DNA from: a virus
IMG/VR virus record: IMGVR_UViG_3300034283_001363
Coordinates: 1-48,467 of that record
Length of the DNA: 48,467 bases
Strand: one strand, 5' to 3'
Shown: in pieces, positions 1 through 48,467 of the stretch
How positions within the stretch are numbered: the first letter of the stretch is position 1
How the letters are laid out: every line of letters begins with the position of its first letter
Position numbers and translations under genes: made by a program
The notes under the pieces: generated by a model
The model's database searches: none
The model's input: only the letters and a program-made list of their open reading frames with translations
What the model was told of the DNA's origin: nothing

Positions 1-72
1 TTACTATTACTGTTACTATTACTGTTACTATTACTGTTACTATTACTGTTACTATTACTGTTACTATTACTG
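1..72. repeat. 12-bp tandem repeat (in-frame minisatellite), left copy
   Basis: Six perfect copies of TTACTATTACTG. On the circular molecule the array is seven copies (48329-48412, of which this is the overlap). On the minus strand it reads AGT AAT AGT AAC, so each unit adds Ser-Asn-Ser-Asn to the DUF6291-like protein without shifting frame. Confidence 0.9.
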
Positions 73-127
73 CTTCGTTTGCTTCGTTTTGCTTCGTTTT
101 GCTTAACAAATGAAGCATTTGCTTCGT
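1..127. repeat. Left copy of 127-bp terminal overlap
   Basis: Bases 1-127 are identical to 48341-48467. The repeat length is odd and matches a common assembler k-mer, and an open reading frame continues through the junction when one copy is removed. I therefore read it as the overlap of a circular assembly rather than a biological terminal repeat. The molecule is circular, terminally redundant or concatemeric in the sample. Confidence 0.85.
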
Positions 128-419
128 TTGCTTCGTCTTGGTTGGTTTTGCTTCGTGTTTCACCACTCTTAATTCCACCAATTTTACCAGCCTGTGAACG
201 CTTTTCCTTTACTGATTCCCAATGCTTTAGGTCTCTTTTAAGTTGTTGTTTTTGAGGTTCAAATATTACATCAATTAAAGGCGTTGGAGCTACTGGGTCA
301 AGGTCGTTAACATAGCGTAGAAAGTGCTTAAAGTACTTTCCAGCATCTTCATCGCTTAGCTTTTCGATAACGTGTAGTAGGTCAACATACACTATTACAC
401 CTTTTTTGTTTTCGGCCAT
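1..419 (-). CDS. DUF6291-like replication-region protein, N-terminal part (crosses contig junction)
   Basis: This is the first 139 codons of a leftward gene that starts with ATG at 419-417 and runs off base 1. It continues in frame at 48340 and stops at 47887, giving about 290 residues on the circle. The N-terminal ~85 residues (a VDLLHVIEKLSDEDAGKYF stretch, then a QLKRDLKHW segment and an SQAGKIGG motif) resemble the DUF6291 family common near replication genes of Bacteroidetes phages. A charged low-complexity linker rich in NEAKRSK follows, then a Ser-Asn repeat encoded by 12-bp tandem repeats. Function is unknown; the family position suggests a replication-initiation or DNA-binding role. 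The start overlaps nothing and lies just after the small HTH gene at 422-586. Confidence 0.75.
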   Translation of the reverse strand, partial: MAENKKGVIVYVDLLHVIEKLSDEDAGKYFKHFLRYVNDLDPVAPTPLIDVIFEPQKQQLKRDLKHWESVKEKRSQAGKIGGIKSGETRSKTNQDEANEANASFVKQNEAKRSKRSSNSNSNSNSNSNSNSNSNSNSNS

Positions 420-421
420 AA

Positions 422-586
422 TCACTTAATTTTTTCAAGTAATGCTATCTCTCCAAGCTTCCAGTTATTCTCTGCAAAACGCTTGTAAAGAGTAGGTTTT
501 GATATGTCTAACTTTTTTGATAATTCGTCAACTGTGTAGCTGACTAGAAGTGTTTTTGCCAGTGTTGTAGCTTCTGATTTTGTCAT
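422..586 (-). CDS. Small helix-turn-helix protein (54 aa)
   Basis: Translation from ATG at 586 gives 54 residues ending in LLEKIK and a TGA at 422-424. Residues ~18-37 (TVDELSKKLDISKPTLYKRF) have the spacing of a helix-turn-helix like those in resolvase- or transposase-type DNA-binding domains. The stop lies 2 bp before the start of the DUF6291-like gene, so the two are probably co-transcribed and translationally linked. It is the first gene downstream of the operator/promoter at 690-704, a position that suits a small regulator or an accessory replication factor. No catalytic residues are visible. Confidence 0.7.
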   Translation of the reverse strand: MTKSEATTLAKTLLVSYTVDELSKKLDISKPTLYKRFAENNWKLGEIALLEKIK

Positions 587-622
587 TATTTTAATTTTAA
601 ATTATTTACTGAATGATTGCTG

Positions 623-649
623 AAAAACCCCTTGTTCCTAGCCAAGGGG
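623..649 (-). terminator. Rho-independent terminator of the leftward early operon
   Basis: CCCCTTG (628-634) pairs with CAAGGGG (643-649). On the minus strand the stem is followed by a run of five T (627-623). It lies downstream of the gene ending at 761 and separates the early operon (6660 to 761) from the next leftward unit. Confidence 0.75.
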
Positions 650-689
650 ATATTCACTTCGAATGAAGTTGCTTTTATTTCGAAAAACC

Positions 690-704
690 GTATCACAAAA
701 ATAC
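690..704. promoter_or_regulatory. Operator-like palindrome overlapping a leftward -7 promoter element
   Basis: The sequence GTATCACAAAAATAC has one perfect GTATCAC half-site and one degenerate half. On the minus strand it contains TATTTTTG (703-696), a match to the Bacteroides -7 consensus TAnnTTTG. It would drive the HTH and DUF6291-like genes leftward. No clear -33 TTTG is visible at the usual spacing, so the promoter call is tentative. It is the most degenerate member of the genome-wide site family apart from 14526. Confidence 0.5.
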
Positions 705-760
705 ACATTTGATTCATGTATTTGCTTGATTAAATGTTAATTATAATAATTTAACACATT

Positions 761-1063
761 TCACCTCTTTGAGTTGTAAATTTCAATTGCTTGGATTTTA
801 TCAATCAATGAGTGAACCGCATAATTGTAGCTGTTTCCGAACTTGTTTACTCCCTGTTTGAACTCGGTTTTTATTTTCAAACCGTCATCATTAACCAGGT
901 TGCTTACTCGTGTTCTGAAACCACTCATGTAGGGAAAATCCATGCATGAAACGCTTCCATTTTCAATTAAATGCATCAAAACCTCCTCCCTATGTGATTT
1001 AGGTTGGTTAAGACTATAACCAATAGCTGAATGGTTTTTTATTGTGTGTGTTTCTACTTCCAT
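761..1063 (-). CDS. Winged-helix-like small protein (100 aa)
   Basis: The 100-residue product has a central segment (REEVLMHLIENGSVSCMDFPYMSGFRTRVSNLVNDDGLKI, about residues 26-65) that fits a winged helix: helix, helix, recognition helix ending in RVSNLV, then a basic wing with TEFKQG. Similar small HTH proteins sit at the distal end of early operons in Bacteroidetes phages. It is the last gene before the terminator at 623-649. The role is probably DNA binding, but the target is unknown. Confidence 0.65.
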   Translation of the reverse strand: MEVETHTIKNHSAIGYSLNQPKSHREEVLMHLIENGSVSCMDFPYMSGFRTRVSNLVNDDGLKIKTEFKQGVNKFGNSYNYAVHSLIDKIQAIEIYNSKR

Positions 1064-1115
1064 GATTAAAGTGTTTAAAGCACTACGTGGTAGTTAGTCA
1101 CGGAGTGCGGAGTGG

Positions 1116-1673
1116 TTAATCAAATACTGAATTACTCAAAGCCATTGGCATTACGATTCCTATTTGGTCGGGAAAGCCAATTACATCAATTCTTATTGCT
1201 CCAATTTGTCCGCTGAAAGTAAGTCTGAATGCCCCACTATCTGAGTACATTGCCGAGCAACAATCTGATAGTTTTTTTGGGTTAATTCCTATTTGACCTA
1301 CCTCTTTGAATTTATCTGAACTGGGTATTATTGACTCGAAATTTGGGGATTTGCCACAAATGAAATACTCGTAAAAAGCCACTTGTCCGTCTGCATTTTT
1401 GCAGGAAATACCGTCCTCGCAACATTCAGCACTTTCAAATTTCAAAATCTCTTTGAAATTATCTTTGTGCATTGCTTTTCCGTCCAAAAATTCTGGATTG
1501 ATTACGCTGTGATATTCAAGTGACGACTTTACCATAATGTAAGCATTGGTAGCGTATGCGTAGCCGTCTTTAAAGTGAACTGCACTCATTACTGGTCTTA
1601 ACTTTGCATCTTCGCCAGTTGCACAGCAATTATGTAGCTTAGTGGTAAAATTGAATTTAGTTTGTTCTGCCAT
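1116..1673 (-). CDS. Sliding-clamp-like (DnaN-like) phage protein (185 aa)
   Basis: This 185-residue acidic protein has a short-strand/short-helix pattern and segments such as FKDGYAYATNAYIMVK and SPNFESIIP that resemble DNA polymerase III beta-clamp modules (compare the 'atDg..l' and 'yP.y..lip' strands). The host protein has three such domains in ~370 residues; this one would hold about one and a half. If real, it would dock host polymerase or mismatch factors onto phage DNA, consistent with the lack of any phage polymerase. Its place in the RecT/nuclease operon supports a DNA-metabolism role. The family assignment is by pattern only. Confidence 0.45.
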   Translation of the reverse strand: MAEQTKFNFTTKLHNCCATGEDAKLRPVMSAVHFKDGYAYATNAYIMVKSSLEYHSVINPEFLDGKAMHKDNFKEILKFESAECCEDGISCKNADGQVAFYEYFICGKSPNFESIIPSSDKFKEVGQIGINPKKLSDCCSAMYSDSGAFRLTFSGQIGAIRIDVIGFPDQIGIVMPMALSNSVFD

Positions 1674-1692
1674 ATATTTTTATTGGGTGTTT

Positions 1693-1702
1693 GCCTTACG
1701 GC
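1693..1702 (-). promoter_or_regulatory. Small hairpin in intergenic leader, copy 1
   Basis: GCC-TTAC-GGC lies in the 35-nt gap between two leftward genes. The whole gap (stop codon, CCAG, short hairpin, then ACCCAATAAAAAT before ATG) closely matches the gap at 1907-1943, suggesting a duplicated translation or processing signal. Confidence 0.4.
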
Positions 1703-1708
1703 TGGTTA

Positions 1709-1906
1709 TTATTTAATTTTTACTACAAACGAATTGAATCCATGCGCTATATATGTTTTTGCTGTCGTTGATAAGCATAATACAATAAAGTTTTCATCTT
1801 GCATTATCTTAATTAGCTTTTCATTAATAGGCTTTGTACCACTTCCATCCCTTTCTATATGTGAAATAAATTCAAGTTGATTACCCTTATATTCTTTAAT
1901 TGACAT
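1709..1906 (-). CDS. Hypothetical protein (65 aa)
   Basis: A 65-residue product with no recognised domain. It begins MSIKEYKGNQLEFISH, has a central amphipathic helix (NEKLIKIMQDENFIV) and ends with a beta-rich stretch. It sits between the clamp-like gene and a zinc-ribbon-like gene in the early operon. Its start is preceded by a leader that is nearly a copy of the one before the clamp-like gene. Confidence 0.5.
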   Translation of the reverse strand: MSIKEYKGNQLEFISHIERDGSGTKPINEKLIKIMQDENFIVLCLSTTAKTYIAHGFNSFVVKIK

Positions 1907-1928
1907 AAATTTTTATTGGGGTTTTTAT

Positions 1929-1940
1929 GGGCTTATGCCC
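1929..1940 (-). promoter_or_regulatory. Small hairpin in intergenic leader, copy 2
   Basis: GGGC-TTAT-GCCC occupies the gap before the 65-residue gene. It is placed exactly like the hairpin at 1693-1702 and is followed, on the minus strand, by the same CCCAATAAAAAT tract before ATG. Confidence 0.4.
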
Positions 1941-1943
1941 TGG

Positions 1944-2144
1944 TTATTGTTTTCTTGTTTCGTTAATAACTACTTTATCGTTTTCGCCAATCGAATAGCA
2001 TTTAGGACAATAGTGTTTTTCTTCGTGTTCAATCCAATCTGAATCAAATGCACATAGAAGTGCAGGTCCCAAATCAATCCTACTATCACATAAATTTTTG
2101 CAACAATCGCACTCTATTGAGTAAAATTTAATTTCTTTTATCAT
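1944..2144 (-). CDS. Zinc-ribbon-like small protein (66 aa)
   Basis: The 66-residue protein has two cysteine pairs, CDCC near residues 12-15 and CPKC near residues 46-49, plus a further Cys (residue 19) and nearby His residues. This suits one structural zinc site. The stop of its upstream neighbour, the MBL-fold gene, is reached 2 bp away, so translation is probably coupled. Possible roles are nucleic-acid or protein binding; there is no catalytic signature. Confidence 0.55.
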   Translation of the reverse strand: MIKEIKFYSIECDCCKNLCDSRIDLGPALLCAFDSDWIEHEEKHYCPKCYSIGENDKVVINETRKQ

Positions 2145-2145
2145 T

Positions 2146-2886
2146 CTAAAATGGCGTTTTATTTAAGCTAGTTTTCAATCCTTTATCAGCAACGAGTACC
2201 GTTTTACCAGTAGCTTTGTGGATGTCATTTTTGAACTCCTCAGCGTTGCTATTTCCATCGCTCAGGTGGATAAGTATAATCTTATTCACTTTCGAAAGGT
2301 CATTAGCCTGTAGTGCTTCCATGCACGTTTCAAGCGACAAGTGACTTTCAAGTAATCTGTTGTAGTGCGAAGGTGGAATTTTTCCTGCTTCAATGTTTTG
2401 TTTCAGTAAGTCAGTTCTGTAGTTCGCTTCAATGATTATATTGTTTAGATTGGCAAACTTGTACGGAACGAAATAGCTGTCAGTAACAAACAGGACGTTT
2501 CCTGTTTGTTCGTGCTTAATCATGAATCCAAGCGGTTCTGTAGCATCGTGCTTAACGTCAAATGGAAGTATTGTGAAGTTTCCAAGGTTAAACTTTGAAC
2601 CTGCTTCCATTAGAAGTGGTAAATAGGCGCATTTCTGTTTGATATTTGAATTAGTTCCTGCCGAAACATAAACAGGTATTCTTGCACTCAAAAACTCATT
2701 CACATATTTTGCATGATCACCATGTTCGTGGCTCACTATACACCCTACTATCTTACTGATATTGAAGTCAACCGCCTTTTTCACTTCTATAAGCGACACC
2801 CCACACTCAATTACGAGTGCTTCGGTGTCGTTTTGAAGTATGTAACAGTTACCTTTAGAGCTACTGCCAAGTACGTGCAGTTCCAT
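2146..2886 (-). CDS. MBL-fold metallohydrolase, YycJ/WalJ-like exonuclease candidate
   Basis: The 246-residue protein opens with ELHVLGSSSKGNCYIL and has the metallo-beta-lactamase metal motif HEHGDH at residues 53-58. Further metal ligands are plausible at HDATEP, the VTDSYF aspartate and a late LIHLS histidine. The short, single-domain form with GSSSKGN matches the YycJ/WalJ group, some members of which are known as 5'-3' exonucleases. It follows recT by 2 bp, so it is a good candidate for the exonuclease partner of the annealase. Exonuclease activity is inferred. Confidence 0.75.
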   Translation of the reverse strand: MELHVLGSSSKGNCYILQNDTEALVIECGVSLIEVKKAVDFNISKIVGCIVSHEHGDHAKYVNEFLSARIPVYVSAGTNSNIKQKCAYLPLLMEAGSKFNLGNFTILPFDVKHDATEPLGFMIKHEQTGNVLFVTDSYFVPYKFANLNNIIIEANYRTDLLKQNIEAGKIPPSHYNRLLESHLSLETCMEALQANDLSKVNKIILIHLSDGNSNAEEFKNDIHKATGKTVLVADKGLKTSLNKTPF

Positions 2887-2888
2887 GG

Positions 2889-3845
2889 TTAGAATCCGGG
2901 CTTAGTGGGTGCTTGTTTGCTCGCTTCTTTTTCTGCTGCAGCTTTAGCGGCTGTCCCTGCAAAAAGCCCCCCAGGTTCACCGAACTTTGGTTCTGTATTA
3001 GCTGATGACGGTTCTGTGTTTGTTGGTGCAGGTTCTGTATTAGCTGGTGCGGACGCCTTTTCATCATCTATGTTGATGGTAGTTTTGTTCGCATTTTCAG
3101 ACTTTTCTCGTGTTACTTTATCCGACACATCTTCATAGTCAACATCTATGATATCACGATATTCGTCCTCTGTCTTCATACCCATTGAAAGTTCAGGCGC
3201 ATAGGCATTAGTCCAGAATGATGCAGCTCTGTACATAAGCATTTGGCGTGTCATTGTCTGCCATTTGCTTCCTGCCTTGTTATACCACCCCTCTTGAATG
3301 GCAAGTTTGATGTCAATTGGTGATGATTCAAGAATTTCCTCAGAGCCTTTTGCTGTTGTGTAGGCAATACATTGAAGATTATCAATTTGCGTTCCGTCAA
3401 ACTCCTTTGTTACAGCTGCTTTTCTCTTTCCATCCCACACATAGTCGGTGTAGTTGATTTTTCCACATTTGCCTAGATTTGTGATTTTGTACTGCAAAGG
3501 ATTGAAACGACCGCATGTGTTTACTGTGGCAACCAAGAATTTTGAACTCCATGAAGGACGGCCATAAATGATAACCATGTTTTGCATGATCATAAGTGGG
3601 CTTGCTCCGATACGCTGTGCCATTTCGATAGCAATCATACAGTTTGCCATTGCTTTTGCTTCTGGGTTTTTAGCCTTTCCATCTGCATTGGTTGTGAGGT
3701 CTGTTTTGTACATGTCAGGAACAAGCTCGGAACTCGAAAATAGCTTGCACACTCTCTGCATTGTCTCAAACTGTACTGGGTCAAAGAAATTGAACGATAA
3801 CCCTGTGTTTTGTGCCTGAATAGGCTGTAATGAATTGTTTTCCAT
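2889..3845 (-). CDS. recT: RecT-family single-strand annealing protein
   Basis: The 318-residue protein carries the RecT core: MANCMIAIEMAQRIGASPLMIMQNMVIIYGRPSWSSKFLVA (about residues 65-105) and WQTMTRQMLMYRAASFW (about 195-211), followed by a low-complexity Ala/Pro/Thr tail with TEPAPTNTEP-type repeats (about 255-318). RecT anneals complementary single strands during phage recombination. It lies between an SbcC-like ATPase gene and an MBL-fold nuclease gene, which together form a recombination cassette without RecE. The upstream leader contains CCGCAAC directly before ATG. Confidence 0.85.
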   Translation of the reverse strand: MENNSLQPIQAQNTGLSFNFFDPVQFETMQRVCKLFSSSELVPDMYKTDLTTNADGKAKNPEAKAMANCMIAIEMAQRIGASPLMIMQNMVIIYGRPSWSSKFLVATVNTCGRFNPLQYKITNLGKCGKINYTDYVWDGKRKAAVTKEFDGTQIDNLQCIAYTTAKGSEEILESSPIDIKLAIQEGWYNKAGSKWQTMTRQMLMYRAASFWTNAYAPELSMGMKTEDEYRDIIDVDYEDVSDKVTREKSENANKTTINIDDEKASAPANTEPAPTNTEPSSANTEPKFGEPGGLFAGTAAKAAAEKEASKQAPTKPGF

Positions 3846-3870
3846 GTTGCGGATTTTTTTAAGTGAATAA

Positions 3871-5880
3871 TTATTTAATTGTTAGTGATTTTTCCTTAGT
3901 TACTACAAGATTTACCATCTGTGTATCTATGTGAATGAAACTATTTACGGCTTCTGAATTGTCGATGAATACTGGAGCAGAAACATTGTAGAAATTTGAA
4001 AGAGTGCGGATAATATCAAGTCCTGCGTTAATCTTCTCGGCTGTGTTGGTTACTGCGATTGGAACACCTGATTTATTGAGCGCAATACATGCTTCAAATT
4101 CGTTTCCGTCATTTGTTTTGTCGAATAATTTGAATTTCACTATTTCAAACATTCTATTCACACGGCTGTCGCATTCGTCAATTTTAATCCTGTTGAAATC
4201 ATCGATAGTAAACTCTTGGCTTTCGATGTCAGCAATTTGCTGTGCTAGATCCTTGCCACTTAATTCAAGCCTTTTGATTTCGTCTTTATATCGTCCTATA
4301 GTTTCCTGACTTGAAAGCTGTTTTTTGAGTTCGTCACGGTGTTGGTTAAGTTCTGCTTTCTTGCTAGTCAAGTCGCTATTGTCTTGAGATTCCACGTTTT
4401 GAATTGTGGCTTCAATGTCCTTAATCTGTTTGTCAAGTTCTTGCCATTCAGGAATCTCGGAAGCGATAACCTGCTTAGCTGTAACAATGGGATATTTTTC
4501 TAGCTTTTCTTTGGCTTTTATGTATTCAGTTTCGGCATTTGCAAGTGAATTTCTTTCATCAATTAAATTCTCTTCTAATTTTGAAACAGCAGTTTTAATA
4601 TCTTCAAGTTCATTTGAAGCCGCAATTCCTTTAGCATTTATTTCATCTACCCTTTTTTGCTTCGATTCAAAGAATGCTGTTTTGGCTTTTTCTTGCGCTT
4701 CAATGTGTTTTTCGGTTGCAAGTGGGTCTGAACATTCGGTATTGAATACAGGGCAAATTAAACATCCAGCTTTAGCTGTGTATTCCTTTTCGTTTTCATC
4801 ATTCCATAATATTCTAAGCGTGTCAATTTCAACCTCTTTAAAATTCAATCTACTTTTTTCACCAGAAATAATTTTTTCGATTGTTGAAACGCTAGAATGT
4901 ATGTCGTCAACTTTGCGCTTTAAATCAATAACATTTCGTTCAATAGCTTCACGTTGGCTTTTGGCTTCGAAAACATCCTGTTGTGCTTTTCGTGTAGCTT
5001 CATTTACAACTGCCTGCTGTTTAGTTTTAAGGATGTTGATGTTGGCTTGCTTTTTATGGATAGAATCGTATTGTGATTGTAACGCTTTGGCACGGTCTGA
5101 AAGTTGCTCGTCAATGCCTTTGATTTGAACTTCTACTTTTGAAAGTTCAATTACAGCTAAATCCACATCTATAGCTTCGGGCATTAATCGAGTTGTTTGG
5201 TCAATCTTTGGCTGAATGTCTTCCAAATCAGATTTCAGTTTCTTCTTGCGTGCTGAAATTTCCTTTTTGTATTCTACCAATGATTTTCCCGAGTTCAAGA
5301 TGTTTGTCAGGTTGAAAATGGCATCCTTGTTGCTTACTGTGGCCATTTTGTCAAGTGCTTCGACATCACTTACAGTTCCAGCTATATTGAAAAGAAACTC
5401 ACGCTGTTTAGTCCAATGCATAGCCATGAATACTGATGGATTAGTGATAAGTTTAAATAAACTTTCCTCAATGATCATGTCGACACGTGCCTTGTATTCG
5501 CCAGCCTTTAATGGAACATCGTTAATGTAGAATAGAGTCTCGCATCCATCAAACACTTCCTCTGATGTTCCACGTCTTCTAACCCATTTTTGGTGGAGTA
5601 TTCTTTTCAAGTTAAATTCACGTCCATCAACATCAAGTAGGCATGAAACCTCTGAATCTACCCTATCAAGCTGTTTGTTGTCAACGATAGGAATAATCTC
5701 AAAGTCTTTGCGGTCAAACTGGTCTTTCCCGAATAGTGTCCAGATGAAAGCATCAAAAATGGTTGACTTACCTAGGCGGTTGTCGCCTGAAATTGTTGTT
5801 TGGTCTGAAAAATTAACTTCCAGGTCCTTATGCCCCCTAAAGTTGACGAGGTGCATGTTTTTAATTACTACTTTTTTCAT
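3871..5880 (-). CDS. SbcC/Rad50-like AAA ATPase with zinc hook
   Basis: The 669-residue protein begins with FRGHKDLEVNF and a Walker A motif GDNRLGKST (residues 32-40). Long coiled-coil arms follow, with a CxxC zinc-hook motif (CLIC, about residues 371-374) between them. The C-terminus has a Walker-B-like strand with PVFIDNSEAV. This is the layout of SbcC/RecF-type SMC proteins, though shorter than bacterial SbcC (~1000 residues). No SbcD gene is adjacent; the nearby MBL-fold nuclease could serve that purpose. The leader has CCGCAAC about 5 nt before ATG. Confidence 0.8.
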   Translation of the reverse strand: MKKVVIKNMHLVNFRGHKDLEVNFSDQTTISGDNRLGKSTIFDAFIWTLFGKDQFDRKDFEIIPIVDNKQLDRVDSEVSCLLDVDGREFNLKRILHQKWVRRRGTSEEVFDGCETLFYINDVPLKAGEYKARVDMIIEESLFKLITNPSVFMAMHWTKQREFLFNIAGTVSDVEALDKMATVSNKDAIFNLTNILNSGKSLVEYKKEISARKKKLKSDLEDIQPKIDQTTRLMPEAIDVDLAVIELSKVEVQIKGIDEQLSDRAKALQSQYDSIHKKQANINILKTKQQAVVNEATRKAQQDVFEAKSQREAIERNVIDLKRKVDDIHSSVSTIEKIISGEKSRLNFKEVEIDTLRILWNDENEKEYTAKAGCLICPVFNTECSDPLATEKHIEAQEKAKTAFFESKQKRVDEINAKGIAASNELEDIKTAVSKLEENLIDERNSLANAETEYIKAKEKLEKYPIVTAKQVIASEIPEWQELDKQIKDIEATIQNVESQDNSDLTSKKAELNQHRDELKKQLSSQETIGRYKDEIKRLELSGKDLAQQIADIESQEFTIDDFNRIKIDECDSRVNRMFEIVKFKLFDKTNDGNEFEACIALNKSGVPIAVTNTAEKINAGLDIIRTLSNFYNVSAPVFIDNSEAVNSFIHIDTQMVNLVVTKEKSLTIK

Positions 5881-5912
5881 TTTTTGTTGCGGTTAAAAAA
5901 TTGATATTGTTG

Positions 5913-6188
5913 TTAAAAAACTCTGTTTGCTGTCTTTGATATGGTTTCGATTTGTATTCTGTCAATACGAACTGTTGAATTTCTTACTCCGTCTTTTACT
6001 GGATTAATCAATCCATCCTTAATCCATCTGTTAACTATCTTTGTTCCGTACATTCTTTGCGCTTCTCCAAGTTTGATGAATGGCTTTATCAATCCCATTT
6101 CTTCAAGTGCTTTTTTGGCTCCAAGTTCAGCTGCATCGATTAAGGCGTTACGATATTCAATTTCTGTTTGTGGAAGAATTAGTGTCAT
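5913..6188 (-). CDS. Excisionase-like winged-helix protein (91 aa)
   Basis: Residues ~34-80 (PFIKLGEAQRMYGTKIVNRWIKDGLINPVKDG, then an STVRIDR strand) follow the MerR/Xis helix-turn-helix pattern, in which a helix and WIKDGLI turn lead into a wing. The N-terminal half is a short amphipathic helix. Small proteins of this type act as excisionases or early regulators. It overlaps the LuxR-type gene by 32 bp, is in the leftward early operon and could be the directionality factor for the integrase at 8082-9407. That link is inferred. Confidence 0.55.
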   Translation of the reverse strand: MTLILPQTEIEYRNALIDAAELGAKKALEEMGLIKPFIKLGEAQRMYGTKIVNRWIKDGLINPVKDGVRNSTVRIDRIQIETISKTANRVF

Positions 6189-6441
6189 GGCTATAGATTT
6201 GGTTGATTACGGGCTTATCTGTAAGTGGTATTCCGTATTTATCACAAAACCATTTAGCTGATAGCTCGTTTGATTTTGAAACATTAATTTTCTTGAAAAT
6301 TGTTCGGGTATGGTTTTCAATGGTGCGAACAGATACATGAAGCCAGTTTGCAATTTCTTTCTTGGAATAACCCCATGCTATCATAGCGGCCACCATTTTT
6401 TCTTGCTCAGTAAGAACTGAAAGTGTTGCGGTACTTTCCAT
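6157..6441 (-). CDS. LuxR/GerE-type HTH regulator (94 aa)
   Basis: Residues 9-62 (LTEQEKMVAAMIAWGYSKKEIA, then WLHVSVRTIENHTRTIFKKINV) are a clear LuxR C-terminal HTH, including the conserved TIENH recognition segment. There is no receiver domain, so the protein is a bare DNA-binding module. It lies second in the leftward operon. Such short GerE proteins are frequent early genes in Bacteroidetes phages; a transcriptional activator of early genes is likely. Confidence 0.75.
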   Translation of the reverse strand: MESTATLSVLTEQEKMVAAMIAWGYSKKEIANWLHVSVRTIENHTRTIFKKINVSKSNELSAKWFCDKYGIPLTDKPVINQIYSHDTNSSTNRN

Positions 6442-6444
6442 ATC

Positions 6445-6660
6445 TTACTCCCCCCACACTTGTTTTATTCCGTGTTTTGCAAAAACTGCTTCAATGGCAG
6501 TAATTTCACTAACACGTGGGTCAACATTTCCATTAAGCCGTCTTTCCCATGCAGCTTTTGATATGATTTCAAGAGATTCCATAATCTCTTTCTTGACCGT
6601 ATCGGCTTTTCCGATAGGTACTTGATTAAATCCTCTTTTGAAAGAATAGTTTTTTTCCAT
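6445..6660 (-). CDS. Small Cro/early regulator-like protein (71 aa)
   Basis: First gene leftward of the control region. The 71-residue sequence (FKRGFNQVPIGKADTVKKEIMESLEIISKAAWERRLNGNV, then EITAIEAVFAKHGIKQVWG) looks like the short XRE-type proteins found opposite the repressor in Bacteroidetes phages. In those, a helix-turn-helix is formed by KEIMESLEI and KAAWERRLNG. By position it is the Cro equivalent. The 3 bp between it and the LuxR-type gene indicate an operon. Confidence 0.6.
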   Translation of the reverse strand: MEKNYSFKRGFNQVPIGKADTVKKEIMESLEIISKAAWERRLNGNVDPRVSEITAIEAVFAKHGIKQVWGE

Positions 6661-6712
6661 TTCGTAGGTATATTTTGCACGTTAATAATTAGTAATTGAC
6701 ACATTGAATGCG

Positions 6713-6720
6713 TAATTTTG
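6713..6720 (+). promoter_or_regulatory. Candidate rightward -7 element (repressor promoter)
   Basis: TAATTTTG matches TAnnTTTG. It would start a transcript about 80-90 nt upstream of the repressor ATG at 6809, crossing the inverted-repeat operator. No -33 TTTG occurs at the expected 19-21 nt spacing, so this is weak. Confidence 0.35.
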
Positions 6721-6732
6721 AGTTATTGAGTG

Positions 6733-6764
6733 CAAATATAAAGCATTGTTGTGCAATGTGCAAA
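6733..6764 (-). promoter_or_regulatory. Leftward early promoter
   Basis: On the minus strand TTTG (6764-6761) and TATATTTG (6740-6733) are separated by 20 nt, matching the Bacteroides -33/-7 arrangement (TTTG, 19-21 nt, TAnnTTTG). It would drive the leftward early operon that starts at 6660. The -33 element lies inside the palindromic operator. Confidence 0.6.
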
Positions 6765-6774
6765 TTTTTGCACA
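6757..6774. promoter_or_regulatory. Palindromic operator in the divergent control region
   Basis: TGTGCAAA-TT-TTTGCACA is a perfect inverted repeat with an 8-bp arm. A further palindromic half-site pair TTGTGCAA lies at 6749-6756, and a TGCAAA half-site at 6731-6736. The sites cover the -33 element of the leftward promoter, so repressor binding here would block early transcription. Confidence 0.65.
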
Positions 6775-6808
6775 GCAATTTTAGTTAAATTTCTTTATTT
6801 TTTTGTAT

Positions 6809-7273
6809 ATGACTGTAAAAGAAAGGCTTATAAAATTTATTAAGTACAAGAAAATAAGTACTAGGGAGTTTTGCAGGGAGATTGGCGTTTCTGAGACTTA
6901 CGTGTCATCAATGAGAATGTCAATCCAACCAGACAAAACCAAGATTATCTCTGAAAAATTTCCTGAATTAAGCATGACATGGCTCTTTACAGGAGATGGC
7001 CAAATGATTAATCCGTTACATCTTCCTGCTATTGACAAAGAAAAATTTACGCATATAAGCAGTGAAGTGTTTAAGGATAAGATTATTGAGATGTTTAAGA
7101 ATGGTGAGATTTATTCGGCTCATGTTGTCACCGAACAAAACAAGCTGATAAGTTCTTTATTTCAAAAGATTGGAGAGCTGCAAAGCGAAGTTGAAACGCT
7201 CAAAAACAAGCTTGCACAACATGGAATAACAAATGCAATATTATTCTGTGCAATGATCAGTGTTCTTGTTTAA
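6809..7273 (+). CDS. CI-like phage repressor (HTH, 154 aa)
   Basis: ATG at 6809 is used; a longer reading begins with TTG 6 nt earlier. Residues ~1-65 form an XRE/CI-type HTH (TVKERLIKFIKYKKISTREFCREIGVSETYVSSM, then ELSMTWLFTGDGQMI). This is the N-terminal pattern of Bacteroidetes phage repressors. The C-terminal third is a coiled coil (QNKLISSLFQKIGELQSEVETLKNKL) that could mediate dimerisation. There is no S24 peptidase domain, so induction would not be by RecA-stimulated self-cleavage. It faces the early operon across an inverted-repeat operator. Confidence 0.75.
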   Translation: MTVKERLIKFIKYKKISTREFCREIGVSETYVSSMRMSIQPDKTKIISEKFPELSMTWLFTGDGQMINPLHLPAIDKEKFTHISSEVFKDKIIEMFKNGEIYSAHVVTEQNKLISSLFQKIGELQSEVETLKNKLAQHGITNAILFCAMISVLV

Positions 7274-7305
7274 TATTTTTATTTGTATAACGGCTATTTT
7301 CAAAT

Positions 7306-7596
7306 ATGCAACCAAAGACAATACGACCACAAGTACAAGCTATCCAGGATAGATTTTTTCAGGCTATTGACATGTTGATTGAATCTGACAAAATCAAAAG
7401 TTTGCAGGAGTTTTGTTCATTGTATGAATTGCACCGACCCAAGTACTCCAATCTTCGTACAAGGTCAAAGGACCATAATAAACTTGGAACTGGATACAAA
7501 TTCATTGATGTGGATGCGCTGTCTTATTTGGTGAAGGACTTCAAAATATCTGCTGACTGGATATTGACTGGGAAAGGGGGGATGTTCAGGAAATAA
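7306..7596 (+). CDS. Second repressor-like HTH protein (96 aa)
   Basis: The 96-residue product contains SLQEFCSLYELHRPKYSNLRTRS and ends in ALSYLVKDFKISADWILTGKGGMF. This is the same 'ISxxWLLTGxGxM' module as the upstream repressor, so it is a second, shorter regulator in tandem. It may be a paralogue with different operator preference and is one candidate for the protein that reads the dispersed GTATCAC palindromes. Its last codons form one arm of a hairpin (7582-7609). Confidence 0.6.
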   Translation: MQPKTIRPQVQAIQDRFFQAIDMLIESDKIKSLQEFCSLYELHRPKYSNLRTRSKDHNKLGTGYKFIDVDALSYLVKDFKISADWILTGKGGMFRK

Positions 7597-7609
7597 ACTT
7601 CCTGAACAT
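7582..7609 (+). terminator. Hairpin at the 3' end of the regulator gene
   Basis: ATGTTCAGGAA (7582-7592) pairs perfectly with TTCCTGAACAT (7599-7609). It includes the last codons of the regulator. It is not followed by a T run on the plus strand, so it may act as an RNA stabiliser or work with the next hairpin. Confidence 0.45.
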
Positions 7610-7610
7610 A

Positions 7611-7641
7611 AAAAAGCGAAACACATTTCTGTATTTCGCTT
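7611..7641 (-). terminator. Terminator of the leftward integrase-tRNA unit
   Basis: AAGCGAAA (7614-7621) pairs with TTTCGCTT (7634-7641), extended inside by ACA/TGT. On the minus strand it is followed by a run of T. It would end transcripts coming through the integrase and the two tRNA genes. Confidence 0.65.
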
Positions 7642-7739
7642 AGTGAAGTCGCATATCTCTTAATCGGTTTAACCCCAGCTTCCCGACATTACCACTTGCA
7701 AGCTGTTCCTACTTGCCAATCCTCTTGTGGCTGATTATG

Positions 7740-7817
7740 TGGGACCGACAGGACTCGAACCTGCGACACTCTGAACATTGGACTGAACAGATGCTCTACC
7801 AACTGAGCTATAGTCCC
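7740..7817 (-). tRNA. tRNA-like gene with enlarged anticodon arm (CCA/Trp possible)
   Basis: On the minus strand the acceptor GGGACTA pairs with CGGTCCC (one GU and one mismatch). The D arm GCTC-AGTTGGTA-GAGC is canonical, and the T arm GCAGG-TTCGAGT-CCTGT is canonical. The anticodon arm is 22 nt instead of 17: TCTG pairs with CAGA, followed by a TT/TT internal loop, CA/TG and a small loop containing T-CCA-A. If the extended stem forms, the anticodon would be CCA. CCA is not encoded at the 3' end (ACA). A direct repeat TGTTCAG flanks the loop. Confidence 0.6.
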
Positions 7818-7891
7818 AAATGCTCGTCTTTCCGAGCCGTCATCCTAGGTTTAGAGGACGCACTTTTAAAAAAGTGTCCTGTGTCTAATTA

Positions 7892-7969
7892 TGGTGTGTA
7901 AATCGGATTTGAACCGATGACCTCCGGGTTATTAATCCGACGCTCTAACCTGTCTGAGCTATTCCACAC
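7892..7969 (-). tRNA. tRNA gene, anticodon loop reads AAT (Ile?) - atypical
   Basis: Minus strand: an acceptor of 7-8 bp (GTGTGGAA with TTACACAC, one mismatch), D arm GCTC-AGACAGGTTA-GAGC, anticodon stem TCGGA/CCCGG (one wobble and one A-C mismatch) with loop TTAATAA, 5-nt variable loop, and T arm ATCGG-TTCAAAT-CCGAT. Position 33 is T, so the anticodon is AAT. A34 is rare in bacterial tRNAs outside tRNA-Arg. It lies downstream of the integrase on the same strand. Confidence 0.65.
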
Positions 7970-8081
7970 TTTGTCCGAACACGTTTCACAACGGATGCGG
8001 ACATGACTAAAACTTATAAATAATAATATGGTATCGTTGCAAATTTACTATGCTGATGTGCTTTTTCAACTGTATTTATAG

Positions 8082-9407
8082 TTAAAAATCTTTAACAACA
8101 ATAGAATTTACATAGTTAATTACCTTTCTATTGGCTATATCTATTCTAGTCCAGTCCTTTTTAATGTACATATCTGCCACCTTTCTACCTAAATCTACGT
8201 GGTTCAAACATAAGTCTATATCATCCTTAGATATGTCGCATTTGTTTCTGGCTATTGTAGCCCACGTGTGGCGTGCGTAATAGGTTGATAGTGGTATGTC
8301 GGAATTTCCGAACAACCACTTTGCCACTACCTTAAGCCCTTTATTGACATTGGAGCTGAAAATATGTGAAGTAGTGTACCTGGTGTGGAAATCAAATACT
8401 CTTTGGCCTGTTTTATCCCTGTACTTCTCAAATAGTGGCATTGCTTCCGGTTCAACCTTTATGCTGATAAATGCTTTGTCCTGTCTGCGCCCCTTTGTTT
8501 TCTTTCGGTTGTATTCAACTCGTACCATATTCCCGACATCAGGAAAATGGTCTGCTTCGTATAAGTCCGCCAAATTCATTCCAACTAGATAAAACGATAA
8601 AAGGAACACATCACGAGAAAAAATCGCTCTGTGCGCCTGAAATGAATCCACAGGGCAATTTATCAGCCTGTATAGCTGTTCATCTGTAATAGTTCGCTTC
8701 GTATTGTCAGGACGTGGCTTGATTTTGTACTTTCGGAATGGGTAGTGGTATATTTTGATTTCGTCTTTGTCCTCATCGTTATACTCTAACATGGCCGCAT
8801 TGAACAATACCCTTACATCAGTCATGTATTCAAATATGCTAACTTCTGACAGCGGTTTGTGTTTTACGGTTATAAGTTTGCCAAATTGGTTTTTACGCTT
8901 GATTATTCGAGTGGTTCGTAGGTAATTGTCAAACTGCACAAGAAACTTCGATGTTATTTCATTGATTGATATTCGCTCCCTACCATTGCAAAAGTCAATC
9001 AGTGCGTTGATGGTCCTATTAAGGTTTGATGCTGATGTGGTTCGATCCTGCTGTTTGAGTAATTCAATATGCTTCCTTGAAAATTCAATGAAATTAATTG
9101 TGCTGTCTGTTCCTGACTTCGTTTCATTGACAAAGTATTGAGCCAGTTCCTTTGCTGAGTACATGTCAATCCGATAACCTAGTTTCTTTGACTTTATATC
9201 CTCATACTTTTCAATCCTGCGGTTTAGCTCGTTGATAATGTAAATATCCTTAAGGGTGAAACTCTTTTTAATGATCTGTTTATCTGTGACGTAGTATTCT
9301 GTCTTAATATACGCACACTTCCTTTTCCACGTCACACGGATAGATACTGGATATTTATTATCAGTGCGCTTCTGATGCTCGAAAATACATATCTTAAAAG
9401 TAGCCAT
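8082..9407 (-). CDS. int: Tyrosine site-specific integrase
   Basis: The 441-residue protein has an N-terminal Arm DNA-binding domain (~1-90), a SAM-like core-binding domain (~100-215) and a catalytic domain (~235-435). Catalytic residues: RH at 379-380 in YYARHTWAT, His403 in LNHVDLG, and the nucleophile Tyr414 in DMYIKKD. The box-I arginine position is Asn278 (GMNLADL), as in other Bacteroidetes integrases; IntDOT is known to lack this arginine. It begins 1 bp after the GIY-YIG gene stop, so the two are translationally coupled. It would recombine attP, for which the tRNA-like sequence at 10193-10237 is a candidate. Confidence 0.9.
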   Translation of the reverse strand: MATFKICIFEHQKRTDNKYPVSIRVTWKRKCAYIKTEYYVTDKQIIKKSFTLKDIYIINELNRRIEKYEDIKSKKLGYRIDMYSAKELAQYFVNETKSGTDSTINFIEFSRKHIELLKQQDRTTSASNLNRTINALIDFCNGRERISINEITSKFLVQFDNYLRTTRIIKRKNQFGKLITVKHKPLSEVSIFEYMTDVRVLFNAAMLEYNDEDKDEIKIYHYPFRKYKIKPRPDNTKRTITDEQLYRLINCPVDSFQAHRAIFSRDVFLLSFYLVGMNLADLYEADHFPDVGNMVRVEYNRKKTKGRRQDKAFISIKVEPEAMPLFEKYRDKTGQRVFDFHTRYTTSHIFSSNVNKGLKVVAKWLFGNSDIPLSTYYARHTWATIARNKCDISKDDIDLCLNHVDLGRKVADMYIKKDWTRIDIANRKVINYVNSIVVKDF

Positions 9408-10034
9408 TTAAAATTTCAATTCCAATGTTTTCTTTTTAACGTATTCAACAGTTTTGTCAGAAGAAATATACTTTACACAGTCTTGTATTTTTTTTATTAC
9501 CGGTTTCAGTTCAGCCAAAACATCTTCATCTATTATCCAGCTTCCTTTTATTTGCTCCTGATAAACGTAGAAGTTAGTAGGTACATAAAAAGACTGCCTT
9601 TTATAAGTGACACGTATTTTTACATTTATTGTTCCATCTCTTTTCGTCTGGTGCTTTAAAGCCAAAGCCCTTAATGAAACTACACCCCTTGCAGATTGTT
9701 TTGTTTTAGAGTAATCTGAACCATTAATTCGAGCCACATTATATTTTGGCTTTAATGCTTTTATTAGCGTTGTTTCAACCTCTGTTAGTGATTCTTTTGG
9801 AACAAGATTATATCTAACCTTGTTAAACTGTTTTGTGGCTTCAAGAACATGGTCTAATATACGCCTTGTTATATTATAAGCCTGCCCAATATACACTAAT
9901 TCATCATTATCATACAAAAAATAAATACCTGAATTCATTTCAAATGAATCCAAACGCAGTTCTTTAGAACCTGCAAGTTGTTCTTTAGCCATGTTGTAAA
10001 TATGTTTATTGATTTTCATGGCAAAGATACTCAT
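9408..10034 (-). CDS. GIY-YIG nuclease fused to an integrase-type Arm DNA-binding domain
   Basis: The 208-residue protein has a GIY-YIG domain at ~34-103, with GIY at 36-38, YIG at 48-50, Arg57 or Arg58, and a catalytic-type Glu87 in TEVETTLIKALKPKYN. Residues ~122-195 (LALKHQTKRDGTINVKIRV, then QSFYVPTNFYV and a helix) match the layout of Arm domains at the N-terminus of Bacteroidetes integrases. The adjacent integrase has its own Arm domain. The first residues could be trimmed to Met6 or Met15. Its stop abuts the integrase start, which suggests the two are made in ratio and recognise related arm sites. Its function in recombination is not established. Confidence 0.75.
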   Translation of the reverse strand: MSIFAMKINKHIYNMAKEQLAGSKELRLDSFEMNSGIYFLYDNDELVYIGQAYNITRRILDHVLEATKQFNKVRYNLVPKESLTEVETTLIKALKPKYNVARINGSDYSKTKQSARGVVSLRALALKHQTKRDGTINVKIRVTYKRQSFYVPTNFYVYQEQIKGSWIIDEDVLAELKPVIKKIQDCVKYISSDKTVEYVKKKTLELKF

Positions 10035-10150
10035 AATTTGTAAAACATGTACAACATTTTAGTGAAAACTTCGTACAACTTGGTGCAACAAACGTATCTA
10101 CTTTTGATATTATTTGCAAATTTATTTTTTTGTTATTTTTTTTATGCCAC

Positions 10151-10193
10151 AAAAAAGCCTGTAAGTATCAATAACTTACAGGCCTTATTTTTT
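10151..10193. terminator. Bidirectional terminator beside the putative attP
   Basis: GCCTGTAAGT (10157-10166) pairs perfectly with ACTTACAGGC (10174-10183). A run of A precedes it and a run of T follows it, so it can terminate on both strands. On the minus strand it follows directly after the tRNA-like segment, as a terminator after a host tRNA would. Confidence 0.75.
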
Positions 10194-10237
10194 GTAGCGA
10201 GAGGGAGGAATGATCTCCCGACCTCATGATTATGAAT
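10193..10237 (-). other. tRNA 3'-half remnant, putative attP core
   Basis: On the minus strand the sequence reads as the 3' half of a tRNA with CAT anticodon: TTCATAA loop, TCATG 3' stem, GAGGTC variable region, a T stem GGGAG/CTCCC (10203-10219) and an acceptor strand TCTCGCT then ACA. There is no matching 5' half. Many tyrosine integrases use tRNA 3' ends as attB. The T loop (ATCATTC) is not canonical, which lowers confidence. The integrase block lies 160 bp away. Confidence 0.55.
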
Positions 10238-10243
10238 TATACA

Positions 10244-10274
10244 GTCAACTGTTCGGAAATTACGAACTGTTGAC
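10244..10274. repeat. Inverted repeat next to the putative attP
   Basis: GTCAACTGTTCG (10244-10255) and CGAACTGTTGAC (10263-10274) are inverted with one mismatch and a 7-nt spacer. It may be an integrase or excisionase arm site. No coding sequence covers it. The 10035-10423 gap contains only this, the tRNA remnant, two terminators and a possible leftward -7 element (TAAATTTG at 10124-10117). Confidence 0.5.
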
Positions 10275-10336
10275 CGTTTGGGAATTGCGATTAAAATGTT
10301 CGTAAAACTATTTATAAACATTTGCGGTTTTGCATC

Positions 10337-10368
10337 AACTCCCCGACATAAATGTCGAGGAGTTTTTT
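10337..10368 (+). terminator. Rightward rho-independent terminator
   Basis: A 13-bp stem (10337-10349 with 10352-10364, one mismatch, CGACAT-AA-ATGTCG at its tip) is followed by a T run on the plus strand. No rightward gene lies upstream, so it may shield the lysis genes from rightward transcripts entering through the attP side. Confidence 0.65.
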
Positions 10369-10423
10369 ACCATGGTTTCAGTCCGCAACTACTGAAATAT
10401 GGCTACGCAAATATATTGTTTTT

Positions 10424-10987
10424 TTAGTTACATTTCCAACCTAGGAACCACGACCAGAATTTATGCTTTATTTTCCAGTTGTAGGCACATTCAAGTTGTG
10501 TTATTGTTGAGTCCTTAGATGATATTAGTATGCTTTGTAGTTCTACTTTGTTGTCAAGCAAGTAAACCTGTCTCGAATAGTCTTTAACCACACTATCAAG
10601 TTGATGTATAGCAGTCTTTTGCTGTTTTATTACTGAGTTCTTTGCCGTTATTGTAGAATCACACCTTGGTATTGTTTTGTTGGCCTTATATAAACACTCC
10701 AAACTATCCGCATAATTCTGAACATCTGATATAACTTTTTTTTGCTTCTGTATTACTTTTTTGGAAAAGATAATAGCACGTTTGGTGCTGTCAACCTTTT
10801 CATTCAAAGAATTCAGCATAAACAATAAAGAATCAATTCTACGTTGCTCTTTGCTGTTTACCACTATCTGTACAGGTTGCTGTGGCTTTTCAGTTTTTCG
10901 AAAAAACTTGATGTAAGCTGCAACTGAACCAAATGCAATGATTATCCCAATCAATACACCAATAACGACTACTCTTATGGTATTCAT
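10424..10987 (-). CDS. Spanin-like membrane protein with coiled coil (187 aa)
   Basis: A single N-terminal transmembrane helix (residues ~5-28, VVVIGVLIGIIIAFGSVAAYI) is followed by a long periplasmic coiled coil with regular heptads (SLLFMLNSLNEKVDSTKRAI ... KQQKTAIHQLDSVVKDY). The C-terminus carries Trp and Cys residues. Position after endolysin and holin, together with this topology, matches an inner-membrane spanin that helps disrupt the outer membrane. No separate outer-membrane lipoprotein is embedded in it. The assignment is from topology and context. Confidence 0.6.
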   Translation of the reverse strand: MNTIRVVVIGVLIGIIIAFGSVAAYIKFFRKTEKPQQPVQIVVNSKEQRRIDSLLFMLNSLNEKVDSTKRAIIFSKKVIQKQKKVISDVQNYADSLECLYKANKTIPRCDSTITAKNSVIKQQKTAIHQLDSVVKDYSRQVYLLDNKVELQSILISSKDSTITQLECAYNWKIKHKFWSWFLGWKCN

Positions 10988-11223
10988 TCTGTTGGTTGTT
11001 CTTTAGTGAATGGCTTACCATCCGAGTTCGACAATAGGTTTTTGATAATATAGGCAACAAAACCACTAGCACCTGCAATAGCTATAGATTGAAAGTTTAT
11101 TGATGCAAAGTCAGAAGCGTTCAATAAGGCACTTTGAAGTGCTGTTACAGCTGCAGTGAATACCGCCACTATCAAGCCTTTCCAAAAGTCGGCTTTTTTC
11201 AATTTTAAAAATTCTGAGTTCAT
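10984..11223 (-). CDS. Small holin-like membrane protein (79 aa)
   Basis: The 79-residue product has two hydrophobic segments (LIVAVFTAAVTALQSAL, about 17-34, and IAIAGASGFVAYIIKNLL, about 47-64) between short charged ends. This fits a class II holin. The stop overlaps the start of the spanin-like gene by 4 bp (ATGA). It lies immediately after the endolysin gene, so it is a second holin or antiholin alongside the larger one at 11788-12237. Confidence 0.6.
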   Translation of the reverse strand: MNSEFLKLKKADFWKGLIVAVFTAAVTALQSALLNASDFASINFQSIAIAGASGFVAYIIKNLLSNSDGKPFTKEQPTE

Positions 11224-11225
11224 AA

Positions 11226-11801
11226 TTACAATAATTTTAGGTTATTAACTCTGTTTATCCAACCCTTTTGGAATCGCAATTGAGTTTCCTTAAGCAGTTC
11301 TGCTTTAGTGGCATCAGGGTTTTGCTCTCTGTACTTTGCCACCGATCTATCAACAATGCCATTTATGAAGTCAATACGTGCTTGATACAGTTTTTCCAAC
11401 AAGTCATTTTGATTTGTTCTATTCAATACGTTCAGTGTATTAGGACCAACAACGCCATCTTGAACAACTCCGAGAATACGCTGTGGAATAACCACGCCCC
11501 ATTTGCCAGAAGCCCATACCCAGTCAACAAGGCAGTTAGCCACTTTCTGATTTTGGATTAAATCAGCACGCCACCTATCCCAGTAGAAAGGCTTGAGAAC
11601 TTTGTTACGCACATCTATGTCTGTAAGCAGTTTCAAATCTATAACGTCAATGTCTCCATCACCGTCTATATCATATCCAACTTGTTTCCATGTACCTATT
11701 GTAACACCTTTATTTGTTGCCCCACCTTTGTCCGTGGGGTCATTAACGAAACCGCCCTCATGTTTGAGTATAAACGGTAGAAGTACATCAATTTTTGCCA
11801 T
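11226..11801 (-). CDS. Endolysin, glycoside hydrolase family 108
   Basis: The 191-residue protein carries the GH108 signature [23 protein letters not shown] with the catalytic Glu15, and a peptidoglycan-binding-like C-terminal half (AKYREQ to the C-terminal helix). An insert at residues 42-56 ([14 protein letters not shown]) has the DxDxDG spacing of an EF-hand/dockerin calcium loop. It would cleave peptidoglycan glycan strands during lysis. It overlaps the holin gene by 14 bp and is followed by the second holin-like gene. Confidence 0.85.
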
Positions 11802-12237
11802 ACTTATTTTGTTTAAATAATTTCTTAATTTTGTCGAAAATTGACCATTTAGTTATTCTGTAACCATTTTCTGCTATTGAGTATAGAAGTACACCGGAAA
11901 TAAACCACCCTATTGATTTGTACGTACATATTAGATTCTGATTGTATGTTTTATCCCACATGTATGATCCTAGTATTAGAATTATTGAAACCATCATTCT
12001 AGGTATGGTATGCGACCATATAATTTTCACCGAAAATCTTTCACCGCGTAATTTTCTAGCAGCCCAATACCCAAATGCAACGTCGAGTATAAATAGCAAA
12101 ATCAGAAGATGTACAATGTCTTTGATTGGCAAAAAATAACCTAGTACTGTGGCCATTATACCACAGGCTAATGAATAAGAATCAGATAAAATAGCTACTA
12201 AAGAATCGTGCATAGATTCAAAAAATGATTTGTGCAT
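11788..12237 (-). CDS. Phage holin family protein (149 aa)
   Basis: Start chosen at ATG 12237 ([13 protein letters not shown]); a 7-residue upstream extension from an in-frame codon at 12258 would run through the operator. Three to four transmembrane segments are visible ([68 protein letters not shown]), with the [14 protein letters not shown] motif typical of the toxin-secretion/phage-lysis holin family. The C-terminal tail is basic. It controls timing of lysis with the adjacent endolysin. Confidence 0.8.
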
Positions 12238-12251
12238 GTTGATTTGTAAAA

Positions 12252-12266
12252 GTATCACAGTGATAC
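12252..12266. promoter_or_regulatory. Operator-like palindrome upstream of the lysis genes
   Basis: GTATCACAGTGATAC is a perfect 15-bp palindrome, 14 nt before the holin start and downstream of the 12280-12750 gene. No -7 element is obvious on the minus strand, so binding here might block elongation rather than initiation. Confidence 0.65.
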
Positions 12267-12279
12267 GGTTATGGTTATA

Positions 12280-12750
12280 TTAATTTTGATTCAATGATAT
12301 GTACTGTTGTTCACATTCTCTATAACTATATGGTTTCTGCTTAATACTTTCGGAAGGAAACAAATCTACTTCGTAGTTTCCATTATCAATTTGCTCTATC
12401 TTGGAGTACATCTCTGCATATAGATTTGTAACCCATTGAACATTCGCAATTGCCTTAGAGCATCCAGCTTGTGCAAACTGTGCTATCTTGAGCGTTCCAC
12501 TGGCACCAGTATTTCTAGATTCACAATCACTGTATGATAGATATATCATCTCTTTAAGGTCGTATATATATTGCTCTGTCACTTCAACATCAGTAGTAAC
12601 CAACTCGCAGTTAAGTATCTCGCTTATAGTAGCATTTGGCTTATCAATTGCAAAATTGAATTGTTCTTCATTCAAAACAATTATACCATCTTTTGCTGAC
12701 AAATCGGCTTCCGTTTTAAGCCTCTCGTTATTATAGATATAGTAGTTCAT
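12280..12750 (-). CDS. Hypothetical tail-region protein (156 aa)
   Basis: The 156-residue protein contains no domain I recognise. It opens NYYIYNNERLKTEADLSAKDGIIVLNEEQFNFA and has a helical middle (ASGTLKIAQFAQAGCSKAIANVQWVTNLYAEMYSKIEQI). It lies between the FISUMP-type protein and the holin, where tail-fibre chaperones or assembly proteins usually occur. That role is a positional guess only. Confidence 0.5.
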   Translation of the reverse strand: MNYYIYNNERLKTEADLSAKDGIIVLNEEQFNFAIDKPNATISEILNCELVTTDVEVTEQYIYDLKEMIYLSYSDCESRNTGASGTLKIAQFAQAGCSKAIANVQWVTNLYAEMYSKIEQIDNGNYEVDLFPSESIKQKPYSYRECEQQYISLNQN

Positions 12751-12754
12751 AATA

Positions 12755-13444
12755 TTACATATATGTGTTATTAGGGTTATTGTTAATGTCGCACATCGCT
12801 ATTGTAGTCATTCCAGCCCATGTGGCATTGTCGGTTATATTAGGTATTAATGAACCATTTCGCAATTTTGTTTCTGCCAAATTACAAGCTGTCCATACTT
12901 GAGTGCCTACTCTTATGGTTGGATATTGTAACAACCTATCGTTCCCAGTGTACGGTGTGCAAGGTGCGCCATTTGGGATGTACATCTGTTCGTCAATGGT
13001 TGCTTGGCGAAATAATCTGATTGATACCCCTCTTCGTTTGTCAATAGCACCTAACTCAAATATTGTAGTTGGATTAGACACTGTCCAACCATCCATCCAC
13101 GCACGTGTAGAATCCCAATTAGTAGAAGTCCAATAAAATGCGGTAATTTTTAAACTTGAGAACACCCCATCGGCTTCTCTAAATCCAGCACCTCTTGAAT
13201 TAAAATGAAACAGATTAATACCTGAATTGTTATCCCAATATAACAAATCTGGTGTTCTTAAATTCAAAGCATTGTATGAATGATTAGTGAATAATGTTTG
13301 CCATTTGGTATAGTCGCCAACAGCCCAATCATCACTAGATGTTATGCTGTTATTTCCAGTTCCCTGCGTTGCATACCAGTTATACAGCGGTCCATATTTA
13401 ACCTCTTTGGCTTTTTTTCCAGCCATCATGTTGCGCCTGCTCAT
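12755..13444 (-). CDS. FISUMP (Fib_succ_major) C-type-lectin-like tail protein, apparently permuted
   Basis: The 229-residue product has YGPLYNWYA (residues 17-25), a DDWAVGDYTKWQ segment, AFYWTSTNWDSTRAW (102-116) and KRRGVSIRLFR (136-146). These are the middle and end of the FISUMP domain. Its C-terminus (TIRVGTQVWTACNLAETKLRNG, about 176-197, then ITDNATWAGM) resembles the segment that normally comes before YGPLYNWYA. The order is therefore B-A, suggesting a circularly permuted copy. Such domains have a C-type lectin fold and suit receptor binding at the tail. It overlaps the stop of the upstream baseplate gene by 1 bp (TAATG). Confidence 0.7.
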   Translation of the reverse strand: MSRRNMMAGKKAKEVKYGPLYNWYATQGTGNNSITSSDDWAVGDYTKWQTLFTNHSYNALNLRTPDLLYWDNNSGINLFHFNSRGAGFREADGVFSSLKITAFYWTSTNWDSTRAWMDGWTVSNPTTIFELGAIDKRRGVSIRLFRQATIDEQMYIPNGAPCTPYTGNDRLLQYPTIRVGTQVWTACNLAETKLRNGSLIPNITDNATWAGMTTIAMCDINNNPNNTYM

Positions 13445-14487
13445 TACTCTTGTACTTTATACATTATTGAAACGTCGCAAGTGCTATTGCCTGTGTCTGT
13501 ACGCAAATATGATATTTCAACACGTTTTCCAGAAGGAACAACGATTGAATCTGCTTGCATCATAAAATAATTATAGTTAACTCCCAAGTAACCATCTACG
13601 CCTGTTGATATGACAAATGTTACATCACTTCCTTTTGTGTTTTTAACAACTAGAGTAAACTCATCATCAAAACCTGGAATATGACTTGGAAAATCAATAA
13701 GCACAGCATTACCACCTGCATAGTTGCTAGTATATTTGTCTATTTTGTTGTGGAAGTCAGGGCTTATACTTGCACCTGTTGTAGCTGTAAATGTTGGATT
13801 CTTCTTGGTTATAGCGATTCTTTCAACAAAATCTAACCATGGCATGAAGTGATTAAGATTGTTTACACCACCAGAATCTGAACCCCCTGGTGTGTCGTTG
13901 TAAGCCTTTATGCAAATATAGTCGGAGAATGTTCCTGCAGATGGACCAACTCCAAGTATTCTAATTATATTTCCTTTATTTATGGCAATGAATGGTGCTT
14001 CACTCGTCTGCACATTTATTGGAAATGCATCAATACTTATCTCTCCGCTACTGTTTGGCGTTTTTATAGCTGTACCGTTGAATCGGATGGATGATACTAA
14101 ACTAGCAGTAAGCCCTGAGAGAAATGTAACATTAACCGTTTGAGTTCCAGTTACGAATACAATATCTGATGTTGAGTTATTGGATTCTCTTTGATTTCCA
14201 TCAATGTATGGGTCTGCGATTCTGCAATGAATGGTTTTGCTGATTATTTTGCCAGATGAAGATACAAACTCAAGAACAACATTAAGCCTACCTGGTGTCA
14301 TGTCTAGTGTATCTGTATCAGAAACGCTAGCAATGAATGTGTTATTGTCAATAGTTTGTATTGTGGCTGTTTTTACGGTGGAAAAAGGCGTGAATAACTT
14401 TACAGACTTGGTGTAATCTGCCATGCTATCCGTGGACTGAAACTTAATTGCAATGTCCTCTCCCTTATAAAATAGTGCATTTTGCAT
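13444..14487 (-). CDS. BppU-like baseplate/tail-fibre N-terminal protein (347 aa)
   Basis: Residues 1-95 (MQNALFYKGEDIAIKF, then TDTLDMTPGRLNVVLEFVSSSGKIIS and IHCRIADPYI) resemble the BppU N-terminal domain that attaches receptor-binding proteins to the baseplate. The middle has a TQTVNVTFLSGLTASLVSSIRFNG jelly-roll-like stretch. The C-terminal half is beta-rich and ends with SYLRTDTGNSTCDVSIMYKVQ. It is placed between the large tail-tip protein and the lectin-like protein, which supports a tail-fibre role. Exact function is inferred. Confidence 0.65.
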   Translation of the reverse strand: MQNALFYKGEDIAIKFQSTDSMADYTKSVKLFTPFSTVKTATIQTIDNNTFIASVSDTDTLDMTPGRLNVVLEFVSSSGKIISKTIHCRIADPYIDGNQRESNNSTSDIVFVTGTQTVNVTFLSGLTASLVSSIRFNGTAIKTPNSSGEISIDAFPINVQTSEAPFIAINKGNIIRILGVGPSAGTFSDYICIKAYNDTPGGSDSGGVNNLNHFMPWLDFVERIAITKKNPTFTATTGASISPDFHNKIDKYTSNYAGGNAVLIDFPSHIPGFDDEFTLVVKNTKGSDVTFVISTGVDGYLGVNYNYFMMQADSIVVPSGKRVEISYLRTDTGNSTCDVSIMYKVQE

Positions 14488-14525
14488 ATAATCAGATATT
14501 TAATTCAACAAAAATAATTCATAAT

Positions 14526-14540
14526 GTATTAGTGTAACAC
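14526..14540. promoter_or_regulatory. Degenerate operator-like site
   Basis: GTATTAGTGTAACAC shares the left half GTATTAG with the sites at 40801 and 46096 but its right half is altered at two positions. It lies in the gap before the BppU-like gene. Confidence 0.35.
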
Positions 14541-14565
14541 TGCAACTCAAAAGAAATTCATAACT

Positions 14566-17500
14566 TTATATCAACGCCCATGATGACCCACCGTTTGAAG
14601 TTTTTTTCAGTCCCCCGGTAGTACACTGAATGCCATAGTTTCCAAACATTACTTGGAAGCCAAAATCGGTACGCAAATACAAATAAGCGGATGCACCCCA
14701 ATAGCTGTAAAATCCATCATTAGCTATTTTGGTAAGTGCGGCTATAGGACTTATCGTAATATATGAGCCCGAACCACCATAACCATTTACACTAACAGTT
14801 TGATAGTTTGAACTGTTTGAGTTGGTAACAGATAGTGTGATTTCTATGTAGTATGTCCCTGCAGGAATATTATATGATTGATCATAATTATTACTGAAAG
14901 TTCCTATTGATGATGACGAACTGTTATTAGTAGTAAATATTGCTGTTCCTGTCGCATTATCAATGACTTTAGTTATCAGTGTAACATAACCTGCCTGTGC
15001 CATGTAAATGCTTTGCGACACTCTGAATTTCAACAGCGACAATTTGCTTGCCGTGAATGTGTTTGAAGTAATAGTGTTCGTATATCCGCTAGCTGTGTTA
15101 GCTGTTTTTGATGCCGGTAGAGAAACATTCACTGTGCTTCCTGGTATCGCACTTAAATCCTCTAAAGCATCACTTGTGAATGATATATTTCCACTCGATA
15201 ATAAGTTGCTGAAAATATTGAATAAGCCTACGTTCATTGAACCTGAATCATCCCAGTTTATCTTTCCACCTGCCAACTGACCGCTACCATCTTTACGAAG
15301 TATTGTTTTTGCAACGTTGCTCAAAGCTTCGGCATAAGTTCCACCAGTCCACATACCAATATTATCGCTGTTCAAGCCTGACATACCGCCTGTGATAGCT
15401 CCAAGTGCTGTTTTCATCAACAACACATTAGTGGCTAGCAAACCACCTGATATATCTGTTGAACCTTCCAAAGCATATTTAAGATATTCTAGTGCCTGTG
15501 CCTGCGCCTGTGCATCATTGGCCGTGCTGTTTGCTGTGTTTGCAGTCGATTGTGCGCTGTTTGCCGTACTTTGTGCTGAATTGGCTGTTGACTGCGCTGA
15601 TGATGCTGTACTGCTTGCCGAATTAGCCGTACTAACAGCGGAAGCTGCTGCAGCATTAGCATCTATAATAGCTTGCTTTGCATCCACCCCTGATTTGAAC
15701 TTAATGTCACCTACCAATTCGCCACTATCTAAGTCGAAGTAAGTACTACCGTCAGTTGATTGGATTCTGCCAGTACGCATATAACGCCCATTTATGGTAG
15801 TTCCACCATAAGTAAGTGCTATTAACCTAGTATTTGTAGCTGAATCAACCGAATTAACCACCCCAACAAGAAAATTGTAGTTTGAACCATCGCTCTCTGT
15901 CATTATTGGAGTAAGCGAGAATACCATTATAGCAGTGCCTGCCGACCTAGAGCATTTTGCGTATATGTAGTAGGCTGAATCTGATTGTAATGTTAAGTCG
16001 CCATCTGAAATAGTCCATATTTTTGGATTGCCTGAATTATCAAGTACCGCATAATGAACTAACACACCTCCCTTGTACACAATTCTGTTTTTGGCTCCCA
16101 AATAATTTGGCTGAAACAGAGTATTTGACAATGCAAATTGCTGTGACTTGGCACCAACTGACAACATGGTAGTTTCAATAGATAAAGGCTTAATCGGTGG
16201 AGTGAAATATCCATCTTGATCATACAGCATATTTATAACTTCCTGAGAAGACTTATAGTTTTGTCTTGCCTTAGCAGGATTATTAAGGTCATTCATCTTA
16301 ACCACCGTATTGATAGTCTTTACATCCGAAATTGTTCGTACTGTAGTGCTAGGCTGACCCTTAACATTATCAATTGTCAGGTTATATGAGTACTCATGAA
16401 TCAAATCTCTCGAAAATGATTTAATGCGTATCAGTGTGTCAACTCTCAAATCATTATCTTTAACATGGATGTAGTCACCATTATTGAACACAAAGCCACT
16501 CAATGAATTTGTGAACTTCTTGAGAAACATCTGGTCAATAATAAGTGAGTATTGAATCCTTGGATTTGAGAATTTTGATAGATATTCAGTTGCTTTACTA
16601 AGAAGAACATTTTCGGCACTGGTGATATATGATTCTGGTTGATATATATCTGTGATCACATACTTGTCTCCGACAGCAATCTTAAACTCCTCATTATTAT
16701 TGCTCGGAAAAGTGTAGTTGTTTTGGTCGGCATAGCTTCTTATTGTGAACTTTTTTTGCTGAGTGTCGTATGCTGAAACCTCAAACTCGAAACCTGACAA
16801 TTTACCACTTGTGAAGTTTACTTTACACACCGAATTACTTCCAACCAGTCTATACAACCACTCATCACCATCTTTTGCATTTAGGTCAAAGTCAATGGTG
16901 CTATCTACGAATTGCAGCTCGTTATCTGATGTAGATGTAACCACTCCTACCCTGCTTGGAAACACATCTTCAAATATTTTAACGCCCTCCCAAACTCCAT
17001 AATTAGAAATTGAATCCTCATCGCTTATATAACTGTTACCCTTTTTTCTCGAATAATAGGCATTTATACTTCTTGGAGTGTCTGTTTTTTCTAGTATTCT
17101 CAATCTATTCGCACCTGCAGGTATATCAACTACTGTATCTATGTTTACAGTTCCAAACACATTAGGACCAATTCCTACTACATTACTCATATTATAAAAG
17201 GCATAGGCCATAACATCATTTGATGTTAAGCTACCTTTGATTTTTACTTTCTGGCCATCTTGTATAACATAGGTTCTAACTGTGTGTGTATTGGAGCCGT
17301 CATACTCACGTGTAACTTGCCCAGTGTATGATAGTATTGTATATCCAACTTGCGAGTATGCAGGGATAATCTTGCTTGAGTCCGACTCAGGAAGCAACAG
17401 TTTGTCATATCCATATTTTGGGGCTATCACATTTTTTGAACCCCCATAGACAAATAGTTTGTTGACTATATTCGAATCAGAACTTTTTTCTCTGGTTAAC

Positions 17501-18156
17501 TCATACAACCCTTTACCCTTTCCGTATTCAAAGATGTAACCAAATTCAGTTCCTAGCATACCAATATTCAATATCCTGTTTCCATTGCTGTCAACATCTA
17601 TCGAAAATTCAGTATCATAGTTCACATCACCGCATAGCGTTTGAAGTACTGACAAACATGTGTCTGAATCTCCGAATGTAAGTGTTTTTGTTTCGGTGTT
17701 TTGTGGATAATTACCGATTGACCATTTACCGCCAAATACCCTGTTGGCGTTCATAATTAGAACATCAAGAAACATTTTCATGTCACCAGTAAGCGTGTTT
17801 CCTGTAAGCTCCTTGACGATGTTTCCAGTGGTGTCGACATTCACATTGTACATGCACCTCAACAAATCGTACCTTGGACCCTCAAATTGTAAGTCAAAAA
17901 CAAAATGAGACTCTGATATTTTCCTCTCTTTGGCAGGAATATTCAATGTATAATCAATGCCCCATAAGTCGATTTTGTCGCCTATAGTGAAAGATATGTG
18001 TTTTGCAGACTCAACTGAAATGTCAACCGTATCAGCACCGTTAATCTCACTCTTATGTTCGGCCTTAGTTATCTTGCTGACATTTGACTTTGATTGTAGT
18101 AGTATCTTTGATTTAACACCTGAACCGTCTATTCTTGTTACTATAATTTGTTCCAT
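14566..18156 (-). CDS. Large tail-tip (Tal-like) / fibre protein (1196 aa)
   Basis: The N-terminal ~600 residues have a tail-tip-hub character (EQIIVTRIDGSGVKSKILLQSKSNVSKI; later TALFTHL-like beta segments, FTIGDKIDLWGIDY), typical of Tal proteins at the tail end. Residues ~830-900 contain Ala/Ser-rich coiled-coil repeats (STANSAQSTANSAQS), and the C-terminal ~250 residues form a beta-rich fibre tip with SSSSSIGTFSNNYDQSY and NGYGGSGSY. It overlaps the Dit gene by 16 bp. It probably binds the host surface and may have hydrolytic activity, but no active site is visible. Confidence 0.65.
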   Translation of the reverse strand: MEQIIVTRIDGSGVKSKILLQSKSNVSKITKAEHKSEINGADTVDISVESAKHISFTIGDKIDLWGIDYTLNIPAKERKISESHFVFDLQFEGPRYDLLRCMYNVNVDTTGNIVKELTGNTLTGDMKMFLDVLIMNANRVFGGKWSIGNYPQNTETKTLTFGDSDTCLSVLQTLCGDVNYDTEFSIDVDSNGNRILNIGMLGTEFGYIFEYGKGKGLYELTREKSSDSNIVNKLFVYGGSKNVIAPKYGYDKLLLPESDSSKIIPAYSQVGYTILSYTGQVTREYDGSNTHTVRTYVIQDGQKVKIKGSLTSNDVMAYAFYNMSNVVGIGPNVFGTVNIDTVVDIPAGANRLRILEKTDTPRSINAYYSRKKGNSYISDEDSISNYGVWEGVKIFEDVFPSRVGVVTSTSDNELQFVDSTIDFDLNAKDGDEWLYRLVGSNSVCKVNFTSGKLSGFEFEVSAYDTQQKKFTIRSYADQNNYTFPSNNNEEFKIAVGDKYVITDIYQPESYITSAENVLLSKATEYLSKFSNPRIQYSLIIDQMFLKKFTNSLSGFVFNNGDYIHVKDNDLRVDTLIRIKSFSRDLIHEYSYNLTIDNVKGQPSTTVRTISDVKTINTVVKMNDLNNPAKARQNYKSSQEVINMLYDQDGYFTPPIKPLSIETTMLSVGAKSQQFALSNTLFQPNYLGAKNRIVYKGGVLVHYAVLDNSGNPKIWTISDGDLTLQSDSAYYIYAKCSRSAGTAIMVFSLTPIMTESDGSNYNFLVGVVNSVDSATNTRLIALTYGGTTINGRYMRTGRIQSTDGSTYFDLDSGELVGDIKFKSGVDAKQAIIDANAAAASAVSTANSASSTASSAQSTANSAQSTANSAQSTANTANSTANDAQAQAQALEYLKYALEGSTDISGGLLATNVLLMKTALGAITGGMSGLNSDNIGMWTGGTYAEALSNVAKTILRKDGSGQLAGGKINWDDSGSMNVGLFNIFSNLLSSGNISFTSDALEDLSAIPGSTVNVSLPASKTANTASGYTNTITSNTFTASKLSLLKFRVSQSIYMAQAGYVTLITKVIDNATGTAIFTTNNSSSSSIGTFSNNYDQSYNIPAGTYYIEITLSVTNSNSSNYQTVSVNGYGGSGSYITISPIAALTKIANDGFYSYWGASAYLYLRTDFGFQVMFGNYGIQCTTGGLKKTSNGGSSWALI

Positions 18157-18998
18157 ACTAGTGTTGCGTTAGTAGTAATTCCAGTTATTGAATCTATATC
18201 CCCAGTAATGACTATGTAGAATGTTCCATTAGTGATAAGGTATTCGTGCTCCAGACTGCCTGGAAAAATCTGCTCGAAATATTCAGCATCCGATAAATCT
18301 ATAGGGTCTGTTGTTGGATTATAAGCATAATCCTGAATACATCTATACCATTCTTCCCAAAATTCACCAGAACTCACTCCTGTTAACTTGAAAACCTGAC
18401 CAACTTGAAAGTTGAATACTTGCAATTGTGATACTTGATACCATAAGTAATAATCTTGTTCTTGGTTGCACACGTCAAGCGTTTTTTTGCCATCGCCCCA
18501 ATAGACATTGACCATTTTAACGCTCTGAATATACATATTGCATGTCCTATCACTGTTGCTTGTCCTAGTGTACTTGTACACACGTTTCATTGGCTCAGGT
18601 TCCGTCAATTTAAGTTGGAATGTTCCAACCATTTTGTTTTCAGTCCATTTTTTCTTTACTTCAATCTCTTCCTGTGAATACACTTCGAATAATAACGGCT
18701 CTGAACCATCCACCGAAACAGACAGCCTGCGAGTTCCTTTCTTGTCGAATAATCTAAGGAATGTATTGCACTTCTTGATGAAATCTGACTTATCATCAGC
18801 CATGATGAAACATTCCAACTCTATGTTCCTTGCTTCATAGAACTTATTGTCAAGGTCAACTACATTTCCGTGGTATGTTTCCCATTCTACGGTCACTGGT
18901 TTCTTCAACTTAGGCTTGCTTATTATTCCAGTAGATGAGGACACAAATACTCCGTAATCCCTGAAATTAATACTATCAATGTGGTGATTTATGTTCAT
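18141..18998 (-). CDS. Distal tail protein (Dit-like)
   Basis: The 285-residue protein begins with a Dit-type strand pattern (IDSINFRDYGVFVSSSTGI) followed by KKPVTVEWETYHGNVVDL and YEARNIELECFIMADDKSDFIKKCNTFL. This corresponds to the beta-core of distal tail proteins that cap the tail tube. The gene lies between tape measure and tail-tip gene, the standard position. An operator/promoter site sits 12 bp before its start. Confidence 0.65.
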   Translation of the reverse strand: MNINHHIDSINFRDYGVFVSSSTGIISKPKLKKPVTVEWETYHGNVVDLDNKFYEARNIELECFIMADDKSDFIKKCNTFLRLFDKKGTRRLSVSVDGSEPLLFEVYSQEEIEVKKKWTENKMVGTFQLKLTEPEPMKRVYKYTRTSNSDRTCNMYIQSVKMVNVYWGDGKKTLDVCNQEQDYYLWYQVSQLQVFNFQVGQVFKLTGVSSGEFWEEWYRCIQDYAYNPTTDPIDLSDAEYFEQIFPGSLEHEYLITNGTFYIVITGDIDSITGITTNATLVWNKL

Positions 18999-19009
18999 AT
19001 TTTAATGGC

Positions 19010-19031
19010 GTATTACAGTGATACAAAAGTA
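19010..19031 (-). promoter_or_regulatory. Late promoter candidate with overlapping operator
   Basis: Minus strand: TACTTTTG (19031-19024, a TAnnTTTG match) whose last base is the first base of the operator GTATCACTGTAATAC (19024-19010). It is just upstream of the Dit gene. No -33 TTTG is evident. Confidence 0.55.
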
Positions 19032-19038
19032 ATAATAG

Positions 19039-22000
19039 TTATCCCAACGACCGCATATTGTCATTAGTTAGTTTGCTGATATTTCTGTCTATATTAATCA
19101 GATATGCAGTGTTTCCGGCAATGTTATCAAGTTTCATAAGAACACCATCCATTTTAGCCAAACTGTTAGCCTGGTTGATCCTGATATTGTTGATGTAGCC
19201 TGAAAGCACTGTGGCCGTTTCCTCTGTTACAGTACTCTGAATTGCACCTGATAATGAATTAGAGCTTTTTGAGCCTGGTTGGAAACCTGCAAATCCCTCT
19301 GACTTTAGTTCATCATTAGCTTCTTTCATTGCTTGATTATATTCATTAAGTCCTTGCTTGTATTCATCCTTGAAAACCTTTATATCATCAGTAATGCTTT
19401 GGTCTCCGCCAGCACTAAAACTTTCCTGCATTCTTTTTTCAAGAGCGTTAAACATCTCACCAAATACAGCACTGAAAATAAGTTTAGCAACTATACCATC
19501 TACAACATCATTAAGCTTTGCATCAAATTTATCTATAGCACCGTACACATTTCCATTACTGAAAGCTTCTACAAGAGAATCAGATAATGATGCTCCCAAA
19601 TCACCTGCTAAATCTGTGAAATTTTGTTTCATCTGAGCCTGTGCTTCCTCTTGCTTGGCCTTTAGGTCTTTCCAGTTATCAATAAGCTTCTTAGTTGCAT
19701 CATCCATTTTGGAGTAATCGGCAAGCATTTTCTTATTAAGATCACCATTTTCATCTACAATGTCTCCATATTTGTGCTTAAGATTATCCATTACTGCAAC
19801 TGTCTTAGTGGATAATGCACCAACACCTGCACCAATTATAGCACCTACACCAGCTCCTATAAGTGTGCCTACCACAGGTATTACACTTCCAATAGCGGCA
19901 CCTGCAGCAGCACCTGCACCTGCACCCTTAGCAATATTTGCACCACTAACAACCTTTTTTGTTCCAGTTTGTACCTGACCATTATTTAGTGCTAGCGTTG
20001 CATCGCTAAGTTCATTTGTTGCTACTGCATATTCTTTTGCCCCTGCAATAGCCTTGCTGTATGGATTCTCAACACCAAATATATTGGCTTGTTTATATTT
20101 CTCTGCTTCTATACGCATCAAAGATAGGTTGTGCGCACCATCTATTATTTTCTGATTCCATTCTTCTTGGAATCTCTTATTGGCTTCAATCTGGTCGGCA
20201 ACCATTCCTACCAATGATGCAAGTCCAGATATACCTGCTGAAATCTTATCGCCTGTTGAAGCTGTACTTGAAAATGCAGTAGAAATATTTCCTATTTGGC
20301 TTGAAATGCCTGAAAGCCCTTTTCCAATCTCTCCGACATCTCCACCCATTTTTTCCAATGAGCTTCCAAGTGAGCCGAGTGAACCTGATAGCTTGTTGGC
20401 AGTAGCAAGTACTTTCTCCCACTCAGCTGCATCTACTGCCTCAGTAGATGATTTTTTTACTTTCTTTAGGGCTTCATTGAGTTTCTCAACATCAATTCCT
20501 GCTTGTTTGAACGATTCAATTTGCTCAGGAGTGAACTCAATCTTATCAATTATACCTCTTACTTTTTCAAGTTCGGTGTATGTAAGCCTTGTTATGTCTT
20601 CAAATAATGGCATCGATTCTTTTATCTTTGCTTTTATGAAGTCAGTACCATTGCCCACAAAATACAGGTCAACAAGCCCCTTTCCATTTTCATTAAGGAA
20701 ATCACTTTGGATTTTTTTAACCTCATCTGAAAATGTTTTTTGGCGTTGTTCTATTGCGGCTTTTATCTTGTTTTTTTCAATGTCAGACTTAGCATCATAG
20801 TATGATTTAGTCAAAAACAATAAATCATCATCATATGCTTTTTCAAGTGAATTGATTTTTTCCTTATACGTCTGATAGTCTTTAACTAACTTGTCAAGTT
20901 TCTCCCTGTCAACCTCTGATTTGTCAAATGTTGCTTGAGATGTAGCCACATCACGCATTTTTCCGAATATGCTTACATCTGGTTTTTTAATGCCTGCTTT
21001 CTGAGCCTTTTCTTTGTATATTTTTTCCATTTCATTTATTCCTGAAACGGTATTTTGCAAGTCCAAATCAATAAGTTTCTTTTTATCATCGACTTGGGCT
21101 TTTTGTGAAGCCAAAAGCATCTCGTCATACTTCTTTTGGGCTTTTACTTTTTCCTCATTGAACTTAGCAAGAGCATCGTTTTCCTCTTTTGCCGCTTTCG
21201 AACCTGCTTTGTCATTATAGGCCGCAAGGTGCATTTCGGCTTCCTTGATAAGTCTGGTGTATTCCATCCATGCCTTGCTTCCTTTTTCGGTATCAGCTAA
21301 ATTATCACGAGCATTGGTATTATTTTTTTTCTGCTCCTCCCAAAAAGCCTTATTTTTAACAATGACATTGGCTATTGCATCTGATGCTTCGTTCCCAGAT
21401 GTTGATATTTTGGCATACTCATCATCAAGTGCTTTTATTGCATCTTTTACAGCTTCTAGTTCTTTTTTGGCTTTGTTTACAAAACCACGAGCCTGTATTG
21501 CTAAACCTGACGATACAGAGCCACTGCTTCCAAAACTATTAGGTCCTTGTGTTTGAGCGTTGGCCGCCGCCTCTGCATCTTTAGCGGATTGTTCCTTTTT
21601 GGCAACATCTTTTTCTAACTGACGTTTTTTCTTTGTCAGCTCTATTTTTTCATCAAGTGTAGTTTGTAAGTATATTTGCTTTTCAAGCGATTTTAGGTAA
21701 CTATCTATAGCCTCCTTATTATTATTAATCAACTTGCCCTCGTTGGTAAGGCTGGCATGATAACTAGGAATAATTGCTTGAATATCCTTTAAGGCTTTTT
21801 GACGTTGGTCGAGTGCAACTTTCTCATTATTAATAACACCTATAAGCGATGTAATTTTAGCCTTTTCTTCTTCATATTGTTGTCCTGCTTTTTCCTTAAT
21901 ATTCTGTTTTGACTTTTCTATTTCTGATAACTCCTTGTTTGCACCTATAAGTTGATATATAACAATTGTAAGCCCGACAACAGCTGCGGCAGCTAAAGCA

Positions 22001-23025
22001 TAAGGATTGGCAAGAACGGAACGATTGAATGCTATTTGATTTGCTGTGGCAAAACCAAGAGCGGAACCCATAGCCACATATTCTTGAATAAATGTAGCTG
22101 CAGCAACAGCTCTCTGTGCTACTGCGGTAGCTATTAAAGCCGCCCTATATGCTCCATAAGTTGCTACAATTGGAATCAAAATATCAAGAACCTCCTGATA
22201 GTGATCAACAAGATAGGTAGCACCTGAAATTGCACCCGACAATACACCTTCGTTACTTTCACCTATTGAGTTCAACATTCTTGACCAGGCATCCTCCAAG
22301 TTGCTTATTTGTCCAGTGAGTGTTTTTGATTGTTTTTCCATGAGATTGTAGAACATACCACCCTCATTAGTCAGATTTTGCATTACTTGCTGAACCTGCG
22401 GAAATCCAATTTTTCCCTCCTCAACCATTTTTGATATGGCGGTATCTGCCACACCCATAACCTTTGCAAGTTCGTGGATGATGGGAATACCTGCTTCTGT
22501 AAATTGGCGCATATCATCACCTTGAAGCTTACCTTTCGCCTTTACTTGTCCGTATGCAAGAATAAGTCTATCCAATGGAACAGATACACCGGAAGCTATA
22601 TTTCCCAAACGTATTACGGTATCGTTTACATCTTCGGCCGCTACCTGATAAGCAAGAAGCTGTTTAGCTCCACCTGCAACCTCTTGAAGTGTGAAAGGTG
22701 TCTTTGCAGCTGTACTAAGAAGTTGAGCCATCAAAGTGTCAGATTTTTCCTTGCTGCCAAGCATGGTAGTAAATGCAACATCAAGCTGTTGGAACTCACC
22801 TCTAACCTTGGTTAGCTGAGTTACAAATCCAGTCATAGCCTGGATGCCGAAATAACCTGCCACGTATTTTCCTATATTGGAAAATGCTTGGTCCATCTTT
22901 TGACTTTCACCCTCTACGGTAGATGTTAGTCCTTTGATTCTACGTTCTGCTTCTAATGCAGTAGAGTTAAGACGTTCGTTACTAAGATATGCTTCGAATT
23001 CTAAAGCTCCGTTATCTACGTTCAT
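19039..23025 (-). CDS. Tape measure protein (1328 aa)
   Basis: The longest gene of the window. The N-terminal ~250 residues match the tape-measure domain (YVAGYFGIQAMTGFVTQLTKVRGEFQQLDVAFTTMLGS, then AKTPFTLQEVAGGAKQLLAYQV). Hydrophobic segments occur at ~285-365 and a Gly/Ala-rich segment (GAGAGAAAGAAIGSVIPVVG) lies near ~1080. Long coiled coils lie between. It sets tail length and can form a membrane channel for DNA entry. The ATG overlaps the stop of the frameshifted chaperone extension (ATGA). Confidence 0.85.
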   Translation of the reverse strand: MNVDNGALEFEAYLSNERLNSTALEAERRIKGLTSTVEGESQKMDQAFSNIGKYVAGYFGIQAMTGFVTQLTKVRGEFQQLDVAFTTMLGSKEKSDTLMAQLLSTAAKTPFTLQEVAGGAKQLLAYQVAAEDVNDTVIRLGNIASGVSVPLDRLILAYGQVKAKGKLQGDDMRQFTEAGIPIIHELAKVMGVADTAISKMVEEGKIGFPQVQQVMQNLTNEGGMFYNLMEKQSKTLTGQISNLEDAWSRMLNSIGESNEGVLSGAISGATYLVDHYQEVLDILIPIVATYGAYRAALIATAVAQRAVAAATFIQEYVAMGSALGFATANQIAFNRSVLANPYALAAAAVVGLTIVIYQLIGANKELSEIEKSKQNIKEKAGQQYEEEKAKITSLIGVINNEKVALDQRQKALKDIQAIIPSYHASLTNEGKLINNNKEAIDSYLKSLEKQIYLQTTLDEKIELTKKKRQLEKDVAKKEQSAKDAEAAANAQTQGPNSFGSSGSVSSGLAIQARGFVNKAKKELEAVKDAIKALDDEYAKISTSGNEASDAIANVIVKNKAFWEEQKKNNTNARDNLADTEKGSKAWMEYTRLIKEAEMHLAAYNDKAGSKAAKEENDALAKFNEEKVKAQKKYDEMLLASQKAQVDDKKKLIDLDLQNTVSGINEMEKIYKEKAQKAGIKKPDVSIFGKMRDVATSQATFDKSEVDREKLDKLVKDYQTYKEKINSLEKAYDDDLLFLTKSYYDAKSDIEKNKIKAAIEQRQKTFSDEVKKIQSDFLNENGKGLVDLYFVGNGTDFIKAKIKESMPLFEDITRLTYTELEKVRGIIDKIEFTPEQIESFKQAGIDVEKLNEALKKVKKSSTEAVDAAEWEKVLATANKLSGSLGSLGSSLEKMGGDVGEIGKGLSGISSQIGNISTAFSSTASTGDKISAGISGLASLVGMVADQIEANKRFQEEWNQKIIDGAHNLSLMRIEAEKYKQANIFGVENPYSKAIAGAKEYAVATNELSDATLALNNGQVQTGTKKVVSGANIAKGAGAGAAAGAAIGSVIPVVGTLIGAGVGAIIGAGVGALSTKTVAVMDNLKHKYGDIVDENGDLNKKMLADYSKMDDATKKLIDNWKDLKAKQEEAQAQMKQNFTDLAGDLGASLSDSLVEAFSNGNVYGAIDKFDAKLNDVVDGIVAKLIFSAVFGEMFNALEKRMQESFSAGGDQSITDDIKVFKDEYKQGLNEYNQAMKEANDELKSEGFAGFQPGSKSSNSLSGAIQSTVTEETATVLSGYINNIRINQANSLAKMDGVLMKLDNIAGNTAYLINIDRNISKLTNDNMRSLG

Positions 23026-23249
23026 GATAATGAATTAATGAAGTTCATAATACTTTCAGCGTTCTCATTATTTACCTCTATTTCCTCACTTTCTGAATCT
23101 GTATCATAATCGTAAGACGGTAAATCGGACATTATACGCTGTACTGTTGCCCAAGCAATGCCATTGTGAAGATATTCCCATGTCCAACCGAAATGGGCGC
23201 ATATAGCACCCCTACGGCCATAAGGGCTGTTTAATCCTCTTTGTTTTCC
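23022..23249 (-). CDS. Tail assembly chaperone extension (GT), reached by -1 frameshift
   Basis: This frame has no start codon. From GGA at 23249 it reads GKQRGLNSPYGRRGAICAHF, then GWTWEYLHNGIAWATVQRIM and SDLPSYDYDTDSESEEIEV. This is the conserved C-terminal module of tail chaperones in Bacteroidetes phages. It ends with TGA overlapping the tape-measure ATG. A -1 slip near the end of the upstream chaperone (23231-23764) would make a fusion of about 247 residues. The layout matches the lambda gpG/gpGT rule. Confidence 0.75.
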   Translation of the reverse strand, partial: GKQRGLNSPYGRRGAICAHFGWTWEYLHNGIAWATVQRIMSDLPSYDYDTDSESEEIEVNNENAESIMNFINSLS

Positions 23250-23764
23250 TCTACCCGATTCGGCATTGTTGTTCTTGCTGCGGACATCAATCGAATAGAG
23301 TTTATAAAATCCCCGATATTGGACATAGTGTTAACCAATACGAAGTATTTGAATAGTCTTGATGGAGTGACATTGTGGAAAAGTAACTCCGTCAATTCGT
23401 TTAATTTTTTTTCATCCTTGATATACTTTCCGTTTTCTTTCTGAATGACGTAATCGTTACCAAGAATAGCCAGTGCCAGTATCTTTGACATTCTACGGCA
23501 ATGTCTTGGTACAAGTTTTTTGGCTTCCTGAATACCTACTTCCGAATTAATGATTGTTTCGTCTATAACTAGGTCTATCTGTTCACTTGCAATTCTGTCA
23601 AGTGTTGATAGTGTTGGCTCATGTATAGTGAACACCAGTGTTTTTACCTCTACAGTCTTTTTGCCAAAGAAACTACGTTTAGTAACATGCTGTTCTACTT
23701 CGATGTTAATGCCTTTGTCGAGCAGTAAATCTAGTTCCTGTTTTTCTGATTGTATTTGGTTCAT
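23231..23764 (-). CDS. Tail assembly chaperone (G)
   Basis: The 177-residue product lies directly between the tail-tube block and the tape measure, where the tail chaperone is placed in most siphoviruses. It is helix-rich (EKQELDLLLDKGINIEV; LSTLDRIASEQIDLVIDE; TELLFHNVTPSRLFKYFVLVNTMSNIGDF). The stop is at 23231, and an overlapping -1 frame continues with the conserved chaperone extension. The leader has CCGCAAC 1 nt before ATG. Confidence 0.7.
   Translation of the reverse strand: MNQIQSEKQELDLLLDKGINIEVEQHVTKRSFFGKKTVEVKTLVFTIHEPTLSTLDRIASEQIDLVIDETIINSEVGIQEAKKLVPRHCRRMSKILALAILGNDYVIQKENGKYIKDEKKLNELTELLFHNVTPSRLFKYFVLVNTMSNIGDFINSIRLMSAARTTMPNRVEENKED
23243..23249 (-). promoter_or_regulatory. 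Candidate -1 slippery site
   Basis: Minus strand GGAAAAC (frame G GAA AAC) lies 10 nt before the stop of the chaperone gene and is followed by AAAGAGG. It is not a perfect X XXY YYZ heptamer, so the exact slip position is uncertain, but the shift must occur near here to enter the -1 frame. Confidence 0.45.
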
Positions 23765-23946
23765 GGTTGCGGTGTAATTAGTTTTCTAACTAAGTTAATG
23801 GCTCTATTTGCATCTGGTGATATATGATTAATAATAGCTAAGTCTTTTTTTTCTGCTGACATACATATTATTTCAATAATTGCTCTTTGAAGATCGTCTC
23901 TTTCTTGTTGCAGCTTTAAAATAAGCTCCAATGATTCTTTATCCAT
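23761..23946 (-). CDS. Small helical protein (61 aa)
   Basis: The likely start is ATG 23946, since CCGCAAC precedes it directly; an upstream in-frame codon would read into a terminator-like hairpin. The product is almost entirely helical (DKESLELILKLQQERDDLQRAIIEIICMS, then ANRAINLVRKLI). Its stop overlaps the chaperone start by 4 bp. No function is recognised; small helical proteins occur here in other phages as tail-assembly accessories. Confidence 0.55.
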   Translation of the reverse strand: MDKESLELILKLQQERDDLQRAIIEIICMSAEKKDLAIINHISPDANRAINLVRKLITPQP

Positions 23947-23965
23947 GTTGCGGTTTGGTTTTATA

Positions 23966-23997
23966 AGAAAGCCCCAAACGTACATCCGGGGCTTTCT
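23966..23997 (-). terminator. Hairpin after the major tail protein gene
   Basis: AGAAAGCCCC (23966-23975) pairs perfectly with GGGGCTTTCT (23988-23997). On the minus strand only a short T/A-rich tail follows, so it is a partial terminator or 3'-end stabiliser that would make tail-tube mRNA more abundant than downstream genes. Confidence 0.6.
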
Positions 23998-24019
23998 ATT
24001 GGTTAATTACTTGCTTTTC

Positions 24020-24523
24020 TTATGGAGTTACTACAGGTTTGTAGCCCAAGATTGGTTTACCTGCTTCTACTGCCAAAGGAGTAACGGTAACATCAATCAA
24101 GAAGATACCTTTCTTGCTGAACTCTCCGTTTACGACAGCTTCGATGTCTCCGTTTGGTATATCGAAAACAAGACCTTGTTCCGTAGATATACGTACGGCT
24201 TTGTTTGCCACGATTTCAGTTCCATCGAATCCCCACTTGGTTGTATCAACCAATTCACCACCCACAAGTTCTGCGAGTAAAGCTTCGTCAGGGTCCATGA
24301 TAGAGAATTTTAACTCAGGCATTTTCTTGTTTTTGATACGAACCGCAGGAGAAGCATGTCCCTCCTCAAAATGTTCTGTAATGTCTGATGCAGCTTGGTT
24401 CAACTTGCAAGTGTCCTTGTAGGTCATTCCAATTTTTGTCAGAGTATTAGGCATTGTGCCTTGGTCTGATGCTGTACCAATTTGGATCTCTGATAATCCA
24501 AGAGTAAATGTTGGTGTTGCCAT
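24020..24523 (-). CDS. Major tail (tube) protein
   Basis: The 167-residue protein contains beta-rich segments (KIGMTYKDTCKLNQAASDITEHFEEGHASPAVRIKNKKMPELKFSIMDPDEALLAELVGG) typical of tail-tube subunits in this group. The placement upstream of the chaperones and downstream of the tail-completion gene fits. A strong hairpin follows the gene, as expected for an abundant structural product. Family membership is by size, pattern and order. Confidence 0.7.
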   Translation of the reverse strand: MATPTFTLGLSEIQIGTASDQGTMPNTLTKIGMTYKDTCKLNQAASDITEHFEEGHASPAVRIKNKKMPELKFSIMDPDEALLAELVGGELVDTTKWGFDGTEIVANKAVRISTEQGLVFDIPNGDIEAVVNGEFSKKGIFLIDVTVTPLAVEAGKPILGYKPVVTP

Positions 24524-24535
24524 TTCTTTAATTTA

Positions 24536-24946
24536 TTAAATGTGAATGTTCCAGTTTATTCTTATGTTTACGTAATGTTGATTTATTTCATTTTCGGGTA
24601 TCGTGGTTTGATTTTCAATTGATATAGATAAACCAGGCACAATCTGTGTTCTAAGTATGTTGAGAACGATAGCCGATATTTCCTTTAATCTTTCGATATT
24701 GGCCATATCTTGTTTCAATCCACCTATACTAATAGATTTATCCTTAACGTGTATATTGACATTGGAAGTGCCGATTTGTGGGCTTGAGTCTTGAGATAAC
24801 ACTATCGTATTGACCACCACATCTTCAAGCACTGAATTAAAAGGTCTTTGATACACATATACGCCCCCACTTATCGTGGAAGTTAATTCCGTGCTATCTT
24901 TCAATAGCTTGTAAATTATAGTGTCTGTATCAAATGTTTGTATCAT
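24536..24946 (-). CDS. Tail terminator/completion protein candidate (136 aa)
   Basis: The 136-residue product has alternating strands (IIYKLLKDSTELTSTISGGVYVYQRPFNSVLEDVVVNTIVLS ... VNIHVKD) that fit tail-terminator (gpU-like) proteins. It lies between the gp10-like gene and the major tail protein and shares a 1-bp overlap with the upstream stop. The order head-closure, gp10, terminator, tube is standard. Confidence 0.55.
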   Translation of the reverse strand: MIQTFDTDTIIYKLLKDSTELTSTISGGVYVYQRPFNSVLEDVVVNTIVLSQDSSPQIGTSNVNIHVKDKSISIGGLKQDMANIERLKEISAIVLNILRTQIVPGLSISIENQTTIPENEINQHYVNIRINWNIHI

Positions 24947-25401
24947 TAATCTATTGCTTTGTTGATGTTTTGTTTCAACTCGTTTAGCATTTTTGGCAGT
25001 TGTTGTTTTGCCAGTATCTCAGCGGAAGTAAGAACGTCACGCCCTGTGGCCTCAACATAAACAGCATAACTCATACCTGCTGTGACTACAAGAGAATAAC
25101 CCATTGTACGCTTTGAGCCTACTTTTTCAGCTAGTGACTTTCCGCTTTCAACTCCCTCCCCAGTTCCTGTATAATTGTCGTGAATAGCTACACCATCCTT
25201 AAACACTACATATCCTATTGATGAACGTAGGTTTCCAGTTTGGTCCATAAACCCCGAACTAGCAGGAATTGACCTCGCATGAATTACACATAATTCTCCA
25301 AGGTATTGTAGTCTTTGGATGATCCTTTTATCAATCACTTTGCGAAACTTCTCGAAGCGTGCATGAATATCCTGCTGATTGAACTTTGGTTCTATAGCCA
25401 T
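24946..25401 (-). CDS. HK97 gp10-like head-tail/tail-completion protein (151 aa)
   Basis: The N-terminal helix (RFEKFRKVIDKRIIQRLQYLGELCVIHARSIPASSGFMDQTGNLRSSIGYVV) with the TGNLRSSI motif is characteristic of HK97 gp10-like proteins. The middle (ESGKSLAEKVGSKRTMGYSLVVTAGMSYAVYVE) carries the conserved YAVYVE strand. It joins the head and tail tube. Confidence 0.75.
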   Translation of the reverse strand: MAIEPKFNQQDIHARFEKFRKVIDKRIIQRLQYLGELCVIHARSIPASSGFMDQTGNLRSSIGYVVFKDGVAIHDNYTGTGEGVESGKSLAEKVGSKRTMGYSLVVTAGMSYAVYVEATGRDVLTSAEILAKQQLPKMLNELKQNINKAID

Positions 25402-25721
25402 AATCTACAGTGCAATTGACCAACATCGTATTTGATTACGTCACCACTTATCCTTGATTCAGATACGTTATCGGAATTGCTAACAATTACTTGTGTGCCC
25501 TCAGATATTTTTTCAGATTCAAGCGGTAAATGAATAACAGATGAAAAAACGATAGCTTTGCCATCTTGACCATAAACAACAGAGCCTTTTCCGTTGGTCT
25601 GTTCTCTGCATACTGAATGCAAAACCCACTGTTCTGAAGAATCAGACCAGTTACCCACATCGTCCTGAACGGAATCTGTTACATTTTTGACGAATAAAAA
25701 GTGTGGATATTGCATTATCAT
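25392..25721 (-). CDS. Head closure/adaptor protein candidate (109 aa)
   Basis: A 109-residue beta-rich protein (HFLFVKNVTDSVQDDVGNWSDSSEQWVLHSVCREQTNGKGSVVYGQDGKAIVFSSVIHLPLE), similar in size and strand pattern to head-closure (Ad2/gp16-like) proteins. It overlaps the gp10-like gene by 10 bp and begins 1 bp after the preceding gene. An alternative start at Met3 (25715) is possible. Confidence 0.55.
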   Translation of the reverse strand: MIMQYPHFLFVKNVTDSVQDDVGNWSDSSEQWVLHSVCREQTNGKGSVVYGQDGKAIVFSSVIHLPLESEKISEGTQVIVSNSDNVSESRISGDVIKYDVGQLHCRLWL

Positions 25722-25722
25722 A

Positions 25723-26037
25723 TCACCAGTAGTTTGAACGATTGACTATTTTTGGTTTTTTTTCAAGCGGATTGTCCACTCCATACTTCGAGTATATTCC
25801 AGATGCAAGTATCAAATAGTTACTTTTATCCGTTGCAGACACTTGGAAGTCTCCCTCCGTTATGTTTGCCGAAGTCACAAGAAGAACATACATAGATGCC
25901 ATAGCCAGTTCAAACTCCTTGTTTAGCCCTGAATAACTGTCTGTCTCGTTCAATCCATTGTCAATCAAAATCTTTTGAACTTTGATTTTATCAACTGGAT
26001 AGTTTACTGATGCTGATAGTGCTTCGTAGTTTGTCAT
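25723..26037 (-). CDS. Head-tail connector (gp6/gp15-like) candidate (104 aa)
   Basis: The 104-residue helical protein (SVNYPVDKIKVQKILIDNGLNETDSYSGLNKEFELAMASMYVLLVTSANITEGDFQVSATD) is in the place of the first connector after the capsid and has the helix-loop-helix arrangement of gp6-like adaptors. It follows a hairpin after the capsid gene. Confidence 0.55.
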   Translation of the reverse strand: MTNYEALSASVNYPVDKIKVQKILIDNGLNETDSYSGLNKEFELAMASMYVLLVTSANITEGDFQVSATDKSNYLILASGIYSKYGVDNPLEKKPKIVNRSNYW

Positions 26038-26052
26038 CTTGAAATAGTTAAT

Positions 26053-26085
26053 TTAAAGGGTACGGTATTGTGCCGCACCCTTTAA
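26053..26085 (-). terminator. Hairpin after the major capsid gene
   Basis: TTAAAGGGTACGG (26053-26065) pairs with CCGCACCCTTTAA (26073-26085), one mismatch. On the minus strand it is followed by AAATTAA, not a T run, so it is a weak terminator or RNA stabiliser between capsid and connector genes. Confidence 0.6.
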
Positions 26086-26094
26086 TATTCAACA

Positions 26095-27189
26095 CTATTT
26101 TGTCCAGCTAGTTCCATTAACCTGCATCAATACAGAGCGGCTGGCTAGGTTCCAAGCAGGGAAAATGTTTGCTATACCCTCAGTAACTTCCTTAACTGGA
26201 CTTTCTTCTGAGTACTTCTTGATCATAGTATGACCGTTCATTGCTTTCATGGCAACGCTGTTTGACAAGTTCATGTCAATTGGACGTTTCCAGTGTGTTT
26301 TTCCAAGAACTTTTGACTCAGAGAACAATACAACATCATCTTCGAATGGATTAGCAGTCGTGCGTGTTCCATCTGGAAGCTCTATTGTGATGTCTTGGTC
26401 AACTTCTACGATTTGCAAGCCGTTGAATGCAACCTTACGCATCAACATAGCATTTATGTCGGTCAAAGCAGGTGTTTGTGCCATTCCTGACAAGTTCGAC
26501 AAATACGATGCACACAATTTGATTGCTTCATCGGTTTGCACCAACTTAGCCAATGTAGCTGTGTTCATGAATGCGAATTTGGAAGTTGAACCAATAGCCT
26601 TAGCTGCTGCAATAGCGGCTGGAAAATCTTTCGAGAAAGGTTTTGCAGTTGCAGTTGTAGCCCAGTTGGTATTAACACCTATTTTTTGAGTCGCAGGGAT
26701 TTGGTAATCTACGTTGTACTCAGTTACTACACCTGCGTTGTTAGCGTTGGTGAAAGAAACTTTTCCAAGAGAGATTTGTTTCAATGCGATCCATTCTGCA
26801 CGAGAAGCAACACCAGTCCAACAGAACTGAGTATCTTCCGCCCAAAATTCTACGATAGCACGCAAATCAGGACTGTTACTTGCCATTGCAAGCATGATGT
26901 CATATTCTGTCAACTCGTCCTCAAGCTTTTCACGGCTGATTGAAATCTTAGGAATATCACCCTGAATACGGCTAATTGCCTCACGGGTCTTTTTAGGTAT
27001 GGTTGAACCACGGCTAACTAAATCAGCAGCGATTTTCAAACCTGCCTGTCCTTCCAACATCTTCCAAGTTAGGAAAGGTGTTTCTGTCAAAGGGAAAAGA
27101 GTTGGGTAGTAGTAAGGTTTTAAGTCGTAGGTGTTAATTACGGCTTGCATATCTTTCTCGTTCAACCCTTGCATTAATGTCTTTTGCAT
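26095..27189 (-). CDS. Major capsid protein (lambda gpE-type family)
   Basis: The 364-residue protein contains segments typical of the Phage_cap_E family (YPTLFPLTETPFLTWKMLEGQAGLKIAADLVSRGSTIPKKTRE near the N-terminus; FAFMNTATLAKL and PFEDDVVLFSESKVLGKTHW near the middle and C-terminus). It forms the procapsid shell. It is preceded by a decoration protein and scaffold and followed by connectors; a hairpin lies after the stop. Confidence 0.8.
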   Translation of the reverse strand: MQKTLMQGLNEKDMQAVINTYDLKPYYYPTLFPLTETPFLTWKMLEGQAGLKIAADLVSRGSTIPKKTREAISRIQGDIPKISISREKLEDELTEYDIMLAMASNSPDLRAIVEFWAEDTQFCWTGVASRAEWIALKQISLGKVSFTNANNAGVVTEYNVDYQIPATQKIGVNTNWATTATAKPFSKDFPAAIAAAKAIGSTSKFAFMNTATLAKLVQTDEAIKLCASYLSNLSGMAQTPALTDINAMLMRKVAFNGLQIVEVDQDITIELPDGTRTTANPFEDDVVLFSESKVLGKTHWKRPIDMNLSNSVAMKAMNGHTMIKKYSEESPVKEVTEGIANIFPAWNLASRSVLMQVNGTSWTK

Positions 27190-27218
27190 ATTCTTTTTGG
27201 TTTTTAGAGGTTAAACAA

Positions 27219-27797
27219 TTACACGATGTAGTGAATGCCTTTCAGCGTTCCTTTCAAAGTGTCATTTACAACAGGTGCGTTACCTGAACGTACAACTGCC
27301 ACTACCCATGCATCAGTAAACAAGTTGTCACTTGCTACAACATCATAGTTCGAACCTGCAATTGCAGTAGGAACGTACTTTGGAACTTTGTTTCCTGCAG
27401 CTGATTCAAATGCAACAGTTTTTGAAGCTGCTGTAATTGCAACACCTAGAGTTGTTCCAACGGTAATAACATCTTTGTCTGTATTTGTGGTCTTATCGAT
27501 TGCAGTAATCAACTGACCATTTGCGCCCTCAGTTGCAAAGCGATCACCTACTTTGAAGTGAGAACCTTTTGCAACATCATAAGCCGTGGCATCGTTTGCT
27601 GCATCTGATACTATCAGAGCTGTTTTGCAAACGTGGTACATACCGTCAGCAGATGCATAAGCCAATGGTGTACCTTCGACAATGGCCGAACCACCAAGCT
27701 CTGCAACCTTAACGGTAACACCACCTGGAATATCTGCCAAGCGGTGAACGATAGCTTTGATTACTCTGCTATCCTTAGAACGTTCGATTTTAAGCAT
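27219..27797 (-). CDS. Head decoration/minor capsid protein (192 aa)
   Basis: The 192-residue beta-rich protein (VHRLADIPGGVTVKVAELGGSAIVEGTPLAYASADGMYHVCKTALI) lies between scaffold and major capsid. It has low sequence complexity and many Thr/Ala/Val strands, as decoration (gpD-like) proteins do. Its exact role on the capsid surface is inferred. Confidence 0.6.
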   Translation of the reverse strand: MLKIERSKDSRVIKAIVHRLADIPGGVTVKVAELGGSAIVEGTPLAYASADGMYHVCKTALIVSDAANDATAYDVAKGSHFKVGDRFATEGANGQLITAIDKTTNTDKDVITVGTTLGVAITAASKTVAFESAAGNKVPKYVPTAIAGSNYDVVASDNLFTDAWVVAVVRSGNAPVVNDTLKGTLKGIHYIV

Positions 27798-27828
27798 TTT
27801 GCTTTAGTTTTTTAATTAAACAATTTCT

Positions 27829-28509
27829 TTAAATTTCTTTGCCAGTAAGTGGCTTTTTGTCGTCGGTTTTGCTTTCGATAAACGAAGCTACGGCAGACGA
27901 TACGCCATTCTTATCAGTTCCACCAACAAAAGGCTTGTGTGCGCCTGATAACTTGCTATCTGCAAATTCTTGTTTCAAACCTGTGATGTCTGTTTCAACC
28001 TCTGTCAAGTATTCATTGAAAGATTCATCCGAATCGAAACTCATTCTCGAAAAGTCTTTCATTTTCTGAGATTTGAATGTTTCTGGTAAATCAGATAGTT
28101 TGCTTTGCAATTCTTGAAGCCTTGTTTCAGTTACTTTTTTACCCTCGAATGATGAAAGTTTTTCAGAGAGTGATTTGTTTTGTTCGATTAAAGCCTTAGC
28201 CCATGCAGGTGGTTCATCACCGCCTTTGTTTTCAGGTTCGTCTTTGATTTCTTTCTTCTCAACAAAATCATACTTCTTTTTCAAATTGTCTTCGATGGTT
28301 TTTTTGCTTTCGGACACCTCTTTGTCCACATCTTTGCGCCAGTCCTTTACGAAATCATTCACTTTTTCGGCTGTGAATTTTTCTATTAATGCTGTAGCTT
28401 CTGTTTCATCTGCGGCTTGTATCGCTATGGCCGTAGCCAATTGAGCCAATCCGTCTTTACGCACGCCTGCAAATTTTGCTAGCAGTAATGCGAGAATTTT
28501 TTCTTTCAT
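27829..28509 (-). CDS. Scaffolding protein candidate (226 aa)
   Basis: The start is ATG 28509 (MKEKILALLLAKFAGVRKDGLAQL), preceded by an A/T-rich leader; a longer in-frame extension reads into the promoter region. The protein is highly charged and helical, with a coiled coil (ALIEQNKSLSEKLSSFEGKKVTETRLQELQSKL) and low-complexity acidic stretch (KDEPENKGGDEPP). This is the pattern of capsid scaffolds. Its position directly before the decoration and capsid genes supports the role. No protease motif is visible. Confidence 0.65.
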   Translation of the reverse strand: MKEKILALLLAKFAGVRKDGLAQLATAIAIQAADETEATALIEKFTAEKVNDFVKDWRKDVDKEVSESKKTIEDNLKKKYDFVEKKEIKDEPENKGGDEPPAWAKALIEQNKSLSEKLSSFEGKKVTETRLQELQSKLSDLPETFKSQKMKDFSRMSFDSDESFNEYLTEVETDITGLKQEFADSKLSGAHKPFVGGTDKNGVSSAVASFIESKTDDKKPLTGKEI

Positions 28510-28548
28510 GTGTTCAAAATTTATTGGTTTGTTGTAAATATTCAGACA

Positions 28549-28574
28549 CAAAGATAATTGTATCAGGGTGATAC
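28549..28574 (-). promoter_or_regulatory. Leftward promoter with operator for the capsid/scaffold unit
   Basis: Operator GTATCAGGGTGATAC (28560-28574) lies just upstream of TATCTTTG (minus strand, 28556-28549), a TAnnTTTG match. It is about 40-50 nt before the scaffold start. No -33 TTTG at the normal spacing. Confidence 0.55.
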
Positions 28575-28706
28575 GTTTTATCACTAAATTAAAAGTTATG
28601 CTTATGTTATGAACCTCACGCCTGATGATTTTAAGTTATACACAATTTTAAGTTTTTTTAAATCTTTTTTAACTTACTTAATAACATATATACTGAATAT
28701 ATCCGC

Positions 28707-28728
28707 TATATTTGTATCACTGTAATAC
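28707..28728 (+). promoter_or_regulatory. Rightward promoter with operator for the cargo island
   Basis: TATATTTG (28707-28714, TAnnTTTG) overlaps by one base the operator GTATCACTGTAATAC (28714-28728). It is 31 nt upstream of the first rightward gene (28759). The same promoter-operator fusion occurs on the other strand at 19024. The 249-bp gap 28510-28758 contains this and the 28549-28574 unit only. Confidence 0.6.
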
Positions 28729-28758
28729 ATATAATACTAACGACTAAAACTTAGAACT

Positions 28759-29163
28759 ATGGCAACTTATCAAGAAATCAAAAATCAGCAACCCGTGCTA
28801 TTTGAATGCTTTTTCGCATTCTCAGACCAACAGTACAACGAGGGAATTGAAAAACACAACCTGCAAGGCAAAAAGATTTATCGGGCACATGGTGGGTTAT
28901 ATGGAACACATGAAGGTATCAGTAAGCTATATGCTGACTATGATGCAATCACAAAGCAGATAAGCGAACAATGCAACCCACAGGAAGTGTACGACTACGA
29001 ATTTGGGAACCACGAATGCAGTTACATTTGCGATGACAGCGAAGTAATGAAAATTGTTATCAGCCAATTCAAACCGGAGCAGTACAACGAAGTGAAGCGC
29101 AAATGTAAACACCACACCAACGAAGAACTCTTGGCTCAAATCGAAAATGAAATGAACAATTAA
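28759..29163 (+). CDS. Hypothetical cargo protein (134 aa)
   Basis: The 134-residue protein has a conserved-looking core (GKKIYRAHGGLYGTHEGISKLYADYDAITKQISEQCNPQEVYDYEFGNHECSYI) that resembles a family seen on conjugative elements and phages of Bacteroidetes; no function is known. It is the first gene of the rightward island and closest to the promoter-operator at 28707. Confidence 0.6.
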   Translation: MATYQEIKNQQPVLFECFFAFSDQQYNEGIEKHNLQGKKIYRAHGGLYGTHEGISKLYADYDAITKQISEQCNPQEVYDYEFGNHECSYICDDSEVMKIVISQFKPEQYNEVKRKCKHHTNEELLAQIENEMNN

Positions 29164-29181
29164 ACCAATTGCACAAATACA

Positions 29182-29448
29182 ATGGCTAAAACAAGACACA
29201 TTTACATAGACCTCCTCATAACTGATGGGGAACGTGAGCACAACCACAGGACAGCATTCTCTACTAACTGCGAAAATCTAGGTTTCGCTGTATTGCTCTA
29301 CCAGTTCAGATATTGGGGACATGGGTATAGAGAAAGTAGAGAAGACATAAATTGCTGGTTCGACGGAGTAATAACCTGCAAAATAGAAAAGTGGAAAGAG
29401 GTAACATACGAAGAAGCTAATTTTATAAACGAATTGATTTATGGCTAA
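29182..29448 (+). CDS. Hypothetical protein (88 aa)
   Basis: An 88-residue product with aromatic-rich segments (AVLLYQFRYWGHGYRES, INCWFDGVI) and no recognised domain. The stop overlaps the start of the RadC-like gene by 8 bp. It is part of the rightward small-gene cluster. Confidence 0.5.
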   Translation: MAKTRHIYIDLLITDGEREHNHRTAFSTNCENLGFAVLLYQFRYWGHGYRESREDINCWFDGVITCKIEKWKEVTYEEANFINELIYG

Positions 29449-29893
29449 AACATACAAAAGCACGGTAAGCAACATCTCACTCAAAGCCGAAAAAAGCGAT
29501 TTTCCAAAAGTTCAAGTAACACAAAGTAGTGATGCAGCTGATTTTATAAGCCAGTTCTACGGTGACGACTTGGGGATATACGAGAGCTTTTTCTTAGTAC
29601 TACTGAACAGGGCAAGCACTACTACTGGATACGTGAAAATATCTCAAGGTGGAACGGCTGGAACAGTTATCGATGTGAAAATGATTTCAAAGTACGCAAT
29701 TGAAAGTCTATCTGCAGGAGTCATCCTGGCACACAATCATCCAACTGGAATAACACATCCAAGTAAAAGCGATATTGACAATACTAAAAAGGTAAAAAAA
29801 GCCTTGAACCTATTCGACATCAAAGTACTTGATCACATCATACTTGGACCCGATAGCAACTATTATTCATTCGCCGACGAGGGCACTTTATAA
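29441..29893 (+). CDS. RadC-like JAMM-domain protein, N-terminally short (150 aa)
   Basis: Residues ~46-148 are a RadC MPN+ core with metal motif HNH at 98-100, Ser108 and Asp111 (spacing HxHx7SxxD) and a preceding FFLVLLNRAS strand. Bacterial RadC has an N-terminal helix-hairpin-helix region missing here, which is replaced by a 45-residue unrelated N-terminus. RadC-type genes are common in mobile elements; whether the metal site cleaves anything is not known. Confidence 0.8.
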   Translation: MAKTYKSTVSNISLKAEKSDFPKVQVTQSSDAADFISQFYGDDLGIYESFFLVLLNRASTTTGYVKISQGGTAGTVIDVKMISKYAIESLSAGVILAHNHPTGITHPSKSDIDNTKKVKKALNLFDIKVLDHIILGPDSNYYSFADEGTL

Positions 29894-29934
29894 ACCATTT
29901 AAAGCCTTTCGGTGGCGGTTAACCGATTAAAATT

Positions 29935-30315
29935 ATGAATAACGTAATAATAAAAAGATGGGTTCATGATCGCATTGAAAATGGAATCCTGATAGAGAGG
30001 GCACACTACGAAGAAAAGCCTGCGGTACTATTACACTGGGGAATAGCATACGAAGAGTTAAATAACGGAACAGGTATGTTTACCGTGGCATTTGTAAGAC
30101 TTGAAGATGGAAGTGTTTATAGTGTACACCCATCGGAGATTAGATTTATCATTGACGATAAAAAATCGAAGTTAGAAGCTGCGGCACCTGAGTTGTTGGA
30201 AGCATTGAAAGAATTAACCGATTGGGTTACTGCCTTAACTGATTGGTCAGGTGGAACATGTTTAGACCCTAAAATTGAAAAATGCAGAAAGGCAATCTGG
30301 AAAGCAACCAAATAA
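29935..30315 (+). CDS. Hypothetical protein (126 aa)
   Basis: The 126-residue product has a beta-rich N-terminal half with FTVAFVRLEDGSVYSVHPSEIRF and a C-terminal LEAAAPELLEALKELTDWV helix, ending IEKCRKAIWKATK. That last pattern is common in small phage proteins of unknown function. It follows a 41-bp gap with a small hairpin-like run (GCCTTTCGGTGGC). Confidence 0.5.
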   Translation: MNNVIIKRWVHDRIENGILIERAHYEEKPAVLLHWGIAYEELNNGTGMFTVAFVRLEDGSVYSVHPSEIRFIIDDKKSKLEAAAPELLEALKELTDWVTALTDWSGGTCLDPKIEKCRKAIWKATK

Positions 30316-30317
30316 CC

Positions 30318-30602
30318 ATGAAACGGACAATCCTATTCAACGGCAAGCACTACGAACTCGTCCACTGGCACTTCACACACTTGGAAGCTAAGGACGAACT
30401 CGGAAATAAACTTTTAATCAAACACTCACAAAATCAAAACAGCATGAAAAGACTAATCGAAGAAGCAAAAGAGCTAGTAAAAGAAACAATTTGGAGGTGG
30501 TTCGCAGACGAGCCAATGCAGATGGTTCACATCAAAATCACAGTGTTCATAATCATCGGCGGTCTGCTTTTTGCAGGCGGATTTATGCAAGTAATTAACT
30601 AA
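30318..30602 (+). CDS. Small protein with C-terminal membrane helix (94 aa)
   Basis: The start is ATG 30318, 2 bp after the preceding stop. The N-terminal half has a soluble beta/helix stretch (YELVHWHFTHLEAKDELGNKLL), then a helix (SMKRLIEEAKELVKETIWRWF) and a C-terminal hydrophobic segment (ITVFIIIGGLLFAGGFM). A membrane-anchored accessory protein is likely. Confidence 0.55.
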   Translation: MKRTILFNGKHYELVHWHFTHLEAKDELGNKLLIKHSQNQNSMKRLIEEAKELVKETIWRWFADEPMQMVHIKITVFIIIGGLLFAGGFMQVIN

Positions 30603-30631
30603 TAAGCCAACAATCAAAAATAATATTTGAT

Positions 30632-30838
30632 ATGGCAACAGAACAAAAACTTGAAAGATTAAATATCTATAACAATGGCAAATTGATTGGACAGGATTAT
30701 CAGAGGGATAATGGATATTGGTCACATAAATGGTATGACCCTAAAACTAAAAAATTTGAACGTGGAAGTTGGACAGGTAGAGCCAAAGGAGAAAATATGA
30801 GCAATTGGATGTATGAACCAGTAAATGATATAAATTGA
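30632..30838 (+). CDS. Hypothetical protein (68 aa)
   Basis: A 68-residue product rich in aromatic and charged residues (LNIYNNGKLIGQDYQRDNGYWSHKWYDPKTKKFERGSWTGRAKG), no domain recognised. It lies in the rightward island. Confidence 0.45.
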   Translation: MATEQKLERLNIYNNGKLIGQDYQRDNGYWSHKWYDPKTKKFERGSWTGRAKGENMSNWMYEPVNDIN

Positions 30839-30842
30839 AGTT

Positions 30843-31049
30843 ATGGCAACAGACGAGCACGGCAAGAACATCACATACTTAGAGACCTTTGTCAACGGTA
30901 TATTGTGGAAACGCCACGACATCACAAGAGAGAGCAAAAAAAAGGTGGTTAAATACATGAACCTTGGACTAGCATTCAAGACTGTAAGTTTCCACATGTT
31001 AATAACCGACCGACTATTACCAGTTGGCAAAATAAATAGTTTAGTATGA
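30843..31049 (+). CDS. Hypothetical protein (68 aa)
   Basis: A 68-residue protein (GKNITYLETFVNGILWKRHDITRESKKKVVKYMNLGLAF) with no recognised domain. Its stop overlaps the next gene by 4 bp, so they are coupled. Confidence 0.45.
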   Translation: MATDEHGKNITYLETFVNGILWKRHDITRESKKKVVKYMNLGLAFKTVSFHMLITDRLLPVGKINSLV

Positions 31050-31429
31050 AAGCAAATGAATTAAGAATCGGAAATTACTACCATTACCACATCATTGATG
31101 AATTTGACGACCCAACCGAATATGATATAGTGTGCCAAACTGACGCCGAAGATTTGGATATTCTATCAAATGAAGAAGATCCAGACTACAGACCCATCCC
31201 CCTCACCGAAGAATGGCTTTTGAAGTTTGGGTTTATAAAATCAAAACTAGAAGGATATGATGTACATTTTAAGTACAGTCACCATCTATTACATTCATCT
31301 ATAACGGCATTGTATAACGCTGATTTTTCATTATTACTAGATAATGTAGCAAGAGGAATCAAATACGTTCACCAACTTCAAAACCTTTATTTCGCACTGA
31401 CAGGCGAAGAATTAACCATGAAACAATAG
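31046..31429 (+). CDS. Conserved hypothetical phage protein (127 aa)
   Basis: The 127-residue protein opens MKANELRIGNYYHYHIID and has PIPLTEEWLLKFGF and a C-terminal YVHQLQNLYFALTGEEL. This combination is a very common but uncharacterised phage and prophage family in Bacteroidetes. No enzymatic motif is visible. Confidence 0.65.
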   Translation: MKANELRIGNYYHYHIIDEFDDPTEYDIVCQTDAEDLDILSNEEDPDYRPIPLTEEWLLKFGFIKSKLEGYDVHFKYSHHLLHSSITALYNADFSLLLDNVARGIKYVHQLQNLYFALTGEELTMKQ

Positions 31430-31433
31430 AACT

Positions 31434-31688
31434 ATGAGAATAACAATTACATTAATCATTGCAGTTATAGCGTTGCTGTACGCATCTGGAATTACAATTA
31501 AATTCAATCCATTTAGTATTGAGTTTAAGAACTTGGCTTTAGGATTTGCACTTTTCTTTTTGTGGATATCTATTTCCTTGTTTCAGTATCAATCATATAA
31601 ACAAGGAAAAACTGACAAGTTTATTGAGATTATTGAGATACTAGAAGAATTAAAACAACAAAAACAACAAGAAAAACAACAACCATGA
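31434..31688 (+). CDS. Small two-helix membrane protein (84 aa)
   Basis: Two hydrophobic segments (ITLIIAVIALLYASGITI, about 3-20, and LALGFALFFLWISISLFQY, about 34-52), then a Lys/Gln/Glu-rich tail. It may be an accessory membrane protein of the island. Confidence 0.5.
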   Translation: MRITITLIIAVIALLYASGITIKFNPFSIEFKNLALGFALFFLWISISLFQYQSYKQGKTDKFIEIIEILEELKQQKQQEKQQP

Positions 31689-31849
31689 AAGCAATCAAAG
31701 CAATAGCACTATTCACAATGATCATGAGCGTAGCACTTCCAGTATTCGAACTGCTATCAATCTACAACGAGAGCAACGAGGGTAAACACTTCTTTTTCTT
31801 TGCGATGGCAACTATTTTGTACTGCATAACTAAAGCCTTTGAGAAATGA
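31685..31849 (+). CDS. Small membrane protein (54 aa)
   Basis: ATG at 31685 overlaps the preceding stop by 4 bp. The 54 residues contain two hydrophobic stretches (IALFTMIMSVALPVFELL and FFFFAMATILYCI). Function unknown; the tight overlaps with both neighbours indicate a translated unit. Confidence 0.55.
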   Translation: MKAIKAIALFTMIMSVALPVFELLSIYNESNEGKHFFFFAMATILYCITKAFEK

Positions 31850-31959
31850 CCGAACAAGAAGAAAATAAGCTAATGGCTTACAGCGCACTGGTGGCAGTTT
31901 CCATAGTACTACTATTAGTATCTATTGGATTATCCATTTACTCACTTTTTTGTAAATAA
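31846..31959 (+). CDS. Very small membrane peptide (37 aa)
   Basis: ATG at 31846 overlaps the previous stop (ATGA). The product MTEQEENKLMAYSAL continues into a single transmembrane helix (VAVSIVLLLVSIGLSIYSLF). It stops 2 bp before an operator palindrome. Its small size makes it speculative, but the overlap and topology support it. Confidence 0.5.
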   Translation: MTEQEENKLMAYSALVAVSIVLLLVSIGLSIYSLFCK

Positions 31960-31961
31960 CC

Positions 31962-31976
31962 GTATCACTGTGATAC
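31962..31976. promoter_or_regulatory. Operator-like palindrome before the DUF4942 gene
   Basis: GTATCACTGTGATAC, perfect palindrome, 18 nt upstream of the ATG at 31994. No -7 element is visible on either strand nearby. The leader then carries CCGCAAC. Confidence 0.65.
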
Positions 31977-31993
31977 TTTAACCGCAACACAAT

Positions 31994-33547
31994 ATGTTTG
32001 GAATAGACCTATATCCGACCCCAAGAGAGGTCATTGAACGAATGCTTGAATTTTCAAGCGTAACAGGCAAAACAATACTTGAGCCTAGTGCAGGAACTGG
32101 AAACATAGTCTCTTACTGCAAAGAAATGGGCGCAAAGAATGTAATTGCCTGCGAGATTGACAATAGACTCGCAAAACTGCTGTCAGATAAATGCAATGTC
32201 ATTGAAGATGATTTCTTGAATCTTACAGCCGAAAGAATATCGCACATTGACATGATAATAATGAACCCGCCATTCAGCAGTGATGAAGCGCACATTTTGC
32301 ATGCTTGGGATATTGCACCTGCAGGTTGTGAGATAATTGCTCTTTGTAACTATTCTATTCTTGAGCGTTCATCATGGAGAAGTAAAAAAACGATACAGGA
32401 GCTTATCAAGTTGAACGGAACATCACAATCATTTGGCGACTGCTTTTCCAATGCTGAGCGAAAAACAGGCGTTACAATTGGGTGCATAAGACTTCATAAG
32501 CCAGGAACAGGAGAGAGTGAATTTAATGGTTACTTTGACCTTTTCGATTACGAAAAAGAGCAAGTAAATCAATCCGGTATAGTTCGCTATGACTTTGTTC
32601 AGGACATTGTTTCTCGATACGTGGAAGCCGTGAGCATGTTTGACGAAGTGGAACAAGCAAACATAAGGATAAACAATGTTATCCAAGGAGTAAATATAAA
32701 GTTCAATATCAATTTCGGAGCAAGAAAAACAGGGCGTAATAATGAGTATGTGAATGTTGACCGTGACATGTTTAAAAAAGAGCTGCAAAAATCAGCATGG
32801 GAAAGGCTCTTTGATATGCTTGAAATGCATAAGTATGTTACTAGCGGAGTTATGGCTGAAATAAATAAATTTGTAGAAAATCAGGTTCACATTCCTTTCA
32901 CGGTCCGAAATGTTTACTTGATGGTACAGATGATCGCTGGAACACACTCAGGCCGCATGGACAAAGTTATCTGTGAAGCGTTCGATAAAATATGTTCTTT
33001 CGCATACGAAAACAGCACAGCAGGAGAGGGTTGGAGGACAAACACAGACTTCTTGATAAACAAGCGATTCATTTTGCCATACATGACTGAGTTCGGATAT
33101 GATGGTGGATTCAGAATACATTACAGTCGTGGTGAAAAAATGAACGATGTAGTTAAGGCACTTTGCCACTTGACAGGGTCACGATACGAAAACCAAATAG
33201 ATATATACTCATGGTTCAACAGCGGATACAGGGTGTTTTCAGACGGTAAATGGTGTCAAAACTATGATGCTACAGGAAGTAAGCCAGATGATCATAGAAT
33301 CAAAAGTTATCGTGATAACCTAATAGCAGCTGGCCGTGATGCTCAAATTATGAAAATAGACCGAGAATGGGGCAAGTGGGTAGAGTGGAACGAATTTTTC
33401 AACGTTCGAGCCTATAAGAAAGGCACGCTTCATGTTGAATTCAAAGACGAAGCAGTTTGGGCTAAATTCAACCAGCGAGTTGCCGAGATACGAGGTTGGA
33501 AAAACATGGTGACTCATACAAAAAAAGGCAGAGAGAAAAGAAAATAA
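31994..33547 (+). CDS. SAM-dependent methyltransferase with DUF4942 domain (517 aa)
   Basis: The N-terminal ~170 residues are a class I N6-adenine-type methyltransferase: SAM motif ILEPSAGTGNIV (about 28-39) and catalytic NPPF (about 94-97). The C-terminal ~330 residues (MFDEVEQANIRIN through KGTLHVEFKDEAVWAKFN) correspond to DUF4942, which co-occurs with such methyltransferases in Bacteroidetes phages and mobile elements. It may methylate phage DNA to avoid restriction. The leader has CCGCAAC. Confidence 0.75.
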   Translation: MFGIDLYPTPREVIERMLEFSSVTGKTILEPSAGTGNIVSYCKEMGAKNVIACEIDNRLAKLLSDKCNVIEDDFLNLTAERISHIDMIIMNPPFSSDEAHILHAWDIAPAGCEIIALCNYSILERSSWRSKKTIQELIKLNGTSQSFGDCFSNAERKTGVTIGCIRLHKPGTGESEFNGYFDLFDYEKEQVNQSGIVRYDFVQDIVSRYVEAVSMFDEVEQANIRINNVIQGVNIKFNINFGARKTGRNNEYVNVDRDMFKKELQKSAWERLFDMLEMHKYVTSGVMAEINKFVENQVHIPFTVRNVYLMVQMIAGTHSGRMDKVICEAFDKICSFAYENSTAGEGWRTNTDFLINKRFILPYMTEFGYDGGFRIHYSRGEKMNDVVKALCHLTGSRYENQIDIYSWFNSGYRVFSDGKWCQNYDATGSKPDDHRIKSYRDNLIAAGRDAQIMKIDREWGKWVEWNEFFNVRAYKKGTLHVEFKDEAVWAKFNQRVAEIRGWKNMVTHTKKGREKRK

Positions 33548-33564
33548 TCAATAAAACCAATTAT

Positions 33565-33825
33565 ATGAAACGCAAAGACACTATCATTCACTTGGAGTTC
33601 AGAGATGAAAACCGACCACAACAACATTATTATTTCGGCTCTATAACAGCCATTTTTGAAATGTTCAAAGCAAAGGACATCGGAGTAACAGCTAGCCGTT
33701 TGTATCAGGTTGACATCGATAGCGAGCATCCGTACATCAATAGAACTTGCATTGTAAGGAAAGGCGAAATCACAAGGAAGTCAGGCAATAGGAAGCCACC
33801 AATCAAAATTATTAGAGTTATTTAA
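33565..33825 (+). CDS. Hypothetical protein (86 aa)
   Basis: The start is ATG 33565 (MKRKDTIIHLEFRDENRPQQHYYFGSITAIFEMFKAKDIGV). The 86 residues are basic toward the C-terminus (RKGEITRKSGNRKPPIKI), suggesting nucleic-acid contact, and no catalytic motif is seen. It sits 17 bp after the DUF4942 gene and is likely co-transcribed. Confidence 0.5.
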   Translation: MKRKDTIIHLEFRDENRPQQHYYFGSITAIFEMFKAKDIGVTASRLYQVDIDSEHPYINRTCIVRKGEITRKSGNRKPPIKIIRVI

Positions 33826-33859
33826 CACTTAATATAATACATCTATTGAGTATATGTAT

Positions 33860-33887
33860 TATATTTGTCAACGTATCACAGTGATAC
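33860..33887 (+). promoter_or_regulatory. Rightward promoter with operator for the lipoprotein unit
   Basis: TATATTTG (33860-33867, TAnnTTTG) is followed 5 nt later by the perfect palindrome GTATCACAGTGATAC (33873-33887). It would drive the lipoprotein, MazG-like, ASCH-like and small membrane genes. No -33 TTTG is evident. Confidence 0.6.
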
Positions 33888-33961
33888 ACTTAAACTAAAA
33901 CCACAATTACGGGCTAAAGGAAGTCCGGGCGGTGTAAGACCGTATTTTGCTTGTTCTATTT

Positions 33962-33989
33962 ATGGGTGGGGGGCGATTTACCCACCCAT
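33962..33989 (+). promoter_or_regulatory. Hairpin in the 5' leader of the lipoprotein gene
   Basis: ATGGGTGGG (33962-33970) pairs perfectly with CCCACCCAT (33981-33989); a smaller stem GGTGTAAGACC precedes it at about 33930-33942. The ~130-nt leader between promoter and ATG at 34023 has no gene. No T run follows, so it is more likely an RNA structure affecting translation or stability than a terminator. Confidence 0.5.
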
Positions 33990-34022
33990 TACTAAACGAA
34001 TTAACCAAATAATAATAAAGCC

Positions 34023-34586
34023 ATGAAAAAGACTACTTTTTTACTTATTGCATCATTGCTCATGTTGGCAAGTTGCTCAAAGGATGATTCACCAGTGATC
34101 ATCACCAAGAAAGACACTGTTTTCGTTATCGAAAAGAAAGACACTGTAATACCTGCCAAGCCTATTGACAGTACAAAGATTGCACCTGTATTTAACCCTG
34201 AGCCACTGTATGGCACATGGCAGATAGACACATTCAACATCTACAGGTGTGATAATGATAAGTTTAGGGTTACATACATTACTTTCAATAGAGACATGAC
34301 ATATACGTGTTGGGATATTAAAACTAAGACTGTAAACATAGGTTGGTCTCTGGCAGGAACTAATGGAACATTCAAAACTTACATGAATTTCATTGAGCTG
34401 TATAATACTTTCCCAGGAGCAGGTTCAAGATACCTATATGTGAGAAAGTTCACAAACACACACTTATCATTTACCATCAGAAGTGGGCGAAATAACACAA
34501 ACGGTACTTCATCAGCCAAATGTCATAAGCTAACAGATAGTGAAGCTGCAACGGTTACTAATGCGTACAACAACATACCCAAATAA
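34023..34586 (+). CDS. Surface-type lipoprotein (187 aa)
   Basis: A signal peptide with lipobox LASC (Cys18) is followed by SKDD, which fits the lipoprotein export signal known for surface-exposed Bacteroidetes lipoproteins (Lys followed by two acidic residues, or Ser plus acidic residues). After a short repeat (KKDTVFVIEKKDTVI) comes a lipocalin-like beta domain (PLYGTWQIDTF, YITFNRDMTYTCWDI). It has its own promoter-operator. Likely a lysogenic-conversion protein that changes the host surface, for example superinfection exclusion. The function is inferred. Confidence 0.65.
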   Translation: MKKTTFLLIASLLMLASCSKDDSPVIITKKDTVFVIEKKDTVIPAKPIDSTKIAPVFNPEPLYGTWQIDTFNIYRCDNDKFRVTYITFNRDMTYTCWDIKTKTVNIGWSLAGTNGTFKTYMNFIELYNTFPGAGSRYLYVRKFTNTHLSFTIRSGRNNTNGTSSAKCHKLTDSEAATVTNAYNNIPK

Positions 34587-34588
34587 GC

Positions 34589-34912
34589 ATGAAAAAGTAC
34601 ATAAGAAACATTACAGAAGCAAAAGTATGCTGTTTGTTTGATGAAAAGTTCGGAACTGACATATCCACTAGGGCTGATAAGGTTAAAGAGGAACATTCAG
34701 AGTTCCAACAGGCGCTACAGGCATACAAAGAGAATCCAACGTCTGAAAACCTACAACACCTTAAGGATGAAATGAGCGACTTGTACGCAACTGTAACCCA
34801 CACTGCTAGCGTTATAGAACTCTATCAAAATGAGCTGTTGGATATGGCCATCGATAAAGTGAAAGGACGTGAGATTGACAATAATTATAAAAGATATAAA
34901 CCGCAACAATGA
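34589..34912 (+). CDS. MazG-like nucleotide pyrophosphohydrolase candidate (107 aa)
   Basis: The 107-residue all-helical protein has the metal-binding pattern EEHSE (residues 34-38) and KDEMSDLY (residues 59-66), typical of MazG-like NTP pyrophosphatases. Phage MazG proteins alter host nucleotide or alarmone pools. It starts 2 bp after the lipoprotein stop and overlaps the ASCH-like gene by 4 bp. Confidence 0.6.
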   Translation: MKKYIRNITEAKVCCLFDEKFGTDISTRADKVKEEHSEFQQALQAYKENPTSENLQHLKDEMSDLYATVTHTASVIELYQNELLDMAIDKVKGREIDNNYKRYKPQQ

Positions 34913-35427
34913 AAGAGAAAAAACCAATCAGATACAGGCTCGGAGTTAGTCTAGAGTTCCCGAAAAGTCATGCAAGAAAAGGAGAACTGACAGACTTTGT
35001 CGATAGTATTGCATGTGTCAAATTTTGTCCAGGTGATTGTGAATTCTGTGATTTTGAAAAGGAAAAAATCCACACCATCCGCTCGAACTACCCACTATGG
35101 GAAAAGCGAATGAAAAAGGTGCAAGCAGGTGAAGCAGTGATAGAGATGTTTTATTGGAGCGGAAAGCCGTACAACTCAAAACAGGTTGTTTTCGCTATGC
35201 TTGACAATGATAGTGGGTGTGGGGTGCAGAAACTTGAATGGTGGGGTACAGGTAGCATGTTTGTGGCATGGACTGAAACAGAAGATCAGGATTTTTATTC
35301 TGAATTAAAACTTGAAACATTAGCCAAAAACGACGGCTTATCACTTGATGACTTCAAAGAATGGTTCAAAGTCTACGACCTATCACAACCTATGGCAATT
35401 ATTCATTTCACTAAATTCAGATATTAA
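34909..35427 (+). CDS. ASCH-like (PUA-fold) protein (172 aa)
   Basis: A KIHTIRSNYPLWEKRMKKVQAGEAVIEMFYWSGKPYNSKQ segment (about residues 46-85) matches the ASCH motif with its conserved W, G and KPYxSKQ pattern. N-terminal cysteines (CVKFCPGDCEFC, about 35-46) may bind metal. ASCH domains bind RNA or modified nucleosides. It starts overlapping the MazG-like gene. Confidence 0.6.
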   Translation: MKEKKPIRYRLGVSLEFPKSHARKGELTDFVDSIACVKFCPGDCEFCDFEKEKIHTIRSNYPLWEKRMKKVQAGEAVIEMFYWSGKPYNSKQVVFAMLDNDSGCGVQKLEWWGTGSMFVAWTETEDQDFYSELKLETLAKNDGLSLDDFKEWFKVYDLSQPMAIIHFTKFRY

Positions 35428-35428
35428 C

Positions 35429-35569
35429 ATGGTAATACTGATTGTAATCATAATTTTGTTCATGCTTTTAGTGGCATTATCTCTTTGTGGAGCTGCATCA
35501 CATGCAGACGATGAATTTGAAAGGATGTTCGATGAATATATGAAAGAACAGGAAAAAGAAAACGAGTAG
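35429..35569 (+). CDS. Small membrane protein (46 aa)
   Basis: ATG at 35429 follows the preceding stop by 1 bp. One hydrophobic segment (VILIVIIILFMLLVALSLCGA) is followed by an acidic helical tail (DEFERMFDEYMKEQEKENE). Last gene of the rightward island; its final two residues and stop are part of the shared terminator palindrome. Confidence 0.55.
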   Translation: MVILIVIIILFMLLVALSLCGAASHADDEFERMFDEYMKEQEKENE

Positions 35570-35586
35570 TGTAATGCTACTCGTTT
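35560..35586. terminator. Bidirectional terminator at the convergent gene junction
   Basis: AAACGAGTAG (35560-35569) pairs perfectly with CTACTCGTTT (35577-35586), loop TGTAATG, with T runs on both outer sides. It ends the rightward cargo genes and the leftward structural operon. Both genes end in Asn-Glu-stop encoded by this palindrome. Confidence 0.85.
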
Positions 35587-37382
35587 TTTATGAAATACTT
35601 TGCTATTACTTTAAATAATTTTTTATCTATAAATCCATACTCGGCACCTGCTTTGTACTCCTGAAAAACAAAACCGTCATATCCATTTTCCTGTAAATAC
35701 TTTTTAAATGTTACTCCTAGTTCAAAGTCTGAATATGTTTGTGGATGATTTATTATTTCCCTGACACGAATATCACCATTAGCTCCCTTTAACCAAGGAT
35801 ATTTTTTGATTGCTTGCTTTTCACTTAGTGTAATAATATCATTCATTACTCCGCTTCTATATCTATCCAAATAACCAGGTTGCATTTTATTGAGTTCTAT
35901 TTCAAATTCAGCAGCCTGTTTAGATGTTAATTTATTGAAGTCAAAAAGTTTAGCCCCTTTATCAATTTCAACAATTGTTATATTTGGTTTTCCAGCATTT
36001 ACCCTTATGCTTTCATTCATAGCAGTTGTTGCGTAATCAGTGGCGTATGCTTTTTTATCTGTGAAGAAATTAAATCCTGCTTCATTCTTTATTTTTCCAT
36101 CAAGCTTGTAATCCGTATTTTTTACGTCAAATACATTTCCTTTATCTCTTGTGTCTCCCCTATATAATACTTCTTTCCCATCTTCAATGGCCTTATTAAC
36201 AATATCAATGGCTTGTTTCTCTGTGACTATTATATCTTGAATATCACCTTTAATAATTTTTCTTGATATTTGACCAAACCTCAACCCACCCTCAATAGTT
36301 CCACCTTTGAAATTATCCTTGATGAAATAAGGCTGTGATTTCCAACCTTTGGAACGTTCAGCGTTTGTATTTATCCATTCCTTGAAACCCTGTGGCACAT
36401 CTGTTATAGCATTTCGAGACTGTAACTGATTGTACTCAGTTCCATTGATTGCAGCTTTCAGTTCGTTCAATTCATCTGTATTGAACTCGTCAGGGTCTTG
36501 CAAGATTGGTATAGCATGACACCTGCATTGTGGGTGCCAACCTTTAAACTTAAATTCCTTGGGGTACTTTCCTTTAAGGTCATCGCAAATGTCAACAAAC
36601 GGCACACCGTTAAGCGTGTGGTTATTTGACAATCGAACTTCAAAGCCTACTACGAAATCTAATTGATTCCATCTTAACTGGTCCGACTCGCGATAAGCCA
36701 TGTTTATTTCAGTGCGTGCTAGTCTCATGGCGTTTTTGTACGAACTTCTATATTTACCAACACCAGGATTAAATAGCTCTGCATTCTTGCTTAGTTTAAG
36801 ATTTCCGTGCTTATCTCTTACTCGCCTGAATAGTTTATCTGGGTCAATAAGATACTGTCTTAAATCCTTTGAAAGTGCCTGAGCCGAACGTCCATCACCA
36901 ACGGCAATGTCAATACCTAGTTCCATTTGCTTCTGAAACTGGTTTGTATAGTTCCAAACCCTATCTGATAGGTTGAGTCCGTTTGTTTTTCTTGCTTGGA
37001 ATGATTTAAGTGCTTCCAAGTTTCTATCTTGGTATTTTTCAAGAACAGACTTTGGCAATTCAGATGTTTTGAGTATCGATTCCAAGAAAAAATCATTTTT
37101 CTTTGATGCAAATTCCCATTGGAAGGAAGTGCCTGTATTGATAGTATTGGTAATCCTATCAGCTAGCGTTGCTACGATGCTTTTTGCCTTTGTCTTAAGC
37201 GTTGGGTAGTCTTTAAAATCAAATGGCTTATCGGGGCTTATATTTGCCTTATCAGCTGCATTGGAAAAATCAGAAACGGCAATACTGAACGCTTTATCAA
37301 TTGACTCGATAAAATGTTCAGTACTGTTTGCACTTTGTACATCGTATTTTTGAGGATTAAATCCGTTTTTCTTCTTTCCCAT
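35577..37382 (-). CDS. MuF-type minor head protein with C-terminal ADP-ribosyltransferase-like domain (601 aa)
   Basis: The N-terminal ~300 residues are MuF/SPP1 gp7-like, with a conserved WHPQCRCHAIP block at residues 282-292. The C-terminal domain (about 385-601) has YRGD at 407-410, FNFFTDKKAYATDYAT at 437-452, and later VEIDKGAKLFDF. This order (Arg strand, then FF-T/S with Ala/Tyr) resembles ADP-ribosyltransferase (ART-PolyVal type) domains carried by phage head proteins. MuF proteins are packed in virions and can be injected with DNA, so the domain may modify a host target early in infection. Confidence 0.75.
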   Translation of the reverse strand: MGKKKNGFNPQKYDVQSANSTEHFIESIDKAFSIAVSDFSNAADKANISPDKPFDFKDYPTLKTKAKSIVATLADRITNTINTGTSFQWEFASKKNDFFLESILKTSELPKSVLEKYQDRNLEALKSFQARKTNGLNLSDRVWNYTNQFQKQMELGIDIAVGDGRSAQALSKDLRQYLIDPDKLFRRVRDKHGNLKLSKNAELFNPGVGKYRSSYKNAMRLARTEINMAYRESDQLRWNQLDFVVGFEVRLSNNHTLNGVPFVDICDDLKGKYPKEFKFKGWHPQCRCHAIPILQDPDEFNTDELNELKAAINGTEYNQLQSRNAITDVPQGFKEWINTNAERSKGWKSQPYFIKDNFKGGTIEGGLRFGQISRKIIKGDIQDIIVTEKQAIDIVNKAIEDGKEVLYRGDTRDKGNVFDVKNTDYKLDGKIKNEAGFNFFTDKKAYATDYATTAMNESIRVNAGKPNITIVEIDKGAKLFDFNKLTSKQAAEFEIELNKMQPGYLDRYRSGVMNDIITLSEKQAIKKYPWLKGANGDIRVREIINHPQTYSDFELGVTFKKYLQENGYDGFVFQEYKAGAEYGFIDKKLFKVIAKYFIKNE

Positions 37383-37572
37383 TATCCAATTGCTTATGAA
37401 CGCACGGCTTTTTATCGCTTATTACCACTATCATTTTAACTTTCCTATTGGTACAGAATGTGTGGCCGTTAAAATCATTGTACGGCTTTGAGAATACGCA
37501 ACCCTCACAGGTCACGTATTCAAATTCATTTAATGTTGGTTTAGCTGTTACTTGTTTGACCGCCTTCATCAT
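37357..37572 (-). CDS. Zinc-ribbon-like small protein (71 aa)
   Basis: Start ATG 37572 or 37569. The 71 residues hold Cys residues in the pattern CEGCVFSKPYNDFNGHTFC (about 22-40) and CVHKQ (about 57-61), with nearby His, which suits a zinc-binding fold. It overlaps the start of the MuF gene and the end of the next gene upstream. Function unknown. Confidence 0.5.
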   Translation of the reverse strand: MMKAVKQVTAKPTLNEFEYVTCEGCVFSKPYNDFNGHTFCTNRKVKMIVVISDKKPCVHKQLDNGKEEKRI

Positions 37573-37792
37573 CAATTTTTTCTAAATTAAAATATGTTTC
37601 GGCTTCTTCTACTGTGGAGAAACGCTTACAACACGTGCCCTCAGTTCCACAATCGCCTAATCCATTGCCACATGCACATCCTGGAGGGCAATAAAAACGA
37701 ATTTCGGCTGTGATTAAGTCGCATCTTTCGAGGGTTGTTTTATCCTTATACTCGCCCCCATTGGCGTTCGGTAGTTTTTTGTATAGTTCCAT
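37541..37792 (-). CDS. Cysteine-rich small protein (83 aa)
   Basis: Start chosen at ATG 37792, shortly after the end of the neighbouring fibre-like gene; a longer reading to 37864 overlaps that gene heavily. Cys-rich stretch CPPGCACGNGLGDCGTEGTCC (about 34-54) suggests metal or disulphide structure. The stop overlaps the next gene by about 30 bp. Function unknown. Confidence 0.45.
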   Translation of the reverse strand: MELYKKLPNANGGEYKDKTTLERCDLITAEIRFYCPPGCACGNGLGDCGTEGTCCKRFSTVEEAETYFNLEKIDDEGGQTSNS

Positions 37793-37797
37793 ATTTT

Positions 37798-39291
37798 CTA
37801 ATTTTGAACAATGTAATTTTTGACTGTTGCAATTGATGTATCGCAAGTTCCAGCACCTGCACATCCTGTTATCTTAATAGCTTTGTTTGAACCTACTGGC
37901 TGTGTTGGCAAAGCTGTAAAAAAAGCATTCAAAGCTGGTGCATCCATTCCACTACAATACTGAATGTCCAATTGTGGACTAGACCCACCGAATGTGCTGT
38001 TAGGATTCGTCAGTATCAATCCAGTGATAGGAAGTGGCACCGTCGAACTACCACCCAAACTTAGTTTGCTTATTTTGGCACCAATAGTAAGTGGTTGTGC
38101 TAGATTTTCACATCGGTAAAACGTATTTGTCCAGTTACAATCCAAAGTTCTACTACCCAAAAATTCAAGGTTGCTAATATGCTTCAAATTTCCACACAAA
38201 TAAAACATATTAGTGCAATTGGTGTTTTTGTCATTGCCAACACCTGCTGGCAAATGAACCTCATCCAAAGCCGTATCAGTGTCAAACATATAAGCCGTCG
38301 AGCCTGTTGAGCCCCAATCACTAGCGGTTATGCTGAAAGTCCGAACACGTCCACTGTTTGACAAATAGTAAGTGTATGAAGCACTTCCACCCCCACTGTA
38401 TAGACTGTTCATTGTGCCATTTACTAGGCCAGTTCCATATATGGCATAAGTCCGTGAAGTAGCCAACGGCATAGCAGGAAAATTAAAGTCTTCAAAACCG
38501 CCACAATTGTATGCAAAGTAGTCCGAACTTGTAACGTTACTTGCATCATAGATGTTTACTTTCTTCAAGAATGGACTTCTAAACGGACTAATTGACACAC
38601 CATTACTAAACATTTGAGAGATATTCACCAGACTTGGTACATTGATTTCCGCACATGTAACACAACTGTTTTGTTGGGTGTATTGTGCGCTTGTTTTGGC
38701 GACCTTGAAGTATTTGATTGGTGAGCTTGCATTGTAAATGCGAACGGTGTACGCCCATACTTTCCATTCAGGAATCCACACCCCTAACCCCGACCCATTA
38801 TTTTCGACATAAGTGTGCGACACTTGAGCTGTCAAGTTATTTGCAGCTGTTTGTGTTGTGAATGCACTAGCACTCACACCAATTTGCCTTTGTGCATCCC
38901 CAAAATCAATATCATAAGTTCCATTTGTGGTTGTTTGAATAGCAAAACCATTGGCACCGCCATTGTCGATACATATCATCAGTATTTCTCCTAACCGAGC
39001 CTTGCCTGCAATACTGTTGAAAATTTTTGTTAGGCCACTGCAGGGAGTGGCCTTAACAAAAAAATCTGACGTCTTTAATTCATATTCTTCCTGTGATGAA
39101 TAATTGTGTACCACTCCATCAAGAACATATTGAAACTCAGTGGGTAGAATATTCGAAGCGTAAACGGTGCCGTCGAAATCCTGAATAGTGATACGACCTG
39201 TTGCATCATTAATAACTTCAATACAACTGCCTTTGGGTATGGAACAGCCATCTAATCGCCATTTGCCATTTGTTTGTTGGTAGAATAACAT
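37798..39291 (-). CDS. LRR/PKD-like virion surface protein candidate (497 aa)
   Basis: The N-terminal ~80 residues (PKGSCIEVINDATGRITIQDFDGTVYAS, then QEEYELKTSDFFVKA) precede a PKD-like beta domain (GTYDIDFGDAQRQIGV ... VSHTYVENN). The second half has BspA-like leucine-rich repeat sequences (FLYLCGNLKHISNLEFLGSRTL-like, with LPITGLILTNPNSTFGG), ending LNAFFTALPTQPVGSNKAIKI and STSIATVKNYIVQ-type motifs. Such proteins usually occur with tail fibres, but here the gene is between portal and MuF. It could be a head fibre or adhesin. Confidence 0.6.
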   Translation of the reverse strand: MLFYQQTNGKWRLDGCSIPKGSCIEVINDATGRITIQDFDGTVYASNILPTEFQYVLDGVVHNYSSQEEYELKTSDFFVKATPCSGLTKIFNSIAGKARLGEILMICIDNGGANGFAIQTTTNGTYDIDFGDAQRQIGVSASAFTTQTAANNLTAQVSHTYVENNGSGLGVWIPEWKVWAYTVRIYNASSPIKYFKVAKTSAQYTQQNSCVTCAEINVPSLVNISQMFSNGVSISPFRSPFLKKVNIYDASNVTSSDYFAYNCGGFEDFNFPAMPLATSRTYAIYGTGLVNGTMNSLYSGGGSASYTYYLSNSGRVRTFSITASDWGSTGSTAYMFDTDTALDEVHLPAGVGNDKNTNCTNMFYLCGNLKHISNLEFLGSRTLDCNWTNTFYRCENLAQPLTIGAKISKLSLGGSSTVPLPITGLILTNPNSTFGGSSPQLDIQYCSGMDAPALNAFFTALPTQPVGSNKAIKITGCAGAGTCDTSIATVKNYIVQN

Positions 39292-39316
39292 TTTGTTTTA
39301 ATTTTAAGGATTATTA

Positions 39317-40792
39317 CTAGGGTAATGTTGGCTCATTTAAACTGAATTGATTGTTTGAATTTTGCTCATTCTGATAAGTTTTGAAATCCGACTCAGGGTC
39401 ATTAGTTAGTCCAGCCTTGATAAATGATGCTTCCTGAGAAATGATGGCATTACCACCGTTTGCATCTGACCATATTTTCATTTCAGCCGCTTTATCAATG
39501 ATCATGTATGGCGTGATAACTGGCTCTACCATCAAATTTTCTGCATCTGATTCATACTTGGTATTGAATGTGCCAATAAATGATTTGATGATGTTAATAC
39601 GTCGTTGTAGATATTGGTCAAATACCTCTTGATGGTCAGCAACTTTCAAGTGTGCATCCATGAATAGAAGTTTCAAAGCAATGCCGGAAACATTCAAGCC
39701 TTTCACCGCATCAAATGAAATGTCTGGCGTTTGAGTGATAGTGTAAATCATTTTCAACAATGTTTCTATCTCAAGCTTAACTGCTTCCGGAGCGTTCGCC
39801 CATGATAGATAAGATGCTTTTGTGCCAGTCTCTCCCTGTAGGATTGCACCTGCTTCACCTTTCTTTGCGAAGCCTTTCAACTCTCCCTCGATAAAGATTT
39901 TAGGGCTAGCATGATAGTCGTTTGTGTCGGCAAAATTCGACAACAGCTTTTCCAATCTATCAATGAGATTCTGCACATCAGCCCATTCTACTTGAGTTTG
40001 ATTACCGAACACAACTGGGATTTTACCTATTGCATTTTCTTTCGGAAATCCCTCTTGAATTTCATATCCATTAGAGCCTTGTTTCCATAGGTAGTGATAC
40101 TCGCTTGTATATGTCTCAAAGAATGTTTCGGTCTTTTTTTGTGAGTTTGTTCGAGTAAATCCACGACTGAAAGCTGTCATATCTCCTGTCTCATCAAAAT
40201 AAGGATACAGACTGTCACCATTCAGAGGAGAAAATACGGCACATCTTAACTTGAACTTGCTATCAAAACCGTAAGTGTTGTTCTTATTCTCAACTGGGTA
40301 CCACAATTCTGCAACCTCTGTTGAACTGAACAGGTTGCGTGCCACATTTCGATTGAGTGATTTTTCTTTCACATCGTACATGACACGTTTAATGGCTTTG
40401 AAAATAATCTTTTCATTGTCTGTCACTGGTGTACAGTCAAGTGTCACTGGATTACCGAAAATAAATGACACGGCACGTTTGACAATCAGCTTTTGAATGG
40501 CTAAAGCAACACGAGCAACAGACTCATATCTGTAACCTGGTTTATCTCCACTACCACTTACAATTGTTGAGTTGTTTTCGTTGGTATGATAATCAGGGTC
40601 GTCAGGGTCAATCTTTACCTTTTTGTCAGGCCTTTTAATTTTGTCGTAAACATCATGTTCCGTAGGCTCTAATTGTTTTTCATACGTTGCCGTGTCTGGT
40701 TCGTCGATATATCGTTTTGACTTAAGTTCAGAAATAACTTTGTTGTAGTCAATCTGTTCATCTTGTACTTGGAATAGTTCTTTTACATCCAT
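39317..40792 (-). CDS. Portal protein (SPP1 gp6-like)
   Basis: The 491-residue protein begins DVKELFQVQDEQIDYNKVISELKSKRY and continues through VARVALAIQKLIVKRAVSFIFGNPVTL, matching SPP1 Gp6-like portals. It forms the dodecameric ring through which DNA is packaged. It lies directly downstream of the large terminase gene (reading leftward), with an operator palindrome 9 bp before its start. Confidence 0.85.
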   Translation of the reverse strand: MDVKELFQVQDEQIDYNKVISELKSKRYIDEPDTATYEKQLEPTEHDVYDKIKRPDKKVKIDPDDPDYHTNENNSTIVSGSGDKPGYRYESVARVALAIQKLIVKRAVSFIFGNPVTLDCTPVTDNEKIIFKAIKRVMYDVKEKSLNRNVARNLFSSTEVAELWYPVENKNNTYGFDSKFKLRCAVFSPLNGDSLYPYFDETGDMTAFSRGFTRTNSQKKTETFFETYTSEYHYLWKQGSNGYEIQEGFPKENAIGKIPVVFGNQTQVEWADVQNLIDRLEKLLSNFADTNDYHASPKIFIEGELKGFAKKGEAGAILQGETGTKASYLSWANAPEAVKLEIETLLKMIYTITQTPDISFDAVKGLNVSGIALKLLFMDAHLKVADHQEVFDQYLQRRINIIKSFIGTFNTKYESDAENLMVEPVITPYMIIDKAAEMKIWSDANGGNAIISQEASFIKAGLTNDPESDFKTYQNEQNSNNQFSLNEPTLP

Positions 40793-40800
40793 TTTGTGTT

Positions 40801-40815
40801 GTATTAGTGTGATAC
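40801..40815. promoter_or_regulatory. Operator-like palindrome between terminase and portal genes
   Basis: GTATTAGTGTGATAC, identical to the site at 46096. It lies in a 31-bp gap of the leftward structural operon with no -7 element nearby. Confidence 0.6.
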
Positions 40816-40823
40816 ATTATTTG

Positions 40824-42287
40824 TTAAAAATATCCTGCTAGGTCCTGTGAAACTCCACCTTTACCTCTCCATTCTACTGTACCTGTAAGACAGTCAGGTG
40901 CATCGTCATGTGCATTCTTCCCTGCTTTCATGTAGTTTGTTAAGTCTCTATAGAACTCAGGCCAGAGCTTATCCCAATTTCTTGGGAAATATGTCAAGTT
41001 ATAAACATCTGCCGATTTGCTGAATATACGTACTGCCTTATTATCAGTCTGCGAGAACCACTTGAATTTTGTCTTGTTGTTACCCATTATACGGCTTTGG
41101 CTCTCTACGTTTCGAGCAAACCCACGTCCACCGTTATTCGATTCAACTATTGAGCTCTCTGTTTGATTCTTAAATAGCATTTCTGCTGTCTTTGGCTCGG
41201 TGTATTCCATGGATTTCTGAGTGTACAGCACATCAGTAACATAGTTTGCCGTTTCAGTTTCAACATAGCAAATCGAACATAAATAGTCCTCTCCTGTATC
41301 GGCAGTATCTGTGTAGTTTTTACGTACCATTTTCTTAGAGTAAGGAATAATATCATACTCCCTAAACCCTTGCTCATACATCAACCCTTGTAGCGGTTTC
41401 GGGTCTTGTTGGTAAAGAGACTCGAACACATGTGGCGCACGCTCTCTTACAGATTGAAGTTTTTCCAAATTATGACGTTCAGGCCATAATGCTTCACCCT
41501 CTTGTCTGCTGTCATATTCATTTGGTTTTCCTCTTTTGATAGCCTGATATATCACTACTTCCCAACCTCTTGGATTAGTAACAGGGTCATATATTCCTTG
41601 CTGTTCCAACAGTCTTCCTGCAAGGTCTGATTCATGCCATCGAGTGAAAACTATCAGCTGCTGACTATCATTATGCAGACGTGTCTCAGCAACCGTGTCG
41701 TACCAATCCTCTACTGATTCGCGAACTGTTGGAGACCATGCAGTTTTAGCATCCTTGTATATGTCATCCATGATAAGCATGTCAACTGGATCACCAGTCA
41801 AAGCCCCACCAACACCAACGGTTTTAAATCCACCTCTATAGCCACATATCTCGCACTCGTCAGCATTCCTTAACCAAGCACCTGCTATCGTTGTAACATT
41901 TGAAGCGTTCAGCGTTGTATCTGGGAATATCTTATGATAATCCTCTGTGTCTATTACCCTTTGAATCTCTCGGTTGAACTTCCTAGCTTTTGGTGCATTG
42001 TAGCTGACAATAGCAATCTTCTTGTTCGGGTCTTTTCCCAATACATAAGCAGGCAAACGCCTTGTTGAACCCTCTGATTTTCCGTGCTGTGGGGGCATGA
42101 AAACCATTAATTTTTTTATCTTTCCATTGGCAAACTCTGTCAACTTTTGGTAATATAGCTTATGGAAATTAGCAGGCTCGAAAGTTGGCATTGTTGACCT
42201 CGTAAACGTTAAAAGACTGGTTCTGCTTTCACGAACCAATCTTTCTTCCAATGCTGATATATATTCAAGACGTTCACTGCGTGTCAT
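40824..42287 (-). CDS. terL: Terminase large subunit
   Basis: The 487-residue protein has an N-terminal ATPase with Walker A MPPQHGKSE (residues 64-72), a Walker-B-like LIMDD (about 170), and a C-terminal RNase-H-like nuclease region (ESNNGGRGFARNVESQSR with conserved acidic residues, ending with APDCLTGTVEW). It packages DNA into procapsids through the portal. The small subunit lies 2 bp upstream. Confidence 0.85.
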   Translation of the reverse strand: MTRSERLEYISALEERLVRESRTSLLTFTRSTMPTFEPANFHKLYYQKLTEFANGKIKKLMVFMPPQHGKSEGSTRRLPAYVLGKDPNKKIAIVSYNAPKARKFNREIQRVIDTEDYHKIFPDTTLNASNVTTIAGAWLRNADECEICGYRGGFKTVGVGGALTGDPVDMLIMDDIYKDAKTAWSPTVRESVEDWYDTVAETRLHNDSQQLIVFTRWHESDLAGRLLEQQGIYDPVTNPRGWEVVIYQAIKRGKPNEYDSRQEGEALWPERHNLEKLQSVRERAPHVFESLYQQDPKPLQGLMYEQGFREYDIIPYSKKMVRKNYTDTADTGEDYLCSICYVETETANYVTDVLYTQKSMEYTEPKTAEMLFKNQTESSIVESNNGGRGFARNVESQSRIMGNNKTKFKWFSQTDNKAVRIFSKSADVYNLTYFPRNWDKLWPEFYRDLTNYMKAGKNAHDDAPDCLTGTVEWRGKGGVSQDLAGYF

Positions 42288-42289
42288 AA

Positions 42290-42781
42290 TTATTTACCAA
42301 GTTTCTTCTCTAGCTCGGCTATACGAGCATCCAACTCATCGTCTGGAACATTCGCAAACAAATCCTTTCCGTCCTTTCCTGTTACCTCTGTATTCTGTCT
42401 GTTTTTCCAGTTTTCAGAATCTCGATTTGTTAAAGCAAATATCACCGCACCAGTGTTTGGTTGGAAGTGCTTTTTTACGGTTGTTTTCTCTTTTATCTTT
42501 GGTTTGCCTGTAATGTCATTGACATATACTGTTTTAGTTTCATCGATATCGTACCCCTTAATAAGCTTAACAAGCGACTTCCTTGCCTCGTTGGCAATAT
42601 AATCATCAAACTCCCCCTTTGCCTTTTTAATATTTTCGGAAAACTCGGTTTTGTTGTTATACCAGTCGTAGTATGTGTCGACGTGTATTCCAACCGTATT
42701 GCATATCTCAGCAATAGTATAGCTGTCAGACTTAATCATCTGACAGATGCGGTCGACTATCTTTTTGCTGTATTTAGCCAT
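42290..42781 (-). CDS. terS: Terminase small subunit (163 aa)
   Basis: The N-terminal 45 residues form an HTH (VDRICQMIKSDSYTIAEICNTVGIHVDTYYDWYN) followed by a helical oligomerisation region (EFSENIKKAKGEFDDYIANEARKSLVKLIKGYDI) and a basic C-terminus. This is typical of terS subunits that bind the packaging site. The stop of the next gene lies 5 bp away. Confidence 0.75.
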   Translation of the reverse strand: MAKYSKKIVDRICQMIKSDSYTIAEICNTVGIHVDTYYDWYNNKTEFSENIKKAKGEFDDYIANEARKSLVKLIKGYDIDETKTVYVNDITGKPKIKEKTTVKKHFQPNTGAVIFALTNRDSENWKNRQNTEVTGKDGKDLFANVPDDELDARIAELEKKLGK

Positions 42782-42785
42782 AGTG

Positions 42786-43085
42786 TTATTTTTTTTGTAT
42801 TAGTTCAAATCTTTCGAGCAACAGTCGCTCAAATATCTCGTGTTTTAATTGGTTGCAGCTTGACAGTTCAATGTATGTCATGTCATGTTCAGGAAACGTG
42901 TGAACAGCAAAATGACTTTCAGCAAGAAGCCATAAGCCAGTAAACCCATAAGGGCTGAATCGGTTCTCTGAATAGTTAAGCACCTTGAATGTTGCTCGTT
43001 CAAGTAAATCATTCATGAACGCTTTTATGTAGTCAGCATCGGCATGATTAATCCAACCGCTAGTATTCCAGATTTTCGCTTTCAT
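42786..43085 (-). CDS. AdoMet-decarboxylase (SpeD/SpeH)-like protein (99 aa)
   Basis: The start is ATG 43085, preceded by an AGGAGG at a good distance, a rare clear ribosome site in this genome. Residues 56-67 (ESHFAVHTFPEH) match the SpeD core; Ser57 aligns with the autocleavage serine that becomes pyruvoyl, His62 with the processing histidine, and Cys77 with the catalytic cysteine. At 99 residues it is shorter than typical SpeD/SpeH (about 120-140). It may decarboxylate AdoMet or, as reported for some SpeD homologues, arginine or ornithine. It lies between the methyltransferase genes and the terminase genes. Confidence 0.75.
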   Translation of the reverse strand: MKAKIWNTSGWINHADADYIKAFMNDLLERATFKVLNYSENRFSPYGFTGLWLLAESHFAVHTFPEHDMTYIELSSCNQLKHEIFERLLLERFELIQKK

Positions 43086-44502
43086 CTTCAAAATCCTCCT
43101 TATATTCTATTTTTGGGAAAATGTCTTTGATTTTTGCTATATCACCATTGTAAAAAACAAGCACGTTTTGGTGCATTTTGGCTACTTTCCTGCGTTCCAT
43201 TGTTCGGCTTGCTCTCAGTGCTGTGCTTGCTCCTGTTTCAATCAGAATGATTTCGTTGTACAGTTTCATGCCGTTTGCCTTGAAAACATCTTTCACATCA
43301 TCATGGAAGCGATAATAAAAGCCCTGTTTGTCCCTAACATCACCAACCACCACGACTGCAAATCTGTTTTCTTTCAAACATTTTATTGCGGCTGTGAAAG
43401 CGTTTCGAATGATATTCATAAAATCATCGTAGCTCTTTTGGTTGCTTGCATCGTTATCCAAATCAGAATACTTTTCAAGGTTGAAATAAGGCGGACACGA
43501 AAAAAGTAAATCATGACTATTTGGCTCAATGTGCTTAGAAACATTTTGGCCATCATCATTGATGTACTTTGCTTTGATTCCTGCTTCTTTCACTCGCTGA
43601 TTGTTGAGTGAGCACTGCTCATCCCTCAGTTCAATACCAGTGAAGTCCTGCCCCATTTTTGAAGATACGAAACCAAACACAGTATCACCTGCGAATGGGT
43701 CAAATGCTTTTCCGTTTTCAAGTCCGAACCAGTGAACAATGATTTCAGCAAGAACAGGGTCAAGTATTGACACTCCCTGACTAAGAACTGTTCTGTCCGC
43801 TTTTTCTTTTTCTTCCTCAGAAACATACTTTTCAAGATACTCGCGAAATGTAATACCTAACTTCTTGCGTTTGGTCATTGACTTTTCGTAAATGTCCTTG
43901 TATTTGAGTTCGAGTGATTGAATTAGAGTATCGTTTCGGCTTTCGCCATAATCTCCGATAATGTGTCTCCACATCGTTTTACGTTTCTGCCAGTAGTCTT
44001 TCCTGGTATCAAGTATTGAGAATGGTGGAACAATGAACTTCTCATTAAGCGACTTGGAAGCTTCTTGTTGTTCGTTAGCATTCACATCAACTTCCTCAAA
44101 GTCTTTTATTCCCCATTCTTCTGGGTTTACATCCCACTGCTCTTGGATGGATGTCAAAGCTTCTTCATCCCATTGCAGGTTAACATGAGCAACTGAATTG
44201 TCAGCAATTGCCAGTTCGCGGCCAACCTTTGAGTTGATGTCAACATCGGTACGCTTTACGGCTACAAGCTGTGTTCCATCTGTCTCAACGATGATCACAT
44301 CTTCAAGATTGAGATTGGAAGCTGTTTCAGTAACACCATTGCCCCCAATTATCTTGTTGTTTTTATCAATCAGAATAGAACGCCCAAGTCCGTTTTGTGC
44401 AATGGACTTTTCAAGCAGGTGCATACCGTATTCTGAATGTTTGTTAGCATTCAAATCATCGGGTATGAGTTCGCTTAATTTGGTTTCTTTTACTTTAGCC
44501 AT
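43060..44502 (-). CDS. ParB-domain DNA methyltransferase (480 aa)
   Basis: Residues 8-110 are a ParB/Srx-like domain (LSELIPDDLNANKHSEYGMHLLEKSI, GGNG at 53-56). The C-terminal part contains a SAM-binding motif DPFAGD (268-273) and a catalytic-type CPPY (336-339). This is an N6-adenine or N4-cytosine-type methyltransferase. Such ParB-fused methyltransferases occur in phages that methylate their DNA. No cognate restriction enzyme is near. It overlaps the SpeD-like gene. Confidence 0.8.
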   Translation of the reverse strand: MAKVKETKLSELIPDDLNANKHSEYGMHLLEKSIAQNGLGRSILIDKNNKIIGGNGVTETASNLNLEDVIIVETDGTQLVAVKRTDVDINSKVGRELAIADNSVAHVNLQWDEEALTSIQEQWDVNPEEWGIKDFEEVDVNANEQQEASKSLNEKFIVPPFSILDTRKDYWQKRKTMWRHIIGDYGESRNDTLIQSLELKYKDIYEKSMTKRKKLGITFREYLEKYVSEEEKEKADRTVLSQGVSILDPVLAEIIVHWFGLENGKAFDPFAGDTVFGFVSSKMGQDFTGIELRDEQCSLNNQRVKEAGIKAKYINDDGQNVSKHIEPNSHDLLFSCPPYFNLEKYSDLDNDASNQKSYDDFMNIIRNAFTAAIKCLKENRFAVVVVGDVRDKQGFYYRFHDDVKDVFKANGMKLYNEIILIETGASTALRASRTMERRKVAKMHQNVLVFYNGDIAKIKDIFPKIEYKEDFEDESENLEY

Positions 44503-44505
44503 GGG

Positions 44506-44748
44506 TTACTTTTTGAATACCGTTTTTGTTGCATCAATCCAAACAGGTGGTTGTGTCTTTCCACTCCATATTGACAGCCATATCCTGCCGAAAAAAAGTA
44601 TTGACATTTTCTGTCTAAATGTAGGTTTCCAGCATGATATGCATTGTTTTCCATCAGTCCAAACGTGCAAGTCGCCACATTCAAGGTCGGTTAATGCATC
44701 TGGTCTTGTGAGAGTTCTGTTTGACTCTTTGAAATTCGTTGGTTTCAT
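44506..44748 (-). CDS. Small conserved hypothetical protein (80 aa)
   Basis: Start chosen at ATG 44748 because an upstream GTG (44769) falls inside the -7 element of the promoter. The protein has a Trp/Cys-rich centre (GDLHVWTDGKQCISCWKPTFRQKMSILFFGRIWLSIWSGKTQPPVWID). This looks like a family frequently found beside phage DNA methyltransferase genes; function unknown. Confidence 0.6.
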   Translation of the reverse strand: MKPTNFKESNRTLTRPDALTDLECGDLHVWTDGKQCISCWKPTFRQKMSILFFGRIWLSIWSGKTQPPVWIDATKTVFKK

Positions 44749-44768
44749 GATAATTGCGGATTTATCCA

Positions 44769-44801
44769 CAAATATAACACCTAACCGTACTACTGTGATA
44801 C
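44769..44801 (-). promoter_or_regulatory. Leftward promoter with operator before the small gene and ParB-methyltransferase
   Basis: Minus strand: TATATTTG (44776-44769, TAnnTTTG) lies 10 nt downstream of the operator GTATCACAGTAGTAC (44801-44787), which has one altered base in one half-site. No -33 TTTG is obvious. Together they would regulate the methyltransferase, SpeD-like and terminase genes. Confidence 0.55.
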
Positions 44802-44825
44802 GATTAGGTGCAAAGTTGTGAAAAG

Positions 44826-46088
44826 TTATACTAACTCAGAAACCATTTCAGGTACATGATATGCGAAGCAAGTACTTGGTAGAAATGAAAGAATGTGTTT
44901 AATTACCTCAACTGTCCATCCATTGCCTAGCATCTTGTATTGCTGTGTTTCGCTTACTGACCATTTGTACCAGTCTGGAACAGTTTGAAGTCTGGCACAT
45001 TCCGTTGGAGTCAATCGCCTTATTCTATTTCCAACCATGGCCACATTCTGACCGCTTCCGTCCTCTCTTGCTCTTGCAGGAACACAAGCACCTTTACCGC
45101 TTGTATTTGGTTCGAGTCTTTGCTCTGTATGTGCGCCTGTGGTTCTGTCGCTTGGATTATCTGGGTTACGCCCTCGCATGGCAACGCAAATAGTATCAGA
45201 AACTAATTGACGTCTATGTTTTTCCTGGTATTGATTTAAGGATGCTCCTTTGTAATAATTTGCGTCAATGCAGAAACTTTTATGCGGATTATCAAAAACA
45301 AAATTATCCGAAATATCAACAGACTTACAGCTTGCAGTTATGGTAGTTGCTTTCTCAGTGTCCTGCCGGACATTCACTTTTCCATTATTGAAATTTGCAG
45401 CTCTTTTGTCGAAATAATTCAGCATTTTTTCACTCAAATAATACTTTTCATCCACATCGCTTTCAAGAATATCCTTAAGCAATATACCCATGTCTTTTGG
45501 CTGTGGAATATCTGCATGCAACTCACCAAATAAACCCTCCTGACGTGTTCTAATGTTGGTACAATATATCCGTTTACGGTTCTGTGCCGAAACAAGAGCC
45601 GAATTGATATGCACGCCAAACACTCCGACAGCTTCCGAAAGAACACGCTCCCATTTGGCACCCATTTCCACGTTTTCAAGTAGAAACATAACATCAGGGT
45701 TATATTTTCGAATGTCCGTCAAAATTCGCATGTACTCCCAAAACAAATAGCTTTGACCCTCAAACTCAAATCCCTGTTCTTTCAGTTCTAAATACCTTTC
45801 TAGTGTGTAAATCTCAACATCGCATTTTGTGGCCATACCTTTGCGCTTACCTGCGAAACTGAAAGACTGGCACGGTGAACCACCTGCAATAATATCAATC
45901 CTTTCTAGTTTTGAAACATCAATGTTTCTCACGTCTCCAAGTTCTATATTCCTTGGAAAATTAAGCCGTGTTTGTTGGAGTGCGAATTTATCTACTTCGG
46001 AAGTGTACATGATTTTACATTCTATTCCAAGTTCTATCAAGGCTATCTCAAAACAGCCCATGCCGTTGAATAAACTTAATCCTACCAT
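44826..46088 (-). CDS. C5-cytosine DNA methyltransferase
   Basis: The 420-residue enzyme has motif I FNGMGCFEIAL, motif IV SPCQSFSFAGKRKG with catalytic Cys73, motif VI LLENV (about 136-140), motif VIII QNRKRIY (about 170-176), a target-recognition region and motif IX/X (LTPTECARLQTVP; LGNGWTVEVI). It is complete, so likely active. Methylation would protect phage DNA from restriction or act in regulation. No restriction enzyme is near. Confidence 0.9.
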   Translation of the reverse strand: MVGLSLFNGMGCFEIALIELGIECKIMYTSEVDKFALQQTRLNFPRNIELGDVRNIDVSKLERIDIIAGGSPCQSFSFAGKRKGMATKCDVEIYTLERYLELKEQGFEFEGQSYLFWEYMRILTDIRKYNPDVMFLLENVEMGAKWERVLSEAVGVFGVHINSALVSAQNRKRIYCTNIRTRQEGLFGELHADIPQPKDMGILLKDILESDVDEKYYLSEKMLNYFDKRAANFNNGKVNVRQDTEKATTITASCKSVDISDNFVFDNPHKSFCIDANYYKGASLNQYQEKHRRQLVSDTICVAMRGRNPDNPSDRTTGAHTEQRLEPNTSGKGACVPARAREDGSGQNVAMVGNRIRRLTPTECARLQTVPDWYKWSVSETQQYKMLGNGWTVEVIKHILSFLPSTCFAYHVPEMVSELV

Positions 46089-46095
46089 AATCTAA

Positions 46096-46110
46096 GTATT
46101 AGTGTGATAC
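46096..46110. promoter_or_regulatory. Operator-like palindrome before the C5-methyltransferase gene
   Basis: GTATTAGTGTGATAC, same sequence as at 40801. It lies 8 bp upstream of the methyltransferase start in the 30-bp gap after the RuvC-like gene. Confidence 0.6.
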
Positions 46111-46118
46111 ACAAATGG

Positions 46119-46619
46119 TTAATTTTTATTGCCGACTCTAATTTTAATCGGAAGCCCTGCGAAATGCCAGGACAAAAGAGCTGCATCCCTAGTCTCCTGG
46201 TTTGATTGATTGGGAAATCCTGTAATGAATTGCTCTATCTCTCGGTGTGTGATTTTACCATTGGTGCCAGACCAACATTTTTTCAGTGGCCTAACTTCTG
46301 AAACAGCAATACCGTAGTGCTTACACATCTCAACTATCTTTCTGCCTGTTTCATGATTCCTTCCTACCGAATTGCCTTTTGCTGCGGCAACTGATTTGCT
46401 GTCTCTGCTGTTCAAGTGCCAGTTTGATTCATTGAGCCACCCTGCTTCAACGACCACAAGACAATCGTTTGATTTGGAGAAAATTTCTAAGTATGACAGC
46501 AGGCTTGGAAACCTAAAATTGTCAAGGCTTAACAACTTTTTTTCTTGAACGCTAACGCATGCCACACCAGACTTATCGCAATCTGGGTCAATGCCTATGA
46601 TGTAATTATATTTTACCAT
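46119..46619 (-). CDS. RuvC-like Holliday junction resolvase (166 aa)
   Basis: The N-terminal strand YIIGIDPDCDKSGVACV carries the first acidic residue (Asp11 in GIDPD); further strands include CLVVVEAGWLN (Glu near 58) and a C-terminal NQETRDAALLSWHFAG with an Asp. This pattern is RuvC-type RNase-H fold with a catalytic DEDD set. It would resolve branched phage DNA before packaging. Confidence 0.75.
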   Translation of the reverse strand: MVKYNYIIGIDPDCDKSGVACVSVQEKKLLSLDNFRFPSLLSYLEIFSKSNDCLVVVEAGWLNESNWHLNSRDSKSVAAAKGNSVGRNHETGRKIVEMCKHYGIAVSEVRPLKKCWSGTNGKITHREIEQFITGFPNQSNQETRDAALLSWHFAGLPIKIRVGNKN

Positions 46620-46624
46620 GGTTA

Positions 46625-46849
46625 TTAAATGGTTATGTTCTTATTTTGCAAATATCTTTCTGCGTATTCCTTGTTGTTATTCTCAGGCAGTACTAGGATA
46701 ATCGTGTTATGATCAATCCTAAGTGGAACTTTGCCAGCATCTCGTTTTTTTAACTCTTTGATTAGGGTTGTGTCTCCATTTTCGTCTAACCCTTTCTTTA
46801 CTTGTTTTCTCGAACCGTCTGCTTTGGTTCCAATGTTTTTTCTAGGCAT
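46625..46849 (-). CDS. Small basic hypothetical protein (74 aa)
   Basis: The 74-residue product is basic at the N-terminus (PRKNIGTKADGSRKQVKKGLDENGDTTLIKELKKRD) and ends with ENNNKEYAERYLQNKNITI. No domain recognised. It starts 4 bp from an operator palindrome and precedes the RuvC-like gene. Confidence 0.5.
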   Translation of the reverse strand: MPRKNIGTKADGSRKQVKKGLDENGDTTLIKELKKRDAGKVPLRIDHNTIILVLPENNNKEYAERYLQNKNITI

Positions 46850-46853
46850 AATT

Positions 46854-46868
46854 GTATTACTGTGATAC
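46854..46868. promoter_or_regulatory. Operator-like palindrome at a gene end
   Basis: GTATTACTGTGATAC overlaps the last codons and stop of the DUF4406-type gene (46857-47462) and lies 5 bp before the next gene start (46849). It shows these sites are placed at gene boundaries even where that requires coding sequence. Confidence 0.6.
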
Positions 46869-47462
46869 GGTTATTAATAATTTTTCGCTTATTTTTTCGG
46901 ATAATAGTCTGAACTCTTTGTTATACTGAATTTCATCGCTGAACATACGTAAGTACCTGCGTACTGTTCCGTCAGGCTTATTAACCATCTTTGATAATTC
47001 CTTGTTTTCGATTCCAAGTTTACTGCAGTGGTATGTGAATAGAAGTCTCGAATAGAAAACTTCTCTTTTTCGGCAGTTAACGCTATATTCAGCGTACTTA
47101 TACCCTATCACCTCCTCAATTGCATCTTTCACTCGCTCAACCATGCAGTTGTTGTAGTCGATTTCCTCCTCGTAAAAGATGATCATGTTAAACTCTTTGG
47201 CAATGCACTTCTCTATCCTTGCACCCTTTGATTCATTCCAATTAGGCTGCATCAGAATAGCATCACATTCAAGAAGCATCTTGATATCAATACCCATGTG
47301 TTCATGCCATTCTGCTTCAACTGGCAAACCGTTTTTCATTGGGTTTACTGGGTTCATTCCAATGCTTGTAATAATCGATTCAGAGTGCTTGAAATTTCTA
47401 ATCGCTTCTGTGGTGTCGAGGTCTGATATTTTTCCAGAAATGTATACTTTGGCTATATCCAT
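46857..47462 (-). CDS. DUF4406-type protein fused to a DnaA domain IV-like C-terminus (201 aa)
   Basis: Residues ~1-100 (KVYISGKISDLDTTEAIRNF, ILMQPNWNESKGARIEKCIAKEF) match DUF4406, related to nucleoside 2-deoxyribosyltransferases. The C-terminal ~85 residues (KYAEYSVNCRKREVFYSRLLFTYHCSKLGIENKELSKMVNKPDGTVRRYLRMF) resemble the DnaA duplex-DNA-binding domain. A nucleotide-sensing domain joined to an origin-binding-type domain would be unusual. It is near other replication genes. Confidence 0.6.
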   Translation of the reverse strand: MDIAKVYISGKISDLDTTEAIRNFKHSESIITSIGMNPVNPMKNGLPVEAEWHEHMGIDIKMLLECDAILMQPNWNESKGARIEKCIAKEFNMIIFYEEEIDYNNCMVERVKDAIEEVIGYKYAEYSVNCRKREVFYSRLLFTYHCSKLGIENKELSKMVNKPDGTVRRYLRMFSDEIQYNKEFRLLSEKISEKLLITVSQ

Positions 47463-47495
47463 ACACTTTTCAATGATTTTAGTTAATTATTTTTT

Positions 47496-47933
47496 TCAAA
47501 TTTCGCTTGGTAAATTGTAAAGTTCCTTGTCCGAATTACGAACGTAGAATCTTTTTTCGTTGATGATAATAGCCGAGTAGCTGTTGAAACTTGCCTTTTG
47601 GCTTCCTACAAGGTCGCAAAGTTCATCGTATGAGATAACTTTTATCCGTTTATCGAAGCTTAAGAAGTTGGCTAGTGTTGGCGTTGGGTACTGGCAGTTG
47701 TCTATGACGTGATTAACGGCGTCTGTCAGCCTTTCATCTGTAAAGCCTTTATCTTTCACCCTTTCAATCAATATCTGATAAAATTCAGGCGTTATTGACG
47801 GAAAAGACTTTTTAATCTTAGCCACACTTGTGGCAATTGCCTGCTGTGATAACTCTCCAGAATAAACACTTAGTGTTGTTTCATCATTAGCCTTCTGTAG
47901 CAAATGAGTTTGAGACGATTGTTGCAAGCTCAT
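47496..47933 (-). CDS. Helicase-loader-like protein candidate (about 145 aa)
   Basis: Start uncertain: ATG 47933 (MSLQQSSQTHLL) overlaps the upstream gene by 47 bp, whereas a longer reading from 47987 overlaps by 101 bp. The segment SITPEFYQILIERVKDKGFTDERLTDAVNHVIDNCQYPTPTLANFLSFDKRIK resembles SPP1 G39P-type helicase loaders. If right, it would load the host replicative helicase. It lies between the DUF6291-like and DUF4406-type genes. Confidence 0.5.
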   Translation of the reverse strand: MSLQQSSQTHLLQKANDETTLSVYSGELSQQAIATSVAKIKKSFPSITPEFYQILIERVKDKGFTDERLTDAVNHVIDNCQYPTPTLANFLSFDKRIKVISYDELCDLVGSQKASFNSYSAIIINEKRFYVRNSDKELYNLPSEI

Positions 47934-48467
47934 CCCATGTAGTTCCCTCTTTATGAGGTGCCCTATTTGTTGTGGTTGTTTTTCCATGTGCTATTTCTAA
48001 TTTTAGTTTATCCATTTTTTCACGCAATTTTTGCGTACTTAATATGTTTTTTTTCCAAAACTCATTGGTTTGAAGCAAATTATAAACTTCTCTTAACGAA
48101 CTGATTGAATAACCGTCATTTTCAATCATTAGCCTAATATCATCTAAACATGTGCCTTTGGCATTATCTACATGAATAGTTGAAGCCCCCGCCCCCCTGA
48201 GGTTTTTCCGAAATAAATCATTAAAGCATAAAGCAACCTCATAATAATCTTTGTTTAGTAGCGGGAAGTCCGAAATTTTAATTTCGGATAAAAGCATTTT
48301 CTTATAATTCTTTGCTTTCTCTATATCATTACTATTACTGTTACTATTACTGTTACTATTACTGTTACTATTACTGTTACTATTACTGTTACTATTACTG
48401 TTACTATTACTGCTTCGTTTGCTTCGTTTTGCTTCGTTTTGCTTAACAAATGAAGCATTTGCTTCGT
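47887..48467 (-). CDS. DUF6291-like replication-region protein, C-terminal part (crosses contig junction)
   Basis: Continuation of the gene beginning at 419. After the Ser-Asn repeat the frame reads DIEKAKNYKKMLLSEIKISDFPLLN, then DYYEVALCFNDLFRKNLRGAGASTIHVDN and DIRLMIENDGYSISSLREVYNLLQTNEFWKKNIL, ending FATEG at 47887. The second half is a compact helical domain similar to C-terminal regions of phage replisome-organiser-type proteins. Bases 48341-48467 duplicate 1-127, so this entry includes the overlap. Confidence 0.7.
   Translation of the reverse strand, partial: EANASFVKQNEAKRSKRSSNSNSNSNSNSNSNSNSNSNSNSNSNSNDIEKAKNYKKMLLSEIKISDFPLLNKDYYEVALCFNDLFRKNLRGAGASTIHVDNAKGTCLDDIRLMIENDGYSISSLREVYNLLQTNEFWKKNILSTQKLREKMDKLKLEIAHGKTTTTNRAPHKEGTTWDELATIVSNSFATEG
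48329..48412. repeat. 12-bp tandem repeat (in-frame minisatellite), right copy
   Basis: Seven perfect copies of TTACTATTACTG, encoding 28 residues of Ser-Asn in the DUF6291-like protein on the minus strand. Perfect copies with a multiple-of-three period suggest expansion and contraction by slippage. Copy number could also be affected by the assembly join in this region. Confidence 0.85.
48341..48467. repeat. Right copy of 127-bp terminal overlap
   Basis: Identical to bases 1-127. See the left copy for why this is read as an assembly overlap of a circular molecule. Confidence 0.85.

Follow-up and report, generated by a model that had tools for sequence, protein, structure and literature searches.

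The DNA analysed here, referred to as the window, is a stretch of 48,467 nucleotides from a virus, a phage of Bacteroidota (IMG/VR record IMGVR_UViG_3300034283_001363). On its minus strand, an open reading frame (ORF) of 208 codons (positions 9408-10034), encoding 208 aa, is adjoined at its 3' side by the gene of a 441-aa tyrosine recombinase, the integrase (8082-9407). These coordinates agree with an earlier note on this DNA, which had described the first product as a GIY-YIG nuclease and the next gene as an integrase with its own Arm domain. Indeed, alignment with the nuclease places an Arm domain at integrase residues 1-72 (9192-9407, minus strand). The note had put the genes 1 bp apart, but the spacing is 0 bp, and the integrase (int) start codon comes directly after the nuclease stop codon. 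In the related locus L003, the nuclease stop likewise touches or overlaps the int ATG, and in L033 it is one base off.

The automatic start of the annotated nuclease ORF (10014-10034) precedes the -7 box of its probable promoter, TATCTTTG (10022-10029, minus strand), which is of the TAnnTTTG type of Bacteroidota -7 elements. The same box is located 5' of the nuclease gene in L033 and L009, and TATATTTG is found at that place in L003. Because the box falls inside the longer ORF and the proteins of the relatives start at the position that corresponds to M15, translation probably begins at 9992. The coding sequence would then span 9408-9992 (minus strand) and yield a product of 194 aa, and the annotated N-terminus would be about 14 residues too long.

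The catalytic domain covers residues 35-99 (9738-9932, minus strand) and carries the marks of GIY-YIG nucleases, namely GIY (36-38), YIG (48-50), R58, H62, E87 and N99. GIY/GVY, YIG, Arg58, His62, Glu87 and Asn99 are invariant across four aligned relatives, so that the catalytic residues named in the note (GIY, YIG and Glu87) were correct and can be extended by R58, H62 and N99. The Pfam family GIY-YIG (PF01541) scored 23.3 bits, above its curated cut-off of 22.6. Together with the conserved Tyr/Tyr/Arg/Glu/Asn set, this score assigns the predicted protein to the GIY-YIG superfamily. Pfam detected only GIY-YIG and Arm-DNA-bind_5 in the protein and no NUMOD-type C-terminal domain, and TIGR01453 reached 31.6 bits, below its cut-off of 56.05. 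We therefore rejected membership in the orthodox, I-TevI-type (NUMOD) group. In PADLOC and PHROGs, noteworthy matches were confined to the GIY-YIG part, those in PADLOC being partial. Between the window and L003, nuclease identity by codon position was 0.61/0.73/0.40, which shows that the protein has been kept under purifying selection.

The second half of the nuclease was analyzed by sequence comparison and fold prediction. Residues 118-208 (9411-9683, minus strand) form a predicted integrase-type Arm DNA-binding domain with a linker helix, as the note had proposed. Direct BLAST of residues 118-185 against residues 1-70 of the adjacent integrase gave 34% identity (E 6e-8), and tblastn of the Arm half against the same integrase gave 38% identity (E 3e-7). 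With such E values, the likeness is evidently not due to chance. The Pfam family Arm-DNA-bind_5 (PF17293) matched residues 127-162 with 18.2-21.0 bits, just under the cut-off of 22.6; the adjacent integrase, a member of this family by context, scores merely 9.2. A fold model built from nuclease-Arm rows alone, and hence independent of integrase rows in its Arm half, showed residues 120-204 as strand-strand-strand-helix-helix with a pLDDT of about 80, while its GIY half was poor. A second model, with extra GIY-YIG and integrase Arm rows from the retrieved loci, reached a mean pLDDT of 87, its Arm half being informed by the integrase rows. The GIY half of this model matched UvrC (Z 10.2, 2.5 A, 78 residues), T4 EndoII (Z 9.5, 2.2 A, 84 residues) and I-TevI (Z 8.5, 1.9 A, 70 residues).

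A structure search among viral models matched the nuclease to entries annotated 'Integrase' with probabilities of 1.00 and 0.96. In the PDB, the second model's Arm half had no clear match and the whole protein of the first, low-confidence model returned nothing useful; a sequence search for solved structures of the nuclease Arm or the integrase found none. Sequence and a confident fold model back both domains, and the protein is thus predicted to be a GIY-YIG nuclease fused to a complete integrase-type Arm. Like a homing endonuclease, it would combine a nuclease and a predicted sequence-specific DNA-binding domain in one chain.

Upstream of the nuclease gene lies a phage attachment site (attP) whose core corresponds to the 3' half of a tRNA-Met (10192-10234, minus strand). 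The core is near-identical in L019 and L021 and in the intact tRNA-Met that lies 5' of int in L027, and the same core is located 5' of int in L003, L019, L021 and L026. Since phage genes flank both sides in the window, its attP appears to be unintegrated. The core is surrounded by tandem repeats related to GTTTTACGAA, spaced about 10-12 bp. TTACGAA-like sites are enriched in the attP arms on one strand, where we counted 17 (6.2 +/- 2.4 expected), a number reached in 0 of 300 shuffles, and we read these repeats as putative integrase arm-type sites. All of the following features lie on the minus strand. The repeats GTTGTACATG and GTTTTACAAAT (10036-10055) travel with the nuclease gene, whereas GTTGCACCAAG and GTTGTACGAAG of the P' arm (10069-10089) are also present in relatives that lack it, and a further arm-type-like site, GTTTTACGAAC, is located across the core in the P arm (10298-10308). 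A probable ancestral int promoter region (TTTGCAAAT...ATACGTTTG; 10089-10120) is conserved in L019 and L021, neither of which has the nuclease gene, and a terminator-like hairpin (10151-10189) lies between the core and the nuclease gene. In a sister integrase clade (L058, L060, L062-L064 and L040), a different tandem repeat, TGTGGTTCAAA, precedes int; the sequence of arm-type sites therefore appears to track the integrase clade. Just downstream of int (7739-7968, minus strand), we also observed two tRNA-like genes inside the phage genome, one a tRNA-Ile (anticodon aat) and the other with an ambiguous anticodon.

The nuclease gene is thus located between the attP arm repeats and the int start codon. 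Since the protein has an Arm-type domain and its gene adjoins attP and int, targeting to attP arm DNA, as the note had suggested, is a natural inference. The note had gone on to suggest that the nuclease helps in integrating, in choosing excision or in marking attB; this found no support, as L019, L021, L026 and L027 combine related integrases and the same tRNA-Met-type attP with the absence of the gene, and carriers are rare. We searched IMG/VR, GTDB contigs, phage and plasmid records and whole-genome Bacteroidota samples. Full-length relatives of the nuclease were found only in L003, in L033 (identical to L008, one Breznakibacter xylanolyticus prophage) and in L009, a metagenomic phage. The co-occurrence survey that the note had called for yielded a single carrier genome in three partly overlapping Bacteroidota samples of 395, 393 and 395 genomes, so the pair is rare. 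An Arm-only survey of 247 genomes revealed no further nuclease-Arm fusion.

The carriers fall into three lineages (the window; L003; L033/L008 with L009), all with the gene at the same spot between the attP arms and the int ATG. Most sampled relatives of the window integrase lack the gene. In L019, L021 and L026, the int start (ATGGCAAC...) comes directly after the arm repeats. The window retains the promoter-like region and repeats of such an empty site, followed by an extra unit that extends up to the int start codon. In a tree of 27 full-length integrases, those of the carriers did not form one clade (AU p=0.0035 against a single clade), and the carrier label required three changes in every bootstrap tree. 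The window integrase pairs with that of the empty locus L026 (91/88), and the L003 integrase with that of the empty locus L019 (89/87). By these data, the gene is an intergenic insertion, absent in close relatives and phylogenetically discordant, as is typical of homing endonuclease genes.

The Arm domains of the nucleases form one clade (support 100/99), which lies outside the clade of the adjacent integrases. Because this clade is unified while the carrier integrases are scattered, the gene goes back to one fusion and was later gained or lost by several integrase lineages. The tree shows a single origin of the fusion, which fits an Arm taken up once from a tyrosine recombinase. Against the profile of the adjacent integrases' clade, nuclease Arms scored 20-35 bits, compared to 105-169 bits for local integrases left out of that profile. 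Judged by these low own-clade scores, the nuclease Arm is an old separate lineage and not a recent copy of the neighbour's Arm. The 'domain duplication between neighbouring genes' put forward in the note is therefore unsupported, and a recent local duplication was rejected on the basis of both the clade support and the profile scores. AU tests against a local origin were weak (p 0.04-0.14), and for this reason the exclusion applies to recent duplication alone, these tests being too weak against an older one. A first AU test (p 0.018) was discounted, as it had forced the four carrier integrases into one group, a grouping that is wrong in itself. With the profile of another integrase clade, nuclease Arms reached 41-63 bits, but this profile is more general and also scores local integrases with 45-78 bits, so that the preference is not specific. 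The nuclease Arm is hence no closer to the local integrase clade than to a different one, and its target may be other than the attP of the window. As its residues mix features of two integrase clades, they do not tell which DNA it reads.

The mobility of the gene is best seen in L033 and L009, which, among the parts compared, can be aligned over one 2.1-kb stretch only. Within it, a tract of 673 nt is 99.7% identical (2 mismatches). It begins at the first arm repeat, extends into int as far as codon 5 and contains arm repeats, promoter and nuclease gene, and the flanks diverge at once on both sides. At fourfold sites, at most 2 of 63 differ in the nuclease gene, compared to 58 of 129 in int (p about 1e-10). 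Neither int nor the attP core was carried along. The contrast between the tract and the adjoining integrases indicates a recent transfer of the nuclease gene as a unit with its repeats and promoter, and argues for a mobile, homing-like cassette. Such bounded transfer between genomes is a property of homing endonuclease genes, observed here in one phage pair only. When the two int genes (L033:8590-9894 and L009:2428-3714) were compared, a second patch of high identity was seen at codons about 260-320, while many silent sites elsewhere in int differ. This patch suggests that ordinary small-scale recombination within int also acts at this locus.

Considering that the protein has the layout of a GIY-YIG homing endonuclease, that its gene sits beside DNA to which an Arm could bind, and that the cassette moved as a bounded unit, we lean, with modest confidence, towards a free-standing, homing-like endonuclease cassette aimed at attP arm DNA through a captured integrase Arm, a reading that draws on three independent carrier lineages only. 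The GIY-YIG domain would do the cutting, and the C-terminal Arm, acquired in a single event from a tyrosine recombinase, the aiming. In related temperate phages without the cassette, the protein would probably bind the arm-type repeats of attP and cut close to them, probably near the repeat/int junction. Repair off the carrier would then copy the cassette, with arm repeats, promoter and gene, to a position just before the int start codon. With the nuclease stop abutting the int ATG, int expression would be kept. The insertion places some 0.6 kb between the repeats and the int start, which may protect the carrier. Arm-site binding, cleavage, the cut site, self-protection, cutting as the driver of transfer and any benefit are what we infer rather than observe. 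More tentatively, and with considerable doubt on our part, Arm domains could be interchangeable aiming parts of nucleases that guard or invade attachment sites. A cassette that cuts attP arms would then spread among temperate phages at the integrase locus and also keep rivals that lack it from integrating, a homing element and an integration-exclusion system in one. If the homing-like reading is right, the presence of a mobile gene at attP/int would be explained, and homing would be linked with marker exclusion and with the competition of temperate phages in Bacteroidota. It would also suggest a way to aim a GIY-YIG nuclease, as the arm-binding domain of an integrase would direct it to the DNA that decides phage integration. 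The arm repeats and the cassette-less relatives offer defined substrates for a simple test.

The main rival to homing is a weapon against competitors, for which the Odn nuclease of phage ICP1 is the model. Odn joins a T5orf172 (GIY-YIG-family) nuclease to a replication-initiation domain, RepA_N, taken from the very satellite under attack (PMC10448857). By analogy, the borrowed integrase Arm would direct cutting to the attP arms of a rival and block its integration or excision, and the gene would spread as useful cargo. The position of the nuclease Arm outside the adjacent integrase's clade, with its higher scores against the other clade's profile, agrees with a foreign target, but the generality of that profile weakens the point. 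Further, PADLOC returned nothing beyond its partial GIY-YIG matches, and the gene constantly occupies one spot before int and moves with arm repeats, which fits self-copying better than free cargo. We consider such a weapon unlikely. Cutting of attP arms is expected under both the homing and the weapon reading; what separates them is whose attP is cut and whether cutting copies the gene.

Less probable still is an accessory factor of the integrase, which would nick or occupy arm sites to influence integration versus excision, or repress the nuclease-int operon from the promoter repeats. The two genes abut in all carriers, the arm-like repeats overlap the promoter region, and I-TevI also serves as a repressor (PMC10448857). 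However, the closest integrases have the same kind of attP without the gene, which makes an accessory role in integration less likely; moreover, the gene is rare, moves independently of int and has conserved catalytic residues that a pure repressor would not need. Autorepression as such can be reconciled with homing. We give the lowest chance, a slim one, to passive hitch-hiking, in which phage mosaicism exchanges attP and int jointly and the nuclease acts elsewhere. The second high-identity patch in int would fit general recombination at the locus, but the transferred tract ends at most 5 codons into int and at the first arm repeat, leaving int and the attP core behind.

As a homing-like element, the cassette resembles known systems in several respects. 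Free-standing GIY-YIG nucleases are encoded by the T4 seg genes, for which intronless homing, co-conversion and marker exclusion have been described (PMC2988022), and nuclease genes are found at exchange boundaries (PMC10448857). With I-TevI and the T4 Seg proteins (SegF in intronless homing) it shares a GIY-YIG domain with invariant catalytic residues and a separate DNA-binding domain, in I-TevI likewise joined by a linker, as well as an intergenic insertion that closely adjoins the following gene, a patchy distribution and transfer of a bounded tract. It differs in that those proteins use NUMOD/HTH or Zn-finger modules, whereas the nuclease predicted here uses an integrase Arm, and in its locus, attP/int in temperate phages of Bacteroidota. 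A small beta-sheet DNA-binding domain also aims the HNH-AP2 homing endonucleases (Magnani 2004, via PMC10448857); these have an HNH nuclease and an AP2 domain that is not of the Arm-DNA-bind_5 type, and they are not reported at an integrase locus. Like Odn, the nuclease is fused to a DNA-binding domain from a key protein of a mobile element; in Odn this is a replication initiator (origin), here an integrase Arm (presumably for attP arms). Its C-terminal half is homologous to the N-terminal Arm of Bacteroidota Arm-DNA-bind_5 integrases, but it carries the Arm C-terminally and lacks a core-binding or recombinase catalytic domain. A 2006 survey of GIY-YIG proteins distinguished orthodox members with NUMOD domains from unorthodox ones with other or unknown domains, and a term search of it found no mention of integrases (PMC1564403). 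Literature searches, in which subscription papers were little covered, returned nothing that describes GIY-YIG joined to an Arm domain. We found no prior description of this architecture and rate it as a variant of the free-standing GIY-YIG homing endonuclease.

Two other arrangements of these domains were observed. At L010:5719-6474 (same contig as L041:5001-5753), a separate fusion in reverse order carries an integrase/AP2-like domain at its N-terminus (Arm-DNA-bind_4, 19.2 bits, slightly below the cut-off) and GIY-YIG after it, with no relative of the window integrase's family nearby. AP2-type domains also occur at the N-terminus of integrases. Fusion of integrase-type domains to GIY-YIG nucleases may have happened repeatedly. 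Directly upstream of another integrase, L138:1312-1722 (same region as L127:1698-2108) encodes a 137-aa Arm protein with neither a nuclease nor a recombinase domain; it looks like a truncated tandem copy of the integrase and could serve as a decoy or in regulation.
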